Shown: positions 1 through 64,000 of the stretch, one piece after another
Layout of the letters: every line of letters starts with the position of its first letter
How positions within the stretch are numbered: position 1 is the stretch's first letter
Source: Isoetes taiwanensis
Lineage: Eukaryota > Streptophyta > Lycopodiopsida > Isoetales > Isoetaceae
Length of the DNA: 64,000 nucleotides
Direction of reading: 5' to 3'
NCBI GenBank assembly: GCA_021234155.1
Contig: JAJEKV010000056.1
Coordinates: 5,578,932-5,642,931 of the forward strand
Notes under the pieces: model-generated
Databases searched by the model: none
Told to the model about the DNA's origin: nothing
Seen by the model: only the letters and a program-made list of their open reading frames with translations
Program-made: the position numbers and the translations under genes

Positions 1-1150
1 TTTGTGTATGACTGCTAGTTTCTAACAGGGTTCTGCAATCTTGAAGATTGTTTAATTGTTTATTTGGAAGGATCAGGATCTTCCAGTTGGAGACGCCATC
101 GATGATCCCATGTACAAAGATTAACAGTCTTTAATCAAGTCAAACCAAACAGAGGATTCTTTGGTATATATGTAAGCCAGAATGGTCAGTGTGACTACCA
201 ACTTTAAGAAAATTTAATCAAACATCAAGAAATTGTCAACCAAAATATATGCGAACTTGCCAAAATTCGTAAGATAGAAACGATTATGAATTAGGTCATT
301 TTGAAGTTTATAAGCTTGCACCGCACATTGCTTAAGATTGCCATACATTTTAGCAAGTCGCTTTGTAAATTAGATGACACATTCTCCTCTTAGACCTTTG
401 CACTATTCATCGGTTTATAACGCTTACATTCACAAAAGAATTTTTGATTCACATGGTTTACTTTGTTAAAAATACATGGCTTATTTTGTTAAAAATTACC
501 TGGACATCTACACTAGACGATAATTGCCATATTGCATTTTCGATTATTTTTAGAAGTGGCATCCCAAAAATAACATCTACGCATACACCTAAGATTTACA
601 CCCCTACCGAATTTGCTCCCTATGGGTTTAATTTAATAAGATTAAAAAAATTCAAACACGTAAATTGAACTTCTAAGAAAATTTAATGTAACCTCGAGAA
701 AGTGGAACCCATATATATGTGACTTAACTTGCAGTCTATTTGTATCGTGAATGCTAACTCATTCCGTGACTGTGATATTTCCAACCATACGGATTGGAAG
801 CCCAACTTCTTCACTTGGAAATAAAAGTTCTCGGAAGGTTTGAGACCTCTTTATAATGCCTCTATTGCATAGCTATTTGCAACTCTTTCTAATAAAATGT
901 CTTGCGAATTTAGCACATAGTGCCATTATAAGTGTATTGCATGATGTGCTCTCTAATTTTTGCAATTTAGGGCGATTATAAACATTGTCAATCTTGATAG
1001 TAGAGCTATGGAACTTGGTTCTTCACGAAGGTGTAAGGCGCCATGGTGTAACCCGTAGCAGCAACCGCGAAGGGGTCAAGCGACATCGTCGTGGAGAGCC
1101 GCATGTGGGGAAACTCGCCAGCACGGTTTGGAGGAACGGCCTCTATTGAT
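1..1150. other. AT-rich stretch without a recognisable gene
   Basis: I see no coding frame with a recognisable product, no structural RNA and no clear repeat array. Short open frames here have no domain pattern. Confidence 0.5.
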
Positions 1151-1180
1151 TTTCATTTTTGACTCACTTCTTTGTTTTGT

Positions 1181-1260
1181 TGACTTGACTCGGGGTGGCG
1201 GGGTTTGGGCCTGTGACCCTCTGCGCCCGGAGCGGATGCGCTACCGAATTGCGCTGCACC
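1181..1260 (-). repeat. tRNA-derived SINE-like fragment
   Basis: Read on the minus strand, AGCGCAATTCGGTAGCGC at 1241-1258 has the shape of a Pol III A box. GGCCCAAACCC at 1201-1211 lies where a B box would be. The spacing is right for a tRNA, but the arms do not close into a cloverleaf, so this is a tRNA-derived repeat rather than a tRNA gene. The B box lacks the usual GGTTCGA core, so it is decayed. Confidence 0.45.
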
Positions 1261-1429
1261 TTGCTTGGATATGCTATGATCAAACTCTGAATGATTAAAG
1301 GTTTTTTTGTTTCTTCTCGAAAAAAAATTGAATGATTCAGGATTTATCTGATCTTTTTTCGAATGAGAATCAAGAAAACGACCAGACGCATGAAGATACA
1401 TTTATAAAGCTTTATTCATAATAGCATTT

Positions 1430-2195
1430 TGGGGGCAATCCACAGTGCTTTGCACCTTGTTTCTAATACATATTTCATTTTTTTAGTCGTGGAAAGCTGA
1501 TATTGGTTGAGATATGTCTTAAACCTACCTAGTCGTGGAAAAACAATTTTGATTAAAATCCTCCCTTTTTTTTCGAAGGAAAAGCAATTTTCGTTTGAGA
1601 TCCTTTTCTTTCAAAGACGCATTTCATTGATCATGCAACCTAGTCGTGGAAAAATGGTTTTGGTTTAAGATCCCTTTTGTTTTTTGAAGGACGTATTTTA
1701 TGGATCATGCAACATCAAGTACAACCCACACAACATCAAGTACATTGGCCAAACATTTTAGTTTAATATCCCTTAGTCGTGGAAAAAAAATTGATTTAAG
1801 ATCCCCCTTTTTTTCCGAAGGAAAAGCGATTTTGATTTAAGATCCTTCTATTTTTTTTCTTTTGAAGAAAGTGATTTTGGTTTATAAAATTTTTAAGAAT
1901 GCATTTCATTGATCATGCATCTTAAATCTACCTAATCGTGGAAATATGATTTTTTATTAAGATCCCTATTGTTTTTTGAAGGATGTATCTTATTGATCAT
2001 GCAGCATCAAGTACAACTCACGCAACATCAAGTACATTGGCCAAACGTGGTTTAAGATCTCTTTTGTCTTCTGAAGGACGTGTTGCATGGTAGATTGGCC
2101 CAACAATTTGGTTTAAGATCCCTTTTGTTTTTTGAAGGACGTATTTTGTTGATCATGCAACATCAAGTACAACTCACACAACGTCAAGTACATTG
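1430..2195 (+). repeat. Degenerate tandem array (CTAGTCGTGGAAAA / TTTGAAGGACG units)
   Basis: Phrases recur many times in the same order: AGTCGTGGAAAA, GATTTTGGTTTAAGATCC, TTTTTTGAAGGACGTATTTT, GATCATGCAACATCAAGTAC and CATTGGCC. Copies differ by small indels, as expected of an old tandem expansion. No protein is encoded. The array abuts the SINE-like piece at 2196-2262. Confidence 0.65.
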
Positions 2196-2262
2196 GCCAA
2201 TCTCAAACCCATGACCTCGAGTGTGGCGGGTTTAATATCCTACCACTGGACCATGCACTGAA
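2196..2262 (-). repeat. tRNA-derived SINE-like fragment
   Basis: On the minus strand the A-box-like TGGTCCAGTGGTAGGAT (about 2239-2255) is followed by a B-box-like segment with GGTCATGGGTTTGAGATT (about 2197-2214). This is the arrangement of tRNA-derived SINE heads in plants. No aminoacyl stem can be drawn, so it is not called a tRNA. Confidence 0.5.
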
Positions 2263-2289
2263 GTGCAACGATTTTGGTTTAAGACGTTA

Positions 2290-3240
2290 GGTGGCCATGA
2301 TCCACTTGTGTTAAAATATAAGATTTGCAGCTCGCGGTAAGTAGCATAAACTGGAAATGGAAGCTGTTTGTTCCATGTATACCAAGATTTTTGCTCTTGT
2401 TGTGAAAGGGATCTTTGGAAGACGAGCAATATGCTTTCGTGGCATTCTCTTGTCTACGAGACCAATATGGAACTATAGTGTCCAATATACATGATCATTC
2501 TAAATGCTATAGTTCTTGCAACAAAACAAGGTGCAATCCTTGATCATCAGATCCGTTGATCCCATGGGACCTTCTCCTTGGTAATGGTCAATTATGGTTT
2601 GGGCCCCTATAGTTCTAAAATATGTATATGGGGGAGCCTATGGTTTGGAACATGATACGTGGACTTAAACCTCTACTAAAAAAATCAATGATCTAGAGAG
2701 ACCAATGCAACTGACAACCAAATATGATAATTTAAACTTACCATCTTTAGTTTAAATAACATAGCCCTTAAAAGCCAAATGTGTGTAAGAATAATTTAGA
2801 AGGTTGGGCGGATCATAGATTTACGAGATTAGTCATGTTAGCTTGGTTCGGGAAACTTTTAAGCCTAAAGCATCAAGTTTGCTACAGATTTGAACATGTC
2901 CGGTAACCTACAAAGCTATTCTTCAAAATTGTCAGAAAAAACCAAGAAAAAATCCTAATTGTAGTGGGCAATTTTCTTGCTAATATTTTGCCTACATGTT
3001 AATTTCAGAAAGTAATCGGACACATGGGCTTAAACCTCGATATTTCCCGAACCAAGCATATTGATGAACGTTAATATTTTTGTAGAAATCTAGGTAGATC
3101 TTGGCCAATATTATTTGACCAAGATATAAGTGACTTTAGGTAAAAATTTGTTCACCCATCGTAATCAAATGCATAAACACTTTATCTACACTTATATAAT
3201 CGATTCTCACCAAGATTCGATTCCTTTGATGCTTAGATTC
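2290..3240. other. No gene recognised
   Basis: AT-rich sequence with short meaningless frames. I see no repeat family or motif that can be supported. Confidence 0.4.
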
Positions 3241-3530
3241 TCGGGTGGGGGAAAATTAGGAAGGAAAACATAATTGGGTGAAAATTTTGAGGGAGGCCAC
3301 GACGTTGATCTTATCCGCTTCTGGAGGACTCTGCTCTGTCAAGTGCTCTTCCTACCAGTTCGTTTGCTCCATTCCCGCGAGCTCTCTTTTCAACTGCCGC
3401 CATAACCTAGGCAGTAAAAAATCTTGTGTTTCTGTGCTGCATCTCTCTGGCTATGGTTCTTTCTGGCATGGTTCGCCGTTTGGTCAGATTGATCGCATTC
3501 CCTGTTCTTGACCGATCAATCCCATCAAGC

Positions 3531-4088
3531 ATGGCCGCTTCCAATTCATGCAAATCCGAACAGAGAGGCCTGCTTTGTGTCACCAGAAACTGGGGCCTTC
3601 TTGGGTGCGCTATTATCAAGCTTCTTCTTTCTAAAGGCTACCATGTCCGCTGCACAATTCGCATCACACCAGGTTAGATTTGTTAGTGTGGAAAAAGAAA
3701 GGGTAGACTGCATTATACACCCCCCTCCCCTTGTGTCGCTGATATCTGGCCCTTTAGGCTTGGATTGGAGGGTTGGGATTGTGCCACATCAGAGGGGGGG
3801 CTGTATAATGCAGTCGTCCCAAAAGAAATTCCCCTTTTTTCTGCCATCTAAAATGGCTATCTCATTTCGAAATTTTGCAAAACCCGGAGCATGCAAGTTT
3901 GATTAATGTAATCTGGCTATGCAGAGGAAGCTGCAGAGTTAATGGCTTGTTCTGAAGCAGAGGTGAGGCTTGAGCTTATGCATGCTGATTTGCTTAGCTA
4001 CAACAGCCTTTCTAAGGCCATTAATGGCTGCGAAGGAGTCTTCCATGTTCCTGCTCCACATGAAATAATTGGCACTAGAGATTATCCA
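3531..4088 (+). pseudogene. Cinnamoyl-CoA reductase/dihydroflavonol reductase-like fragment (first two exons)
   Basis: Two exons of a short-chain NADP-dependent reductase of the CCR/DFR group are visible. Exon 1 (3531-3672) has an ATG and encodes LLCVTRNWGLLGCAIIKLLL then GYHVRCTIR, the Rossmann beta-alpha-beta unit. Exon 2 (3925-4088) encodes ADLLSYNSLSKAINGCEGVF, the CCR-family ADLLDY...AINGCDGVFH block. Splice signals look intact (AG/GTTAGA, TGCAG/AG, CCA/GTAAGT) and the phases agree. The dinucleotide-binding loop has lost its normal Gly-rich TGAGGF form (TRNWGLL here). No later exon with the YxxxK active site follows. I infer a truncated, non-functional copy. Its intron carries a MITE. 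Confidence 0.7.
3706..3815. mobile_element. MITE-like element with terminal inverted repeats in the reductase intron
   Basis: GACTGCATTATACA at 3706 is matched by its reverse complement ending at 3815. C-rich and G-rich segments continue the pairing inward. The element is about 110 bp, non-coding and sits between the two reductase exons. A target-site duplication is not obvious in the flanks (GGGTA / GTCCC). Confidence 0.65.
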
Positions 4089-4169
4089 GTAAGTTCATGT
4101 TCTATGTCAATTCACATGTTAGTTCTCATCATTGATGATAATCTTCATGTCAATGCTATGTTTTAAACT

Positions 4170-5590
4170 CTAACATCTTATTCTTATTATGTATGATGAT
4201 ATTCATCACAAGGCCCCCAAAAATGAACTACCATATAAAAACATTAACAGACCATCTAGAAACCATGATAGATGTGGTTTTTTATACGACAATTTATTTG
4301 ATAGAAGGAAATCACATCCTATAGTGGTCTGTCAAAACTTATTGGCTTAGAACATGGTTAATAATGCTAGTTCTAATGTTGCATTGGTTTGCTAAAACTG
4401 GCCATAGTTAATGAGATGGTTTTATTACAAGACTTATGTACCATAGTGGTTTATAAAAACTATTGCCAGCTTATAAAAAATAGTAATGGTTTGTTATAGT
4501 CCCTAGATGAATAATGGCAAAAACCAAGTTTACTATGTTCAAGAACCATGAATAAAAACCATATCTTTTTTTCTTTGATCATTCAAAAGTCCATATTCTT
4601 TGACATATAACATCCATACATTGTCAACAAAATTTGCACCTGATCCAATACTTTAGAATAGAAAGCACATTACCTGCCACCAGGAAGCAAATTCAGTGGA
4701 CCGGCCTTAGGTACAAGGTCTTCTAGAGAGTTCACAAGTTCAAAAACCTTGTGTCCTTTCTCATACTGCTTCAAAATCTAGTATGAGATATTACGTCTGC
4801 ATTTAAGCACTTAAACTGCTCTAAAATCTAAATTATTGCTTTTGAACCATGTTATTTAATAACTAATTCCCATTTTTGCACCCTGCAGTTTGTACCCAGA
4901 GGGTGTAGCTAATGTAAGCCTATATGGCATGTGTATGCACGGAGTTAAAGAAAACGAGCCTTATATAGTAAAAAAAAAAAAACTAGAAAAAAAAATCCCT
5001 TATAGGATTCTTTTCGAAACTCTAGATACACCCTCTACCATATATATACACTTTTTTCTATAAATTCCTCTAAATCCCCTACCATATTTGTACAATTAAT
5101 TATCTAAATTCAACTAGATCCTTACCATATTTTTATATTCAGTTTCACAAATTCGGTTAAATCATCTGCAAGTGCCCCTCGATCAAGTTGTGTATATAGT
5201 TGACTATTTGAGTGGCCAATATGAGTGTTAAGTAGGCATGGTGTGGTGAAAACTTGGGGACAACTAGCAGCAGAGGCTTGGAGCAAAGGGTAGAATGGGG
5301 TAGAATGGGTTTGGGGAGGGATTTGAAAGTTGCTTGCACATAATAATTCCTGCTCTAATGATATCATGTTCACAGATCCTAGTTTCAATGATTCTTTTCT
5401 TAATGAAGACTCGTACTATTTGTTTGCATGACACAAACAATGGATTTATAGTTCAAATCCACAAAAGTATAATGCTAAAAATGGATTGTTAGGGCTAGTT
5501 TCTTGTGTTTGAAGATATTTAGGTTGTGTTTACCATTGATTTGTTAGGGAGAACTATTATTTACTTTGGGTCTTATGGAATCCATAAGAT
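4170..5590. other. No gene recognised
   Basis: AT-rich and searched for further reductase exons; none is convincing. A-rich runs occur at about 4970-5000. Otherwise unassigned. Confidence 0.4.
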
Positions 5591-5591
5591 A

Positions 5592-6119
5592 TTAGTTTTG
5601 ATCGTCTTTATTAACCCTTGGCTGGCTTTTATGAAAAACATAACGTCTCTTCCTTGTGATCAAAGGATGCTCATCGACCACCAAATCTTCCACATGGCCT
5701 TGAGTGGGTCTTGGGGTATGTAGTTGAGTAGGGCATTCCAGACTTTCACCATTCTTGTGTGTAATATATCTAATTGGCCATCTCAACTGACTTTGGCACT
5801 CCAGCAACCCAGAGCACACAATGCAATCACTAGAGCTTCCCTGGGACATGATTGTATCAACTTCGATAAGAAGCTTCACAATGCCAACTCCAAGATGATC
5901 ATCTCCCAGCCTTTCATCATTCACACTATCAAAAGGATCAACTGCAGTTATTATGCCCTCTGCAAATACCGTCTCGCTGCAAGGGTGCAACAACAAGCAA
6001 CCCATCTTCCTCCATTGGAGCCTAGGGCAATGGCCTGTGCTGGGCTTCCTTGGCTCCACTTTGCTCATCTCACATGCTCCCTGAATTAAAGAGCACACAT
6101 TAAAACCATATACAACCAT
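5592..6119 (-). pseudogene. Transposon-associated domain remnant (DUF8039-like pattern)
   Basis: A 175-codon open frame on the minus strand contains GCLLLHPCSETVFAEGIITA, then RLGDDHLGVGIVKLL and finally LRWPIRYI. This order (Cys-x-Leu, a G-x-(I/V) strand, a LGDDH-V-V segment, then x-W-P) is the pattern I associate with a small domain found in plant transposon proteins and usually listed as DUF8039. It is not a full gene: no transposase catalytic core is seen nearby. A similar WP motif occurs at 9113-9290. The family assignment is from memory of the pattern, not a search. Confidence 0.4.
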
Positions 6120-6320
6120 ATATGAATGAGCACTATAGCCATATAACCATTAGAAACCATACAACCATTAAAAACCATTGAAAACCTTATAAACATTAAA
6201 ACATTTAAAACCTTATAACCATTAAAAACATTAAAACATTTAACACTAACATTTAACATTAAAACATTTAACATTAACCATTAAAAAGCATTAAAACATT
6301 ACAACCATTAAAACATAGGC
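6120..6320. repeat. Low-complexity ACCATTAAAAC repeat
   Basis: Irregular repeats of AACCATTAAAAC, ACATTTAACATT and related words fill the interval. Simple A/T/C minisatellite with no coding content. Confidence 0.75.
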
Positions 6321-6340
6321 TTCCCCGAAATCATGACTGT

Positions 6341-6386
6341 GCTGACGTGGCCCTTCGTCAGCGACATCTGACATGGCCACGTCAGC
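6341..6386. promoter_or_regulatory. Inverted repeat of ACGT-core motifs (TGACGTGG...CCACGTCA)
   Basis: GCTGACGTGGCC at 6341-6352 is the exact reverse complement of GGCCACGTCAGC at 6375-6386. Each arm holds an ACGT core of the kind bound by plant bZIP factors. It lies just before the unusual 6.4-15.3 kb cluster. It could equally be the end of a foldback element, since plant terminal inverted repeats often resemble this. Confidence 0.4.
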
Positions 6387-6429
6387 AGTCCAGGTCACGG
6401 ATGGCATGCCACACACGTGACTCTAGGAG

Positions 6430-7290
6430 TGTCATAAATGCCACTTTTTAGAGGTTCGAGGGTGCAGCCAGAAATAACTGCACCCTCTTCCTCTTCTCCC
6501 GCGACCCCTATTCCTTGCATTCCTCTTTGTCTTCCCCTGTTTCGACTCCGGCAGCCGCCTGTTCCTCTGTTCCGCCTTGGCGCTCGATCTGCTATTGCAT
6601 TTCCAGTGCAATCTTATGATTGTAGCGTGGTCGACGGATCGCGACGCATCCAGCGACGAGGTTTTGGCTCAATTTGAGTCAGCCAGGAGAAAGTACTTCC
6701 TAAGAAGAAAGTGAGAAACCTTTTCTGTAAGTTTTGATATTCTCATACTGCTTGTTTATTGTTTTTTTGCAATTCCTTTACTACTGTGCTGCTCCTATTA
6801 TTTTTTTAGAGCCTCTTTATATACCCTGATACATTTTCCAGCCCGAGAAATCCTTACTCTCGCTTTGCAAGCGCCTGTAGCAAAATGGAATCGAACTCTG
6901 CAGCTTCCTCCTCATCCAACAAATCTACCAGGTATTTGTTTTTCTTAATATTTTCTCATCTGTCTGCTGTTTCAAAGCTGCTTCTGCTTTCCTTTTGATT
7001 TGCTTTCTGTTTGTGCTTTCTTGTGTTTAGTTATTGTTTACTTGAATACCTTGAACAGGAATCAGTGTTCTTAGATGCTAATAGTAGTGGCAAGCACCCG
7101 ACTTAGGAATCCTGAGAGATAGGAAGAAAAGTATTGCATAACAGTAAGAGAACTGTCTATGATTCATAAAAGAACAGAACTATGCATGAAATTGCTTTAC
7201 AGAAACTTAAAATAGGAATTGCCATACAATTTGAAAATTTCACTCACAGCATATCCTCCTTTGCAGGAGAGGTGCAGAAGGGAACCCGAC
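6430..7290 (+). other. Possible 5' leader and small exons of the following cluster
   Basis: A short frame ending DEVLAQFESARRKYFLRRK (about 6635-6716) and a possible start context at 6896 (MESNSAASSSSNKST) are separated by intron-like DNA with TTTCCAG and CAG/GTATTTG boundaries. Another acceptor-like TTTGCAG precedes 7267. None has a recognised domain. They may be 5' exons of the decayed gene that begins to be readable at about 9.7 kb; this is inference. Confidence 0.2.
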
Positions 7291-8521
7291 TTTCTCGACT
7301 GGCGAGTCGGGAATCCCTCAGCTTGCCAACAATCCGGAAAGTACAGGCCTTATTCTCGACTCGCGAGGCGAGAACAGGGAAATGTACACTCTGGATTGTT
7401 GGCTGGTTGAGGGATTCCCAACTCGCCAGTCGAGAATAACGCCATTCTTGCATTCTCGACTCGCGAGTTGAGAATGTCATTCCTAGCCAATGCCTCTAAC
7501 CTGTCGACAATACCCGCTAATCTCACACACACCAGTGCCGGCTCTAGTGCATTCTACAGGTGCCTGCAGACAGTCTTAACCACTCTCCTTCAAACTATCT
7601 TGCTCGGATATTGCGAAGGGAAGTGGTTTTGACTGTCTGCAGGCCAACTCTTAGCAAGCCAATTCTCCTCGTATGGTCGCGATGGCCTCTACCGGTCCAG
7701 ACCGTCTCCTTCAACCATCTTCGTCGAATATTGCGAAGGGGATGGGCTCGGACCGGTGGGAGGCCTCTACAACTAACCACGGGGAAACCCGCGAGCTTCT
7801 TTGTGCGCATTCATTCGGCTCGCGAGTCGAGAATGCCTTATCCAGCCAGCACTCCATGTGTACTATCTGGAGTTCTCGATGGCTAAGGCATTCTCGACTT
7901 GCGAGTGGAGAATGCAGACAGGAAGCCCACACTTGCATTCTCGACTCGCAAGTCGAGAATCCCTTAACCGACCAATTCTTACGTGTATGGTCATGTATGG
8001 CCTCCACCCGGTCGAGCCACTCTCCTTCGAACCATCTTCGTCGAATATTGCGAAGGGGAGGGGCTCGGACTGGGTGGAGGCCTCTACAACTAACCACAGG
8101 GAAACCCGCGAGAAGAGGCATGCGCATTCTCGACTTGCGAGTCGAGAATGCCTTAAACCAGCCAGCACTCCATGGGTACTATCTGGAGTTCTCGATGGCT
8201 ATGGCATTCTCGACTTGCGAGTTGAGAATGCCCGGGGAAGCCAACCGCGAGGCCTTTCTCGACTCGCAAGTCGAGAATCCCGTAGCCAGCCAATTCTCCT
8301 GTGTATGGTCGCAGTGGCCTCCACCCAGTCAGAGCCACTCTCCTTCGAACCATCTTCGTCGAATATTGCGAAGGGGAGGGGCTCGGACTGGGTGGAGGCC
8401 TCTACAACTAACCACAGGGAAACCACTGAAGCTTCTTTGTGCGCATTCTCGACTTCGCTGAATGGGAATGCCTTAAACCAACCGACACTTTCGCATTCTC
8501 GACTTCGCAAAGTCGAGAATC
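7291..8521. repeat. Palindrome family I, cluster 1 (12 copies)
   Basis: Twelve copies of a palindrome built from half-site TTCTCGACTCG and its reverse complement lie at about 7291, 7353, 7414, 7451, 7808, 7888, 7935, 8124, 8203, 8254, 8443 and 8493. Copies vary at the centre (CG, TTGC, GCAA, TTCGC) and at the rims (GCATTC/GAATGC, CTTTC). Most keep self-complementarity. The units are embedded in a larger duplicated block with about 300-bp periodicity together with the family II hairpins. Confidence 0.9.
7293..7435. repeat. 43-nt inverted repeat containing palindromes in both arms and loop
   Basis: Arm 7293-7335 is nearly the reverse complement of 7393-7435. Each arm contains one family I palindrome and the 57-nt loop contains a third at 7353-7374. 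The result is a nested foldback. Confidence 0.85.
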
Positions 8522-8810
8522 CCTTTGGCCCGCTCCCACATAGCAATGCCCGCTCCCGTGCATTCTCCGGTGCTACTTGATGGTCTCGACCACTCTCCCT
8601 TCAAACTATATCGCTCGAATATTGCGAAGGGAAGTGGCCCCTGATCTCTCTGCCCGGGCCTTTGGGACGAAACCACGAGGCCTCTACAACTAAGCACTTT
8701 GTATTCTCACGCTTTTAGTCCCAAGTGCCTCTAGCCTATCTGAGCCACTCTCCTTCGAACCACATTCCTCGGATATTGCGAAGAGGAGTGGTTCCGACAG
8801 GGTGGAGGCC
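7563..8810. repeat. Hairpin family II: constant core, variable stems (six copies)
   Basis: Six inverted repeats lie at 7563-7643, 7684-7765, 7999-8082, 8316-8400, about 8587-8640 (short stem) and 8727-8810. Each shares a core with CTCTCCTTC, ATCTT and ATATTGCGAAGG. Outside the core the stems differ but still pair. Copy 1 has CCTGCAGACAGTC opposite GACTGTCTGCAGG. Copies 3 and 4 have a GGCCTCCACCC-type arm opposite GGGTGGAGGCC. The change of both arms together is the sign of a maintained hairpin or of duplication through an inverted intermediate. Confidence 0.85.
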
Positions 8811-8931
8811 TCTCCGACTAACCACAGGAGGATGCATTTGAACCGCATCTCTAGGGCCTTAGACCTAGCCTGATCTATATACAACATTCGAAGAAAACAT
8901 TCCAAGAAAAAACACACCTAAAAGCGGGCTG

Positions 8932-9290
8932 TCACGTTTGCCCCGATCCATTGTTTAGTCTTGGGCATCTCTCAACCCGGTAATTCATCTCTCGAAGCTG
9001 AAGAATGCTCGACAAGGAAACAGTAAATTCGTGGAGCTTATGAGCAGTCCCATGATCTAAGCACGGACGGCATGTTCTACACACAAAATAATAGGCATCT
9101 CTGAAACTCACCTCTTCACGCAGCAATTCCTTGGGCCATTGTATGGCGATCCCCGCGACCTCACCGAGAGTCTTTGCTTCTTCTGTCGGTCTCATCAAGA
9201 GTGCATTCGCATCTAATACTTGTATCAATGCGATTTTAGTGTATCCCGTTCCATGGCGCTGCAGTGTAGCATTCTCGTGTCTGGCAGCTC
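8932..9290 (-). pseudogene. Transposon-protein exon with WP motif (DUF8039-like end)
   Basis: The minus-strand exon 9113-9290 reads NALLMRPTEEAKTLGEVAGI then AIQWPKELL, followed by a good donor (GAG/GTGAGT). The pattern (LL-x-P ... L-x-x-A-x-G-x-x-I-x-WP) matches the C-terminal part of the domain suspected at 5592-6119. Beyond the donor the frame continues open to 8932 without recognisable content. Likely a fragment of a transposon protein. Confidence 0.4.
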
Positions 9291-9536
9291 CTCTCTGCTT
9301 GCTACCTTAGCTCCGTGCTCATCGATCAAATCAACTACTTGCAATAAGACGCGCGGTTAGAAAAAATAAACAGAGCAAGGCGCTGTGAGGAGCTTACCGC
9401 GTCGTGGCACCATTCCGGAAGTCGCTTACAGTCGATGCTCGGCTCCCAACTCTGAGTCGTCAATGCCACAGTGAAGATAAGCTACACTGCGCTCACTAAG
9501 TCCCTGGATGTGATTCAATTTCGAAATGGTGTTTGG

Positions 9537-9579
9537 GCGGGCTAAAGCCGACCGTGCTGTACCCTTAGCCCGCTTTTTT
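9537..9579 (+). other. Hairpin followed by a T run
   Basis: GCGGGCTAA (9537-9545) pairs exactly with TTAGCCCGC (9565-9573), with a 19-nt loop, and six T residues follow directly. It resembles a Pol III stop or a Helitron-like 3' hairpin, but the CTRR end of a Helitron is absent. It lies between the hairpin arrays and the coding cluster. Confidence 0.4.
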
Positions 9580-9739
9580 CCTTAACTGCTTGTATGTCCT
9601 TAAATTCAAAATTAAGAACACGCCCGACCTTTTTTTACGTCAGGGTCCTAAAACCTCCAAGGCGCGGAGGAAGCTTAATTCTGAAGGGTTCGAGCGACAA
9701 AGAAGATGCGAGGGGGCATCTGAGACATGACGACTTCAG

Positions 9740-11016
9740 TCAAAGAAGCGGCCTTAGGAAGAAGGAAGTCTGGTTCTAGCGGCGACAAGAGGAAAAAAAC
9801 GAGCTCCTGGTGAGATGTGAGGTTTTTCTTTGGTCGGAATACCTTTACTCATCCATCCTTTGGTCTTGCGGCATTCACCGGGACTCACTATTGATCACCG
9901 GCCGAACTCCGTTCTTCGTCATCGAGGGATTGGAGACAGAGCTTCTTGACACACCAGCAGATTCTTGGTGGTATGTCGAGGTATCAACAAGTGGGAAGGA
10001 GAAAGATCGGTTTCTCCACCAAAGGGATAAGAAGAGCTCCGGAGACAAGTACAAGAAGGTCGGTGTTGTGCTCTCCGCCTCTCTAGCCCGGTTCAAGCAT
10101 CTATCAATGTTTGTGGAAGATCGCGGAAAAAGAGTAAGTTCTACCACCGCGAAGAAATTATCGGTTTCAAATTATTCTCACTCTTCAATGAGCAAGTCGA
10201 AGGGCACCGACGCCTTTAAACTGTCAGAACCTTGGGTGGAAGGATCTGGAAAGGATGAAGGAGGCCGGGACCCTAACATCCAGGGAGCTTGGAATGGAGA
10301 TTTCCAGAGTGAGGGAAAAACTGTTCAACACAGGGAGCTTCACCTCCAGTGTCTTTGAAGACTCTACAACACTTTCGGCGGTGGGGAGGGAAGTTGTGGT
10401 TCATAAAGAAAAAGGCCCGGACAAGACCATAGATGGAGGAGATGACACCACACGGGAGGAATCAGATGATGAAGCAAGCGAAGATATGGTCGACTCCCAA
10501 TTAATGGATCCAGATGAGCGGTCGGGATTTCCGCGAGAGGGGCTTGAAAAAATGGAGCGGCCGGCTCGCGATTATCCGTTGGGAATAGCACACAAGCTGG
10601 CCGTTGGACATCGGGCGCTTGAAGGTTTGCAACGGAGATGCCGCCTTGTTCAACCATTGGGAATTTAATCCAAACACACATCTTTGGAGATTCGAACCCG
10701 ATGGTGCGACATCCCGCTTGCAGATCCAATGCCCGCGGATGTCATACCTTTCAAACCAAATCGGCCGGGTGAGTTGTTCACCGGAAGTCCGAGGAAGACC
10801 TGAAGGGAAAAGACATCCGGTTCTGGGTAGTAGACGGTCAGCATTCAGTGAGGGCAGCGCAAGTATTGCAGACGGAGAAGGAGGTGCCGCAAAGGATCAA
10901 GGATAGATATGCCAAGCGAGAGTGCAGAGTTCTTGCAGCGGAGACGCCAGCAACCGAGCTGGCCAGCATTAGCCACTGCCAGAACACAATAGCTGCGAGT
11001 GCCAGCTACATAAGGT
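9740..11016 (+). pseudogene. Decayed exon(s) with ParB-like DGQHS domain
   Basis: Coding-like sequence runs through several frames, so there are frameshifts or unrecognised introns. In order: a start-like MTTSVKEAALGRRKSG segment near 9728; a region with VVLSASLARFKHL; MKEAGTLTSRELGMEISRVR at 10255; and in the last part RFWVVDGQHSVRAAQVLQ followed by RYAKRECRVLAAETPATELA (about 10830-10970). A hydrophobic strand then DGQHS-x-x-AA recalls the ParB/sulfiredoxin-like and DGQHR nucleotide-binding folds. The exon ends in a donor AAG/GTAAAG at 11016. The next intron is full of hairpins. The role is unknown; DNA binding is a guess from the fold. Confidence 0.45.
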
Positions 11017-11712
11017 AAAGAACTCTTCGATTCGGTTTTTCTCGCTTCGCCAAGTCGAGAAAGCCTAGCATCCTATCATTTCTCGTTTTTCACTGGGGTT
11101 TCTCGACTCGCGAGTCGAGAAAGCCAGGGGAACACAGAAGAAATTAAAGGATGCGGAGCTTTCTCGACTCGCGAGTCGAGAAATCCCATAGAAATAAAAG
11201 AAAAGTAAACATTCAAGGGACTTTCTCGACTCAAGAAGTCGAAAAACCCCCGGCGATAAAGAACATTCGAGATTAATGGTCGACGACTGAAAGCATCGAG
11301 CCTTCCCATCCTTTCTTCCTCCGGCCTCTTTGGGCAATGTCGCTTTTAGTTTCTATTCTAAGTTGCATCGTTCAAGAGGCGGCAAGAAAGGATTTGGGAA
11401 TGAGCGGTACTTTTCGATCGCCCTTCACTCGCACCATGTTCTCTCCTCTCCCCGGGTGAAGAGCAAAAGCATCGAGCCTTCCCAATCTTTCTTTCCCCAG
11501 CCTCTTGCAATGTCGCTTTTAGTTTATATCCTAAGTTGCATCGTTCAAGAGGCGTGAAAGCAAAGATTTGGGAATGCGCCGATGCTTTTGCTCCGCCCTG
11601 AACTCTCCTATGTTTTCTCCTCTCCTTGTGGGTATTCTCGACTTCGAAGTCGAAAAACCCCCGCATCCTCCTATTTAGTGTTTACTTGGTGTTAGTAGAT
11701 ACTTTCAAGCTC
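11017..11712 (+). repeat. Intron packed with palindromes (family I, cluster 2) and two long hairpins (family III)
   Basis: Between the donor at 11017 and a TTTCAAG acceptor near 11712 there are five family I palindromes (11037, 11099, 11160, 11221, 11633). Those at 11099-11122 and 11160-11183 are perfect over 24 bp. Two family III hairpins lie at 11292-11412 and 11461-11593, with arms of about 40-48 nt and a conserved loop holding GCAATGTCGCTTTTAGTTT and CTAAGTTGCATCGTTC. The two family III copies are also direct repeats of each other. Confidence 0.8.
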
Positions 11713-12475
11713 TAACATTGGGACATTTATTGAATGCGGCCCGTATCCCGACCCGGATCATACACGCCGGCAACAATTGGAAAGCATTGGGTTGTCCTCG
11801 GCCCCTAAAGGAAACAGGGCTCCCTGGATAAGTGGAAGACCTTTGAGTCACTCTGCCCGATATGTTCTCACGGAAGGCCGAGAAGATGATGAGGGGAGGA
11901 TGAAGAGGAAAAGAAGAAGAGAACACCAAGAAAGGGCGGGGAGTCTCTCTCGACCAATATGGCCTCATTCTTAGCACTCGGGGCGGTTTGGGAGAAATGG
12001 ACCCAGATATGGGCTCAATGGACAAGAGGCAAGTCAAGGACGGCAATGGAGAATTTCCATGCAGCCGGGACCCAAAGTTGTTCGACGGGCAATTTATGAA
12101 AAGGATACGAGGGCCGACCGGCAAAGGAAACGCTTGATCTACTGAGGCGAGAATCCTGGATGGAACAATCCTGCTAAGGAAAAGTAGAAGCTCAAAAATG
12201 CAGGGCGCAAAGGATTATGCCACGATCCTAAAGAGAGCGGCGTCGCGTTGGAAGAAGGCATCCGGAGTTCGCAATGTTGCTTCCAATGAATACCATGACT
12301 TTGATTATTACAAGGAAAAGGCTGCCCTTGATGAGGAAGACATGAAGGAATTGAACCGTCTATGTCAACCCTACATCAACACCAAGCTAAAGCGTAACGT
12401 CAAAACCCTTCCCTTCCCTGAACGTGCTATGGCAATTCTGAAGAGGAAGCTTGGATTCGGGGTTCCCATTTAAGG
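11713..12475 (+). pseudogene. Coding remnant continuing the ParB-like gene
   Basis: In phase with the previous exon the sequence reads IGTFIECGPYPDPDHTRRQQ, then a Lys/Arg-rich stretch MKRKRRREHQERAGSL. After a change of frame comes a clean run at 12198-12473 with EYHDFDYYKEKAALDEEDMK and LPFPERAMAILKRKLG. No domain is recognised. The frame change near 11960-12190 suggests decay or an unseen intron. Confidence 0.4.
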
Positions 12476-12522
12476 CCGATGATAGCTCCCCCATTCCCCG
12501 GTAACATTGGGACACAAGGGAT

Positions 12523-13347
12523 TTGGTGGTGGTGAAGGCCACTTGGGCCCGTGGCACTATTTGCCATCAATATGATGGAAGACCCCACCCTTTTTATGAG
12601 AAAGCTGACATAGAGCAGTGGTACAAGACGTGTCTGGACATGACCGACCTGGATACTTTCAGTTTCCTTGTCTTTTGCACGCAAGGCAATCAGACAACTG
12701 TTGTCTCCCAATGGGCAGCTGATATTAACTTCACCAACAAGATCTTGTACTCCATATACGAGCTTGAACATGAGTGTAGACTTGGCTTGCCGAAGGCACC
12801 AAGCTTTGCCAATATAGTTTTGGTTTTGGTTTCAAGATCGGCTGTAGACCTGGACAAGTGGTGGTCTAGCGAACATCATTATCTCGACAGGTTCATGATT
12901 TCTCAAGAGCAGATGGAACCCTGGAAGGGCGGCAGATTTATGGAGGATGTGCCATCGATGGACAAAGTCAGCAATGATGGTGCGACAGGTCCTATACATA
13001 GAATTCCTATCCGGCCAAGGGTTATCAAGTACTTCATAACCAGCTTGGTCGAGGAAGATCAAATTGTATGCGAGTGGTACATGAATGGCCTGTTCTCTCA
13101 GGGGGCTATGCTGTATGGAATGAAACCTATATCCGTGGTTGGAAATAAGGACATGGTTGAAACCATTCGGTCATACCTGGATCTGCTTCATGAGCATTTC
13201 AAAGGGAGGAAGACAAATGGAAGCAGTAAGGACGATGATGACGAAGACAAACCTGAGAGCGAGGGAGAGAAACATGACGGAGACGAGAATCTCGAAGGTT
13301 TAGACCAGAATGCTGCGGAACAAATTCTTGAGAATCTGAAATTGAGG
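12523..13347 (+). pseudogene. Methyltransferase-like protein segment
   Basis: A long clean frame encodes about 275 residues. Near its end are RPRVIKYFITSLVEEDQIVC and then GLFSQGAMLYGMKPISVVGN followed by KDMVETIRSYLDLL. This layout (RP-x-x-x-x-x-F, a strand, a Gly-rich turn normally DPFxGSGT or FSGG, GR-x-x-x-x-x, acidic residue) is that of the last third of N6/N4-type DNA methyltransferases. The catalytic DPPY/NPPY and the normal SAM-loop glycines are not seen, so an active enzyme is unlikely. The C-terminus is acidic (DDDDEDKPESEGEK). It ends at a clear donor (AGG/GTGAGT) and continues into the FCP1-like exon. Confidence 0.4.
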
Positions 13348-13460
13348 TGAGTTCACTTTGCTCTGTCCGTGTTTCTCGACTTGCGAGTCGAGAAACCTTT
13401 CCATTCTCGACTCGCGAGTCGAGAAAACTCGTTTCCTATCTGACATCTCTCATCATTTCA
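13348..13460 (+). other. 113-bp intron made largely of two family I palindromes
   Basis: The intron has a GTGAGT donor and a TTTCAG acceptor, and both flanking frames are open. Palindromes occupy 13371-13396 (imperfect, rims GTTTC/GAAAC) and 13404-13425 (perfect). They make up about half of the intron. Confidence 0.7.
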
Positions 13461-14309
13461 GGAACATCGAACGCAACGACTCCGGATCATTGTCAATATC
13501 TAGTGGCGGTTCACGTCGTGAGGACACTGTACACCCCAAAGACAATCAACAGCAAGACACTGCGGACAGCCAGAAAGGACCTGAAAAATTAATGATCCCG
13601 CATATGGATCCCGACGAACCGGAAATATGGTCAGAGCCAAACTCCAACTGGGATCCAGCTGGTCCCACCAAGCTTGTAATATTTGACGTCAATGGAGTAT
13701 TAGCTGCAGTATACCACGATAAAGACGTCCTTGAGCTTAACACCTCGCAGATCCTGACGAAAACGGAGCATAAAATCGTGTATCCGAGGCCTAGAGCAAA
13801 GGAAATTGTTGAATGGTGCCTGGAACGGGGATTCGAAGTGGCCATATGGTCTTGTATGGCAAAGAAAAATATTGTCAATGTTCTTGGTGTTCTCGGCCTT
13901 CCAGTTTTGAAGTTCAAGTTTGTTTGGGGAAGCGAAAGGGTCGAGCATGTGTCAGATCTCGATCCAGCCATCACAAAGGGGAAGCATATTATGGTGAAAA
14001 GGCTGGACAGGGTTTATGAACAATTCCCGGACTATGGCAAACACAACACGCTGATCATAGACGACTCCGCCTACAAGTGCTATCATAACTTCATAAAATA
14101 CAATCATTGCTAAGACTTATCGACCAGAAGAGTATGAGACGGATAGGTGGCTGTCTTTCGGACTTTGTCCTGTCTTGGCGGAATCCCTCTTTGCCATTCT
14201 TGTGGCCGATGTGATTGCGAACTATCCGAGCCTCAAGGAACCCGATCCAGAGAGCCGCGCGATCATGAAAGCTATGGACGACAAATATTTTGGTGATCAA
14301 GAAGAGTGA
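13461..14309 (+). pseudogene. FCP1-like HAD phosphatase domain, altered and frameshifted
   Basis: After NIERNDSGSLSISSGG the frame encodes KLVIFDVNGVLAAVY, YPRPRAKEIVEWCLERGFEV, AIWSCMAKKNIVNVL and NTLIIDDSAYKC. These match the order of motifs in FCP1/CTD-type HAD phosphatases. The signature DxDx(T/V) reads D-V-N-G-V, so the second Asp, the acid/base in the family, is Asn. A one-base frame change between about 14094 and 14100 leads to TYRPEEYETDRWLSFGL and an end at the TGA 14307-14309. I infer a non-catalytic or dead copy. It is joined by an intron to the methyltransferase-like segment, so one fused polyprotein-like gene is possible. Confidence 0.55.
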
Positions 14310-14399
14310 CCTCTCCTTTTAGATAGTCAAATTGTGTGAATATTGTAAAGAAACGTGAAGAAATGTACTATGTTTTGTAATGAATATACATGTATATTG

Positions 14400-14710
14400 A
14401 GTTTTCGCTGGCTTTCTCGACTTCAGCGAGTCGAAAAGGCATGCTTGTCCCGATTGATGAAACCATTTGTATGTTTGTTTGTGTGGACCGGATGCAGCCA
14501 TAATCTATTATGATAATGGTTGTACATTGGGTTTCCTGGGCCTTTCTCGACTCGCGAGTCGAGAAAGGCACTGCTTGTCCCGATGACGCAACCATTTGTA
14601 TGCTTCCATGTGTGATTGGATGCAACCATATTCTAATGGGAATGGTTGTACTTTGACTTTTCCGGGCCTTTCTCGACTTCGCGAGTCGAGAAAGACTACT
14701 TTTCTTGATT
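14400..14710 (+). repeat. 127-bp tandem repeat with family I palindromes (cluster 3)
   Basis: Three palindromes at 14411, 14541 and 14668 are spaced 130 and 127 bp apart. The intervals share TTGTCCCGAT, CAACCATTTGTATG and GGTTGTAC words. The copy at 14541-14568 is a perfect 28-bp palindrome. The array follows the stop codon of the FCP1-like frame, so it would lie in a 3' UTR or a further intron. Confidence 0.85.
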
Positions 14711-14831
14711 GGATGCCGTTATATGGAATGAATGTTCTCTATTGTAATTTGATTTCACCATTCTTTTCTTCGTTTTGACTAATGGCACCGTAATTGTTAA
14801 TCATAGACTCTCCTTGCTCCAGGTGGTTCAG

Positions 14832-15184
14832 GCACAGGTCCGACACCAGCACAGATCCCGTTCAGGCATCACAGAGACCGCACCAGGCGGCACAGATCCC
14901 GCTCAAGGCGGAAGAGATACCGTTCTGGCACAGATCCCGCTCACGCTACACTCTTGCCCGGCCTTTGGGATAAGGTTGCTCGTGAATGCAGACGCCATGC
15001 ACACGCTCGGGATAAAGAAGAGGAGAAGAAATTAGAGACAGTCCAGAAAGCTCAAAGCATCTTGCAAGCATTGCATAACATCCACGGAGGTTGGGGAAGG
15101 AGCATATTCGATGAAAAGTCAAGGAGGAGAGTGGAGAAGTCGGGTGGGCCAGGTCACCCGGTGGCTCCAGAGGCACCTCCGTGA
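14832..15184 (+). pseudogene. Arg/Ser/His-rich terminal exon
   Basis: After a CTCCAG acceptor a frame reads GGSGTGPTPAQIPFRHHRD, then RTRRHRSRSRRKRYRSG, then ARECRRHAHARDKEEEKKLE and LHNIHGGWGRSIF, ending at TGA 15182-15184. The first part is encoded by short repeats of GCACAGATCCCGC-type words. It resembles an RS-type nuclear, low-complexity tail. It may be the last exon of the cluster gene. No domain is recognised. Confidence 0.35.
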
Positions 15185-15199
15185 GGGCATTCCACACTC

Positions 15200-16390
15200 T
15201 ACAGGTTGCCCCCAAGGCTTACAGTCGGCGTGAAGAAGCGCCGCAAGTTAATCCCCTAAGGTGGACCACCTACCACGATGATGTAACTGTAGTGACAGCA
15301 AGACCGCCATGGTCTCTGCGTCCGATGTAAAATACATTGTACCTATTCAATTTATTAATAAAAATTCTTTTTCAATTAGAGCTTTGGTTTCAATCTTTAA
15401 TGAATTTCCTTTGTTTTAGTTGCATTGTTCTTGTTCTCGACTGGCTATCCAAGGAAAACTGGAAGAGAGCTTGGATGCACAATAACAAACAAAAATTCGA
15501 ATTAAGGATAGTTTCGGGTCGGGGTGCTCCTTTTCGTGTAAATTAACAGGGTTCCGAAAAAAAAGTGGGAATGGAATGAGTCCCACTTTAATTAAATACG
15601 ACTTTAAGGTGACAACTTTAGGAGGAAACAACTAAGTCAAAATCATTTTTATTAGTTTGCATAGAACATTTATCAAGTACTAAACATGAACTCTTTTGTA
15701 ACATGGATGCAATAATAATTGGGATTGAACTTCATAATTGGATCACATAGCCTTGGCATTGATGCCTTCAATGATGCACATGTTTGGATAAATTGAGTAA
15801 GGTGCAGCCTCATTTATATCTCCATACAATTTGGTTAAGTGTTTTCCATGCCTTGGCATTTGTCATATCAAAGAGAAAGCAAATGCAGTCCAATTCTTTC
15901 ACATAATAAGCTATGTCTAATTGTCGTCTGCTTTAGAGTGTGGCTGGAAATGTTGATTGTAGGGATCCTTTAGCTTCTAATTTCTATTGAAATCCAATCT
16001 GTATGAAATACATGCAAGCCATGTAGAACAATAGTCTGCCATGTAGCGCATAGGAGCAATTTTGAATTAAATGAGAAAAGGGGCAATAATATTGCAAAAA
16101 CTATATTCCACAAGGCAAAAATGTCCAGCCTTGTTTTACTTCAAAAGCTCAAGTAATAACTTCACAAATGTTATGACTATCAAAAAGAACTTAATCCATG
16201 GGGCACATCAATTGGATGTTCCAGTAAATAACCATGTCCAGACCATTGTATGTACAACGTATGCGCGTACTACGATGCATTTCGTTTCAATCACCTACTT
16301 AAATGTGCCCATGATTACCTTCATATCAGGAAGTACTTATTGCCCTACATGTCATTGGCTAAAAAGCTACTTTTAAGTAGCCCTCCATAA
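15200..16390. other. No gene recognised
   Basis: AT-rich DNA between the RS-rich exon and the TPS1 remnant. A single half of the family I palindrome (TTCTCGACTGGC) occurs at about 15434. I looked for further TPS1 exons on the minus strand below 16396 and saw none. Confidence 0.4.
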
Positions 16391-16395
16391 CCTAC

Positions 16396-17045
16396 TACTG
16401 CCTCTGAAAATAGTGTATTAGCTCTCTGATAAGCCTTATATTGAGAATGCAAATTACGTGTGTCTGCCAACCAAGCTTCTTGCTGGAAAATAATATAATG
16501 GAAAAGAGGCCATAATACATTGCTGCAATATCCATTATAATACTGGTCGGCAGTTTCTTCATCTAGAAATACCGGTATGAGTCCTGCATTAAAGAGTGTA
16601 AGATAAATAATCACTAAACAAGATATTGAACTCCATTTGCTATGATCTAGTGTCTTAGCTAATTGGTAAAACAAGGCAGTCTAATTCCCTATAATAATTT
16701 CAAGAAATAACACCAAAGAAAATGATGTAATAAGATATAACAAAAGAAATGACGTGATAAGGAATAAGCTGGGCCATTCTTGCCTTCTTCTACAGAGCTT
16801 TTGAAAGGGACTACTGACCTTTCTCATCTTCAACTTTTACCCAGTCCATTTTGTCATGAATTACTTAACACCTGCAGAAACACAAAGACACTTGCTAAGA
16901 TAAGGAAAGGAATATCAAACCATATAAAAGCTGATTCTCCACAGGTTGAGAAGCGTACAAAAAGACATGAACTGCTTACCAGGCAAGCACTCACGAGGCC
17001 TTCTGCACTCAGTCCTAGAGCCCATGATCTAGTAGAGGTCAAGTT
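16396..17045 (-). pseudogene. Class I trehalose-6-phosphate synthase (TPS1-like) fragment
   Basis: Three exons of a TPS1-type glucosyltransferase are readable. Exon A (about 16980-17045) encodes SWALGLSAEGLVSACL with a donor CTG/GTAAGC; the family has S-L-E-I-S-A-G-G-L-V-S-A here. Exon B (about 16770-16860) encodes DWVKVEDEKGQ, then a stop, SLSKAL, then another stop. Exon C (16396-16583) encodes LIPVFLDEETADQYYNGYCS and NVLWPLFHY, then QYKAYQRANTLFSEAVV. The FLDEE and YYNGYC...LWPLFHY blocks are typical of class I TPS rather than class II. The two in-frame stops in exon B and the absence of the C-terminal part show a pseudogene. Confidence 0.8.
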
Positions 17046-17124
17046 AAAGGTTCAGAGGAGTCTAATTTCTACAAATATAATATTCTAGTGATAATGACCT
17101 AAGAACATAGAAGAAATTTTGCAA

Positions 17125-17526
17125 TTAATCTCCAATTAAACAAAATTGTATAAATCCATTACCCTCTAACGGCCAAACAGGAATGTTTCCAACTTTTAAT
17201 TGTAGAAGTCTATCTGGTAGTTTGTTGGTCATTGTTTCAAATGCAATAGACCTTTTATCTGTGGTTGCCCTCATTGGCAAAATGCATATCTCTCGAAGAA
17301 TGTGCCGAATAGGCAAGATTGATTCATGGTCAAAAGGTTCCATCCCTTGTGCCAGGATGGGCATACCTGTTGAAACATCAAGTTGGATTTGACCATTCGT
17401 AATATAGTACCTATAATAGTCAGCTGCAAAGAAGACATTGGTTTCAAGCCCTTGTTTATGGAGAAAAATATACCTTACCTTTCCGTACCAATGGCCATCA
17501 CTTATGTTCTCATTGCGGACTACCAC
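17125..17526 (-). pseudogene. Open frame resembling the tail of KDZ-type transposases
   Basis: A 133-codon frame contains DGHWYGKVRYIF, QLDVSTGMPILAQG and HESILPIRHILREICILPM. An (R/K)-x-x-x-F-F strand followed by D-x-x-TGM and S-I-x-x-x-I-x-R-x-x-x-L-P is the pattern I recall downstream of KDZ-type transposases. No transposase core is nearby, so this is a remnant at best. Confidence 0.25.
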
Positions 17527-17528
17527 TG

Positions 17529-18945
17529 TTCTCTCTCTTGGGCTCTCTCTTCGGACCCTGGATAAAACCCTGCACGCAAGCTCTCGACCACTTCCGAGGT
17601 AGTGAAGCCTGCAAAAACCTAAACCCTACAGATTTAGTAGGGTTTAGGCGTCATGGCACCAAAACTGCACCATCTCCTAATCCCACCGTTCAAATGGCAG
17701 CTCAAGTCCCATGAAACGTCTCCAAAAAGAAAAAATGGACATCCACTGCACGGATGTGCTAACCCCCAAATTTTCCCCTTTCTGACGTACGGGTGCGACG
17801 GGGAAATGGCGTGTTCCCACAGTTAAGCCTCTCTAGCGAGCTCGAAATGCAATTTTGACTTCTTGATATAGGAAACTATTCGACCTTCCATCCAACTCCT
17901 TGGCTAGCATGCTAATCTATACATAGCATATATCCGAACGTTTGATCAATCCTCTGCCCCTCAAACATGTGTCCTGGAGTATCTATGGCCTTTTGGATGC
18001 AACTGCACAGTCGAACCGTCGTTCTGTGCCTTCCTTGCATGCCCAGTCGCACGATGTCTAGCTTGTTCCGAGCCATCGCCAGGGGGCAAGTTTGAAACTG
18101 GTGCCCAAGGAGGGTTTTTTTGTTCTTTCTATTGGGCTCTCTCTTTGGACCCTTGATAAAATCCTGCACGCAAGCTCTCGACCACTTCCGAAGCAGGGAA
18201 GGCTGCCAAAACCTAAACCCTACAAATTTAGTAGGGTTTAGGTGTCAGGGCAACAAAACTGCACCATCTCCTAATCCCACCGTTCAAATGGCAGCTCATA
18301 TCCCATGAAACGTCTCCAAAAAGAAAAAATGGACATCCACTGCACGGATGTACTAACCCCCAAATTTTCCCCTTTCTGATGTAAGGGCGCGACGGGGAAA
18401 TGGCGTGTTCCCACAGTTAAGCCTCTCTAGCGAGCTCGAAATGCAATTTTGACTTCACGAATGAGTCCAAAGCATCCATTGTACTCTAGGGACCAATTAT
18501 TATGACCATCTGTAACCAAACTCAGCTTGATATAGGAAACTATTCGACCTTCCATCCAACTCCTTGGCTAGCATGCTAGTCTATACATAGCATATATCCG
18601 AACGTTTGATCAATCCTCTGCCCCTCAAACATGTGTCCTGGAGTAACTCTGGCCTTCTGGATGCAACTGCACAATCGAACCGACGTTCTGTGCCTTCCTT
18701 GCATGCCCAGTCGCACGATGTCTAGCTTGTTCCGAGCCATCGCGAGGGGGCAAGTTTGAAACTGGTGCCCAAGGAGGGTTTTTTTGTTCTCTCTCTTGGG
18801 CTCTCTCTTTGGACCCTCGATAAAACCCTGCACGCAAGCTCTCGACCACTTCCAAGGCAGGGAAGTCTGCCAAAACCTAAACCCTACAGATTTAGTAGGG
18901 TTTAGGTGTCAGGGCAACAAAACTGCACCATCTCCTAATGTCGGT
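17529..18945 (+). repeat. Tandem repeat, 2.2 copies of a 592-664 bp unit
   Basis: Units begin at 17529, 18121 and 18785 with GTTCT(C/T)TCT(C/A)TTGGGCTCT. Unit 2 has about 70 bp that are absent from unit 1, inserted after GACTTC near 18455. Unit 3 stops after TCTCCTAAT at about 18940. Each unit holds the hairpin CCTAAACCCTAC/GTAGGGTTTAGG, with a 7-nt loop, near 17620, 18212 and 18876. The open frames that cross the units carry no domain. Confidence 0.9.
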
Positions 18946-19257
18946 TGCACTTAGGACATGGTCAAGAAGCTGCAGTTAAAAACATGAAGCAATAGGAACT
19001 GAAGGAATGGGGTTTGGATCTATTGGCCATCCCGAATGATCCCAAACAATTTTGCTACTGCAAAAGGTGCTCTTGGCTTCTACTTGCCATTCTGGTAGGA
19101 GGATAAATCCAAACCCCATTCCGTCAATTCCTATTGCTTCCGTTTTCAATTGCAACTTCTCGGCCATGTCCCAAGTGCAACTGACTAAAACTCGGCCTCC
19201 AAAATGTAAACCCTTCAATAACCTAGCAACACACAGGGTTTACGTTTCGGAGGCCAT
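18942..19257. repeat. Two adjacent foldbacks
   Basis: Arm 18942-19020 pairs imperfectly with 19105-19184; shared words include CAATAGGAA and GGGGTTTGGAT and their complements. Immediately after, GGCCTCC...GTAAACCC (19194-19213) pairs with GGGTTTACGTTTCGGAGGCC (about 19236-19255). Non-coding. Confidence 0.7.
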
Positions 19258-19380
19258 ATCTTAGTCAGATTCGACCAGGATCTTGCATAATGTCATCACG
19301 TAGAGGGAGGGTGTTGACACCAGAAGACAGACCCTTAAAACCTTCCGGAAGCAGTTCACCCCAAAGGTCCTCTTTCGAAG

Positions 19381-19458
19381 GGGTTTGAACCCCTGACCAA
19401 GTGCACATTTATTTTGGCATTATTAAGCCTATACCAACTCACCACACATCCGTTGGGC
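19381..19458 (-). repeat. SINE-like tRNA-derived repeat, minus copy
   Basis: The reverse complement has TGGTGAGTTGGTATAGG, an A-box-like word, and GGTCAGGGGTTCAAACCCC, a near-consensus B box, about 45 bp apart. It forms an inverted pair with 19550-19629. Confidence 0.65.
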
Positions 19459-19549
19459 AAAACTTTTAGCCATACATGCACACTTTATAGGCAGGATAGA
19501 ATCCCGCCTCAGGAAGTCGGGGAAATTTTAGGCAACAACCAGTATACCA

Positions 19550-19629
19550 GCCCAACGGATGTGTGGTGAGTTGGTATAGGCCTAGTAATGCCAAAATAAA
19601 TGTGCATTTGGTCAGGGGTTCAAACCTGG
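19550..19629 (+). repeat. SINE-like tRNA-derived repeat, plus copy
   Basis: Nearly identical to the reverse complement of 19381-19458, differing at a handful of positions over about 78 bp. The A box is TGGTGAGTTGGTATAGG and the B box is GGGGTTCAAACC. The two copies face each other across about 90 bp. Confidence 0.65.
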
Positions 19630-19639
19630 CCAATGTATG

Positions 19640-21480
19640 TTTATCTTTGGGAGTTGGTTACTGGGGTTATACGACCATGATCCCCGACGTGGTAGAACTT
19701 GTGCCTATACGTGTCCTCCACTTTGTCTGCCATAAGGCAGCAGGATAAGCTCCACAATAATTGTGTGAGTATGCACCAGTGAAAATTGGCTTCCATGTAC
19801 ACTGGGCTGGTTAACTGGTTTTGGCCTCACGGACAGGCAACTCTCCCACTCCAAAACTGTAAACCGACTCTGCAGATGGACTCAAAACATCGACATTACC
19901 CTCGGGACCAAGTTTCGTGGGCAGAAGACCACCCTTTCTCCAAGAAGCGCCAAAGAAGCTCATGTCCAACATGTTCCTAGTCAATTGGCGTAAGAGATGG
20001 CTGCAGAATATTGTCATGTAGAGGGTTCGTGTTTCTTTCGTTGCCGAAAATGACCGTATAACTTGGTCCCTAGGGTAATGTCGCCATTCCGGACGACGAA
20101 TTGCGAAGTCGAATCTTCATTCCGGAGCCTTTGTACTGCTCGAACGACAAAACACTTGGGTTTCTACATGGTCGAGTGCAGGATGCTTCACGGTTTGATA
20201 AGTTCTCCCGGACGGATCTTGGATTTTTTTGAACCTGCTCGAAGCAGCTTACTTGAGTGGTGGATTCAACGGTCGGATAGAGAAATCGAGCTCCGGGAGG
20301 GGGGCATTGGCATTTGCCCGCCCAAAGGAGCACTGGTAGGAAAGGCTGCCTCGGCAACCTTTCTGATGTTCTTCCCCTGGGGTCTGACCCAGGGAAAATT
20401 TTAAGGGACCTATAATATTGTATAAGTATAATGAATTGGCCATTCATTGTAAAATATGCCCCCAAAAGTGTAGCCTGAACTGGCCATTTTTCCTATTTTT
20501 TCCTAATGTGGCAGCAACCCAATTGGCGATTTTTGAACCAAATATCTAGTAATGTGTAGCTCAAATGGCGATTTTTAGCTAGATTCTTATTAAATATAGT
20601 ACTAGTTGCCCAACCATGAAGAAGTCGCTACCCTATAGAAATGTGTTTAAGTTACATATTGTAGGAGTTTGAATTCATACCCTATGTATATCAATAATGC
20701 ACAGATTGCTGGTAGGGAGAATCGAAAATCGGATGCCGGAGTTTTTTTGTAAAGAGGATTGAAAAGTGCCTCGACATTTGATTTTCCAAAAGAGCGAGAT
20801 TATTCTTAGTTGGTAGATATATTTAGAAATAAAATTTTCTAATAATGTTGCCCCCCCCATAAGTGACGAATTTATGAGAGGGCCTCTGAATGAGTTAAGA
20901 TTTGGCGAACTTAAGGCATTATAGAATTTGGCCAAGTGGCTCAAATGGCCATTCCATAAGCATATCTAGTTCTCACTTGGAACTAAATTGGCCCCAAAGT
21001 CGATACCACTCTAATTAGCAAACATCTAATTGGCCATTTTAATGTCATAATAGGCAATAAAGTGCCATGAAATGGCGAATCTACGGGCAGCCCAAGGGTA
21101 AGGCATCCTACTCAAGCCGGCCATCGCATTTTGTCTAAACATGTAATTTGTGGCCAAATGGCCCGCCGGGGCCACTAAAATTTTCGCTGGTCTGACCTCT
21201 TCCCTCTGGTGAGGAAGCCGCGCAAAGTCCTGGCCTGGTTCGATTTGGGGAAGCGTGTTAGCGCAAGATCCCTCTATTCTATCCATTACCAAACTCCTCT
21301 ACCAAAAATTCCAAAGGTTATTATCATATTTCTTGCATAAAGTCCTAGTCATCATGTCCATGTCACCACCATCTAGCCATGTCACCCAAAATTTGCCAAC
21401 ATCACCCAATGAAAAGACCAAAGATGGATATCTTTTCATTTTTGGCCTAGTCAAAACGTGGCCTTGCTTACTTGGCATGC
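19640..21480. other. No gene recognised
   Basis: Open frames at 19786-19980 and 20063-20404 have no domain pattern. From 20450 to 21050 the word AATTGGC(G/C)ATTTTT recurs at irregular spacing. Unassigned. Confidence 0.4.
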
Positions 21481-21489
21481 CATGTCACC

Positions 21490-21950
21490 ACTTGGAGTGC
21501 CTAGGTGGCATGTTGGAGCCCACATGGCATGTTTGAGCCACTTTGGCATGTTGGAGCCTGCGTGGCATGTTTGAGCCACCTTGGCATGTTTGTGCCACCT
21601 TGGCATGTTTGAGCCAAGGTGGCATGTTGGAGCCTAGGTGGCATGTTTGAGCCACGTTGGCATGTTGGAGCCTAGGTGGCATGTTATGAGCCACCTTGGC
21701 ATGTAGTTGAACCTAGGTGGCATGTTGGATCCTAGGTGGCATGTTTGAGCCACCTTCCCATATTTGAGCCACCTTGGCAAGTTGGAGCTTAGGTGGCACG
21801 TTTGAGCCACCTTGGCTTGTTGGAGTCTAGGTGGCATGTTGGAGCACATGTGGCATGTTTGAGCCACCTTCGCATGTTTGAGCCTAGGTGGCATGTTGGA
21901 GTCACCTTGGTGGCATGTTTGAGCCTAGATGGCATGTTTGAGCCAAGTCC
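21490..21950 (+). repeat. Minisatellite of about 20-bp units
   Basis: About 23 units of GGCATGTTGGAGCCTAGGT and its variant GGCATGTTTGAGCCACCTT alternate. The variants CCTAGGTGG and CCACCTTGG are partly complementary, so neighbouring units could pair. The open frames on both strands here are products of the repeat. Confidence 0.95.
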
Positions 21951-21959
21951 CTTGACAAA

Positions 21960-24120
21960 GCTCTACATTTTGGGGACTAGACTCATATATCTCGTGTGCC
22001 ACTATTCCACTCTGCATTGCCACTCTGCACCAATGATAGGCATTTCAAATATCAGTCAGAAATGTTGAAAAACACTCAAGATATCATCATTTGGGTGTGC
22101 ATAACTTTCTCCGCCATAGGCACATCCCTTGCTCCACCTATGTGCAATAGACAAATTTTCTGTAGTTAAAAAATAGGCATGCCTAGTAAAGGTGTGCCCG
22201 ACGTTGCTATACATAACTAAGAGTGTGTTTTATGGGCCTTTGATTGAGGACTCCTTGCTCAATGCGGCTATGGTCTCAGTTTATGAGTTGGGCGTTAGTA
22301 CAAAAAGGACTAAATGGTAGAAATTTATCACTTTAGCATTACCACACCATACCAATATCTAAAAGCATATGGGCTAATCTTTTTTTCTCTCTATTTTCTA
22401 GATTCATTCTTTCTATATATGACCTTCAATGACATTTGAATTTGACTTAGTTGTAGATGTAATAAGTTGCAAGTTTGAAACCCTTCTTTTTAAGTTTTTG
22501 GAGTTTTCACTTTTAAAACCATAGTCCATAAGCTCCTTTTAATACTTTAGCATGTCTCAATTGCTTCATAATGGAATGAGAAATGCATAAGCGAATCTCA
22601 TGCAAATGAAAAACATACACCTGCAAGCCAAGAACAAAACTTTGACTCAAACAAAGTGCTTAAGTAGGCACGTATCCATACAACATCTCTTGTTTCTATG
22701 GCATTACCCCAGACAACTAAACCCATAAAACTGCACATATGACACAACCCATAAAATTGCAATGTTTCGCAAAGTACTTGCATCACATTTATATTCTAAA
22801 GCTTAGCTAAGATACAATATACATAACCTAGATAGTGGGCAAAAAAAAAGGCATGGCAGACTCATTTCGAAGGAATTAACTTTATACCATGCTATTAGCT
22901 CTACGGAAAAGAAGCTCAATTGCTCAAATCCATTTCTACAAAATTGAATTCATATCAAAATGGGTATCAAGTAACAATGTCAAAAATTGGAAAAAAATGC
23001 CATTTGCATGAGTTAGCTAACGGACAAAAAGTTTTTGTGTAAGTTGAAACTTTCATGAGCTTGTGAATTAACTGGTCCATTGGCAAAATTTCTCTAAGAT
23101 AAGAATAGAGCACTCCATGGGCTAGAGTGGAAACAAGCTTGACCTTATTGAGACAAACATGACATGTGCCCCATCATACACTTAGTACTAAATAAGTGGT
23201 TTGCACAATTGACTGTTACTTGGTGCAGCAAAAAAGAGGTGTAATAGTATCACATTCAACGGCCAAGATAAGTGGCTGAGATCGTGATCCAAGTCCTGTG
23301 ATAAGCGGCTGAGATCGTGATCCAAGTCCTGTAATGTTATTGGTCAGAGATTAACGGCCCAGATTTTCGAGCCATTTCTGCCCTGCTGTTTGTGCAGCGA
23401 CCGACTTGCCGCCTCCATCTCCCTCCACTGTCATCTGATGAGGTTCAAACCTTCGCTGCATTTGCTCAAGAACCGGCCCAAGCATCGGCTATGGCTCCCG
23501 TCTCCTTGCCAGCCCTTTCCAGCCTTCTTCACCATCTCGGATGGTTTTGTTCTGCTTGCTGGTTTGAATCCCCATCTTCTGCCTTCTGGTTTCAATCCCC
23601 AGCCAACCATGCCTAAGCCAGCAGAAAGGCAGGTCGTCTTCATCGGATTTTTAAGAAAAAGTAAAGAAGCTATGGCGATTGAAAGCAAGCTATGGCGAAC
23701 TATGCTTCTGTAACAGACGAAGAAGGTGCACTGATTAGTGGGCAGGTCTCCAAATTTGTGCCTTTTTAATGCTCCTTTTCAAGTTTATCATGTCTGTTTG
23801 TGGATTATGGCAGATTGGAGCTTTGATTCTTGTTCTTTTCTCAGTAATCTCTGTCTTGTTGTGGTATGTTGGTTTAGCCCATATTTCATTCTTGATGTAG
23901 ATATCAGGTCGAAAGAAATAAAAAGCCCTGTTCCTTGCCATCGGAGACTGGGGCAAATTCGGCCTGCATACTGCCTGGCACTCTGGCAATTTTGTGCTCA
24001 AATCATTCTATCCCTTTTTTCCCTTCTGGATTTGATGCGTTTGGTTCAAGGATCCGCCCCCTTTTTTATCTCCTTGTTTTATGCACCTTCTTGAATCGGC
24101 CATCAACATTCTACCTTCAG
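21960..24120. other. No gene recognised; short duplication at 23268-23335
   Basis: Mostly AT-rich. A 33-bp segment with GGCTGAGATCGTGATCCAAG occurs twice in tandem at 23268-23335. Open frames at 23390-24094 look like chance frames. Confidence 0.4.
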
Positions 24121-24122
24121 AA

Positions 24123-25608
24123 CAACTCTATTGCTGAAGAATTGACATGGAGATTTTGTTGTACGCAGATGGGGAAGTGATTCAAGATAAGAATACAATA
24201 GGGTGTAAATGGATTTATAAAATCAAACAAGGAACTGATGGGAATTCTATCAAATACAAGGCAAGACTTGTTGCACAAGGTTTTACCCAGAAAAAGGGGA
24301 TTGATTATGAAGACACATTTTCACCTATAGTCAAGATGGCCAGCCTTAGAATGCTTTTGTCAATGGCAAATGCCCAAGGTCTAGAAGTTCATCACATGGA
24401 TGTAACCATTGCCTTCCGTAATGCCAAATTAGATGAAGAAGTCTACATGAGACAACCTCCTGGTTTTGAGCAAGGGAGAGGAAAAGTATGAAATTAAAAC
24501 GAGCAGTATACGGACTCAAACAGTCCCCAAGACAATGGTATCTTTGTATGGATGCTTATTTGAAAGATCAAGGTTTTGCAAAAGAAATGATGGAAACATA
24601 TATCTATTCAGGGAGGAAAAGGAATTTTGCTACATTGCCTTATATGTAGATGATAATGTCATGATTGGTAGTAACATGAATATACTGCAGAAATACAAAG
24701 ACATTTTGAAGAGTAGGTTTGAAATGACAGATTTAGGGGAATTAAAAAAATTCCTAGGGATTGAAGTTCACAGAGATAGAAAAGGAAAAATTATGACTCT
24801 ATCACAGGGACAAAATGTAGCAGGAATGTTGAAAAGATTTACATAGAAGAATGTAATATTGTGGAAACTCCAATGGCTGCTGGAAGCAAGTTGTCTAAAG
24901 ACCAATGCCCTAAAACAGAAAAAGAGAAACTCATAGCACAAAATTTGCTATATCGAGAGTCGATTGGATGTCTGCTCTATTTATCAAACTGCACCAGACC
25001 TGACATCTCTTATGCAGTAAATATCCTAAGCAGATATTGCAATGATCCAGGCATAGGCCATTGGCATGCAGCAAAAAGGATTCTGAGATACCTAAAAGGT
25101 ACAAGCAATTATGGTATAATGTTTAACTCAAACAATCTAGTACTTCAGTCATTTTGTGACTCAGATTGGGGTCGAGATCTTGATGAAAGAAAATCCACTT
25201 CTGGATTTATTCTGTTGTTAGGAGGTGGACCAATCTCATGGAAGTGCAAAAAAACAAAGTTCAATAGCTCTCTCAACTGCAGAGGCTGAATATGCAGCCA
25301 CCACACTTGCAGCAAAAGAAATTGTGTGGTGTAGAAGATTATTAAATGAATTAGGAATAACTCAGGAAGATCCCTTAATTTTGCAGTCAGATAGCACAAG
25401 TTGCATTGTTATGACAAAAAACCCTGTTTTACATGAAAGGAGCAAACATATAGAGTTGGAGATGCATTTTATTCGTGATCTAGTAAACAGAAATATTGTG
25501 CAGGTAAAGTATGTTCAGACAGAAAATCAACTAGCAGATATTCTCACAAAATCACTGGTTGAGAACAGGTTTATCAAGTTGAGGGAGTTTATCAAGTTTA
25601 TCCTCTGA
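24123..25608 (+). pseudogene. Ty1/Copia retrotransposon remnant: reverse transcriptase and RNase H
   Basis: Order along the DNA: GCKWIYKIKQGTDGNSIKYK and ARLVAQGFTQKKGIDYEDTF (fingers), MKLKRAVYGLKQSPRQWY (palm), YVDDNVMIG with the catalytic YVDD, DLGELKKFLGIEV, then SIGCLLYLSNCTRPDISYAV (connection). RNase H motifs follow (FCDSDWGRDLDERKSTSGF, STAEAEYAA, KHIELEMHFIRD, ADILTKSL). Frames change near 24490 and 24570 and again near 25280, and a TAG stops the frame at 24844. Integrase, protease, gag and LTRs are not seen, so it is a 5'-truncated dead copy. Confidence 0.93.
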
Positions 25609-25609
25609 T

Positions 25610-26400
25610 AATATGGTGTATTTGAGTATGTGATTCTCTTGCTCTCAATCCTTTTTGTGTTCATCTTTAAGGTGTGCTTAATTTGCTAGTAGAATGAGGA
25701 TTTATCCATTGCATAAACTTTGAAGCTTGTGTTGAGTTTGTGATTTAGGTGTTGCACACGAATTCCATCTACTTGTTTGGTGGCTTTGCGTGGGCAAAGT
25801 AACAATATACTGATTTGGCATTGTGATGATAATCTTCATTATTTATAGCAGCTGTAGAAGCATAATGAGCGTTCAAATTATTTCTGGCATACATAGCAGA
25901 ATAAGAGGTATGAATCCACGTTTCTGCTATAAATGAAGCATTTCAGAGGTTTCAAAAGAATTCAATAAATATATGGCTTCTGTTGTTCTTTTATCTGACC
26001 AGGAAAATAAGAACTGATTCATTAGAAATAGAACAGATTGAAATATCTAGTTGAATTATTAAAGGAATGTTTGGGCTTTGCACTCACAATATTTCTTCCA
26101 TTCTTTGATCTTCTCACTTTTGGTGAGGTGCGATAATGAAGTATGCTAGACCGAAGAAACTCCTTTGTGAAGTCTTTCACGAATATCCTGTAGTAGCCAA
26201 AGAAGAATTACATATATCAGAGTCAATCAGATGCGACGAAGTTAATCCTTTATGACATGCATAATAATCCACAATCATATAGGGTTTATGAAAACCTACT
26301 TCAAAATTAGAAGTAGTTATCATTGGTCGGCATGAAGGATCACACAGTAAAGCATATTCATGAATGTCACCATTTCAACAGACAAAGGCAGAGCAACTCT
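25610..26400. other. No gene recognised
   Basis: Sequence downstream of the Copia RNase H. I looked for a polypurine tract and a 3' LTR but could not identify either with confidence. Confidence 0.4.
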
Positions 26401-26760
26401 GAATTCCAAGGGAATGAATATTCTGGTTGCAGATCGGGAGGTTATAACTTTGGACTTCTTTATAATTGAACTCTTTAGGACATCAAAGGGCCAAGACATC
26501 TTAATGATAATGGTTGGCAAACTATTCAAGATGGTGCATTTTTTGCCATTTGAACCAATGATACAACCCTAAACACCGTCTTACAAAAAAAAAAAAAAAA
26601 AAAAAAAAAAACATATTGCATGGAATGCCCACAACGATTATATCAGATAGGGATTCGAAGTTCATAAGTGCCTTTCTGCGGGACTTCTTGCACAATCCAA
26701 ACAAAGTTGCATATATGAAAGCCATGAAACAAGACATGCAATATGTTGAGGAGGAGACGA
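26400..26760 (+). pseudogene. Ty3/Gypsy integrase fragment interrupted by a poly-A tract
   Basis: Before the tract: FRTSKGQDILMIMVGKLFKM then VHFLPF, the integrase strand that normally carries the first catalytic Asp in a D-R-L/F-S-K context (VGKLFK here, so that Asp is lost). After the tract: HGMPTTIISDRDSKFISAF and LRDFLHN, with the second Asp. The A run at 26585-26611 sits where the helix between the two halves should be. Confidence 0.85.
26585..26611 (+). repeat. A27 tract inside integrase
   Basis: An unbroken run of about 27 A residues. The integrase homology continues directly on both sides, so this looks like slippage expansion inside the gene rather than the tail of a separate insertion. 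Confidence 0.8.
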
Positions 26761-26889
26761 TACTAACCATCTCCCGCTCGTGATCAGAAGCTGATGAGGC
26801 CTTCAGAGAGCCAGTCACAACTGAGAGCCCTTCAGCGTAGGGTCGAGACATGAGATGCCTTATCGGTGGTGAACCCTGCACTGGACCTC

Positions 26890-29520
26890 CGCTTATAAAA
26901 AATGGAGCACAGCTCTGCTGCTTGAGATCGGAAGGTGCAGGAGCTACGGGCAACCGTGACCCAATAAGCAAGGGTTTCCATGCAAAGGCTCATGAGCAAC
27001 TGCAATGGTGCATGTATGAATTGACAATGCATCAACAATTCCAGTAGGATCTAAGCTTTTGGCCTCAGGAAGGAGAGGCCACTGCACAGGCCATGACAGT
27101 CGCACATGTCCAAAAGCCTGCATGACATCAGCCAGGACTGTCGCACACTGCCGCACTGCCAAGTCACCCCATGCTGCCACCGCTCCAGTGCAGGCCACAG
27201 CCCGCATACCGTCGATTGCAAATCGCATCCTCCATGTCGATGGCCATTGATCCGGTGATCAGAGAGCTCCACGAGCTACGATGCAGAAGCTGCAATATAG
27301 TGGTTCATGGCCTAACAGAAGAGGCAGAGGAGAATCTCATCAACTGGCTCCAGATGCTGATCCTTGTCCAAAGTGACGTTTCATACATTAGTGCACATTG
27401 TTAAGGCGAGCCACCATGTTGCCCAACGCCCTGATTGCCCCCAGGTAGTCATATTCACGGTCAAGGATGGGCAAGTGCGAACAGCTATACTGCGTCAAGG
27501 CAAGCAGTTGAAGGGTGCTATCCTGTATGTTGACTGAGATCTGACCCCATCACAACACGAGGACCGCATGCACGAATTGGCCAAAGTTAAGAGCGTCTGC
27601 AGACATGGAGGAGCTGCATGGCTGATTGAGGTAAGATGCATAACTTTTGGCTGCCAAACACTGCTGCAAATGCTGCAAATCCTCGGGGCCATTTTGCCGA
27701 GGCCCCAACTGCTCCTAACCATGCCCAAGCTTCATCCGCTACAGCTGCATGCTCTGCTCTAGTTCTCTCACTTGCTGCTGCTTGCACGCAACATGCTGCT
27801 TCCACTCTACTGCCCCCCATTCCGTCGCCAACACTAAATCTGTGGCTGTAACTTCTGCCAGCAAATAGGAATTGTGCCTCCATGTGGTCTCCTAGAATTA
27901 TCGGGGCTTTTCATGGCAGAAGGAAAATAGTCTCAATTTAGTTGCCGTAGATATAGACCTCATCTTCCTCATGGAAACATGGGAGCATGTAGGAGACATG
28001 CTACCCGACTTGCTAGGAGACCAGTGCTACTCAGTCTTCAATGGTTGCACAGGAAAGCGGGGATACGGGGGTTTGCTTGCTACTATCGGACAACCCTGGC
28101 ACAGTCGATCTCAAGACAGACAAACACAATCGGTACTTATGTGTACGTGTGCAAAATTGCAGTGGTAGCCCCCTCTTTATGGCGGTCTGCTACTTCCCAC
28201 ATGCCGAGAGCAACTTCGATCACACCCATTGGGTTATGGATTGGACCCCTATGTCAATCTACATAATGTCATATAGTAGCACAAGCAGTTGGATAGTATC
28301 ATGCTGCTCGGAGACTTCAATGCACAAACTGGCGCGGAACAACCCATGGGGGGGAAATGTAGAAGTGGCACATATCTACAAATATTTGGGAGTGGAGTTT
28401 CCTTCTACTATGCACTAGGACACTTCTCTCCAACTATGAGCGGCATCGGGCTGGAAGGCACCATGTGCAATGCAGAATAACAATCATAGAGTGGAGCTAT
28501 ATGATTGGGCCCATCAGTCGCACCTGTTTAGGGTCTTGGTGGAGTCTATCCTTTTATATAGGATCGAAGTCTAGGGCTCTATGGTATCCCTTGCTACCTG
28601 GAATGACTTGAATCATGTGTAGAAAGCCTTCTTAGCACGGGCACTAGGGGTGAAGTCCACGGTCCCATATCAAATCCCATTGCAGAAGACATGTTTCTTG
28701 CCTGTTCAGAGGGCGGCCCTTTATCACCACATCGTCGACTTTCAGAAGGTGCTCACAATGGACAATGCACATCTTTCTAACTTGGCTTATACTGTGGCCA
28801 TAAGGCCGCAACACCTCAACGCATGTTAGAAGGAAAAGCGAGCTCAGTGGCTCGCCAGATAGACTGTATAGGAGCAAGGTGCATATAAGTGCAAACATAG
28901 ATAGATCGACATAGCCTGAGGCAATACCTTGATGCTTGCTTCTACAGTAAGATTTGGGATGCCAGCACCCTTAAACAGGACACGATAGCACATTACCAAT
29001 GTCACATAAACCCCACATTTGAAACAGACTAGCAATGCTACTTGCGCACCCGCTTTCTTACGAAAAAGCATAGACTCATTGCCACACCGTCTTCGAATTG
29101 ACACAGACTTTGTCACTGCTGCCAAATGGAAGCCATTGAGGATGACTGCCATACCCTCCAGAGTTGTCCAGCATATGATCAGATCCAGAGATGCTACGAT
29201 AAGTTTGTCAGGCCCGGCCAACCACTACATGTGATACTGAGCACGCCTTCAATATGGATGTTGGGATCATACCTTTAGGAGTTCATGGATATGCTGGATC
29301 AGCTATGTCCTCAGACACTCACCTGACTTGTAAAATATATTTCATGATATGTATGTTTGTACAGTTTGATAGCACCCCTTTTATTGCCATGATTTTTCCC
29401 TCGAAAACCCTTCGGAGCAGGGGTTTCCTATTCTGGACAGTAATAAGTTTGCCGTGCTCTTTCATTGATTCCCATAGATCAATTGGTCTCCGTGGACGAT
29501 AAAAACCATTCTATTGTATT
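26890..29520 (+). mobile_element. LINE copy, internally deleted (ORF1 end, endonuclease, then RT C-terminal region)
   Basis: This is the same family as the minus-strand LINE at 30868-35460. ORF1 coil sequence AHEQLQWCMYELTMHQQFQ (about 26985-27042) matches AHEQWRHCTREMA of the other copy. The endonuclease region has DIDLIFLMETWEH (about 27950) and LLGDFNAQTGAEQ (about 28300). At about 28347-28362 the sequence jumps to IYKYLGVEFPS, which in the other copy lies after the reverse transcriptase core. The RT palm is therefore missing. Many stops and shifts follow. The 3' end has ATTGGTCTCCGTGGACGATA (29487-29506) as in the other copy. Confidence 0.75.
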
Positions 29521-30868
29521 CTATGCTATTTAATTTGGATTTGGAACATTAATGGAAAAGCCAAGAGCTACCCCTATTTCCTGGACTCCAGAAGGATGAG
29601 CTTACCCTTGACTTTTACCATGATGTGATATTTTTCCAGCTCATATTGCTCAAAGTCTACTGGGCCTCTAGAGTCTAGGATTTCTACTCCAAGTGGTCTA
29701 ACATATGGGAATATGTCTGTCGGAATCACTTTTCTGTGTGACTGATGAAGCCTCGCGATCGACGGTAGCTGAGCTCGGGTCACCAGCACCACCAGAAAGT
29801 GCGATTGGTGGGACACACCTCCACAACATAAAAAATGGGAGCAATTTTTGCCCCCTTTTTCTCTGCCATTTTTGCTATGGTGCCAGCATAGCAGCATCTT
29901 CCATGCTCCTTGCCCCTCCTGCTTATAAGGCCAAGGCTATGGCGCAAGGAGGCATTGATGTATTTATTTGCTTTGCCGCCTTCCTTTTTGGTAGTTCATC
30001 TTTTTTCTACTGTCTTCTCATAAGTGCATGTTCAAGGCACCTATCCTTATGTGTTTTGTGATAGAGATGTTATTCCAGGTATTATTTTGATTTTTGTTTA
30101 AGTTTCTTGAGTCTTTAACAAAGTTTCTTGACTGTTCATGTAGGTCCAAGTGAAGTTGTTAGATGGGATGTTGTCCTATCGTGGATTTGACTTCAAGTCT
30201 AGGTGCTTCTTGAAGCAGAGTAATTTTTTTTTTTTCCTTCTTCTGGATTTATGGTTGTAGATGCTAATTTTTTTTGCATGCAGGTGTTAATGCAGCCGTT
30301 ACAATCAATAAGTAGTCCTTTACCATAGATTCGACTTTCACCAAGATAGATAATTTTTTATCTTGACATGCTTTCAGAATGTTATTTTTGCATGCAGGTC
30401 AAAAAGCAGTTCCTACATCAAATGTGTTCTCTGATTCCAGATTTGAGCTCAAATCAACTTATCTTTCCTTCCTCGGGAAGGATCTGCAGTTGTCAAAAAT
30501 AGTTTGGGCTTTTCTATGCCATAAGAGCTATTTTCCTCTGCTTGGATTTGCGTGGCCTAGAACATTTTGTTTGCCATAAGAGCTCTTTCCCCCGTGCCAT
30601 TTTGTATGCACAAGAAAATTTCTTCCCCTACTTGCCTACTTTGCATGTGTCATTTTTAGAAAGTCCATCTTTATAGTTCAACCAGTTAAACTAGATGAAT
30701 GCCAGGAAGCACCATTATGTCTACAACATAATAGCTAGATCCCAAAAGCATTTTCTTTTGGTTACCTCTCAAAGAAAGATGTTTGACTATCAGTATTTGA
30801 GAAAAGGTTATTACCTCTTAAAGTAGATGGTTAACTATGACATATTTGGGAAGGAAGGAAGGTTCTTT
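29520..30868. other. Unassigned; three exon-like diverged repeats at 30135-30510
   Basis: Minus frame 29574-29735 reads IPTDIFPYVRPLGVEILDSR and ends YHIMVKVKGKLILLESRK; it looks coding, but I do not recognise it. From 30135, three blocks each begin after a TGTAG or TGCAG acceptor-like site and contain GATT(C/T)(C/G)A-type words (for example GQKAVPTSNVFSDSRFELKS at 30399). They may be repeated exons of an old gene. Confidence 0.3.
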
Positions 30869-33800
30869 TATCGTCCGCGGAGGCCAATCGGCCTATGGGA
30901 CCCAAATTACACGGCGCAAAGAAGCCCGCTGTTACCCGGATTAAACCCCCTAGGAGGGAAAAACCGCCGCAAAGAATAAGCCCGCGCATGTACAAATATA
31001 CATACACATGAATTCCCTAACCTGTAGGCCGGGGCGAGAGGTGAGTCCGCAGATCCAAAACCTCCTGGAGGTAGGAGCCAAGGGATCGAACTGACGGCGT
31101 ACTGAGTAGCTCGTGCAGGGGCAGACCAGGTCGCACTAAGAGAATGTAGCGAGCTCAAATCTGACTATAGGCCGGACAGCTCGAAGGCATGGCTTTCATC
31201 CTCAACAACCCCTGCCGGCAACACCGACAAAGCCCGCCCCGGCGCTGCCTCCAACCCACCGCACCCGCCTCAAGCCGAGATGGTGGGCCCCTGCTCAATC
31301 GACGCTGATGATCCCGCACTTCTTCATGAGCAACAACCGAACGCAGTAGAGATGTGGGCCTCGAACCGTGGTGGGGTTTATGTGATGTTTGTAGTGTGCC
31401 ATCTTTACCGCTCCGTGAGCATGGTGGTCCAAGAGCTTCCCCAGAAACAAGAGTCCAAGTACCCCTCGACCTATCCCTACCGGGCGCCTGTGGCACTGGA
31501 CGCACCTATGTGCGTCTACGCCCAAAGACGCCGTGCCCACCGGGCTCTCTTTGTCCTTCCAACAAGCCCCGAGTCATTGCGGGCTCATCGCCACAACAGA
31601 AGCCAAGTCGGGGAGCCGAGTGTCGCCTTATGCCGGCCACCTTCTCGAAATAAATAATGTGTCTATCGAGGGCCGCCTGCTGCAGGGGCATGAATCCTGT
31701 CTCCTGCAATAAGATATGATATGGAACTCAGGGCTTGACCCCAAGTGCCTGCGTAAAAAATGCCTTCTGGACCTGCTCTAAGTCGTTCCAAGTCGCCAAA
31801 GACACCACCGGTTCCACCAAAGGTTCGGAACAAATGTGGATCGGTGGCCCCAACCATACTGACTCTGTACTGCGGACTATTGTTTTGCATTGCGTACATC
31901 GCCTTCCAATCTACGGTCACCCGAAGGTGAATGGATGCATCCCAATACATTGAGGACGGAAATTCCACCCCCAGATACTTGTAGCTAGGTGTGACCTCTA
32001 CCATCTGCCCCTGATAAGTGAGCGCCGGAGGTGCTGGATGACGTGAGGAGGATATGAGGATCACCTTACTCTTGGCCAGGTTGACACGCATGTCCGTCGC
32101 CTGGCAGAATGTGTCCAGGGCATCTAGATGTGCCTGCATGCCCTCTGGTGTATGGGCCAAGAGGTCCGCATCATCTGCATAGATGAGCTGTCGGATGACC
32201 CGGTGCAAGAGCCGTATACCGCCCCCCCATTGGCGCTAAAGCCGGGCTTCCAACCGGGTCAATGTAAAGTCCAAAGAGTGTGGGTGAGAGGACAACCTTG
32301 CCTAACTCCAATGCTACCGGCAAATGATCTGTCCCTTCCGGTTGCATGTGGCCTCGTGCTCTCGCATACCAGACATTAATCGCATTTTGCAGATCCATAG
32401 GGAGCCCCGGATGGTGCAATCTCGCCAACAACTTTTCCCGGGGTACTGTGTCAAAAGCTTTTGCAAAGTCCACAAAACAGCAGTACATGCCCTCCCCGAC
32501 GGTTCCTCGCCGTCCTCGACCGTGGCCCCGAGTGTGAAGATGTGATCAATGGTCGAATGTCGGGTCCGAAGCCTCTTTGGGTAAGTGCCCCGACTTCCGC
32601 CTCGCCCCATCCGGGTTACCTTCTTGTTCGAGAATGCCAGCGCGCGATAGCTTGGCAAACACCGAAATGACCATGATGGTTCGATAATTGGCTGGACGCT
32701 GGGGTCCCCCGCCTTTGTAGATCGGAACAACCCCGGCGGGTGGTCCATGATCGGGAAAACCCTCTTGCGGTATACGTTGAACAAAGGTCAGCAAGGGCCG
32801 GGCACCATGGGCGTCCCCGCCCACTTGAGCAACTCGCTGCGTGCCGCCTAAGTCTGTTGCCTTCCCATTAGCCAAGCACTGCAGCCCCTCTTCGACATCT
32901 TCTTCTGTGATCACCAGTGGTGGGCCATGTTGCGGGGTCACATCTGTCCGTGTTCCCGGGGGATCATAAAGCTATTGCAGGTACTGCTCCCATTGCACCG
33001 CCGTGATGTTCCCCTCAGTAGGGTCAGTGCTACCAAGCAGAGTACCCCAGCGCCGTTAAGTTCTGCGGGTGTCCAAAGAGGGGCGAACATTTCTCCTTGG
33101 TGCCTTGCCGTACCTTGCCTTTGTTTCCTTGAGGAAGGCACGGTAATGGCTGGTGGCCTGAGCTTCAGCGTGTCCCGATCCACGATGAGACCTGAGGCGC
33201 ATTTGCTTCCTTACACTCGGCATCAAACCATCCGCTTGCGCGGGAAGGTTGCGGCCTCGATATCCGGGCGTGGGGAGGTCTCCCAAAGCACCTGTCGCCG
33301 CCTCGCTCGAGGACCTCAACCAGCCTGGTCGGTTTGCTACTCCAAAGATGTGGGCCCGCAGAATTGTCGAGAGGGCTTCGCAAAGCATGCCACCAGAATC
33401 CATCCGCTCGCCATAATCCAAGCACAACCGAGGCCGGCAAGGTAATCGCTATTGAGGGGGGTCGTGAGCGGTGGCCAGGCCAACTTCACATAGAGTGGGA
33501 GGTGATATGAGTCGGCCTCCTCGTCCCGAATGTCCGTGCTGACGTGAAAATGGCTGACAAGATGTACATCCCGGCAGCCCACTATAACATAATCCACGAC
33601 ACTAGTTCCGCCGCCGCGGATTGTCCCCGTGCGCAAGTGTACCCGTGGGAAGAGGGCCATTGTGGTAGGCCATTGCATATGAGCAGTCAAAGATACCGCA
33701 CATCGAGCAATTGTCCGCCAAAGCGGGTGACCTCGACCGGTCATCCGAAAGTGCCGTGGTGCAAGCCGCCTCTGGGACGCGAATCGCAAAGACGCCATCC

Positions 33801-35460
33801 GCGCGGGGTCCAGCCGCATGGCCTCGCTCCACCCCTATCCGCCGCATTGAAGTCTCCAAGAGCATGACTCGCCCATCCGCTTGTCTTGGCCAGATGTCAT
33901 CATATAGATCGACATACGGGTCTATCCCGGCCCACCTCCCGGTGGCCGTGATAGAAGGAACTCTCTCATGGGGGGAAAGTAGCAAGCGCCTAGGAAGAGA
34001 GGATCTCCGCCCGGGTGGTGCACTTTCGGATCCACAAGTAGCGGTTATGTCCGCCCGGCCTTCTCGAGGGAAACCAAATGTGCCAAGGCTACCCGGTAGT
34101 AGCAGCAACCCCACCGCGGGCACGCCTCCCCTGCACAACCATTGAACACCGAAAAGTGCCGGTACCGGCAGACGGGCACTGCAGGGTCTGGTGTGTTCCC
34201 ATGTCTCCACGAGGAAGATGAGGTCCATGTCCACAACTATTGAATTGAGGCTATCGCCCTTCTGCTACGGGAAACCCGGACAGTTCCAGACCACCACCCG
34301 GAGGCACAATTCCTATTGAGCGGTCGGAGATGCTTGTGTAGTGTGTGTCACGGATGGACCAAAGCAAGCCGGAGCAGACCGAAGTTGCGGGCGACTTTGA
34401 CAAGCAAAAAGCTTATAGGCGCAGGGCAATTTTGGTCGAACGGGAGCGCACCGAAGTTGTAGGGGCAGATTGTGGAGGATCAAGAGCGAGGCGTTAGGGT
34501 AGCATTTATCGAAAGGTGTGCAACAAAGATTTGGTCGATCGGGCGGGCGCCCCGACCGGGCGAACTCCCTCCCCGCCTCCCCGCTGGAATCGAGAAGATC
34601 CCACCACATACGAGATGTGCCCTTCATGAACTTGCCCCGCCGCAAAGATAGCCTCTCTCTAACTCGCGGCATCCGCGAACCGCGAACACCACTGACTTAC
34701 CGCGGGTCCTCGGGCGCTGGACCCCTACACCGGGTTGGTCGCAGAACCCCAACAAAGTCCTAGACCAGAAACGCCATGCACCCAAGGATGCAGGTGTGTA
34801 TCTTCCCGTGAGGTTCTCTCCCGCCTCTTCCTACAGTTCAACTACTGGGTTGTGGCTCACGCGCCTCGCTCACTCGAGCTCGGTCCCGGATGAGGGCACC
34901 GCCCACTCGCCTAGTGGCGGCCGCGTGTGATGATGGTGTGGCGAGGCGAGGTTGTGGGCTGCCGGCGTTCAGGTTGACCAGGTGACCCCGATTGACGTCT
35001 TGCAGGTTGTTGGGCTTGCGGTACTGGGGTGTCATGTGCTGCAGCTTCTGTTCTCTGAAGTCTGGAGCTTAGCTCTTGCAAGGCTTGGTCCTATCTTGCC
35101 ATCTCCCGCGTGCAGTGCCGCCATTGTTCATGTGCCTCTGCCTGGAGGCCCTTGCCTTGCTGGGCAACGACAGATCGGAGCTCCTGCATTTCCCGGTCCC
35201 GTACCAAATCCTTCTCGCGAAGGGCGCTCAGTGTTGCCTGGTTAACTTCCAAGGCGGCCTGCAACCTCTATCTTGCAGTGGTAGCCTCCTCAACTTCCAA
35301 CTGGAGTGTGGCATGTGCGCGCCGTGCCATGGCATTGGCCTCATCAACCTCGATGCGGAGCTGAGACGTGATTGCAAGTGTCTCGCGCTCTGCCCGGTCC
35401 CTGTCCTATCTCGCAGCGTCCAGGGTATCCATGCGAGCCTGCATGTTTGGGGTGGGTTGC
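30868..35460 (-). mobile_element. LINE (non-LTR retrotransposon), long decayed copy
   Basis: Read on the minus strand: ORF1 begins at 35444 with MQARMDTLDAAR and is a long coiled coil (LAITSQLRIEVDEANAMARR and similar), interrupted by four in-frame TAG codons. The endonuclease spans about 34236-33340 (DMDLIFLVETWEH, SVVDYVIVGCRDVHLVS, DSYHLPLYVKL). Reverse transcriptase follows: LANGKATDLGG and PANYRTIMVISVFAKL at 32940-32550, CCFVDFAKAFDTVPREKLL at 32480, QLIYADDADLLAHTPEGM with the catalytic YADD at 32180, then YKYLGVEFPSSMYW. Frameshifts separate the blocks. The 3' end near 30868 has TTGGCCTCCGCGGACGATAA. The RT wording differs from the L1 type common in flowering plants. Confidence 0.88.
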
Positions 35461-35479
35461 CTTTAAAAGCAAATGGTCA

Positions 35480-37195
35480 ATAATTAGTCTTTGAGAAAAA
35501 CATGATTATCTTTAAGGCATTGGCTAAAGACCCGACCTTGAGGAAGTGGATTTCTTTAAAGGCATCTAGATGATCGAGTAGCAGTGTTGAAGACTCAAAA
35601 CATATGATTGGAGTCGATCAATCTTGAGAAGGGAAGGAACTGATATAGGATGAGATTAGAGGAGGGGTTTAAGAGACTTGGTGGATGGACGCGTGGGACT
35701 AAGCATGGCAATAATTGGTTAAAAGAGTAAACTACCTAAGAAGGAAAACCTTAAAGGATATATGGCTATTGTTCTCTGGCCTACATAAACCATGTTCTCG
35801 GTTGAAATACCCCATCAACTACAGAAGGCTGGCTTGGCAAAGGATTTAAAATCCTTGTAGTTCTTTTTATTCCAAATTAGAGTAGTCAGATTGCCAAAGG
35901 ACTCAAAATCCCTTCTGATCACCTGTAAAATCTATAAGGAAAGAAGGGGGGGACTTTAAAAGGGGATTATTAGAGGTTAGATCGATTCCCCGAATAGATC
36001 TCAAAATCTATTTTCTGATGTGGTTGATACATTCTTAGACTCTTTAAAGTTTTGAGAGATATCATCAAAAAGGTGCAGAGGGCTTGTAAGTGTGGAATAA
36101 AGCAATGTACAAAGAAGCTAAAGCTAACAGATTCTCTGCTCGGTTCTTTTGTTATGGCATCTTAGAGAAGGCCAAAAATTGTAGTTTCATGCCAATTTTC
36201 TAGAAGTTAGATGATCTATTATTGAGCTTTCCTTTGCCAAGTTCCCAAACCTGAACCCCATAGGACAAATAGAGATGTGCCAAGCTATCATTTTGTCTTA
36301 TTTATTTTTAATCATGTTTGAGTTTTTAGGAACTATGTCACATGCTAGACACAAAGGTTCTATGAGAAGTCCGCGTCGATGTTAGAAGCAACTAGCAATC
36401 ATCATTAGCAGGTTTCTTCTCGAATACATGAAAATTGTGTTATGTAGGTAACCATTTGAGAAAGAACACAAGCAACATGCATGGCAATTGGCTGGTTGAG
36501 ATGGAATCACGCTCCTAACATGATTCAACAAAATCCAGTCTTGACATGGTGACTTTCATGCCCTTCTATGCCACCCCAGATGCCATTGCCTAGAAAGCCC
36601 AAAAGTGGGAAGTTGTTTGCGCTTAGGGTTGTATGTTTCTAGCATATTTTAAGTTTGTGGCTGACTTGTCATTTGAGTGGTATTTTATACCACCACTAAT
36701 AGGTCAAATGTCCATTTCGAACTTTATAATAATGCAAAGGCGCAAATATTTGAAAGTTTAATTACAGAACTTGTAAAAGTGTCCAAGGCATAGTGCGGTA
36801 TTCTTAAATTTAGGTTTTACACATAGTTTTAATCATACTTTACAAAATTAAAGGAAGCAAAACTTTAACCCCATTTTAGTTCGAACTGGGTGCTTTTTCG
36901 CCCTATTCTTCGTACTAATCCTCCTTCTTAGCTGTTTCCAGATTGCTTCCTGTTAGCCGGATCTTGGATTCCGGAGCTTGAGGTTCTAGCTCTCTAAAGA
37001 TCCAGCCTCCTTGCCGGCTGCATGGCATTTTGAGCTTTTCGTTAGTGCAACAGGAGGTTTAGCGTCTAATTTTAGTCCGAGCTTCAGGTGTAATGCACTT
37101 TGTGGATCTCATGATCTTTCTAGAAGACCGGCCTTGGAGTACTTTGTTATCTACTGTCGCTGTTGTTTTTGCGCAAGCTTGAGGAAAATTATAAC
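35480..37195. other. No gene recognised; 5' flank of SCAMP
   Basis: AT-rich. The last 200-250 bp before 37196 probably hold the SCAMP promoter and 5' UTR. A TATA box cannot be assigned with confidence. Confidence 0.35.
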
Positions 37196-39618
37196 ATGGC
37201 ATCTCGTTATGACAGTAATCCTTTTGACGAAGAGGATGTCAACCCATTCTCTGTAAGCATTCATTCTTCCTTCTTAGATGTTTATTTCTTGTATTGCTAT
37301 GTTGTAGACATGTCTCTTCAAATACTGAGAACTCGAAAAAGTAGCTGACATTATGCTAACTTCTTACGGTACCTAATATCGTTCAGGCTTCATTGAGATT
37401 TTCGATAGTGTGCAAATTGCCTTCTAGCTCTTGTAATTTATTATGCCACAGCATACCGGTATCAAGGATTGCCACTGAATTTGGATTTGCATTTCTTTTG
37501 GTACTCGTAGGATCCAGTTGTCCGTGCTCAAATGACTGGAAACACGACGTATGCAGGGGCTGGAGGCTACTATGATACAGTTTGTGTCCTTGTTGTTCAG
37601 CAATTCTGGATCCATATTTGAAGGACTTTCGTTACTATGATTGCTAACAAAGTGACATTTTTTACTCCTCAGAAGTCTACCACTGTTCCGCAAGTTGCAA
37701 GTACCTTTTCTCCTCTTGCATCTGAGCCACTGTCATACAACTCTGCAGGGGATGCAACTGTTGACATTCCTTTGGGTGGAGCAAAGGTTCAATAGTTGCA
37801 TTATGAATTCTTTTTTGTGCAGGCTAAATTGATGCTTCAGCTGACTCCGACTTTGCATATCAGGACCTGAAGAAAAAAGAAAAAGAACTAAAAGAGAAAG
37901 AAATAGAACTACGAAAGAGGGAGCAGGTACGTAATATGTTCAAATGGATAGACAATAGTCATGCAAAACTTCTTTTGATTCATCTTTTCATGATATCGTA
38001 TGGTGGTTTGCAGCAAATAGAGATAAATAAGATGCTGGGATTTTTAGATGGTTATAGCTAGCTCAGTTATTTGGATTCTACTGGCATCTAGAAATACTAT
38101 GATATGATGAAATTCGTCTTACATGCTTTTGAAGGAATGAAATTTACTAAGTATTTGGTTTGGCGAACTGGGGATAATGTAGGCTTTCCAACAGACGTTT
38201 GCTTGGTTATTTATAGTCTTTTTTTTAAATGCTTTATGAAGTTCAATTTTAATTTAATGGTGGCTTCACTTTGCAGGAGGTCAAGAGGAAAGAAGAGGCA
38301 GCAGCACGAGGTGCATATAATACCTTGGCTTTTAGTAGAATTAGTAGATTTTTTTTTTTTTTTTTTTTGGGGCAAACTTTTTTCTTTTTCTGGTAACATG
38401 CCATGTAATCTTGCAGCTGGTATTGTGTTGGAAGATAAGAACTGGCCACCCTTCTTTCCAATATTGCATCACAATATAACCCAAGACATCCCGGCACACC
38501 TACAACGTATCCAGTATTTTGCATATGCAAGCTGGCTAGGTTTGTAACATCAGCAATTTTGGGTCTAGATTGCCTCAAGAGAATGTTTTATGGGGAATGT
38601 GTTTTGCTCCACCATTGCAGGCTTACTACTGTGTCTAACGTGGAACTTTGTTGCGGTTACGGGGGCTTGGATAAAGAAGAGTGTGAGCAGTTCATATGGT
38701 GAGGATTTCCACCATTCTTGTTTACCATATGAATAACTTGGGAAATGCTTATTTTGTCACTTGTTTCTTGTCATTGATTTTCATTTATATCGCAGGAGCG
38801 CAAATCTGGTTCCTTGCTATCATCTATATTCTGGCGGGCTTTCCTGGTTCATATTTCTTGTGGTATAGGCCTCTCTATCGAGCTATGAGGTGCGTAGATT
38901 TTGCCTGTATGAATAATTTCCATCAACCTCTACGAAAATTAAAAGCAGAATTCATTTGCAGGAGTGAAAGTGCACTGAAGTTTGGATGGTTTTTCTTGAT
39001 ATATATTGTATTACTCTCTGGCCTTTTGTGAGTTACAATTTTTTCTGTTACTGTTTTTAACAAGTATCTTTGCGCCTTTTGCTTCTATGGTCATCAACAG
39101 CTCCACATTGGGTTCTGCATCTTAGCAGCTGTGGCACCTCCCATTGTATTTAAAGGAAAGTCTTTGACGTAAGTAGAGTATTTATCCTTCATGTGTCTTT
39201 GCTGGGTGTTCACCAGAGAAAGCTTATTTGTCTTTAAACCTTTTTTATGTTGTAGTGGAATTTTGGCGGTGCTGAAAATTTTCTCGGACAGTGTTGTCAT
39301 TGGCGTAAGTGTTGCTCTTTGAACTTTGAGCTAATACCATGGAGACAATTTGCCTACTCACAGCTCCTCTATTCCATACTGATGCAGATTCTTTATCTTG
39401 TTGGATTTGTGTTGTTCACTCTAGAAGTTCTACTCAGTATATGGGTTATGAAGGTACTGCCTTTGATTTGTTTGTTTACTGTTGGCATGCAACCATATCG
39501 TCTGACTGTGTTTGCATAATGTCGTGAACAGCAAGTATACGGGTATTTTAGGGGCACTGGCAAAGCAGCTGAAATGAAGCGCCAGGCAGCACAGAGCGCT
39601 GTAAGAGCGGCAATATGA
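37196..39618 (+). CDS. SCAMP: Secretory carrier-associated membrane protein (SCAMP)
   Basis: Four-span membrane protein of the trans-Golgi/post-Golgi and plasma membrane recycling route. Exons: 37196-37252, 37511-37579, 37673-37786, 37864-37926, 38277-38310, 38417-38539, 38621-38680, 38796-38889, 38962-39007, 39101-39168, 39256-39304, 39388-39453 and 39532-39618. All have GT/AG ends and consistent phase, giving 309 residues, near the usual plant length. Two NPF motifs lie at residues 8-10 and 16-18 (EH-domain binding). A Lys/Glu coiled coil spans about 81-112 ([20 protein letters not shown]). [11 protein letters not shown] precedes the first membrane span. [10 protein letters not shown] is the conserved loop between spans 2 and 3. 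The tail is [15 protein letters not shown]. No break is seen, so it is probably functional. It converges with the calcium pump downstream. Confidence 0.95.
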
Positions 39619-40302
39619 AATTGGGGCATTGCCAATGTTGTAGTCATATGTTATCTTCACTGTTTTCCCTGTTCGCTGAATTTTTTGGTTGTAAGTGTCA
39701 TAAGAGCTGTTAAATAGTCTGACAGAGCTATGATTTCAGAATTGTGGTATTGATTGTAAATACAGACATTGCCTCCATAGCAGACTTGTTTTAGGAACAT
39801 TTTTTTTGGAGCGTGGTAAAATTTTAATTCCCGGTCTATTTTCTCTCGGTGTAAATACTTTGCCAATGACCAAGAATTTAATATATGGTCACAATGCGTT
39901 CTGAAAATCTTTTCCATGACAAGTGAGGAAAATTACTTCTATTGTGGAAAGCCTTCGCTGTAAGCGTCAAGCTATGTGAAGCGTTTATACCAAAGTTTGC
40001 ATCTGGAAAGCTTTAGAAGTTTTGTGGATAAAGTTCCTATTTTCACAATTTTCATCAAGTAAGAGCATAAAACAGTCTGTTGAAGAAAAGTTGGATTAGT
40101 CTTCTTAATGTTAAAACTCAAATATAAATAATGTTGTAAATTAAATGCGATACTAAACTAACGAGGATAAAAATCGAGTATTCAAAATGAAATCAGGGTG
40201 TAATATAACTTACAACTGGGCGGGATTGAAAAAAACATCAAATTACTCTGCATTGAGCTGAAAGATACGTCTTGACCAATAATCACACGCAATAATTTTT
40301 AT
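39619..40302. other. Intergenic space between convergent SCAMP and ECA
   Basis: 684 bp of AT-rich DNA holding both 3' UTRs. I saw no further gene. Confidence 0.6.
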
Positions 40303-44585
<4,283 letters not shown>

Positions 44586-44761
44586 CTGCACATGGCCAGT
44601 AGTTTAGAAATATTCAAGATGGAGCCTGTGTAACATATAAGTTTAACCATAGTTGAATTTGTCAGTTTCTAGTTTATATGGTAACCCCACGCATAAACAG
44701 AAGGGCTAATGCGCGGAACAGCTTCTTCCTTTCCTTTTCAGTTGAAAAGGAAAGCTAACAT

Positions 44762-45100
44762 CCAAGTGGCAAATAATTTTCAGTGAGCCAAAATCAACAT
44801 GTTTGTCTTCTACTAAACCCTTGTTCCTTACCATGCGATGAAGTGTAAAACGAGTATTACACACTGTTAGTCAGGCATCTACAAACATAATTCACATGAA
44901 AGCTACTCTTGGCACTTCATTCAAAACTTCAAAGTGGCAAATAGTTTTCAGTGAGCCAAAATCAACATGTTTGTCTTCTACTAATCTCTTGTTCCTTACC
45001 ATGCAACCCAGTGTAAAATCTTTGAGTATTACACTCACTGTTAGTCAGGCGCCTACAAACATAATTCTTCTCAAAGCTACTCTTGGCACTTCATTCAATG
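44762..45100 (-). repeat. 168-bp tandem duplication upstream of ECA
   Basis: The segment CCAAGTGGCAAAT...CACTTCATTCAA occurs twice (about 44762-44928 and 44930-45100) with roughly 90 percent identity by eye. Each copy carries, on the minus strand, ATG followed directly by GTAAGGAAC (ATG at 44834-44832 and 45002-45000). This would be a start codon at the end of a mini-exon in the right phase for the first ECA exon. Confidence 0.75.
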
Positions 45101-45659
45101 AAAAGAAGACAATAAACAGGAAATTTTTGTAAGAACTATCTAAATTCATACTGTCCAATATCCTTATCATTCGATATCATCATACATATCCTCAGGAGCC
45201 TGATCCCATCTTCTTTTTACATATTAATCAACGGTTTTCCTGGCCTTCAATTGCTTGCACCCATGTAATTCACTTGTGTCAGTATAGGATTTTCCATTTG
45301 TATTATGCCTGCTTTATTCTCACATCTAAGCATCGATAAGGCCATAAATACATCACATGACAGAATTTCTTCATATTGTTGTTAAGCAGATATAAATAAC
45401 TAGCATGGCCTGCATTCTGACATATGGATTCTCTCCTAACCTCATGGACTTAGGTAAGCAAGCTTCTCAATTACAAGGAAGGATTCGAATCGAACACATG
45501 CGACAGGAACATTGTCCATTGAAGTACCATTGAAGTAGGTTTTAGAGGAAGAATAACCATTAATGCTGACTACCCTCTCCTTGCCGATCCTTGCCCATTA
45601 TGATATTTTATTGTCCATATCTACCTATTTTATTGTCCTGTGTGTAATTTAATTTTCAC

Positions 45660-46012
45660 CTACGAATCACGGTTAAGATGTTTACTCGGTTTTGCGGATG
45701 CAACGTTGTCAAAGTCTTTGGACTTGTGATAGGATTTTGGGTCTTTTCCGTCGCTGCAATTCGGGTCTTGGACCGATGAGCACATGAAATTGTCAGTTCC
45801 TGAAATACAATGTAAACAAATTTCTTCAAACTCTATTCCATTTCTCACAGCGTGCTAGCAAAATTGAAAGAATCTGTTGAAGAGGAACTTACATGCTTGC
45901 AGAAATTATGTCTTCTAAAGAACAACTTATTCGGAGGAAGAGACCCAATTGCCACACCTGCAGATTGGATCAGATTCCAATAACAAGATTGAGTGGACAG
46001 GCATGACGCCAT
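45660..46012 (-). CDS. Two-exon leader resembling a plastid transit peptide
   Basis: Exon 1 (46012-45893) starts MASCLSTQSCYWNLIQSAGV and ends RRHNFCKH at a good donor (CAT/GTAAGT). After a 93-bp intron with a TTTCAG acceptor, exon 2 (45799-45660) reads ELTISCAHRSKTRIAATEKT then QNPITSPKTL and ends at AG/GTGAAA. The product is rich in Ser, Thr, Arg and Lys and poor in acidic residues, as in chloroplast transit peptides. No mature protein follows within about 1 kb. It is either the head of a lost gene or an alternative 5' end of the ECA transcription unit; the phase does not fit a direct join to the ECA exon at 44585. Confidence 0.3.
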
Positions 46013-46296
46013 TGCGGAACTTGGAGGGATATCTTCTAGTAGAGCAAGAGCTCCATTACTTCATTTCTTGCAGACTGCAGCCTCCATTTAAATACGTTTC
46101 TAACGTTATCTCAGATATTAGCTTATCCTGTTTTTTTATTTTATTGTAACCTGTCAATGTGGCAATCAATTGATCATTCTTAACATGCGATACCTTTTCA
46201 ACGTCTCTGTCTTCAAGTACTGTTATCCTCGTAATGTTTTGAAATAAAGAATTTTATAAGATAAAAAATACCTCTAAGAAAATAAAAACACCAATT

Positions 46297-46368
46297 GGTC
46301 CTATGGTCTAGTGGTCAGGACATTGGACTCTGAATCCAGTAGCCCGAGTTCAAATCTCGGTAGGACCT
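46297..46368 (+). tRNA. trnQ-CUG: tRNA-Gln (anticodon CTG)
   Basis: Acceptor GGTCCTA (46297-46303) pairs with TAGGACC (46361-46367), and discriminator T is at 46368. The anticodon stem TTGGA/TCCAG encloses loop CTCTGAA, giving anticodon CTG. The D arm contains AGTGGTCAGGAC and the T arm has CGAG-TTCAAAT-CTCG. There is no intron and CCA is not encoded, as expected of a eukaryotic nuclear gene. CCAAT lies just upstream, and TTTTGC then CTTTTC downstream supply Pol III stop signals. Confidence 0.96.
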
Positions 46369-46492
46369 GTTTTGCTCCTTTTCTTGTGGCAAATGTTTCT
46401 GCATTTTAAATGACTATTATATTTTCCTTCCTTCCTCACAAGAAATGTTCTTGCATTTTAAATGACTATTATATTTTCCTTCCTTCCTAATG

Positions 46493-46870
46493 GCTGCTCT
46501 TTTCCTCGTGGCAAGTGTTTCTATATTATAAACGACTATTATATTTTCCTTCTTCTAATGGCTGGCATTTCGTTCATTTGCATGAACAAGTAAGCTAAGG
46601 TTGACGTAAGAAGATATAAAACTAAGAAGGAGGGTATTAGAACCTAGGTTTTATCTCAACATATATAAAAGTTTGTAATTTTTCTTTTCCTTGTGGCAAG
46701 TGTTTCTACATTTTAAACGATTATTATACTTTTCTTCTTTTCTAATGGCTTGCATTTCGTTCATTTCAATGAACAAGTAAACTAAGGTTGATGTAAGAAG
46801 ATATAAAACTAGGAAGGAGGGTATTAGAACTTAGGTTTTATCTCTATCTCTACATATATAAGGCAGTTTG
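46493..46870 (+). repeat. About 187-bp tandem duplication downstream of the tRNA
   Basis: Two copies begin near 46495 and 46682 and run through TGGCAAGTGTTTCTA, TTTCGTTCATTT, GTAAGAAGATATAAAACTA and GGAGGGTATTAGAAC to TAGGTTTTATCTC. Shorter partial copies of the first part (ATGACTATTATATTTTCCTT) lie at 46400-46480. Confidence 0.85.
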
Positions 46871-48015
46871 TTTTTTCTTTTTCTTGTGTCCCTTATTAAT
46901 ATTTTCGCGCCGCAATTTATTGTAATGGTTGCTTTCCACGTATTTCTTGAAAGAATATGTGCTCGACGCCTGACAACAACGGCCTTGTGCTGTGCTCTCA
47001 AACCCCTGGTATTTTGGAAAACTATGCAAAAGGGACGCGCCATAGCTGAATGCGACAGGTTTGTCACTTCCCCCCTATTTCCTTGCTAAGCCTACAAGAA
47101 CTGCTACAGAAGACTTTGGTGAAGAATACGCATCCTTGTGCTTCAACTTTAGCAAAGATGGGTATTCTTTTTTAAGCTCTATGCTCCATTTTTTTAGCCT
47201 ATATTTCCCTTAAATTTTCAAGTTTGGAAGCATCTGAGATTTTCCTTGTGATTTTCGGTTATAGTACCTCCATTCAGCAACTAAACTGTCGTGGAATTAC
47301 AAGAGCATTTAGATTTTTTTGGGGCACAAACACCTTCTACTAGGGTTTTGAAAATGGAACCATGCCTCTTATTTCTGCGTTTTGCATAGCTGCATGCTAG
47401 CAGGGCCTGAAAATCTGCTTATAATTAGATACAACAGAGGTATTTATTAATCACACTCTCACTGCATGTACACATAAAGTGGCTGACTATTTAAAACAAT
47501 GGCCGAATCTGAGTAGCCCGGCTATGGTAGATCTGGTCCATTGTCTCAAGATTGGATTACGCCTCCTATGCTCTTGCGGAAGGAGAAATTGGAAACATCG
47601 AGCCCTTCTAGGTGAAATAAGCACCGCACTTATGTGCATTCACAATGACTTGGACAGCTTACTTAAATGTACAAGAAATTTATCGCGACAGCCTTGGCTG
47701 TTGCAAACATTTCTTTACTTCCAAACCTGTGAGGTCAGGTCGGATCCACTATTCACGTTCAATGGTGCAGAATGCAATGCATGATGGAAGTCAGAATGAT
47801 GTAAAAATATTAGAGATTTCTAGAGACTAGTTTCCAAGGCATTTAATTAATTTATGGATAAAAGAAACGATTGACAATGTAGACAACTACTTTAGTATAT
47901 AAAGGAGTTGAGCAGGACTATGATTTATGGAGAAGATGGACCAAATCTAGAGATTACATAAAAAATGGTGCATTTCCTCGTTTGAGAAAAAGTTGTGTTG
48001 CATAAGACATTGAAC
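46870..48015 (+). other. Possible gene remnants, unassigned
   Basis: A frame at 46925-47060 reads MVAFHVFLERICARRLTTTA with a donor-like CAG/GTTTGT, and 47090-47160 encodes TATEDFGEEYASLCFNFSKD. At 47545-47600 a frame reads DYASYALAEGEIGNIEPF and is then broken. They look like pieces of real proteins, but I do not recognise them. Confidence 0.2.
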
Positions 48016-48017
48016 GT

Positions 48018-48070
48018 AAGGAAGGAAGGAAGGAAGGAAGGAAGGAAGGAAGGAAGGAAGGAAGGAAGGA
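48018..48070 (+). repeat. (GGAA)13 microsatellite
   Basis: Uninterrupted AAGG repeats over about 53 bp. Confidence 0.97.
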
Positions 48071-48937
48071 TCAATAAAAATAAATGTTACGCTTAAAAGA
48101 ATAAGCTGCATCGATCTTTAATACTAGTCTACTGGTAGTCTACTGGCTCTTTGAGTTAAGACATAGTTGAGCCTTCAAAAGTCTACCATACTATGTAAGC
48201 AACTATTGTCTAGGACATTGGAATTGGACAAAACAAAGAGGAAGCTATTTCGGGGGATGACAAAGGGGGAGATATAATGTGGCGAGAGCAGGGTCTTGCA
48301 TGTGTATGTTCTGTACCCTCAGCACAGAGGTCAGGGGAAAAGGAAGGAAAATTACTAATCTAAACCTAAGATCGAGTTTCTAAGTGGAGAATCCTTATCT
48401 GATGCACAAAAATATCACACCCAGTAACTATTTATAGACTTATATCTTTCTATTTTTCTCAATAGTTCTTGACTTTTAATAGATAGGAGGGATCCTTGCC
48501 CTCCTTTCTATTCTCGGGTTAAACTTCCCTGTAAAAAGTTTTTTCTATGTACTCTTTCATACTTATACTTTAAATATATATATACCGACTTCAATAAAAA
48601 AAAAGACAAAGGGGCATCCACTTTACAGAATTGTTATACATTATGTAGGACACATCTTGCCCATTTTTGTTTAGTAAATAATCATTTGAATTAGAATTCC
48701 GCCAGTATATTTAGTGATATTAAGTGACTAAATAACATTAAAGAATAACGTTTTGAAGTGATCATCTTGTGTACTTAAGGAAAACTACAAAATCATGTAT
48801 TTTCTTAGTTGCAATTTGTTTTGCACTTTATATGAGAGAATATAAAAATGCGGAGATATGAGTAAATGTGCATGTGCAAAGAATAGCCACGACACTGATG
48901 ATATAGTAAATATAGAGTAGAACATATCTCAGTATAT
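48071..48937. other. No gene recognised; target-site copy at its end
   Basis: AT-rich. CTCAGTATAT at 48928-48937 is the upstream target-site copy of the half-LINE. Confidence 0.5.
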
Positions 48938-49306
48938 GGAATTCAACATCAAGAATATATTGTGCTTGAAAGTCGCTCATGATGGCGCTTAGGGTTTCAG
49001 GCCTGCTCTACCTCAAGATTCAGGTGTCAAATTTAGATGTTCTTGGTTTCTTGGAAAGCTTGTCGAACGACCTTTCTGTTGGTGTATGATTTGTATGATG
49101 TTTCTTCTATTTTGGTGGAAAGAACACCTGATAGTCTCGGTCCTCTTTTGGCAGTGTTAGGGTTTGGCTGCAGTTTTCTTTTGGCCATAACTTCTCCATC
49201 TGGTGGCAGTTTTGGGCCAGGGCTTGTTGGAAAGCTCTTTGGGCACTCTATCCGTTGGTGTCTGTTGGGAAAGACGGTTCAGCTCTGAAACTTTGGCCCC
49301 CCTCTC

Positions 49307-51172
49307 TTGGTGGAGATGACAAGATCCAGCCGCAGCCCGCCAAAATGTGCTTCTGGTGCTTCTACCATAGTACATGGTGGAATTGGAAAAGAATATGATG
49401 AAAATTCTCCCAGAATAAGTGTACGTGATGCACACAAAATGGCTCGCGAGGGTGCTCTTTCGGCTCCTGAGAGTTTAGTTTCTTCGGTGCACCTCAATCC
49501 GTTAGTGTTGCCCAATATGTCTTCTAATGGCACGAGTGCGGCTGCCTCAATTGAGATAGGAGCTCCATCTCTCTCTTCTTCTCAGTTACTTGTTCCCGTT
49601 TCTATTCCAACTGTAGTTGCCTCAACTACAGTTCATGCTGCTGCCCATACGTCTGATGATAACACTGGAAGACGTGTTGAACATGTGCTATTGGAAAACT
49701 CTTCTAAGAGTGTCGCACCTCCAATGCATGTTGGAGGTTCCTCGGGTCAGGTGGTGTGCTCTGGCCAATTAGTGCCTCCAACACTCATTGGAGGTTCTGG
49801 GGGTCAGGCAAGACCCTCTTTGTCTTGAAGTTGCTGCTAGGCTAGTAGCTCCTCCAACATAGGTTGGAGGTCCCTCATGTCAGTGCAGACCTCACGTGCC
49901 TGTAAACTGCTCCTCTGGACAGGCTACACCTAATAGTGTTGCACAGGCAGCATCTCCAACATAGGTTGGAAGTTCCTTGGCATAGACTACTCCTAGAGGT
50001 AGTCCTCGGATAGTGGTGCAACCTACACAAACTGGTCTACCTGCAGGGCAAGTGGTACGTCCAACACACATTGAAGGTTCCTCAGGGCAGGCGGAGTTTT
50101 CCCTCTTCCCCCATGGCAGCCTGGGGCGACATCCTCTTCCACCCCCCGAGCTACATCGACCTCACCTTGAAGATCATCTGACACAGTAGCTCGAGTTACA
50201 GGTGTGCGGTTCTCTGAGTGGCTTTGCAAGGGCTTGGCGACTCCCGCCACCTCAACTCGTGTCTCAGAGGCCATTGCCACCATGGTGGATAATAACAAGA
50301 AAGACGTTGTATCCTATCTCCAGCAATTGCAAGCCAAGTAAAACTCCATGGATGTTCACCTCCCATCAGACAAAATCTTTTATGAGGTTCAGGAGTGCAG
50401 GGCAACTTTTGAGCGTTTTGGGGCTCCAGTGATGTAGATTAGCCATGAAGATCATCGACGACATGTGGAGCAATTAGTTGCGTGTTCCGTGGTCTGCCAC
50501 TTCACTGGCCCTTTCTTGGATCTGAAACGCGTGGGATCTTGGCTGTCTGGGCACCTTCATAAGCTAGGGCTTCCTGTTTATCAATCTATCAAGCTTGTGG
50601 CAAAAGATCAGTGTTGCTTTCTTTTGATGTTTGAATCTTCTGAGCCGGCTGCTTAGCTCATAGAACGAGGTGTTGATCCTCTTTGGAAACACTTCTTGCT
50701 CTCTCAGCAGTATGTTCCTGGATCCTTTGCAGCTAAGCCAGATGCCTTACGTGCCCCCTTCTGGTTTGCTATTCAAGATTTTCCTCCAAAGCTACAGGAT
50801 TCTAAGTTTATTTTTGCCATTGCTAATGAGATTGGACTCCATTTGCAACACTCCATAACCAATGGCATCACCAAGATTTGCGTTGCAAGGCCCATTCATC
50901 GTGATTTTCCTCAAATAATTGTTGTCCAGAGCGGGCCCATGTTCTTTCCATTTAAGCTGTCCTTGTTGAATGGTCCTGAGCTAGCTCTCATGTTTCCTGA
51001 AGCCCCTCTCTTTGCTCAATATCGCAAGGTTCACCAACAGGGTCTTCCATCTGCTCCTCCTGCACTCCATGCTCCTAGTTCAGCTCCCACCTCAATGGAT
51101 ATCTCTCACATCCCTGTGCCTGCGACTGCCTCCCTGCTCTTCCAGTTGCAGCTCCCCCACCTCAATCTCTGA
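49307..51172 (+). pseudogene. L1 ORF1-like RNA-binding protein, interrupted by stops
   Basis: The N-terminal part (MTRSSRSPPKCASGAS onward) is Ser/Pro-rich and passes into repeats of the type PP(M/T)xxGGSSGQ (49715-50095). The middle contains SDKIFYEVQECRATFERFGA, VCHFTGPFLDLKRVGSWLSG and then APFWFAIQDFPPKL, the DUF4283-like pattern of plant L1 ORF1 (F-W-x-x-I-x-x-x-P). Stops occur after QLQAK (TAA), after GAPVM (TAG) and after SEPAA (TAG). It is not translatable in one piece. Confidence 0.65.
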
Positions 51173-51519
51173 ATCGCCAAATGTTGAGATTGGCTGAAAT
51201 TCAGAGATCGCAAGAACAAATTGAAGAGGCTCATGGACAGTATATGGACATTGATCGGCATGGCATCCACCCACCACCAAAACATCAACTGGCTCTTTGT
51301 CAACCACAAAAATCAGCTAAGGGATCTAATTCCTCTGCATCCCACCCTCAGTTCTTGCTTCATGTAGCATTGCTCCTCCCATTGCATCCCATTGTGGTTG
51401 CTTTGATCCACTTCAGTGGGCTGATTTGGTTGATGAGGTTATTGCCATGCCAAATGCTCAGGAAACATCCTCAAATTCCCTTGAGACACCAACGGTCTCA
51501 TCTGAATTGGCCCCATCAC

Positions 51520-51960
51520 AAGGTCAATGCAGTTAGTTTCATGGAATGTTCAGGCTACTGGTAGCCTCCTTCCCCTGCAAGCGGAGCCGCATTTCTTTCT
51601 ACTTATCTAGATTGGATGCTCAGTTTGTATGTCTTCAAGAGCACAAGTATCGTAAGGGAGACGTATCAAAGCTTGCGGACATGATTGGTCGAAGGTTTAA
51701 TGTTCTTATTGCAGCAGCTGATTCTGTCAGTGCAGGGGTGGATAGCATGGCTTCCTTGCCAGTCATCTTCACTCAGGCTGATCGTTTTGGTCGTTGGTCC
51801 CTAATTATATGGCAGGAACAAGGGGTTAAATATGGTCTAATTAATGTCTACGCCCACAACAAGCCCCATCAAAGAGCTTCACTGTGGGCCTCCTTGTGAG
51901 GGAAGATGCTCATCTTGGGCTGCCACATTTCAAGGCTTCTTGTTGGGGATCTTCTGGAGT
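51520..51960 (+). pseudogene. APE-type LINE endonuclease, N-terminal half
   Basis: After VSWNVQATG (frame change) the sequence reads LSRLDAQFVCLQEHKYRKGD, RFGRWSLIIWQEQGVKYGLI and NVYAHNKPHQRASLWASL. SWN, the (E/Q)-x-K site and NVYAxN are endonuclease motifs I, III and IV in order. The GDFN and SDHxP motifs are absent because the sequence passes into the 3' UTR. Confidence 0.75.
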
Positions 51961-52079
51961 AAGTACATTGTGCTCCAGGCTCGTGCTCCTGTGGCATCTT
52001 TTTGTGCTTACACAGTTAGATGAGACATGTAAATTTTGTACTTTTTATCTGATTAATAAACTTTTTAGCTTCCGTCCTT

Positions 52080-52115
<36 letters not shown>

Positions 52116-52122
52116 AGTATAT

Positions 52123-53127
52123 AAATAGGGTATAAATTAAAACGGCTTGATCTACAATTGTTTTTTAAGGAGAACAATGTTTTTCTTTGCACAAGTATCA
52201 ATGGATGCGTCCCAGTATTTTTAAAACGTTTTTATCAACAACATCCAACTATGATAACCCTGATTGCTTCATAAATTGAAACTGGACATGCCATAGAGGC
52301 AACTAAATATTTTAGCGAACGAACTAGAACCATATGCAACCAAACTGCAGGTTTTGATATTATCCCTAGCAATACTAGGCACCATAACTAGTACATTGAT
52401 AAAATATAGTACATGGATTTGAAATCTTGTGAAAAGATGGATTTATGTAGAACTAAGAATAAATGATGAAATACGAGTACATGGTTTTCAAAATATTGCA
52501 TGGTTGCTTTGATTATTGAGGAAATTAATCAATTAGAGATCCTGGACATAAAAGAACGTAAATTAAATTTACCACGTTCTGCAAGAATCAAACCTATGCT
52601 AAGATCAAAGAGCAAAAAGGAGGAGAGGATATACTTGGGGCCCTATCTGATAATACACCTGCAATAAATATGTCAATAAGCCTGTATGAGGCAGGAAAAT
52701 ACAAGATCATAGAATTAAAAGGCAAGCAAGGGTCTTAAGAATGAAGAGCGATAAGAGCATATCTTCCATGTTAATAAAATGTTTCAAAAGTACAACGCCA
52801 CAGCTCCTTAACGTCTTGTCCGCATCGTTTCGCCATAGCATTTGTTTTCATCCACTCGTTTCAAGGCTGTTATATCCCGTCACGTTTCTGTAGCCCATTT
52901 GTTATGGCCATAACAACTGCTGCCAGCAATAACATGGATGTTATGCTCATAACACTCCTTAGTCGCTGCATGCCCTGTTTGTAGCATATCTTCATCTTGG
53001 CGGAGAGCAGACGGTCAAGAAAACTCTGAGCTTTAGCTATAGCCTGGAGCATTGAATGCCAACTCCTGCGGCAAAAGGAAGCTCGCCAGTGTATTTAGAG
53101 CCAAAATAAGAAAGCTATTTTTGAACC
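52123..53127. other. No gene recognised
   Basis: AT-rich sequence after the half-LINE. No repeat or coding pattern can be supported. Confidence 0.4.
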
Positions 53128-53394
53128 ATGAATCTCCTTAAATCTGGTGGTCGTGAACCTTCTCATATCCAACAAGAAATGTTTAGAGCTTTAAGCAGGA
53201 GAAAAAAACAAAGGAACATTATAGACTCCGTCTCAAACATTATGCAAACTCCGGAGCATTCTGGAGCTCAAACGCCTGTGGCAAACTCTGTTCAAACGCC
53301 TGTGGCAAACTCTGTGCATTCTGGAGCTCAAACACCTATGACAGACTCTGTTCTTGGAATCAATCCTCCCCTTGTGCAAAGCTACTCAGCCTAG
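53128..53394 (+). CDS. Small open frame with TPVANSV repeats, unassigned
   Basis: 88 codons: basic N-terminal part (MFRALSRRKKQRNIID) then SGAQTPVANSVQTPVANSV and a second SGAQTP copy. The repeat is seen at DNA level as well (AACTCTGTTCAAACGCCTGT). No family is recognised. It ends just before the foldback at 53403. It could be a piece of a larger gene or a chance frame. Confidence 0.25.
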   Translation: MNLLKSGGREPSHIQQEMFRALSRRKKQRNIIDSVSNIMQTPEHSGAQTPVANSVQTPVANSVHSGAQTPMTDSVLGINPPLVQSYSA

Positions 53395-53402
53395 GATGTT
53401 AA

Positions 53403-53556
53403 GGTCGATAACGTCCTCCCCCTCGGCATTATGGGCCATAGAATGGCCGAGTGGTCATGTGGCCAGGAAATTCCGTACGGCCTCGGAATTTCCTGGCCAC
53501 ATGGACACTCCGCCATTTTATGGCCCATAACACCTTGGGAGAGAACGTTATCTAGC
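53403..53556. repeat. Long hairpin (72-nt arms, 10-nt loop)
   Basis: Arm 53403-53474 pairs with 53485-53556 with few mismatches. The inner 25 bp around ATGTGGCCAGGAAATTCC are exact apart from one site. The loop is GTACGGCCTC. This is the shape of a MITE foldback or a young inverted-duplication microRNA precursor. Confidence 0.85.
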
Positions 53557-53704
53557 CCATAAGCAGGACAATCCCTTTGAATACCATTCCACAACCTCAT
53601 CAATAGAACAATCCCGTTAAATAACAATTCTTCTATATGTCTGTATCCTCTATCCTCTGCCATATCACTTCGTGATGCCAAAATCAAAACATGAAGATCC
53701 AAAA

Positions 53705-54060
53705 AACCTTATACCCATCTTGAAAATCTCCAATGAAGCTTTGCAATGGAAACAACAGCCAGAAAGAGGAAACAGTAAAATTGGAGCTAAAGAACGAACC
53801 TGCAAAAACATGCCTTGGCATCGAGATGGATATAATGTGTTAGCATTTGGTGAATCAAAAAACATTCCATCGAATGAAGGCAAATCGATGCCCTTCAGAA
53901 CAAAACCAAAGCGTTTGTGCTGGATCAAAATCCTTTATATTCGTCTCAAAAATCTTCAATGAAGCTTTGCCATAGACAACAGAGGGAAACAACAGGGAAA
54001 CAGAACCTAGAAAGGAAAAACAATGAAATTTGACCTAAAGAATGGGAAAGAATGAACCTG
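53705..54060 (+). repeat. Diverged direct duplication
   Basis: CAATGAAGCTTTGC...GAACCTGC at about 53728-53806 recurs at about 53957-54060 with an insertion (GGGAAACAACAGGGAAACAG). The offset is roughly 230 bp. Confidence 0.6.
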
Positions 54061-54825
54061 CTGGATGGAATGCCTTAGAATTGCTGCATGTCTAGACTTG
54101 CAGCCAGTGCTCTGTCTGCACATAGATGTTGCACCATACTGCTAAATGCTTCTAAAATATCCATAATCCTTGTTGCAATGCTTAATTTGAATAACTTCAA
54201 ATGCAGAATAGAAAAATACATGCTACAACATCTCCAATTTGGAATTGCACCACGCTGGATGCCTACAAAGATTTGGCTTATCTTGTTGAAAAGAGAATAG
54301 TCGAAGTGTTCATGTGATCTGCAGACACAGCCAAAGAGCTTCAGTTGCATCCTATGGCCCTACATTTCCACTCTTCGCTCCCAAGGTTTTGAGGTCTAGA
54401 TAAGTAACAGAATGAGCATAGAAAAAACTATTCCACCATTTCCTCAGGGTGGCGAATAGGGCAACCTCTTTTATGTACTAAAGGTACAAAATAAACACGT
54501 CCAAATAACAAGGCGTTGGTGGACAGAAGCAGAGGCCGGCGAAGCTGTAATTCTGATAATTAAGGACTGGATTTACGGACTTGCGTTTCTAAGCAAGCAA
54601 TACAACAATTTCACTAATCTTCAGCTTCACCATCGGTGCTTCCAATTTCGCCTCTACCGCTGCCCGTGCACTTGCTCTTAGTCGCCTCAAGTACTGCCAA
54701 GGAACGAAATCTCCACCTTCCATCTGGCTTCCCATACAATCTTCACCCTCTAACCGTCACTCATGGAATAATTTAAGGGCTAAACTTAGTTATTTGGCGA
54801 TTATTTAGCTCATTTTCAGAAAAAA
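54061..54825. other. No gene recognised
   Basis: Short frames on both strands only, without a domain pattern. Confidence 0.35.
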
Positions 54826-55335
54826 TTGGCTAAAGTAAATGGAAAAAATTGGGAAAAAAATAATAATTTTAGCTTAACCTTTTCCCCGACCGCACTAACC
54901 CTCGAGCTCTTTAGCCAAATGCTAGAAAGTAGTAGAGTGAAAGTATGTATTGTTTAGCTAAACCATAGAAACTTTTAGAATGAATTTCGGGCTAGTTTAG
55001 CTAATATCATTCTAGTTTATATGAAATATATGATTAGTAGTTTATGTTAGAGCATTATGAATGTGAGTCCTCGACTTTGCTAGCTAGCAGTATTTTAGAA
55101 TATTTTCATAAAGAAATGACTAAAGCAAATGGAAACAATGGAAAAAATATATAATAATTTTGGCTTAATATTTTTCGTTGGCCACACCATAGAATTTTTT
55201 GGGATGTAGAAAGTATGAGAGGAAAAATATGTAGAGTTTGGCTAAACCACAGAAAGTTTTGGGATTAATATCGAGCAAGTTTAGCTAAAGTCATTATGGC
55301 TAATAAGAAATATGTGATTCGTAATTTATTCCCAG
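54826..55335 (+). repeat. Diverged direct repeat of about 220 bp
   Basis: GGCTAAAGTAAATGGAAAAA...GAAATATATGATTAGTAGTTTAT (54826-55047) is repeated at 55117-55335 as ACTAAAGCAAATGGAAACAA...GAAATATGTGATTCGTAATTTAT. It is AT-rich and non-coding. Confidence 0.7.
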
Positions 55336-56487
55336 TCACTAACTCTCACTAAAAGCCAAAAAGTCCACAACCCATTAGAACGAATGTTCTAAATTTTTCT
55401 AACATCCGGGCCGAGTGCCAGCAGATCAACAAAAAAGGACCTTCCAGTGCCATAGCCAGCTTTCTAATTCCTAGTGTTTCGCCATAGTTGCCATTGCTGG
55501 TTTTATCCACGTTGCCGGAGACGGCCTGAGCAGGTAAATCTCAAAAGACCAAAGAGCAGTTGGAGCAGTTGGAAGGATTGGCCCGGGTTCTTTATACTTA
55601 AAACCTTTAGTTTCTAGCTGCTTGAACCCCGATGCTTATTTGCAACCAAGCTAATGCCTTAAGTTTTTTGAAATACTAACTCATCCTATATGATGATACT
55701 GAAGCCAAAGCTTCCCTGAGATATGCAATGCCTTAAGTTTTTTGAGGCATCAACTTATCCTGTATTATGGTACTGAAGCTAAAGTTCACGATATGCAGAA
55801 CCAAAGAATAGAATAGATTTTTAGCGTCCACGGAGACCAATAAGAGTAGAAAGCGAATGGGTAAACGATACATATCACACTTTATTGAAATCATATGGGC
55901 TTGAACGTGGCAAGATCGTGCTTGAGCAATTGATGATGAGAATGATGAACCATGGTGGGTGGTCCAATTTCTTGAGAAAATGTATATAAAATACTTATAA
56001 GTTATAGCGGGTGATTTAGCTGTCGATTACACTTTTAGTAGCTATATAAACAAAACCAGAATAGTATTTCTCCTCCGCTTCTTTTAAACTATCACATTTC
56101 CTTCTTCAATACCAAGGGCATTGCATATTAGCTATTTGATTAATAATGGGAAAGCCAGCCTACTAATTTACCATATAAAATACTGTACGAAAGTTCCGAT
56201 AGTATTCCCTGACATTTTTCCACGAGAATCTTCATTGCTACTATAAAAACTGCTTCAGGAGGTAGAATAAAATTGGTATTATTATATTCTTGGATAAAAA
56301 TGCCACTTCACAATGTTGATATCCCATCCCATCATCCGTTAGAGCATTCAGAAAGCAAAAAATTTAATCTATCTTCTAGCATACAAAACATAAAATTTAC
56401 CCTCGCCTATGTGAAAAAGGCAAACCATATAATCTATTCTAGCTTAATCGCAAGCAGTTGCAAACAAGTGGCAAATATGCCTTAAGA

Positions 56488-56489
<2 letters not shown>
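55336..56489. other. No gene recognised apart from a LINE 3' scrap
   Basis: AT-rich, with a short duplication (ATGCCTTAAGTTTTTTGA at about 55651 and 55728). See 55819-55848 for the LINE end. Confidence 0.4.
55819..55848 (-). repeat. 3'-end scrap of the LINE family
   Basis: On the minus strand ATTGGTCTCCGTGGACG followed by CTAAAAA matches the ends of the LINE copies at 29487-29510 and near 30880 (TTGG(T/C)CTCCG(T/C)GGACGATAAAA). Only the last 25 or so bases are clearly shared, so it is a severely 5'-truncated insertion or a conserved tail motif. Confidence 0.5.

Positions 56490-56518
<29 letters not shown>
56490..56518 (+). repeat. A29 tract, possible retroposon tail
   Basis: An unbroken A run after GCCTTAAGACT. 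The sequence just upstream has no recognised element, so the source is unknown. Confidence 0.6.
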
Positions 56519-56520
<2 letters not shown>

Positions 56521-57129
56521 GCATTAGCCTAAAGTCACCATTGTAAATGTATAGACACTGTGTTAAGCACCATTGCATTTTATTAAATCCTCCCATGTGT
56601 TTGTCTAAAATATTGATTAGCCATCTATCTAGGTCCATCTTACAACGAAGCTATTCAGATCTTACCGTGAAGAATTGATTGGGCTCTATGTTGCAGATGG
56701 TCAACGTCTAAGCCCATGTGCAGCATACGATGGGGCTTCAAGACTCTAAGAGCAACTTGTGAGCTTTCCAACTTAAAGCAAGGTAAGCTATTGGTTTTTC
56801 GATTTACATCCACTAAATGGACATAGAAATATCCCCATCTCTATGGTTTCACCACAACTTGGTGCCTACGCCACAACTCCACAAATTTGAAGTGTACATA
56901 ATAGCATTTCATTTTTAGATAACACAACAAGCAATAAAGAGAGATCAACATACAATACCATGCAAATTTAGTTCAAGAATATATCAAACGTTAGACATTA
57001 GTAATGATTCCCTGCCGCACAGGTTTGGAACCAAATAAATGTTCGGGGCAGCATTGCCCACCTCGATAAATTTCTAGTAAATTTAAAGGGCATACGGTGA
57101 CTTAGGGGCCTGAGACTTTATTTTGGTAC
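56519..57129. other. No gene recognised
   Basis: AT-rich. It may include the upstream, unrecognisable part of the L1 copy that follows. Confidence 0.35.
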
Positions 57130-58712
57130 GACAATAAATTCTCCCATGGGGCCAGGCACGATCCCATGTAGCACTGATTACAGGGTCAAGGAAATTTATT
57201 CTTTGATTAATGTTGCTGATGCTCCAGTTAAAGCTATGCAGAAATGCTCCTTAAATCAATCCCAAGTCCTATCTATTTTCAAGAACGTCTGGAACTCTTA
57301 TTGCACCCCAAAAATCTGCTTCTTTGTCTGGTTGATTGCACATAAGAGTCTCACAAATTTGGTGTCATTGTCTAAACGATGCAATGTATCTACTGTTTGT
57401 CATTCTGGCTGCCTCCAGAGCGAGACTTTGGGGCACATCTTCCTTTGTTCTAAGCTAAGACCCTTTTGGACTTGGTCCTTGGACAAGATTGGTTCACACC
57501 TTAAAAATAAGAATATCAATAACATTATAGATTTTCTGCAACAAGGTGACACTCTTGCTAACACTCTTGTCCATACTGCCTTATGGAACATTTGGAAGTC
57601 TAGAAATAGAATCCTTTATGCTTCTAAACCTCTCTCTATTTTCTGGATTAAAATGCACTTTCAGTTAGACATTGAAGCTATTGCTACATGTCATAAAAGG
57701 AAATTTGGAGACAAATACAACAGTTGCTGGAATTCTATAGGGCTATACAGGGGCCATTTTGATTTATTTGTCTCCTCCTTCAATGTTATTGATTCTAATG
57801 CTCCATATTCTGATTGTGACGGAATATCTAATGTTTCTTAAAGGGGAAGGCTCCACAAGACTGGACACAGACATTGACAGTTATGAAATATCATTGCATC
57901 AAAGCCAGCAGGTTGGGAAAAAGTTAACCTTGAAGCAGTTATGTGACATGACAGATGATTTTATACAAGAGGTTGAGAGCTCCAGAAAAAGGGAAGCAGT
58001 TTGGGCAGAAATCTACACCAGAGAATTCATGCAGATGCATCTTCTGTTTGAGTTTCTTTTCAATACTCATTTTAGCATGACAGAAAGACAATTGAGTAGG
58101 TACAGGGAAATGTACTACAGTTATAAGCTTTTGACAGATTTATATGGCACTTTACTTCTACTCATGGGGAAGGAAAGCCTGACAATGCTACTCATGCAGA
58201 ATGACAGTGGTAAAAGTAGTTATACTCATGGTTCGACAGCAGATTTCTATCAGCATTACAATGAGTGGTTCAATAAAAGCCTTAACAACCAAAACTGATC
58301 CTACACTCCTACACCGCAGTCTTTCAAATTGCCTTCCAAAACCATAATTTCCACCAATTGTGATCATCCTCATGATTTCCAGAATTCAACTTTTGAAGAT
58401 CATGTTTGGTATTTTGTTTGCTTTTACAGGAATTTGAAGACTTCATTTTGGAGATTTGTCTGCAGAAATCAGAGCTCATCCTCTTAATTTACATTGGAAA
58501 TTTTGAGATACAATCGAGATACTGTTGAAACACTGTTATTATTACTATTACTATCTTGATACTATTATTGTTGTTCTCTTTGATGCTCAATTTATATGAG
58601 TATCAAATTTTCTCCTTTGCCATGCTTCCTGGCATTTTGGCAAATGGATTGTATGGCTTTATCTAATTAATGAAAAAATCTACCCTTACTCTAAAAAAAA
58701 ATAAAAAAAAAA
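57130..58712 (+). mobile_element. 5'-truncated L1-type LINE with C-terminal zinc region and A-rich tail
   Basis: The frame 57146-57841 encodes VWNSYCTPKICFFVWLIAHK, SLSKRCNVSTVCHSGCLQSE and TLGHIFLCSKLRPFW. This is the zf-RVT pattern (PK-x-x-FFW, C-x2-C-like, E-x-x-x-H-x-F-x-C) found after L1 reverse transcriptase. A second frame (57759-58298) follows, then a 3' UTR and an A-rich tail at 58692-58712. The RT core is absent. A target-site duplication was sought but not found. Confidence 0.75.
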
Positions 58713-59262
58713 TCTTGTTTTTATGAAAAGTGGCGATAATTTTGGAGGTAGGATTTCTTCACGTTTATTAGATTCTAACCATTATTAGCTTTAGAATGGA
58801 GAATATTTCATTTATGACTTTTTCCAAACGAGTCAAGATTTTGGCTATTTTCGTCTTGCTTTGGAAGCAAGACATTGCAAACAGCTTTGAGTGAATAAAT
58901 CTTGCAACGTCCTTGTTTCTTTTATGATTTCGATAAGAGCATGACCATGTGTCGGCTGTAAAAATTTGGCGAGTGGGGATGTGTGAGCCTCTTTTTCTAA
59001 CTTTTCTGGCGGATTTTAAGGCCCATGGCCAATTTCTTAATATAAAGTCCTAGGTGGAATATTTTTAGCTGCCCATGTAGACTAGACGAACGGTCTAGAT
59101 GACATGAGCACAAAAAACAAGCCTAACAAATGCCACATTCTGGGAAGGGACTCGCAAGAGACACAAAACGGGCCGCATAGATAGGCTTGTCATTCATCAC
59201 AGCAGCAGTATACAATGTTTGAATAATAGAGATGGGGAGCTGACCATAGGAACAATATCGAG
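58713..59262. other. No gene recognised
   Basis: AT-rich downstream sequence. Confidence 0.35.
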
Positions 59263-59628
59263 CTACCCCGTAAAGAAGAAATGTGCACAGGCAGTATAGA
59301 AGGATAATGGCGACAACTTCTCATCGGGATAAAAAACCCCGCCCTTTTGGGTTTTCGAGGAAAACCCTAATGAGAAATGGTCGCCAACAATCTTGAATGT
59401 GTTGCCTGGAGAATTGAAGGAGGTGGGTCGATAGCGAACGCACAATGGAATGAACACTGCGAGACGGCGTAATACCTGCAAGCAAAACAGAGAACACCGA
59501 GAAAACACCCGTGACTGGTTAAAGAGAACCAAAACACGGTAAGCTGCACAACAACAAGCACCCAAAACGATGTGAGTGATGAGGACATATGAAAAACAAC
59601 AATACATAGCAAAAAGAGAAGATAGCAT

Positions 59629-59800
59629 CACCTGTAGGGTGGAGAAAAGCATCACCCAGCGAGTGGAAAAACGAACATGCTAAAAGAAACGTGCGTCACC
59701 CTCGAGGTGGAAATAAACAGCATCACCCACAGGTGGAGAATAATGCGGCATGATGTCGATGAAAAGGAAAACATTATTATAGCAACACCCGAGGGTGGAT
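59629..59800 (-). repeat. Five mini-hairpins of the CACC...GGTG type
   Basis: CACCTGTAGGGTGG, CACCCAGCGAGTGG, CACCCTCGAGGTGG, CACCCACAGGTGG and CACCCGAGGGTGG occur at about 59630, 59654, 59698, 59726 and 59787. Loops and inner bases differ, while the CACC/GGTG arms are mostly kept. Confidence 0.65.
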
Positions 59801-59948
59801 AACAATAAAAGAGTGCATGAACAAAAACCCATGTAAAAAAAGAGACGAGCGCCCCCAACAAATCAGGGCGGGAAGGGAGGGAAGCAATGGGAATGAAAGA
59901 AGTGCTGCTGTGAGAAGACGCCGATAACTGATCTCGAATGTGGAGTGC

Positions 59949-59961
59949 ACTTATATAATAG
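59949..59961 (-). promoter_or_regulatory. TATA-box-like site
   Basis: On the minus strand TATTATATAAGTGCACTCC has a plant-like TATA box. A CT-rich leader follows toward 59880. Confidence 0.3.
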
Positions 59962-60507
59962 CTCGTCCCTGCCCAGAATGGCGATCTGAGGGCTCGGATC
60001 GATGCGATTTTGGACTGCTGATGCAAATGTGATGAACGGTAAAAATGTAGTGCAAGGAGAATAAAAGTGCAAAACTTGGTGGACCAGAATCTGATGGTTG
60101 CCACATATTCATTGTAAGAAAAAAAGCGATATAGCAAGGGCTGATTGAAGTCGGGAACTAAAAATCTTCCACCTGGACTTTAAATTTTCTGTAAAATGAT
60201 GATAACATGTTTCATAGCAAACTTCTTATGATTTTCCAGTTTCAAGACCTTTCTGATCCTTTGCTTTTTTGCAAGTTTTGCTTGCTTTTGTTTGTATGCG
60301 AGAAGGTTTTGTTTTTACCCATTGCATCCATTATTTTTCTGGGTTTCAAGCTCTACATATGTATTATATACCTATTCATAAGAGGGGCGTCTATGGTCAT
60401 CCAGAACTGTTAGATAGGCGTGCATCGTGGATAGATATACCTGCCTGGACAATCTAGAAAGGGTCATTAGGGCTTGAAATTGATTCAAACCCACACCATG
60501 CAAAAAT

Positions 60508-60590
60508 AAGGATATTTATGCTAAACTACTGTAGACAAGCAACATAGAAGGATATTTATGCTAAACTACTATAGACAAATAATTATGATT
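60508..60590 (+). repeat. 41-bp tandem duplication
   Basis: AGGATATTTATGCTAAACTA followed by CT(G/A)TAGACAA occurs twice in a row. Confidence 0.85.
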
Positions 60591-61426
60591 TAAAATACCA
60601 ATGAACAAAATCACGAGTTGGTATAATAATAGACGGATGCTTCGAGCACATTATCAGCCTGTACATAAGCAGTTCCTCACGCATTCTTTGCCTGGACTCT
60701 ATCGCCAAGATTTATCCACTGCAAATGGGCCAAATTATACCGAATTATACAGAAGATGGTGATTCTTAGCTATCGAGGGCAAAGAACCCTAAGTTATTAT
60801 TATTAAAAGGGCTCGAGCCTTAAGGGGTAAACCGTTGGGAACATGGAGTTTAAATAATACATATGATGCACACTCTAGAAGTACTGATTAGTAAACCTCC
60901 TGCAATACGATGAGCAAATCATATGAAGACCACGTTAAAAAATGTACAAAAATACAAAGGAAAAACTAATTTATTATGATAGATATTTAAGAGACAATAC
61001 CTTACGAAGATTTTTAAACTATCTTTTATGGCACGTGATCTGATTGAGAGAATGTCAGATCCCCTTCCACAAAGCACTTGTCCGTAAAAGGGGCCGATTT
61101 ATTGGCCAAATAGAATCTATCCACATATCAATTCTACTTCGAGGTTCATTTTGCATAATGGTTTATAAAAAAAAGTATAGGGTGAGTTAGGAAGGGCATG
61201 GTCATCTCCATCTGAGTGAAGAAGATAGGGTTCGGATTAAGCTCCTTATTTAGCTTGTTTAATTTTATTGAATAGAAAAGAACATGGGCATCTCCACCTG
61301 AAGTGGAAAGGACTGTGGCTTGTTCGATTTTTGAAAATCGAAGAAAAATTAAAAATAAAGGTGACTTACATGGTCGTCTCCACCTCGATGGTTCTAAGTA
61401 CGCCCGATTTGGGTTGGCCTCCCACG
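60591..61426. other. No gene recognised
   Basis: A phrase CATGG(T/G)C(A/G)TCTCCA(T/C)CTGA recurs three times at 61198-61390. No coding pattern. Confidence 0.4.
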
Positions 61427-61700
61427 GAAACCCTTCCGGGTTTTAATGGAAACCCTTCCGGGTTTTAATGGAAACCCTTCCGGCTTTCCATGGAAACCCT
61501 TCCGGGTTTTAGTGGAAACCCTTCCAGGTTTCAATAAAACCCGGAAGGGTTTCCATGGAAACCCTTCCGTTTTTCCAAATTGAAAACCCTAAGGGTTTCC
61601 ACTAAAACCCGGAAGGGTTTCCATGGAAAGCCGGAAGGGTTTCCATATTGGAAAGCCGGAAGGGTTTCCATGGAAAGCCGGAAGGGTTTCCACAAAAGTA
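61427..61700. repeat. Minisatellite that inverts its own orientation
   Basis: The first half has GGAAACCCTTCCGG(G/C)TTT units (61427-61545). From about 61525 to 61700 the same units occur as the reverse complement (CCGGAAGGGTTTCCATGG). Single copies persist at 61829 and 61866-61900. The whole can fold on itself as a long hairpin. Confidence 0.9.
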
Positions 61701-61955
61701 TTATTTTTTTAAATATTTACACACGTGAGCCTTTATGGCTCACGCCTTTCCACACGGACGCCCGACATTAAGGCGCACGTCCATCGAGCGCACGTCATTC
61801 AAAATTTGATCAAAATTCAAATTTTGAGTGGAAACCCTTCCCAATTTCCTTGCATGGTGGAAATTGGGAAGGGTTTCCATAGGAGGAAGGGTTTCCACAA
61901 AATGAGGAAAACAGGTTAGGTTTCCACATGAGGAGGAAAATAGGTTAGGTTTCCA

Positions 61956-62560
61956 CATGCAGTTAGAAACTCGATAGTGCATACGTGTGAAGTTGCACTC
62001 TATTATGTTGCATCATGGCACTATGCTCTACATAATCTCTATTGCATAACCTTTGTCTTTGTTAAATATTCTTCCGTCGTACACGCAAGAGACCAAAAGA
62101 AAAAAAGAAACAAACTTAAGTAAATGATAAATGTAACATGAAAGAACAAACTTAAGTATTTGATAAATGTAAGCAAACTCAAGTACTTGATAAATGTGAC
62201 AAGTGTTTTGATACATATGAGTCATAAACCCTTGGCCTTGTTATGAGAAAGCCACAATGCATACAATAACGCAATAGCAGAGGAGAGGACTTGTCGCTCT
62301 CCTCGGATCTCGAGGAGGAAGGGTTAAACCAATTCCATCCAACCTATAAAAGAAAATCATGTGAAGTGGTTAGTATGGATACTTTCCAAGTCATGTGCAA
62401 AAAGAAGAGAAATTAAAGGGTTTATTGTGATGTACCCGAAAGCAAAGACTAGGCGAGGCTCCATCAATGTAATCCTTAATAAAGAAACTATTTGCCAACA
62501 AGCGCATGGTCAAAGCCACGTGGACGCCGCGAATCGGGTTGCATCAACCTCGCTAGGCAC
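61956..62560. other. No gene recognised; short GATAAATGTAA repeats
   Basis: Repeats of AAACTTAAGTATTTGATAAATGTAA type lie at 62110-62200. No recognised coding sequence. Confidence 0.4.
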
Positions 62561-62706
62561 GCCCATGTCCCGATAACGAGAGGTGTAAGCCCATCCCGTA
62601 CCTCCTCAGATGCACCTCTAATCTGTAGGTAAATCCTAAACATCCTGTATATGGATCTAGCATTAGCAAACATCCATTCCACGCATTCTACAAGCAATTT
62701 ATATAC

Positions 62707-63842
62707 CTGTTCAGCTGGACAATGGTACAACGCTCACCACATTTCTCCATGCCCTGAGAATCAAAACACAACCAGGATGTTTGCACATCCTCGATGTCCC
62801 CAAGGGTGGAGTAATCGCCAAGGTCTCGAGCGAGGACGTACAACCACCAATGGGAACTATCATGATACAAAGAGATGTTACCCTAAACATATAAACATGC
62901 ATAGAATAAGGCATAACATTCCACTAACACTCACCCATGCACGACGGGCCAAAACACTGCTCGTAGTCTGCTCCAATCCACTGCTGGACCATATGTATCA
63001 CGGAATAAAGGATCCAAGGATGGCACACCCCCGTCGTGGGTGCCGGATCCACCACGAAAGGGGTATGCCCGCGTGTAGAATGTGGGGTCCACAAACAACA
63101 CACGCCCACGATCCTCGTCAGACAACAAGTGTCTAATAGTCCTGCATGTATGCAAAGCATGTGTCAGAGAAAAATCAAGCATTGCATACCACACAAAGAC
63201 ATGACGCTGCACTTACATGATGTAGAACCTCATGTGCGGGTCTCCCAACCAACCACCGTATGCTGCATCTAGGAACTCACTCGTCAGCTCAATAGAACCC
63301 TGTGGACATAGGCTCGACAAGATCTGAACACCCCCCCCTGGCCGGCCTCTCTCAAGCACAACATGGTACAAAAAACCATGTGCCTGCCACTCGTATGCTG
63401 TGGCAATCTCCCTCGCAATCCTCCAGAACCAAGGTCGAGGCCTAAAGCCAGTGTCTAGCCTCAACCAGAGGGGGGCCCGAGCTTCTCGCCCCCGCTCCGA
63501 AGCCCATCCTCTCAAAGGGACAAAGACCTGTGCTAGATAGAAAGTCCCGCGCACGTTCTGGTACATAATGCCATGACCGCCTGCGGTCCTATCAAATGTC
63601 CATGCCTCATGACTGATCTCTGCCCAATCCTGCTTGATGGGGCATAAGGCGTGTTTTAAGCCCATGTCTCTCCATGTGAGCCTCCACACTAATGGGGTCC
63701 ACTGCCACTGTCTCCTGGACACCTCTGACCTCTGCCTCTACATCCTGACCAGGCCTACCTCTGTCCCTGCCTCTGCCTCTGCCCGGTGGCCTACCTCTAC
63801 CTCTACCTCTGCCTCTACCTCTGCCTCTCAATGCCCTCCCAC
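62707..63842 (-). CDS. C48/Ulp1-like cysteine protease gene of transposon type, partial
   Basis: Three exons join in phase. The first, 63217 up to about 63842, opens with an Arg-Gly run (RGRGRGRGRPPGRGRGRDRG) followed by HEAWTFDRTAGGHGIMYQNV and ends at RFYIM with donor AT/GTAAGT. The second, 63141-62935, encodes TIRHLLSDEDRGRVLFVDP and ends AVFWPVVHG. The third, 62856-62707, encodes SHWWLYVLARDLGDY and SWLCFDSQG. WPVVHGSHWWLYVL with its His and SWLCFDS with its Asp match the His and Asp parts of the Ulp1/SENP catalytic triad. The Gln and Cys box (Q-x(n)-DCG) was not found below 62707. The change of frame near 63640-63720 in exon 1 leaves the N-terminus uncertain. Such genes are usually carried by MULE or CACTA elements. 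Confidence 0.55.
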
Positions 63843-63845
63843 TCT
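63722..63845 (-). repeat. GGCAGAGGTAGA simple repeat coding Arg-Gly
   Basis: (CCTCTGCCTCTA)n on the plus strand. It is the RG-rich head of the protease gene, or a simple repeat inside it. Confidence 0.8.
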
Positions 63846-64000
63846 GCCACTACCGATGCAGTGGACTCTAGTCAGTAAAAGCGTGCCTCCCGCCGGGATA
63901 CTAGATACTCCTTACGCACATCTGTCGACCACCAGGCGGCTCCTCTCCCTCTCTCTCTCACGTGCCGCCTCGTCCTCCTCGTCCCTCGGACGCACTCTAC
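63846..64000 (-). other. Possible further exon at the window edge
   Basis: A minus frame reads RVRPRDEEDEAARERERERS, an alternating acidic/basic stretch, and then stops. It may be an upstream exon of the C48-like gene that continues beyond the window. Confidence 0.25.

Follow-up and report, generated by a model that had tools for sequence, protein, structure and literature searches.

Mutually exclusive palindromic words in the non-coding slots of a DNA transposon lineage in Isoetes taiwanensis

A family of palindromes that recurs within a few kilobases of the Isoetes taiwanensis genome belongs to a high-copy DNA transposon, where it occupies the intergenic region, two introns and the 3' flank and is absent from the exons, while sister families of the same transposon carry other, mutually exclusive palindromic words in slots of the same kinds. 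These patterns suggest a private recognition word for each family, by which it labels its own DNA. On balance (a probability of about 0.55) we read the palindromes as cis-acting recognition sites of the transposon, the reader of which would most likely be the protein of its own second gene or a complex of that protein with the transposase. We infer that a protein binds the sites, which protein it is and what purpose it serves from indirect evidence, in that sister families with 21-32% identical second-gene proteins carry different words; it is to this extent that the first-pass annotation's suggestion that one of the cluster's proteins binds them stands.

The palindromes and the element that carries them

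The window, a 64,000-nucleotide stretch of contig JAJEKV010000056.1, had been annotated with about 22 palindromes at 7.29-14.70 kb, all in one decayed gene cluster. The family is real: the half-site TTCTCGACTCG (≤2 mismatches) occurs 53 times in the window versus 8.2 expected, a number reached in none of 100 shuffles, and a two-arm scan (arms TTCTCGACT / AGTCGAGAA, loop 0-12, ≤3 mismatches) recovered 20 hairpins between 7292 and 14692. The four copies described as perfect are all present, the one near 14541 being longer (30 bp, 14540-14569). There is also a copy at 15434, which is not the half-copy it was taken for but a decayed full palindrome, reading TTCTCGACTCGCTATCCGAGAA at the matching place in L003. 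Window DNA outside 5614-15606 holds no site of this word with a four-base centre at ≤4 arm mismatches. Confinement to one place was refuted on the genome scale, since the 22-mer TTCTCGACTCGCGAGTCGAGAA (≤3 mismatches) has 12,283 sites in the 1.66-Gb genome compared with 3 for the control, the same pattern read backwards.

The supposed gene cluster turns out to be one copy of a transposon and no cluster of host genes, as judged from its ends, target site duplications (TSDs) and copy number; a giant-virus origin and a host-gene origin were both dropped on these grounds. Family 1, as we call it, has approximately 1,650-1,700 copies of each end, a terminal inverted repeat (TIR) AAGTCGYATTTAATTAAAGTGGG, and identical 4-bp flanks at eight of eight paired ends, two of which share the same flanks with each other and probably represent one insertion that was copied. 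Two shorter elements of 4.1 kb share these ends, differ in most of their interior and still carry the family 1 word. The 3' end of the window copy was found at at least 39 other places among the matches listed, 38 of them extending to ~15602 or further, and at 5614-5616 the window copy diverges from L008 and L009. Its parts are as follows.

5614..15604, + strand: family 1 DNA transposon copy, 5' truncated or interrupted at ~5614, 3' end intact
5616..6149, − strand: remnant of the leftward putative transposase gene (tblastn; 98% identity to L008 piece T1)
7292..8519, no strand: intergenic palindrome array, 10 hairpins at ≤3 arm mismatches
9912..11017, + strand: first exons of the second gene (tblastn, three-family alignment)
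11018..11700, + strand: intron 1, palindromes at 11039, 11100, 11161, 11223 and 11635
11700..13346, + strand: long exon of the second gene, P550 (tblastn)
13347..13462, + strand: intron 2, palindromes at 13373-13394 and 13404-13425
13463..14296, + strand: NIF/FCP1-like phosphatase exon (PF03031), frame broken near 14.1 kb in the window copy
14414..14692, no strand: 3'-flank palindrome array, three units spaced 126-130 bp
14807..15181, + strand: downstream ORF common to other copies (tblastn)
15434..15455, no strand: decayed subterminal palindrome, counterpart L003:9404
15582..15604, − strand: 3' TIR, reading inward AAGTCGTATTTAATTAAAGTGGG

The leftward gene encodes a putative transposase with DUF7869 (Pfam PF25273), which was located in two leftward L008 pieces adjoining T1 (8.2e-11 and 3e-5, the latter below the cut-off). 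The intergenic array also contains further long inverted repeats, and predicted folds over 7201-8600 gave z-scores from -2.5 to -13.4. In the second gene, the first exons comprise an N exon (9912-10442) and an exon with a ParB-like QHS motif (10473-11017), both decayed by stops in the window copy; the predicted borders of intron 1 follow homology and GT/AG signals, and the long exon is also broken here, because its matches fall in two frames. The annotation's claim that the palindromes avoid exons held in seven family 1 stretches, where none of 90 palindromes is exonic (24.8 kb exonic, as covered by tblastn, and 32.6 kb non-exonic).

The second-gene protein consists of a ParB-like motif, a long central part and an FCP1-like domain. 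The ParB-like fold proposed earlier was not confirmed: the QHS-type motif is conserved and is the sole ParB-like feature common to the three families, but neither Pfam nor PDB searches (with the sequence and with profile A2) detected a ParB/Srx-type domain. The same two resources gave no recognised DNA-binding domain in the second gene and no match at all for the long exon. Above the Pfam cut-off the second-gene proteins match NIF/FCP1 only (PF03031 up to 9.5e-21), and UBLCP1 (3shq) was matched at 1.7e-10. The catalytic motif of FCP1/SCP-like phosphatases is D-x-D; it is absent from four of four aligned proteins of other copies, which have D-x-N-G-V with the second Asp replaced by Asn. Single-sequence structure models of two window proteins were unusable (pLDDT 39.6 and 37.7).

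Exclusive words in three sister families

Three sister families have a common gene plan, with a leftward putative transposase relative and, running rightward, a gene made up of a ParB-like, a long and an FCP1-like part. Word 1 of family 1 is TTCTCGACT-n4-AGTCGAGAA, word 2 of family 2 is ACTTCCAAC-n4-GTTGGAAGT, and word 3 of family 3 is AAATCGCGCC-n-GGCGCGATTT. Exclusivity was complete in all eight stretches tested at ≤3 arm mismatches: three family 1 stretches had 15, 17 and 6 sites for word 1 and none for words 2 and 3, four family 2 stretches had 16, 22, 12 and 7 sites for word 2 and none for words 1 and 3, and the family 3 stretch had 17 sites for word 3 and none for words 1 and 2. Like word 1, the other two far exceed their reversed controls across the genome at ≤3 mismatches (1,477 vs 11 for word 2; 2,558 vs 0 for word 3). 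A measure built on even centres gave no excess for family 3 (1 observed, 2.1 expected by mononucleotide shuffle), the word of which has an odd centre. Family 2 has the TIR GACGTATTTAGGAAAATTTAGACTTATTC, found on one copy's 3' end and at the 5' ends of two further copies; family 3 has a perfect 32-bp TIR flanked on both sides by AGGG, offset by one base.

The kinds of slot agree among the families, namely the intergenic region, an intron after the ParB-like part and a place just before the FCP1-like exon, the introns being predicted. They are not strictly homologous, as the palindrome intron of family 2 interrupts the segment that corresponds by homology to the long exon and does not precede it. 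Family 2 also provides the one exception to the avoidance of coding DNA, a site at the same coding place in two copies (L090:1675 and L092:1044). Apparent family 2 sites in or beside a coding repeat (PPTxxGG) were observed at 49717-50057 of the window.

Fifteen loci were taken from a search with NIF, to which L095 and L096 were added as relatives of L089. Homology to the second gene beyond FCP1 was found in five of the fifteen (L089, L090, L092, L097 and L102), and four of these carry a family word; L097, whose second gene is of the family 2 type (63% identity in the FCP1 part), lacks all three words in its fetched 5 kb, a stretch that covers its introns and little upstream. None of the words was present at ≤3 arm mismatches in the other ten loci, which may not belong to the lineage, because they match FCP1 only (L085-L088, L091, L098-L100) or none of the proteins used (L084, L101). 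Other inverted repeats occur in L087, L091 and L099.

Constraint on the palindromes and alternative explanations

The arms of the palindromes are conserved over the centre. CpG transitions numbered 32 in the arms versus 72 in the centre, of 848; those in the arms were not in excess over changes at arm C/G outside CpG (38 of 848), and exons of the same copies showed a 1.8- to 2.7-fold CpG excess. By a scripted criterion, the intron 2 palindromes occupy orthologous positions in 31 of 46 copies; the remaining 15 were left out for a poor second palindrome (ten, two of them with both poor), no donor match (two) or no acceptor match (three). Divergence was 0.065 in these palindromes versus 0.116 elsewhere in the intron (flank/palindrome ratio 1.77, bootstrap 1.25-3.08), a comparison biased toward conservation by the dropping of the ten copies with a degraded palindrome.

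The first-pass annotation had held that self-complementarity rather than the exact word is kept, and had itself named a lack of excess of paired over unpaired substitutions as evidence against this. Arm changes were single in 131 cases and compensatory in 5, which by the annotation's own standard counts against the claim. Its observation that the rims change together survives as a slight excess of complementarity at rim positions 1, 2 and 8 (52 vs 44.7, 45 vs 36.5 and 32 vs 23.3 in shuffles; each p 0.02-0.03, uncorrected; 96 non-redundant contexts of 212 sites), with none at the other nine of twelve positions. Among changed centre pairs, pairing was kept on both sides 15 times versus 67 one-sided changes. 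Many palindromes are nested inside longer inverted repeats, and this nesting, together with the paired centre changes, counts against recognition sites, because simple binding sites need neither; similarity of the arms could also be maintained by gene conversion, given thousands of copies.

With no protein to read them, the palindromes might be by-products of local DNA instability in non-coding transposon DNA prone to palindromes, with hairpin units gained, inverted and lost by template switching and unequal exchange, words drifting in each family and conversion homogenising them. Units are indeed gained and lost at palindrome borders (L001 4897 vs L004 4269/4326), intron 2 arrangements differ between copies, spacers are present in either orientation and make up long inverted repeats, and a ten-copy 154-bp tandem array in family 2 carries palindromes. 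Drift, however, does not predict that slot kinds agree between families with such divergent proteins, nor that the arms are kept over the centre though CpGs lie in both, nor that the word persists in the shorter elements with mostly other interiors, and we regard this origin as possible but doubtful. Selection on an RNA hairpin in element transcripts (a splicing aid, terminator or small-RNA source) would fit the strong predicted folds over the arrays, the location in introns and the 3' flank, and the paired centre changes; it is improbable given the one-sided arm changes, the weak rim complementarity, sense-strand arm changes in which wobble-tolerated C>T is not in clear excess over G>A (41 vs 29), and intergenic arrays that need not be transcribed. 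Neither the arm test nor the rim test supported a constraint on hairpin structure as such.

Dispersed palindromic elements and MITEs are short self-complementary sequences present in many copies in non-coding DNA. The Isoetes palindromes resemble them in all these respects, and their high copy number and differing contexts would suit a small mobile hairpin, as the annotation had proposed. Unlike such elements, they showed no target duplications and no sign of independent insertion: among 47 introns there was no empty site with a duplication, and losses resemble deletions. Each of the 20 loci sampled contains parts of a single transposon family, with low coverage at two of them (15% and 28%); the sample was chosen among the listed exact sites on low-numbered contigs and covers few of the 12,283 sites, and the reference set included short-element and L007-type copies. 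Aligned family sequence covers 57 of 58 sites, and each sister family fills the same slot kinds with a different word. An independently mobile hairpin was rejected on location, orthologous intron positions and the absence of empty sites, leaving it very improbable; rare arm compensation and weak rim covariation disfavour mobile and RNA hairpins alike. A host protein (a repressor, or a replication or chromatin factor) attracted or exploited by the transposons would accord with the lack of a recognised DNA-binding domain in the second gene, but a single such factor would leave the exclusive use of three words by three sister families unexplained, and the window has no word 1 site with a four-base centre outside the element; we consider its use of the sites highly unlikely.

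Known systems and a possible mode of action

VANDAL elements are a known example of plant transposons with sequence-specific self-recognition, and TNPA provides another, for transposition. The VANC motifs of Arabidopsis VANDAL transposons are short, lie in introns, intergenic and terminal non-coding regions, often form tandem repeats that gain and lose units, and differ between related families, and VANC binding is much weaker on coding-region probes (Hosaka 2017, PMC5735166; Sasaki 2023, PMC10398659). The Isoetes words are likewise family-specific, with non-coding slots, tandem arrays and family 1 exons free of sites, the one exception being the coding place in two family 2 copies. In contrast, VANC motifs measure 8-9 bp and are not described as palindromes in the main text of the two papers, whereas the Isoetes sites are palindromes of ~21-24 bp, in a transposon that, unlike VANC-bearing VANDALs, has DUF7869 and 4-bp TSDs. 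The likeness is one of mode of working only, the Isoetes second-gene proteins matching only NIF/FCP1 above the Pfam cut-off.

In En/Spm and other CACTA transposons, an element-encoded second protein such as TNPA recognises repeated motifs that are present in autonomous and deletion-derived elements, and motifs and proteins vary among families (PMC2613891). The Isoetes words similarly occur in full and shorter elements and vary by family, with the second protein as putative reader. TNPA motifs are subterminal in the accessible account, whereas most Isoetes sites are internal (introns, intergenic region, 3' flank); family 1 TIRs do not start with CACTA, and the TSD is 4 bp versus 3 bp in the element described there. 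By TSD and TIR features alone, the transposon resembles Sola2, which has 4-bp TSDs and TIRs of 12-21 bp versus ~23-32 bp here, but the Sola2 TSDs given in the accessible part of PMC3627910 are AT-rich (AWWT and similar), while CAAC, AATG and TTCC also occur in Isoetes. Literature searches on DUF7869 with Sola and on palindromes in Isoetes transposons returned nothing relevant and no paper, respectively.

If the palindromes are family-private recognition sites, each would be the site of a dimeric protein, with two half-sites of 9-10 bp flanking a short centre that varies, and would recur in the intergenic region, introns and 3' flank of the element. The second-gene protein, with its ParB-like motif, long central part and FCP1-like domain, would read these sites alone or in a complex with the transposase, its action extending to the entire element and to those shorter relatives in which the sites survive. 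Such action might shield the element from silencing, as VANC proteins do in Arabidopsis, or assist transposition or expression, as TNPA does. Protein and word would diverge together among sister families, and each protein would therefore act on its own family only.

We also put forward, tentatively and as a conjecture with the odds against it, that this lycophyte transposon lineage contains three or more palindromic address systems, each excluding the others. In every one of them, a fast-diverging second protein would bind its own palindrome of ~21-24 bp in introns, the intergenic region and the 3' flank, where its FCP1-like domain (D-x-N, perhaps a pseudo-phosphatase) would act on transcribing polymerase or chromatin, thereby sparing the element and shorter related copies from silencing and leaving the rest of the genome untouched. 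If true, this would be a second origin of family-specific transposon self-recognition, outside the Arabidopsis VANDALs. The sites could serve epigenome editing as long natural addresses, and with three word-protein pairs in one genome the divergence of such pairs is directly testable. Confirmation of the recognition sites would add a further case of self-recognition, in a distantly related plant lineage and based on another protein and on long, exclusive words.

A transposon copy as the carrier of the palindromes

The first-pass annotation had read the palindrome-bearing part of the window as a decayed gene cluster. Copy number, shared ends and 4-bp flanks instead identify it as a copy (5614..15604) of a high-copy DNA transposon, family 1. 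Genome-wide scans covered 1,658,258,908 bases in 1,110 contigs. At up to 3 mismatches, the 38-base 3' end was found in 1,645 copies and the 30-base 5' end in 1,697 copies, with none in the controls for either. The 3' end near 15604 was common to 40 scored places, including the window, of 2,142 candidates, and the best 150 of 2,765 candidate matches to the long exon were scored in the genome. Eight paired ends had identical 4-bp flanks outside AAGTCGYATTTAATTAAAGTGGG (CAAC three times, AATA twice, and ATTG, AATG and TTCC), and two of these with equal flanks are probably copies of one insertion.

In the rightward second gene, a ParB-like motif lies in one exon, and a long exon and an FCP1-like exon are also present; the leftward gene, a putative transposase, carries DUF7869 in the family 1 locus L008. 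On its left side the window copy breaks off at about 5614, and it keeps one piece of the leftward gene:

Window 5616-6149: piece of the leftward DUF7869 gene

The estimate for a full-length family 1 element is about 12.6 kb, combining 2.65 kb of L008 with 10.0 kb of the window, and a family 3 copy of 12,573 bp comes near this estimate. Three family 1 3' ends on one contig (C903:290265, 308405 and 326461) are spaced by ~18.1 kb, which suggests tandem duplication. A further subfamily (L007 and L069, with L071 and L076) has dense palindrome arrays, with a spacing of 48-191 bp in L007 and L069. Elsewhere in the window, 24138-25608 holds what we take, from ORF reading, to be Copia-type polyprotein pieces.

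Distribution of the family 1 palindrome word

The palindrome family noted earlier in the window was confirmed, with 53 half-sites versus 8.2 expected and 20 hairpins from 7292 to 14692 in a two-arm scan. Its supposed restriction to one place holds within the window, where word 1 with a 4-base centre occurred in the element only (up to 4 arm mismatches), but not genome-wide, where the scan proposed in the first-pass annotation gave 12,283 sites versus 3 for the reversed pattern (up to 3 mismatches). None of 90 hairpins in seven element stretches (24,832 exonic and 32,558 other bases) was exonic, in agreement with the earlier observation for the readable exons; the binomial value of 7e-23 overstates the independence of the seven stretches because they have common ancestry.

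Twenty loci were sampled from the first listed exact word 1 sites, and all 20 contained family pieces. Aligned family sequence covered at least 46% of 18 loci and 15% and 28% of the other two, and included 57 of the 58 word 1 sites. Two 4.1-kb elements, presumably non-autonomous, matched the window element at the ends only, by the alignment cut-offs, and had 3 word 1 sites each (up to 3 arm mismatches). In intron 1 of the window copy there are also long, imperfect inverted repeats that lack the palindrome word (11287-11600; fold z of -9.9 at 11401-11600).

Sister families with words of their own

A genome search with the NIF domain, in which the best 150 of 3,263 candidates were scored, yielded 15 further loci. 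Family 2 (L089, L090 and L092, later L095 and L096) has the word ACTTCCAAC-n4-GTTGGAAGT, found at 1,477 sites versus 11 for the control (up to 3 mismatches, pattern with one fixed centre, genome). Family 3 (L102 with L103 and L104), which is based on one fully read copy, has the word AAATCGCGCC-n-GGCGCGATTT, with 2,558 genomic sites versus 0 for the control (up to 3 mismatches). The family 2 copy on contig C1027 and the family 3 copy on C1031 both have the rightward gene and a transposase relative that points leftward, at 22-54% identity in the former and 29-45% in the latter. The TIRs of the sister families appear related: those of families 1 and 3 agree at 16 of 23 positions.

Counts of words 1, 2 and 3, in this order, were [15,0,0], [17,0,0] and [6,0,0] in family 1 stretches, [0,16,0], [0,22,0], [0,12,0] and [0,7,0] in family 2, and [0,0,17] in family 3. 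Two observations count against this pattern: L097, with a second gene of family 2 type, had none of the three words in the 5 kb examined, and one site lies at the same open-frame place in two family 2 copies (L090:1675 and L092:1044).

Palindrome slots in the sister families (intron borders predicted by GT/AG and open frames rather than by transcript evidence)
L095:979-2496: family 2, intergenic, before the second gene; a 154-bp unit that carries two palindromes, present in ten tandem copies
L095:4008 and 4058: family 2, intron 1
L095:6144: family 2, directly past the long exon
L103:7559-9733: family 3, between the transposase and the ParB-like exon
L102:1084-1453: family 3, intron 1
L102:3564 and 3637: family 3, intron 2
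L102:4876: family 3, weak 3' site

One further family 3 word match, with 6 mismatches, was located at L103:4051. Intron 1 separates the ParB-like exon from the long exon in families 1 and 3 and falls within the region of family 2 that shows homology to the long exon; therefore, the kind of slot is shared, whereas the exact position is not.

Five family 2-like sites (2-4 arm mismatches, 57-105 bp spacing) occur at window 49717-50057, within or next to a coding repeat (PPTxxGG) that precedes an ORF interpreted as a LINE-type endonuclease; these sites may be a codon coincidence. FCP1-domain loci L085-L088, L091 and L098-L100, whose identity to the family 1 protein is 28-33%, showed no match to other second-gene parts and none of the three words, and may represent other elements or host genes. 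Other inverted repeats are present in L087, L091 and L099.

Sequence evolution and the proposed reader

Intron 2 was compared across 47 copies and was recognisable in all but two (L037 and L051). In the divergence test, 31 of 46 copies passed a two-palindrome criterion, and their per-site differences were 0.065 in palindromes, 0.116 in intron flanks and 0.179 in the next exon. The flank/palindrome ratio of 1.77 (bootstrap 1.25-3.08) is biased towards conservation by ten exclusions for a poor second palindrome; the other five of the 15 copies left out had a splice site missed by the script. Palindrome borders showed repeated unit gain and loss, plus tandem duplication.

Both a hairpin and a protein-binding site were considered. 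The earlier annotation had proposed a check for paired substitutions, and the arms showed no excess of these (131 one-sided changes versus 5 two-sided with pairing kept). The centre had 67 one-sided changes, 15 two-sided with pairing kept and 1 without; the 15 point to symmetry of the centre or to inheritance of variants, CATG among them. For the rims, said earlier to change together, complementarity was weakly raised at positions 1, 2 and 8 of 12 and not at the others. Transitions in 212 sites numbered 32/848 at arm CpG, 72/848 at centre CpG and 38/848 at arm C/G outside CpG (14/384, 42/384 and 28/384 in 96 non-redundant contexts). Exon transitions in the same copies were 0.063-0.089 at CpG and 0.029-0.039 at other C/G, and exon transversions were likewise higher at CpG (0.062-0.071 versus 0.031-0.043). 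On balance, the substitution pattern agrees better with a loose-centred site for dimeric binding than with a hairpin.

We infer palindrome binding, as well as the identity and effect of the reader: the palindromes would be family-specific binding sites for the element's own second protein, or for a complex containing it. FCP1-like domains are expected to have the motif D-x-D; four aligned proteins have D-x-N instead. Together with a match to UBLCP1, this is compatible with a role directed at polymerase or chromatin for the predicted protein. VANC proteins bind motifs in non-coding parts of their own transposon family, namely introns, intergenic stretches and terminal regions; these motifs sit in fast-changing tandem repeats, where the proteins induce methylation loss (PMC5735166, PMC10398659). 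TNPA recognises subterminal repeats and is needed for transposition (PMC2613891). The Isoetes element is nearer to VANC than to TNPA in its anatomy; none of the tests run ties its protein to VANC. Within a partial coverage of the literature, we found no published account joining Isoetes, transposon and palindromes, and no title pointing to such a system.

In a genome search with DUF7869 (PF25273), the best 150 of 9,908 candidates were scored. The domain probably marks a very large group of transposons in this genome, which leaves room for further families and words.
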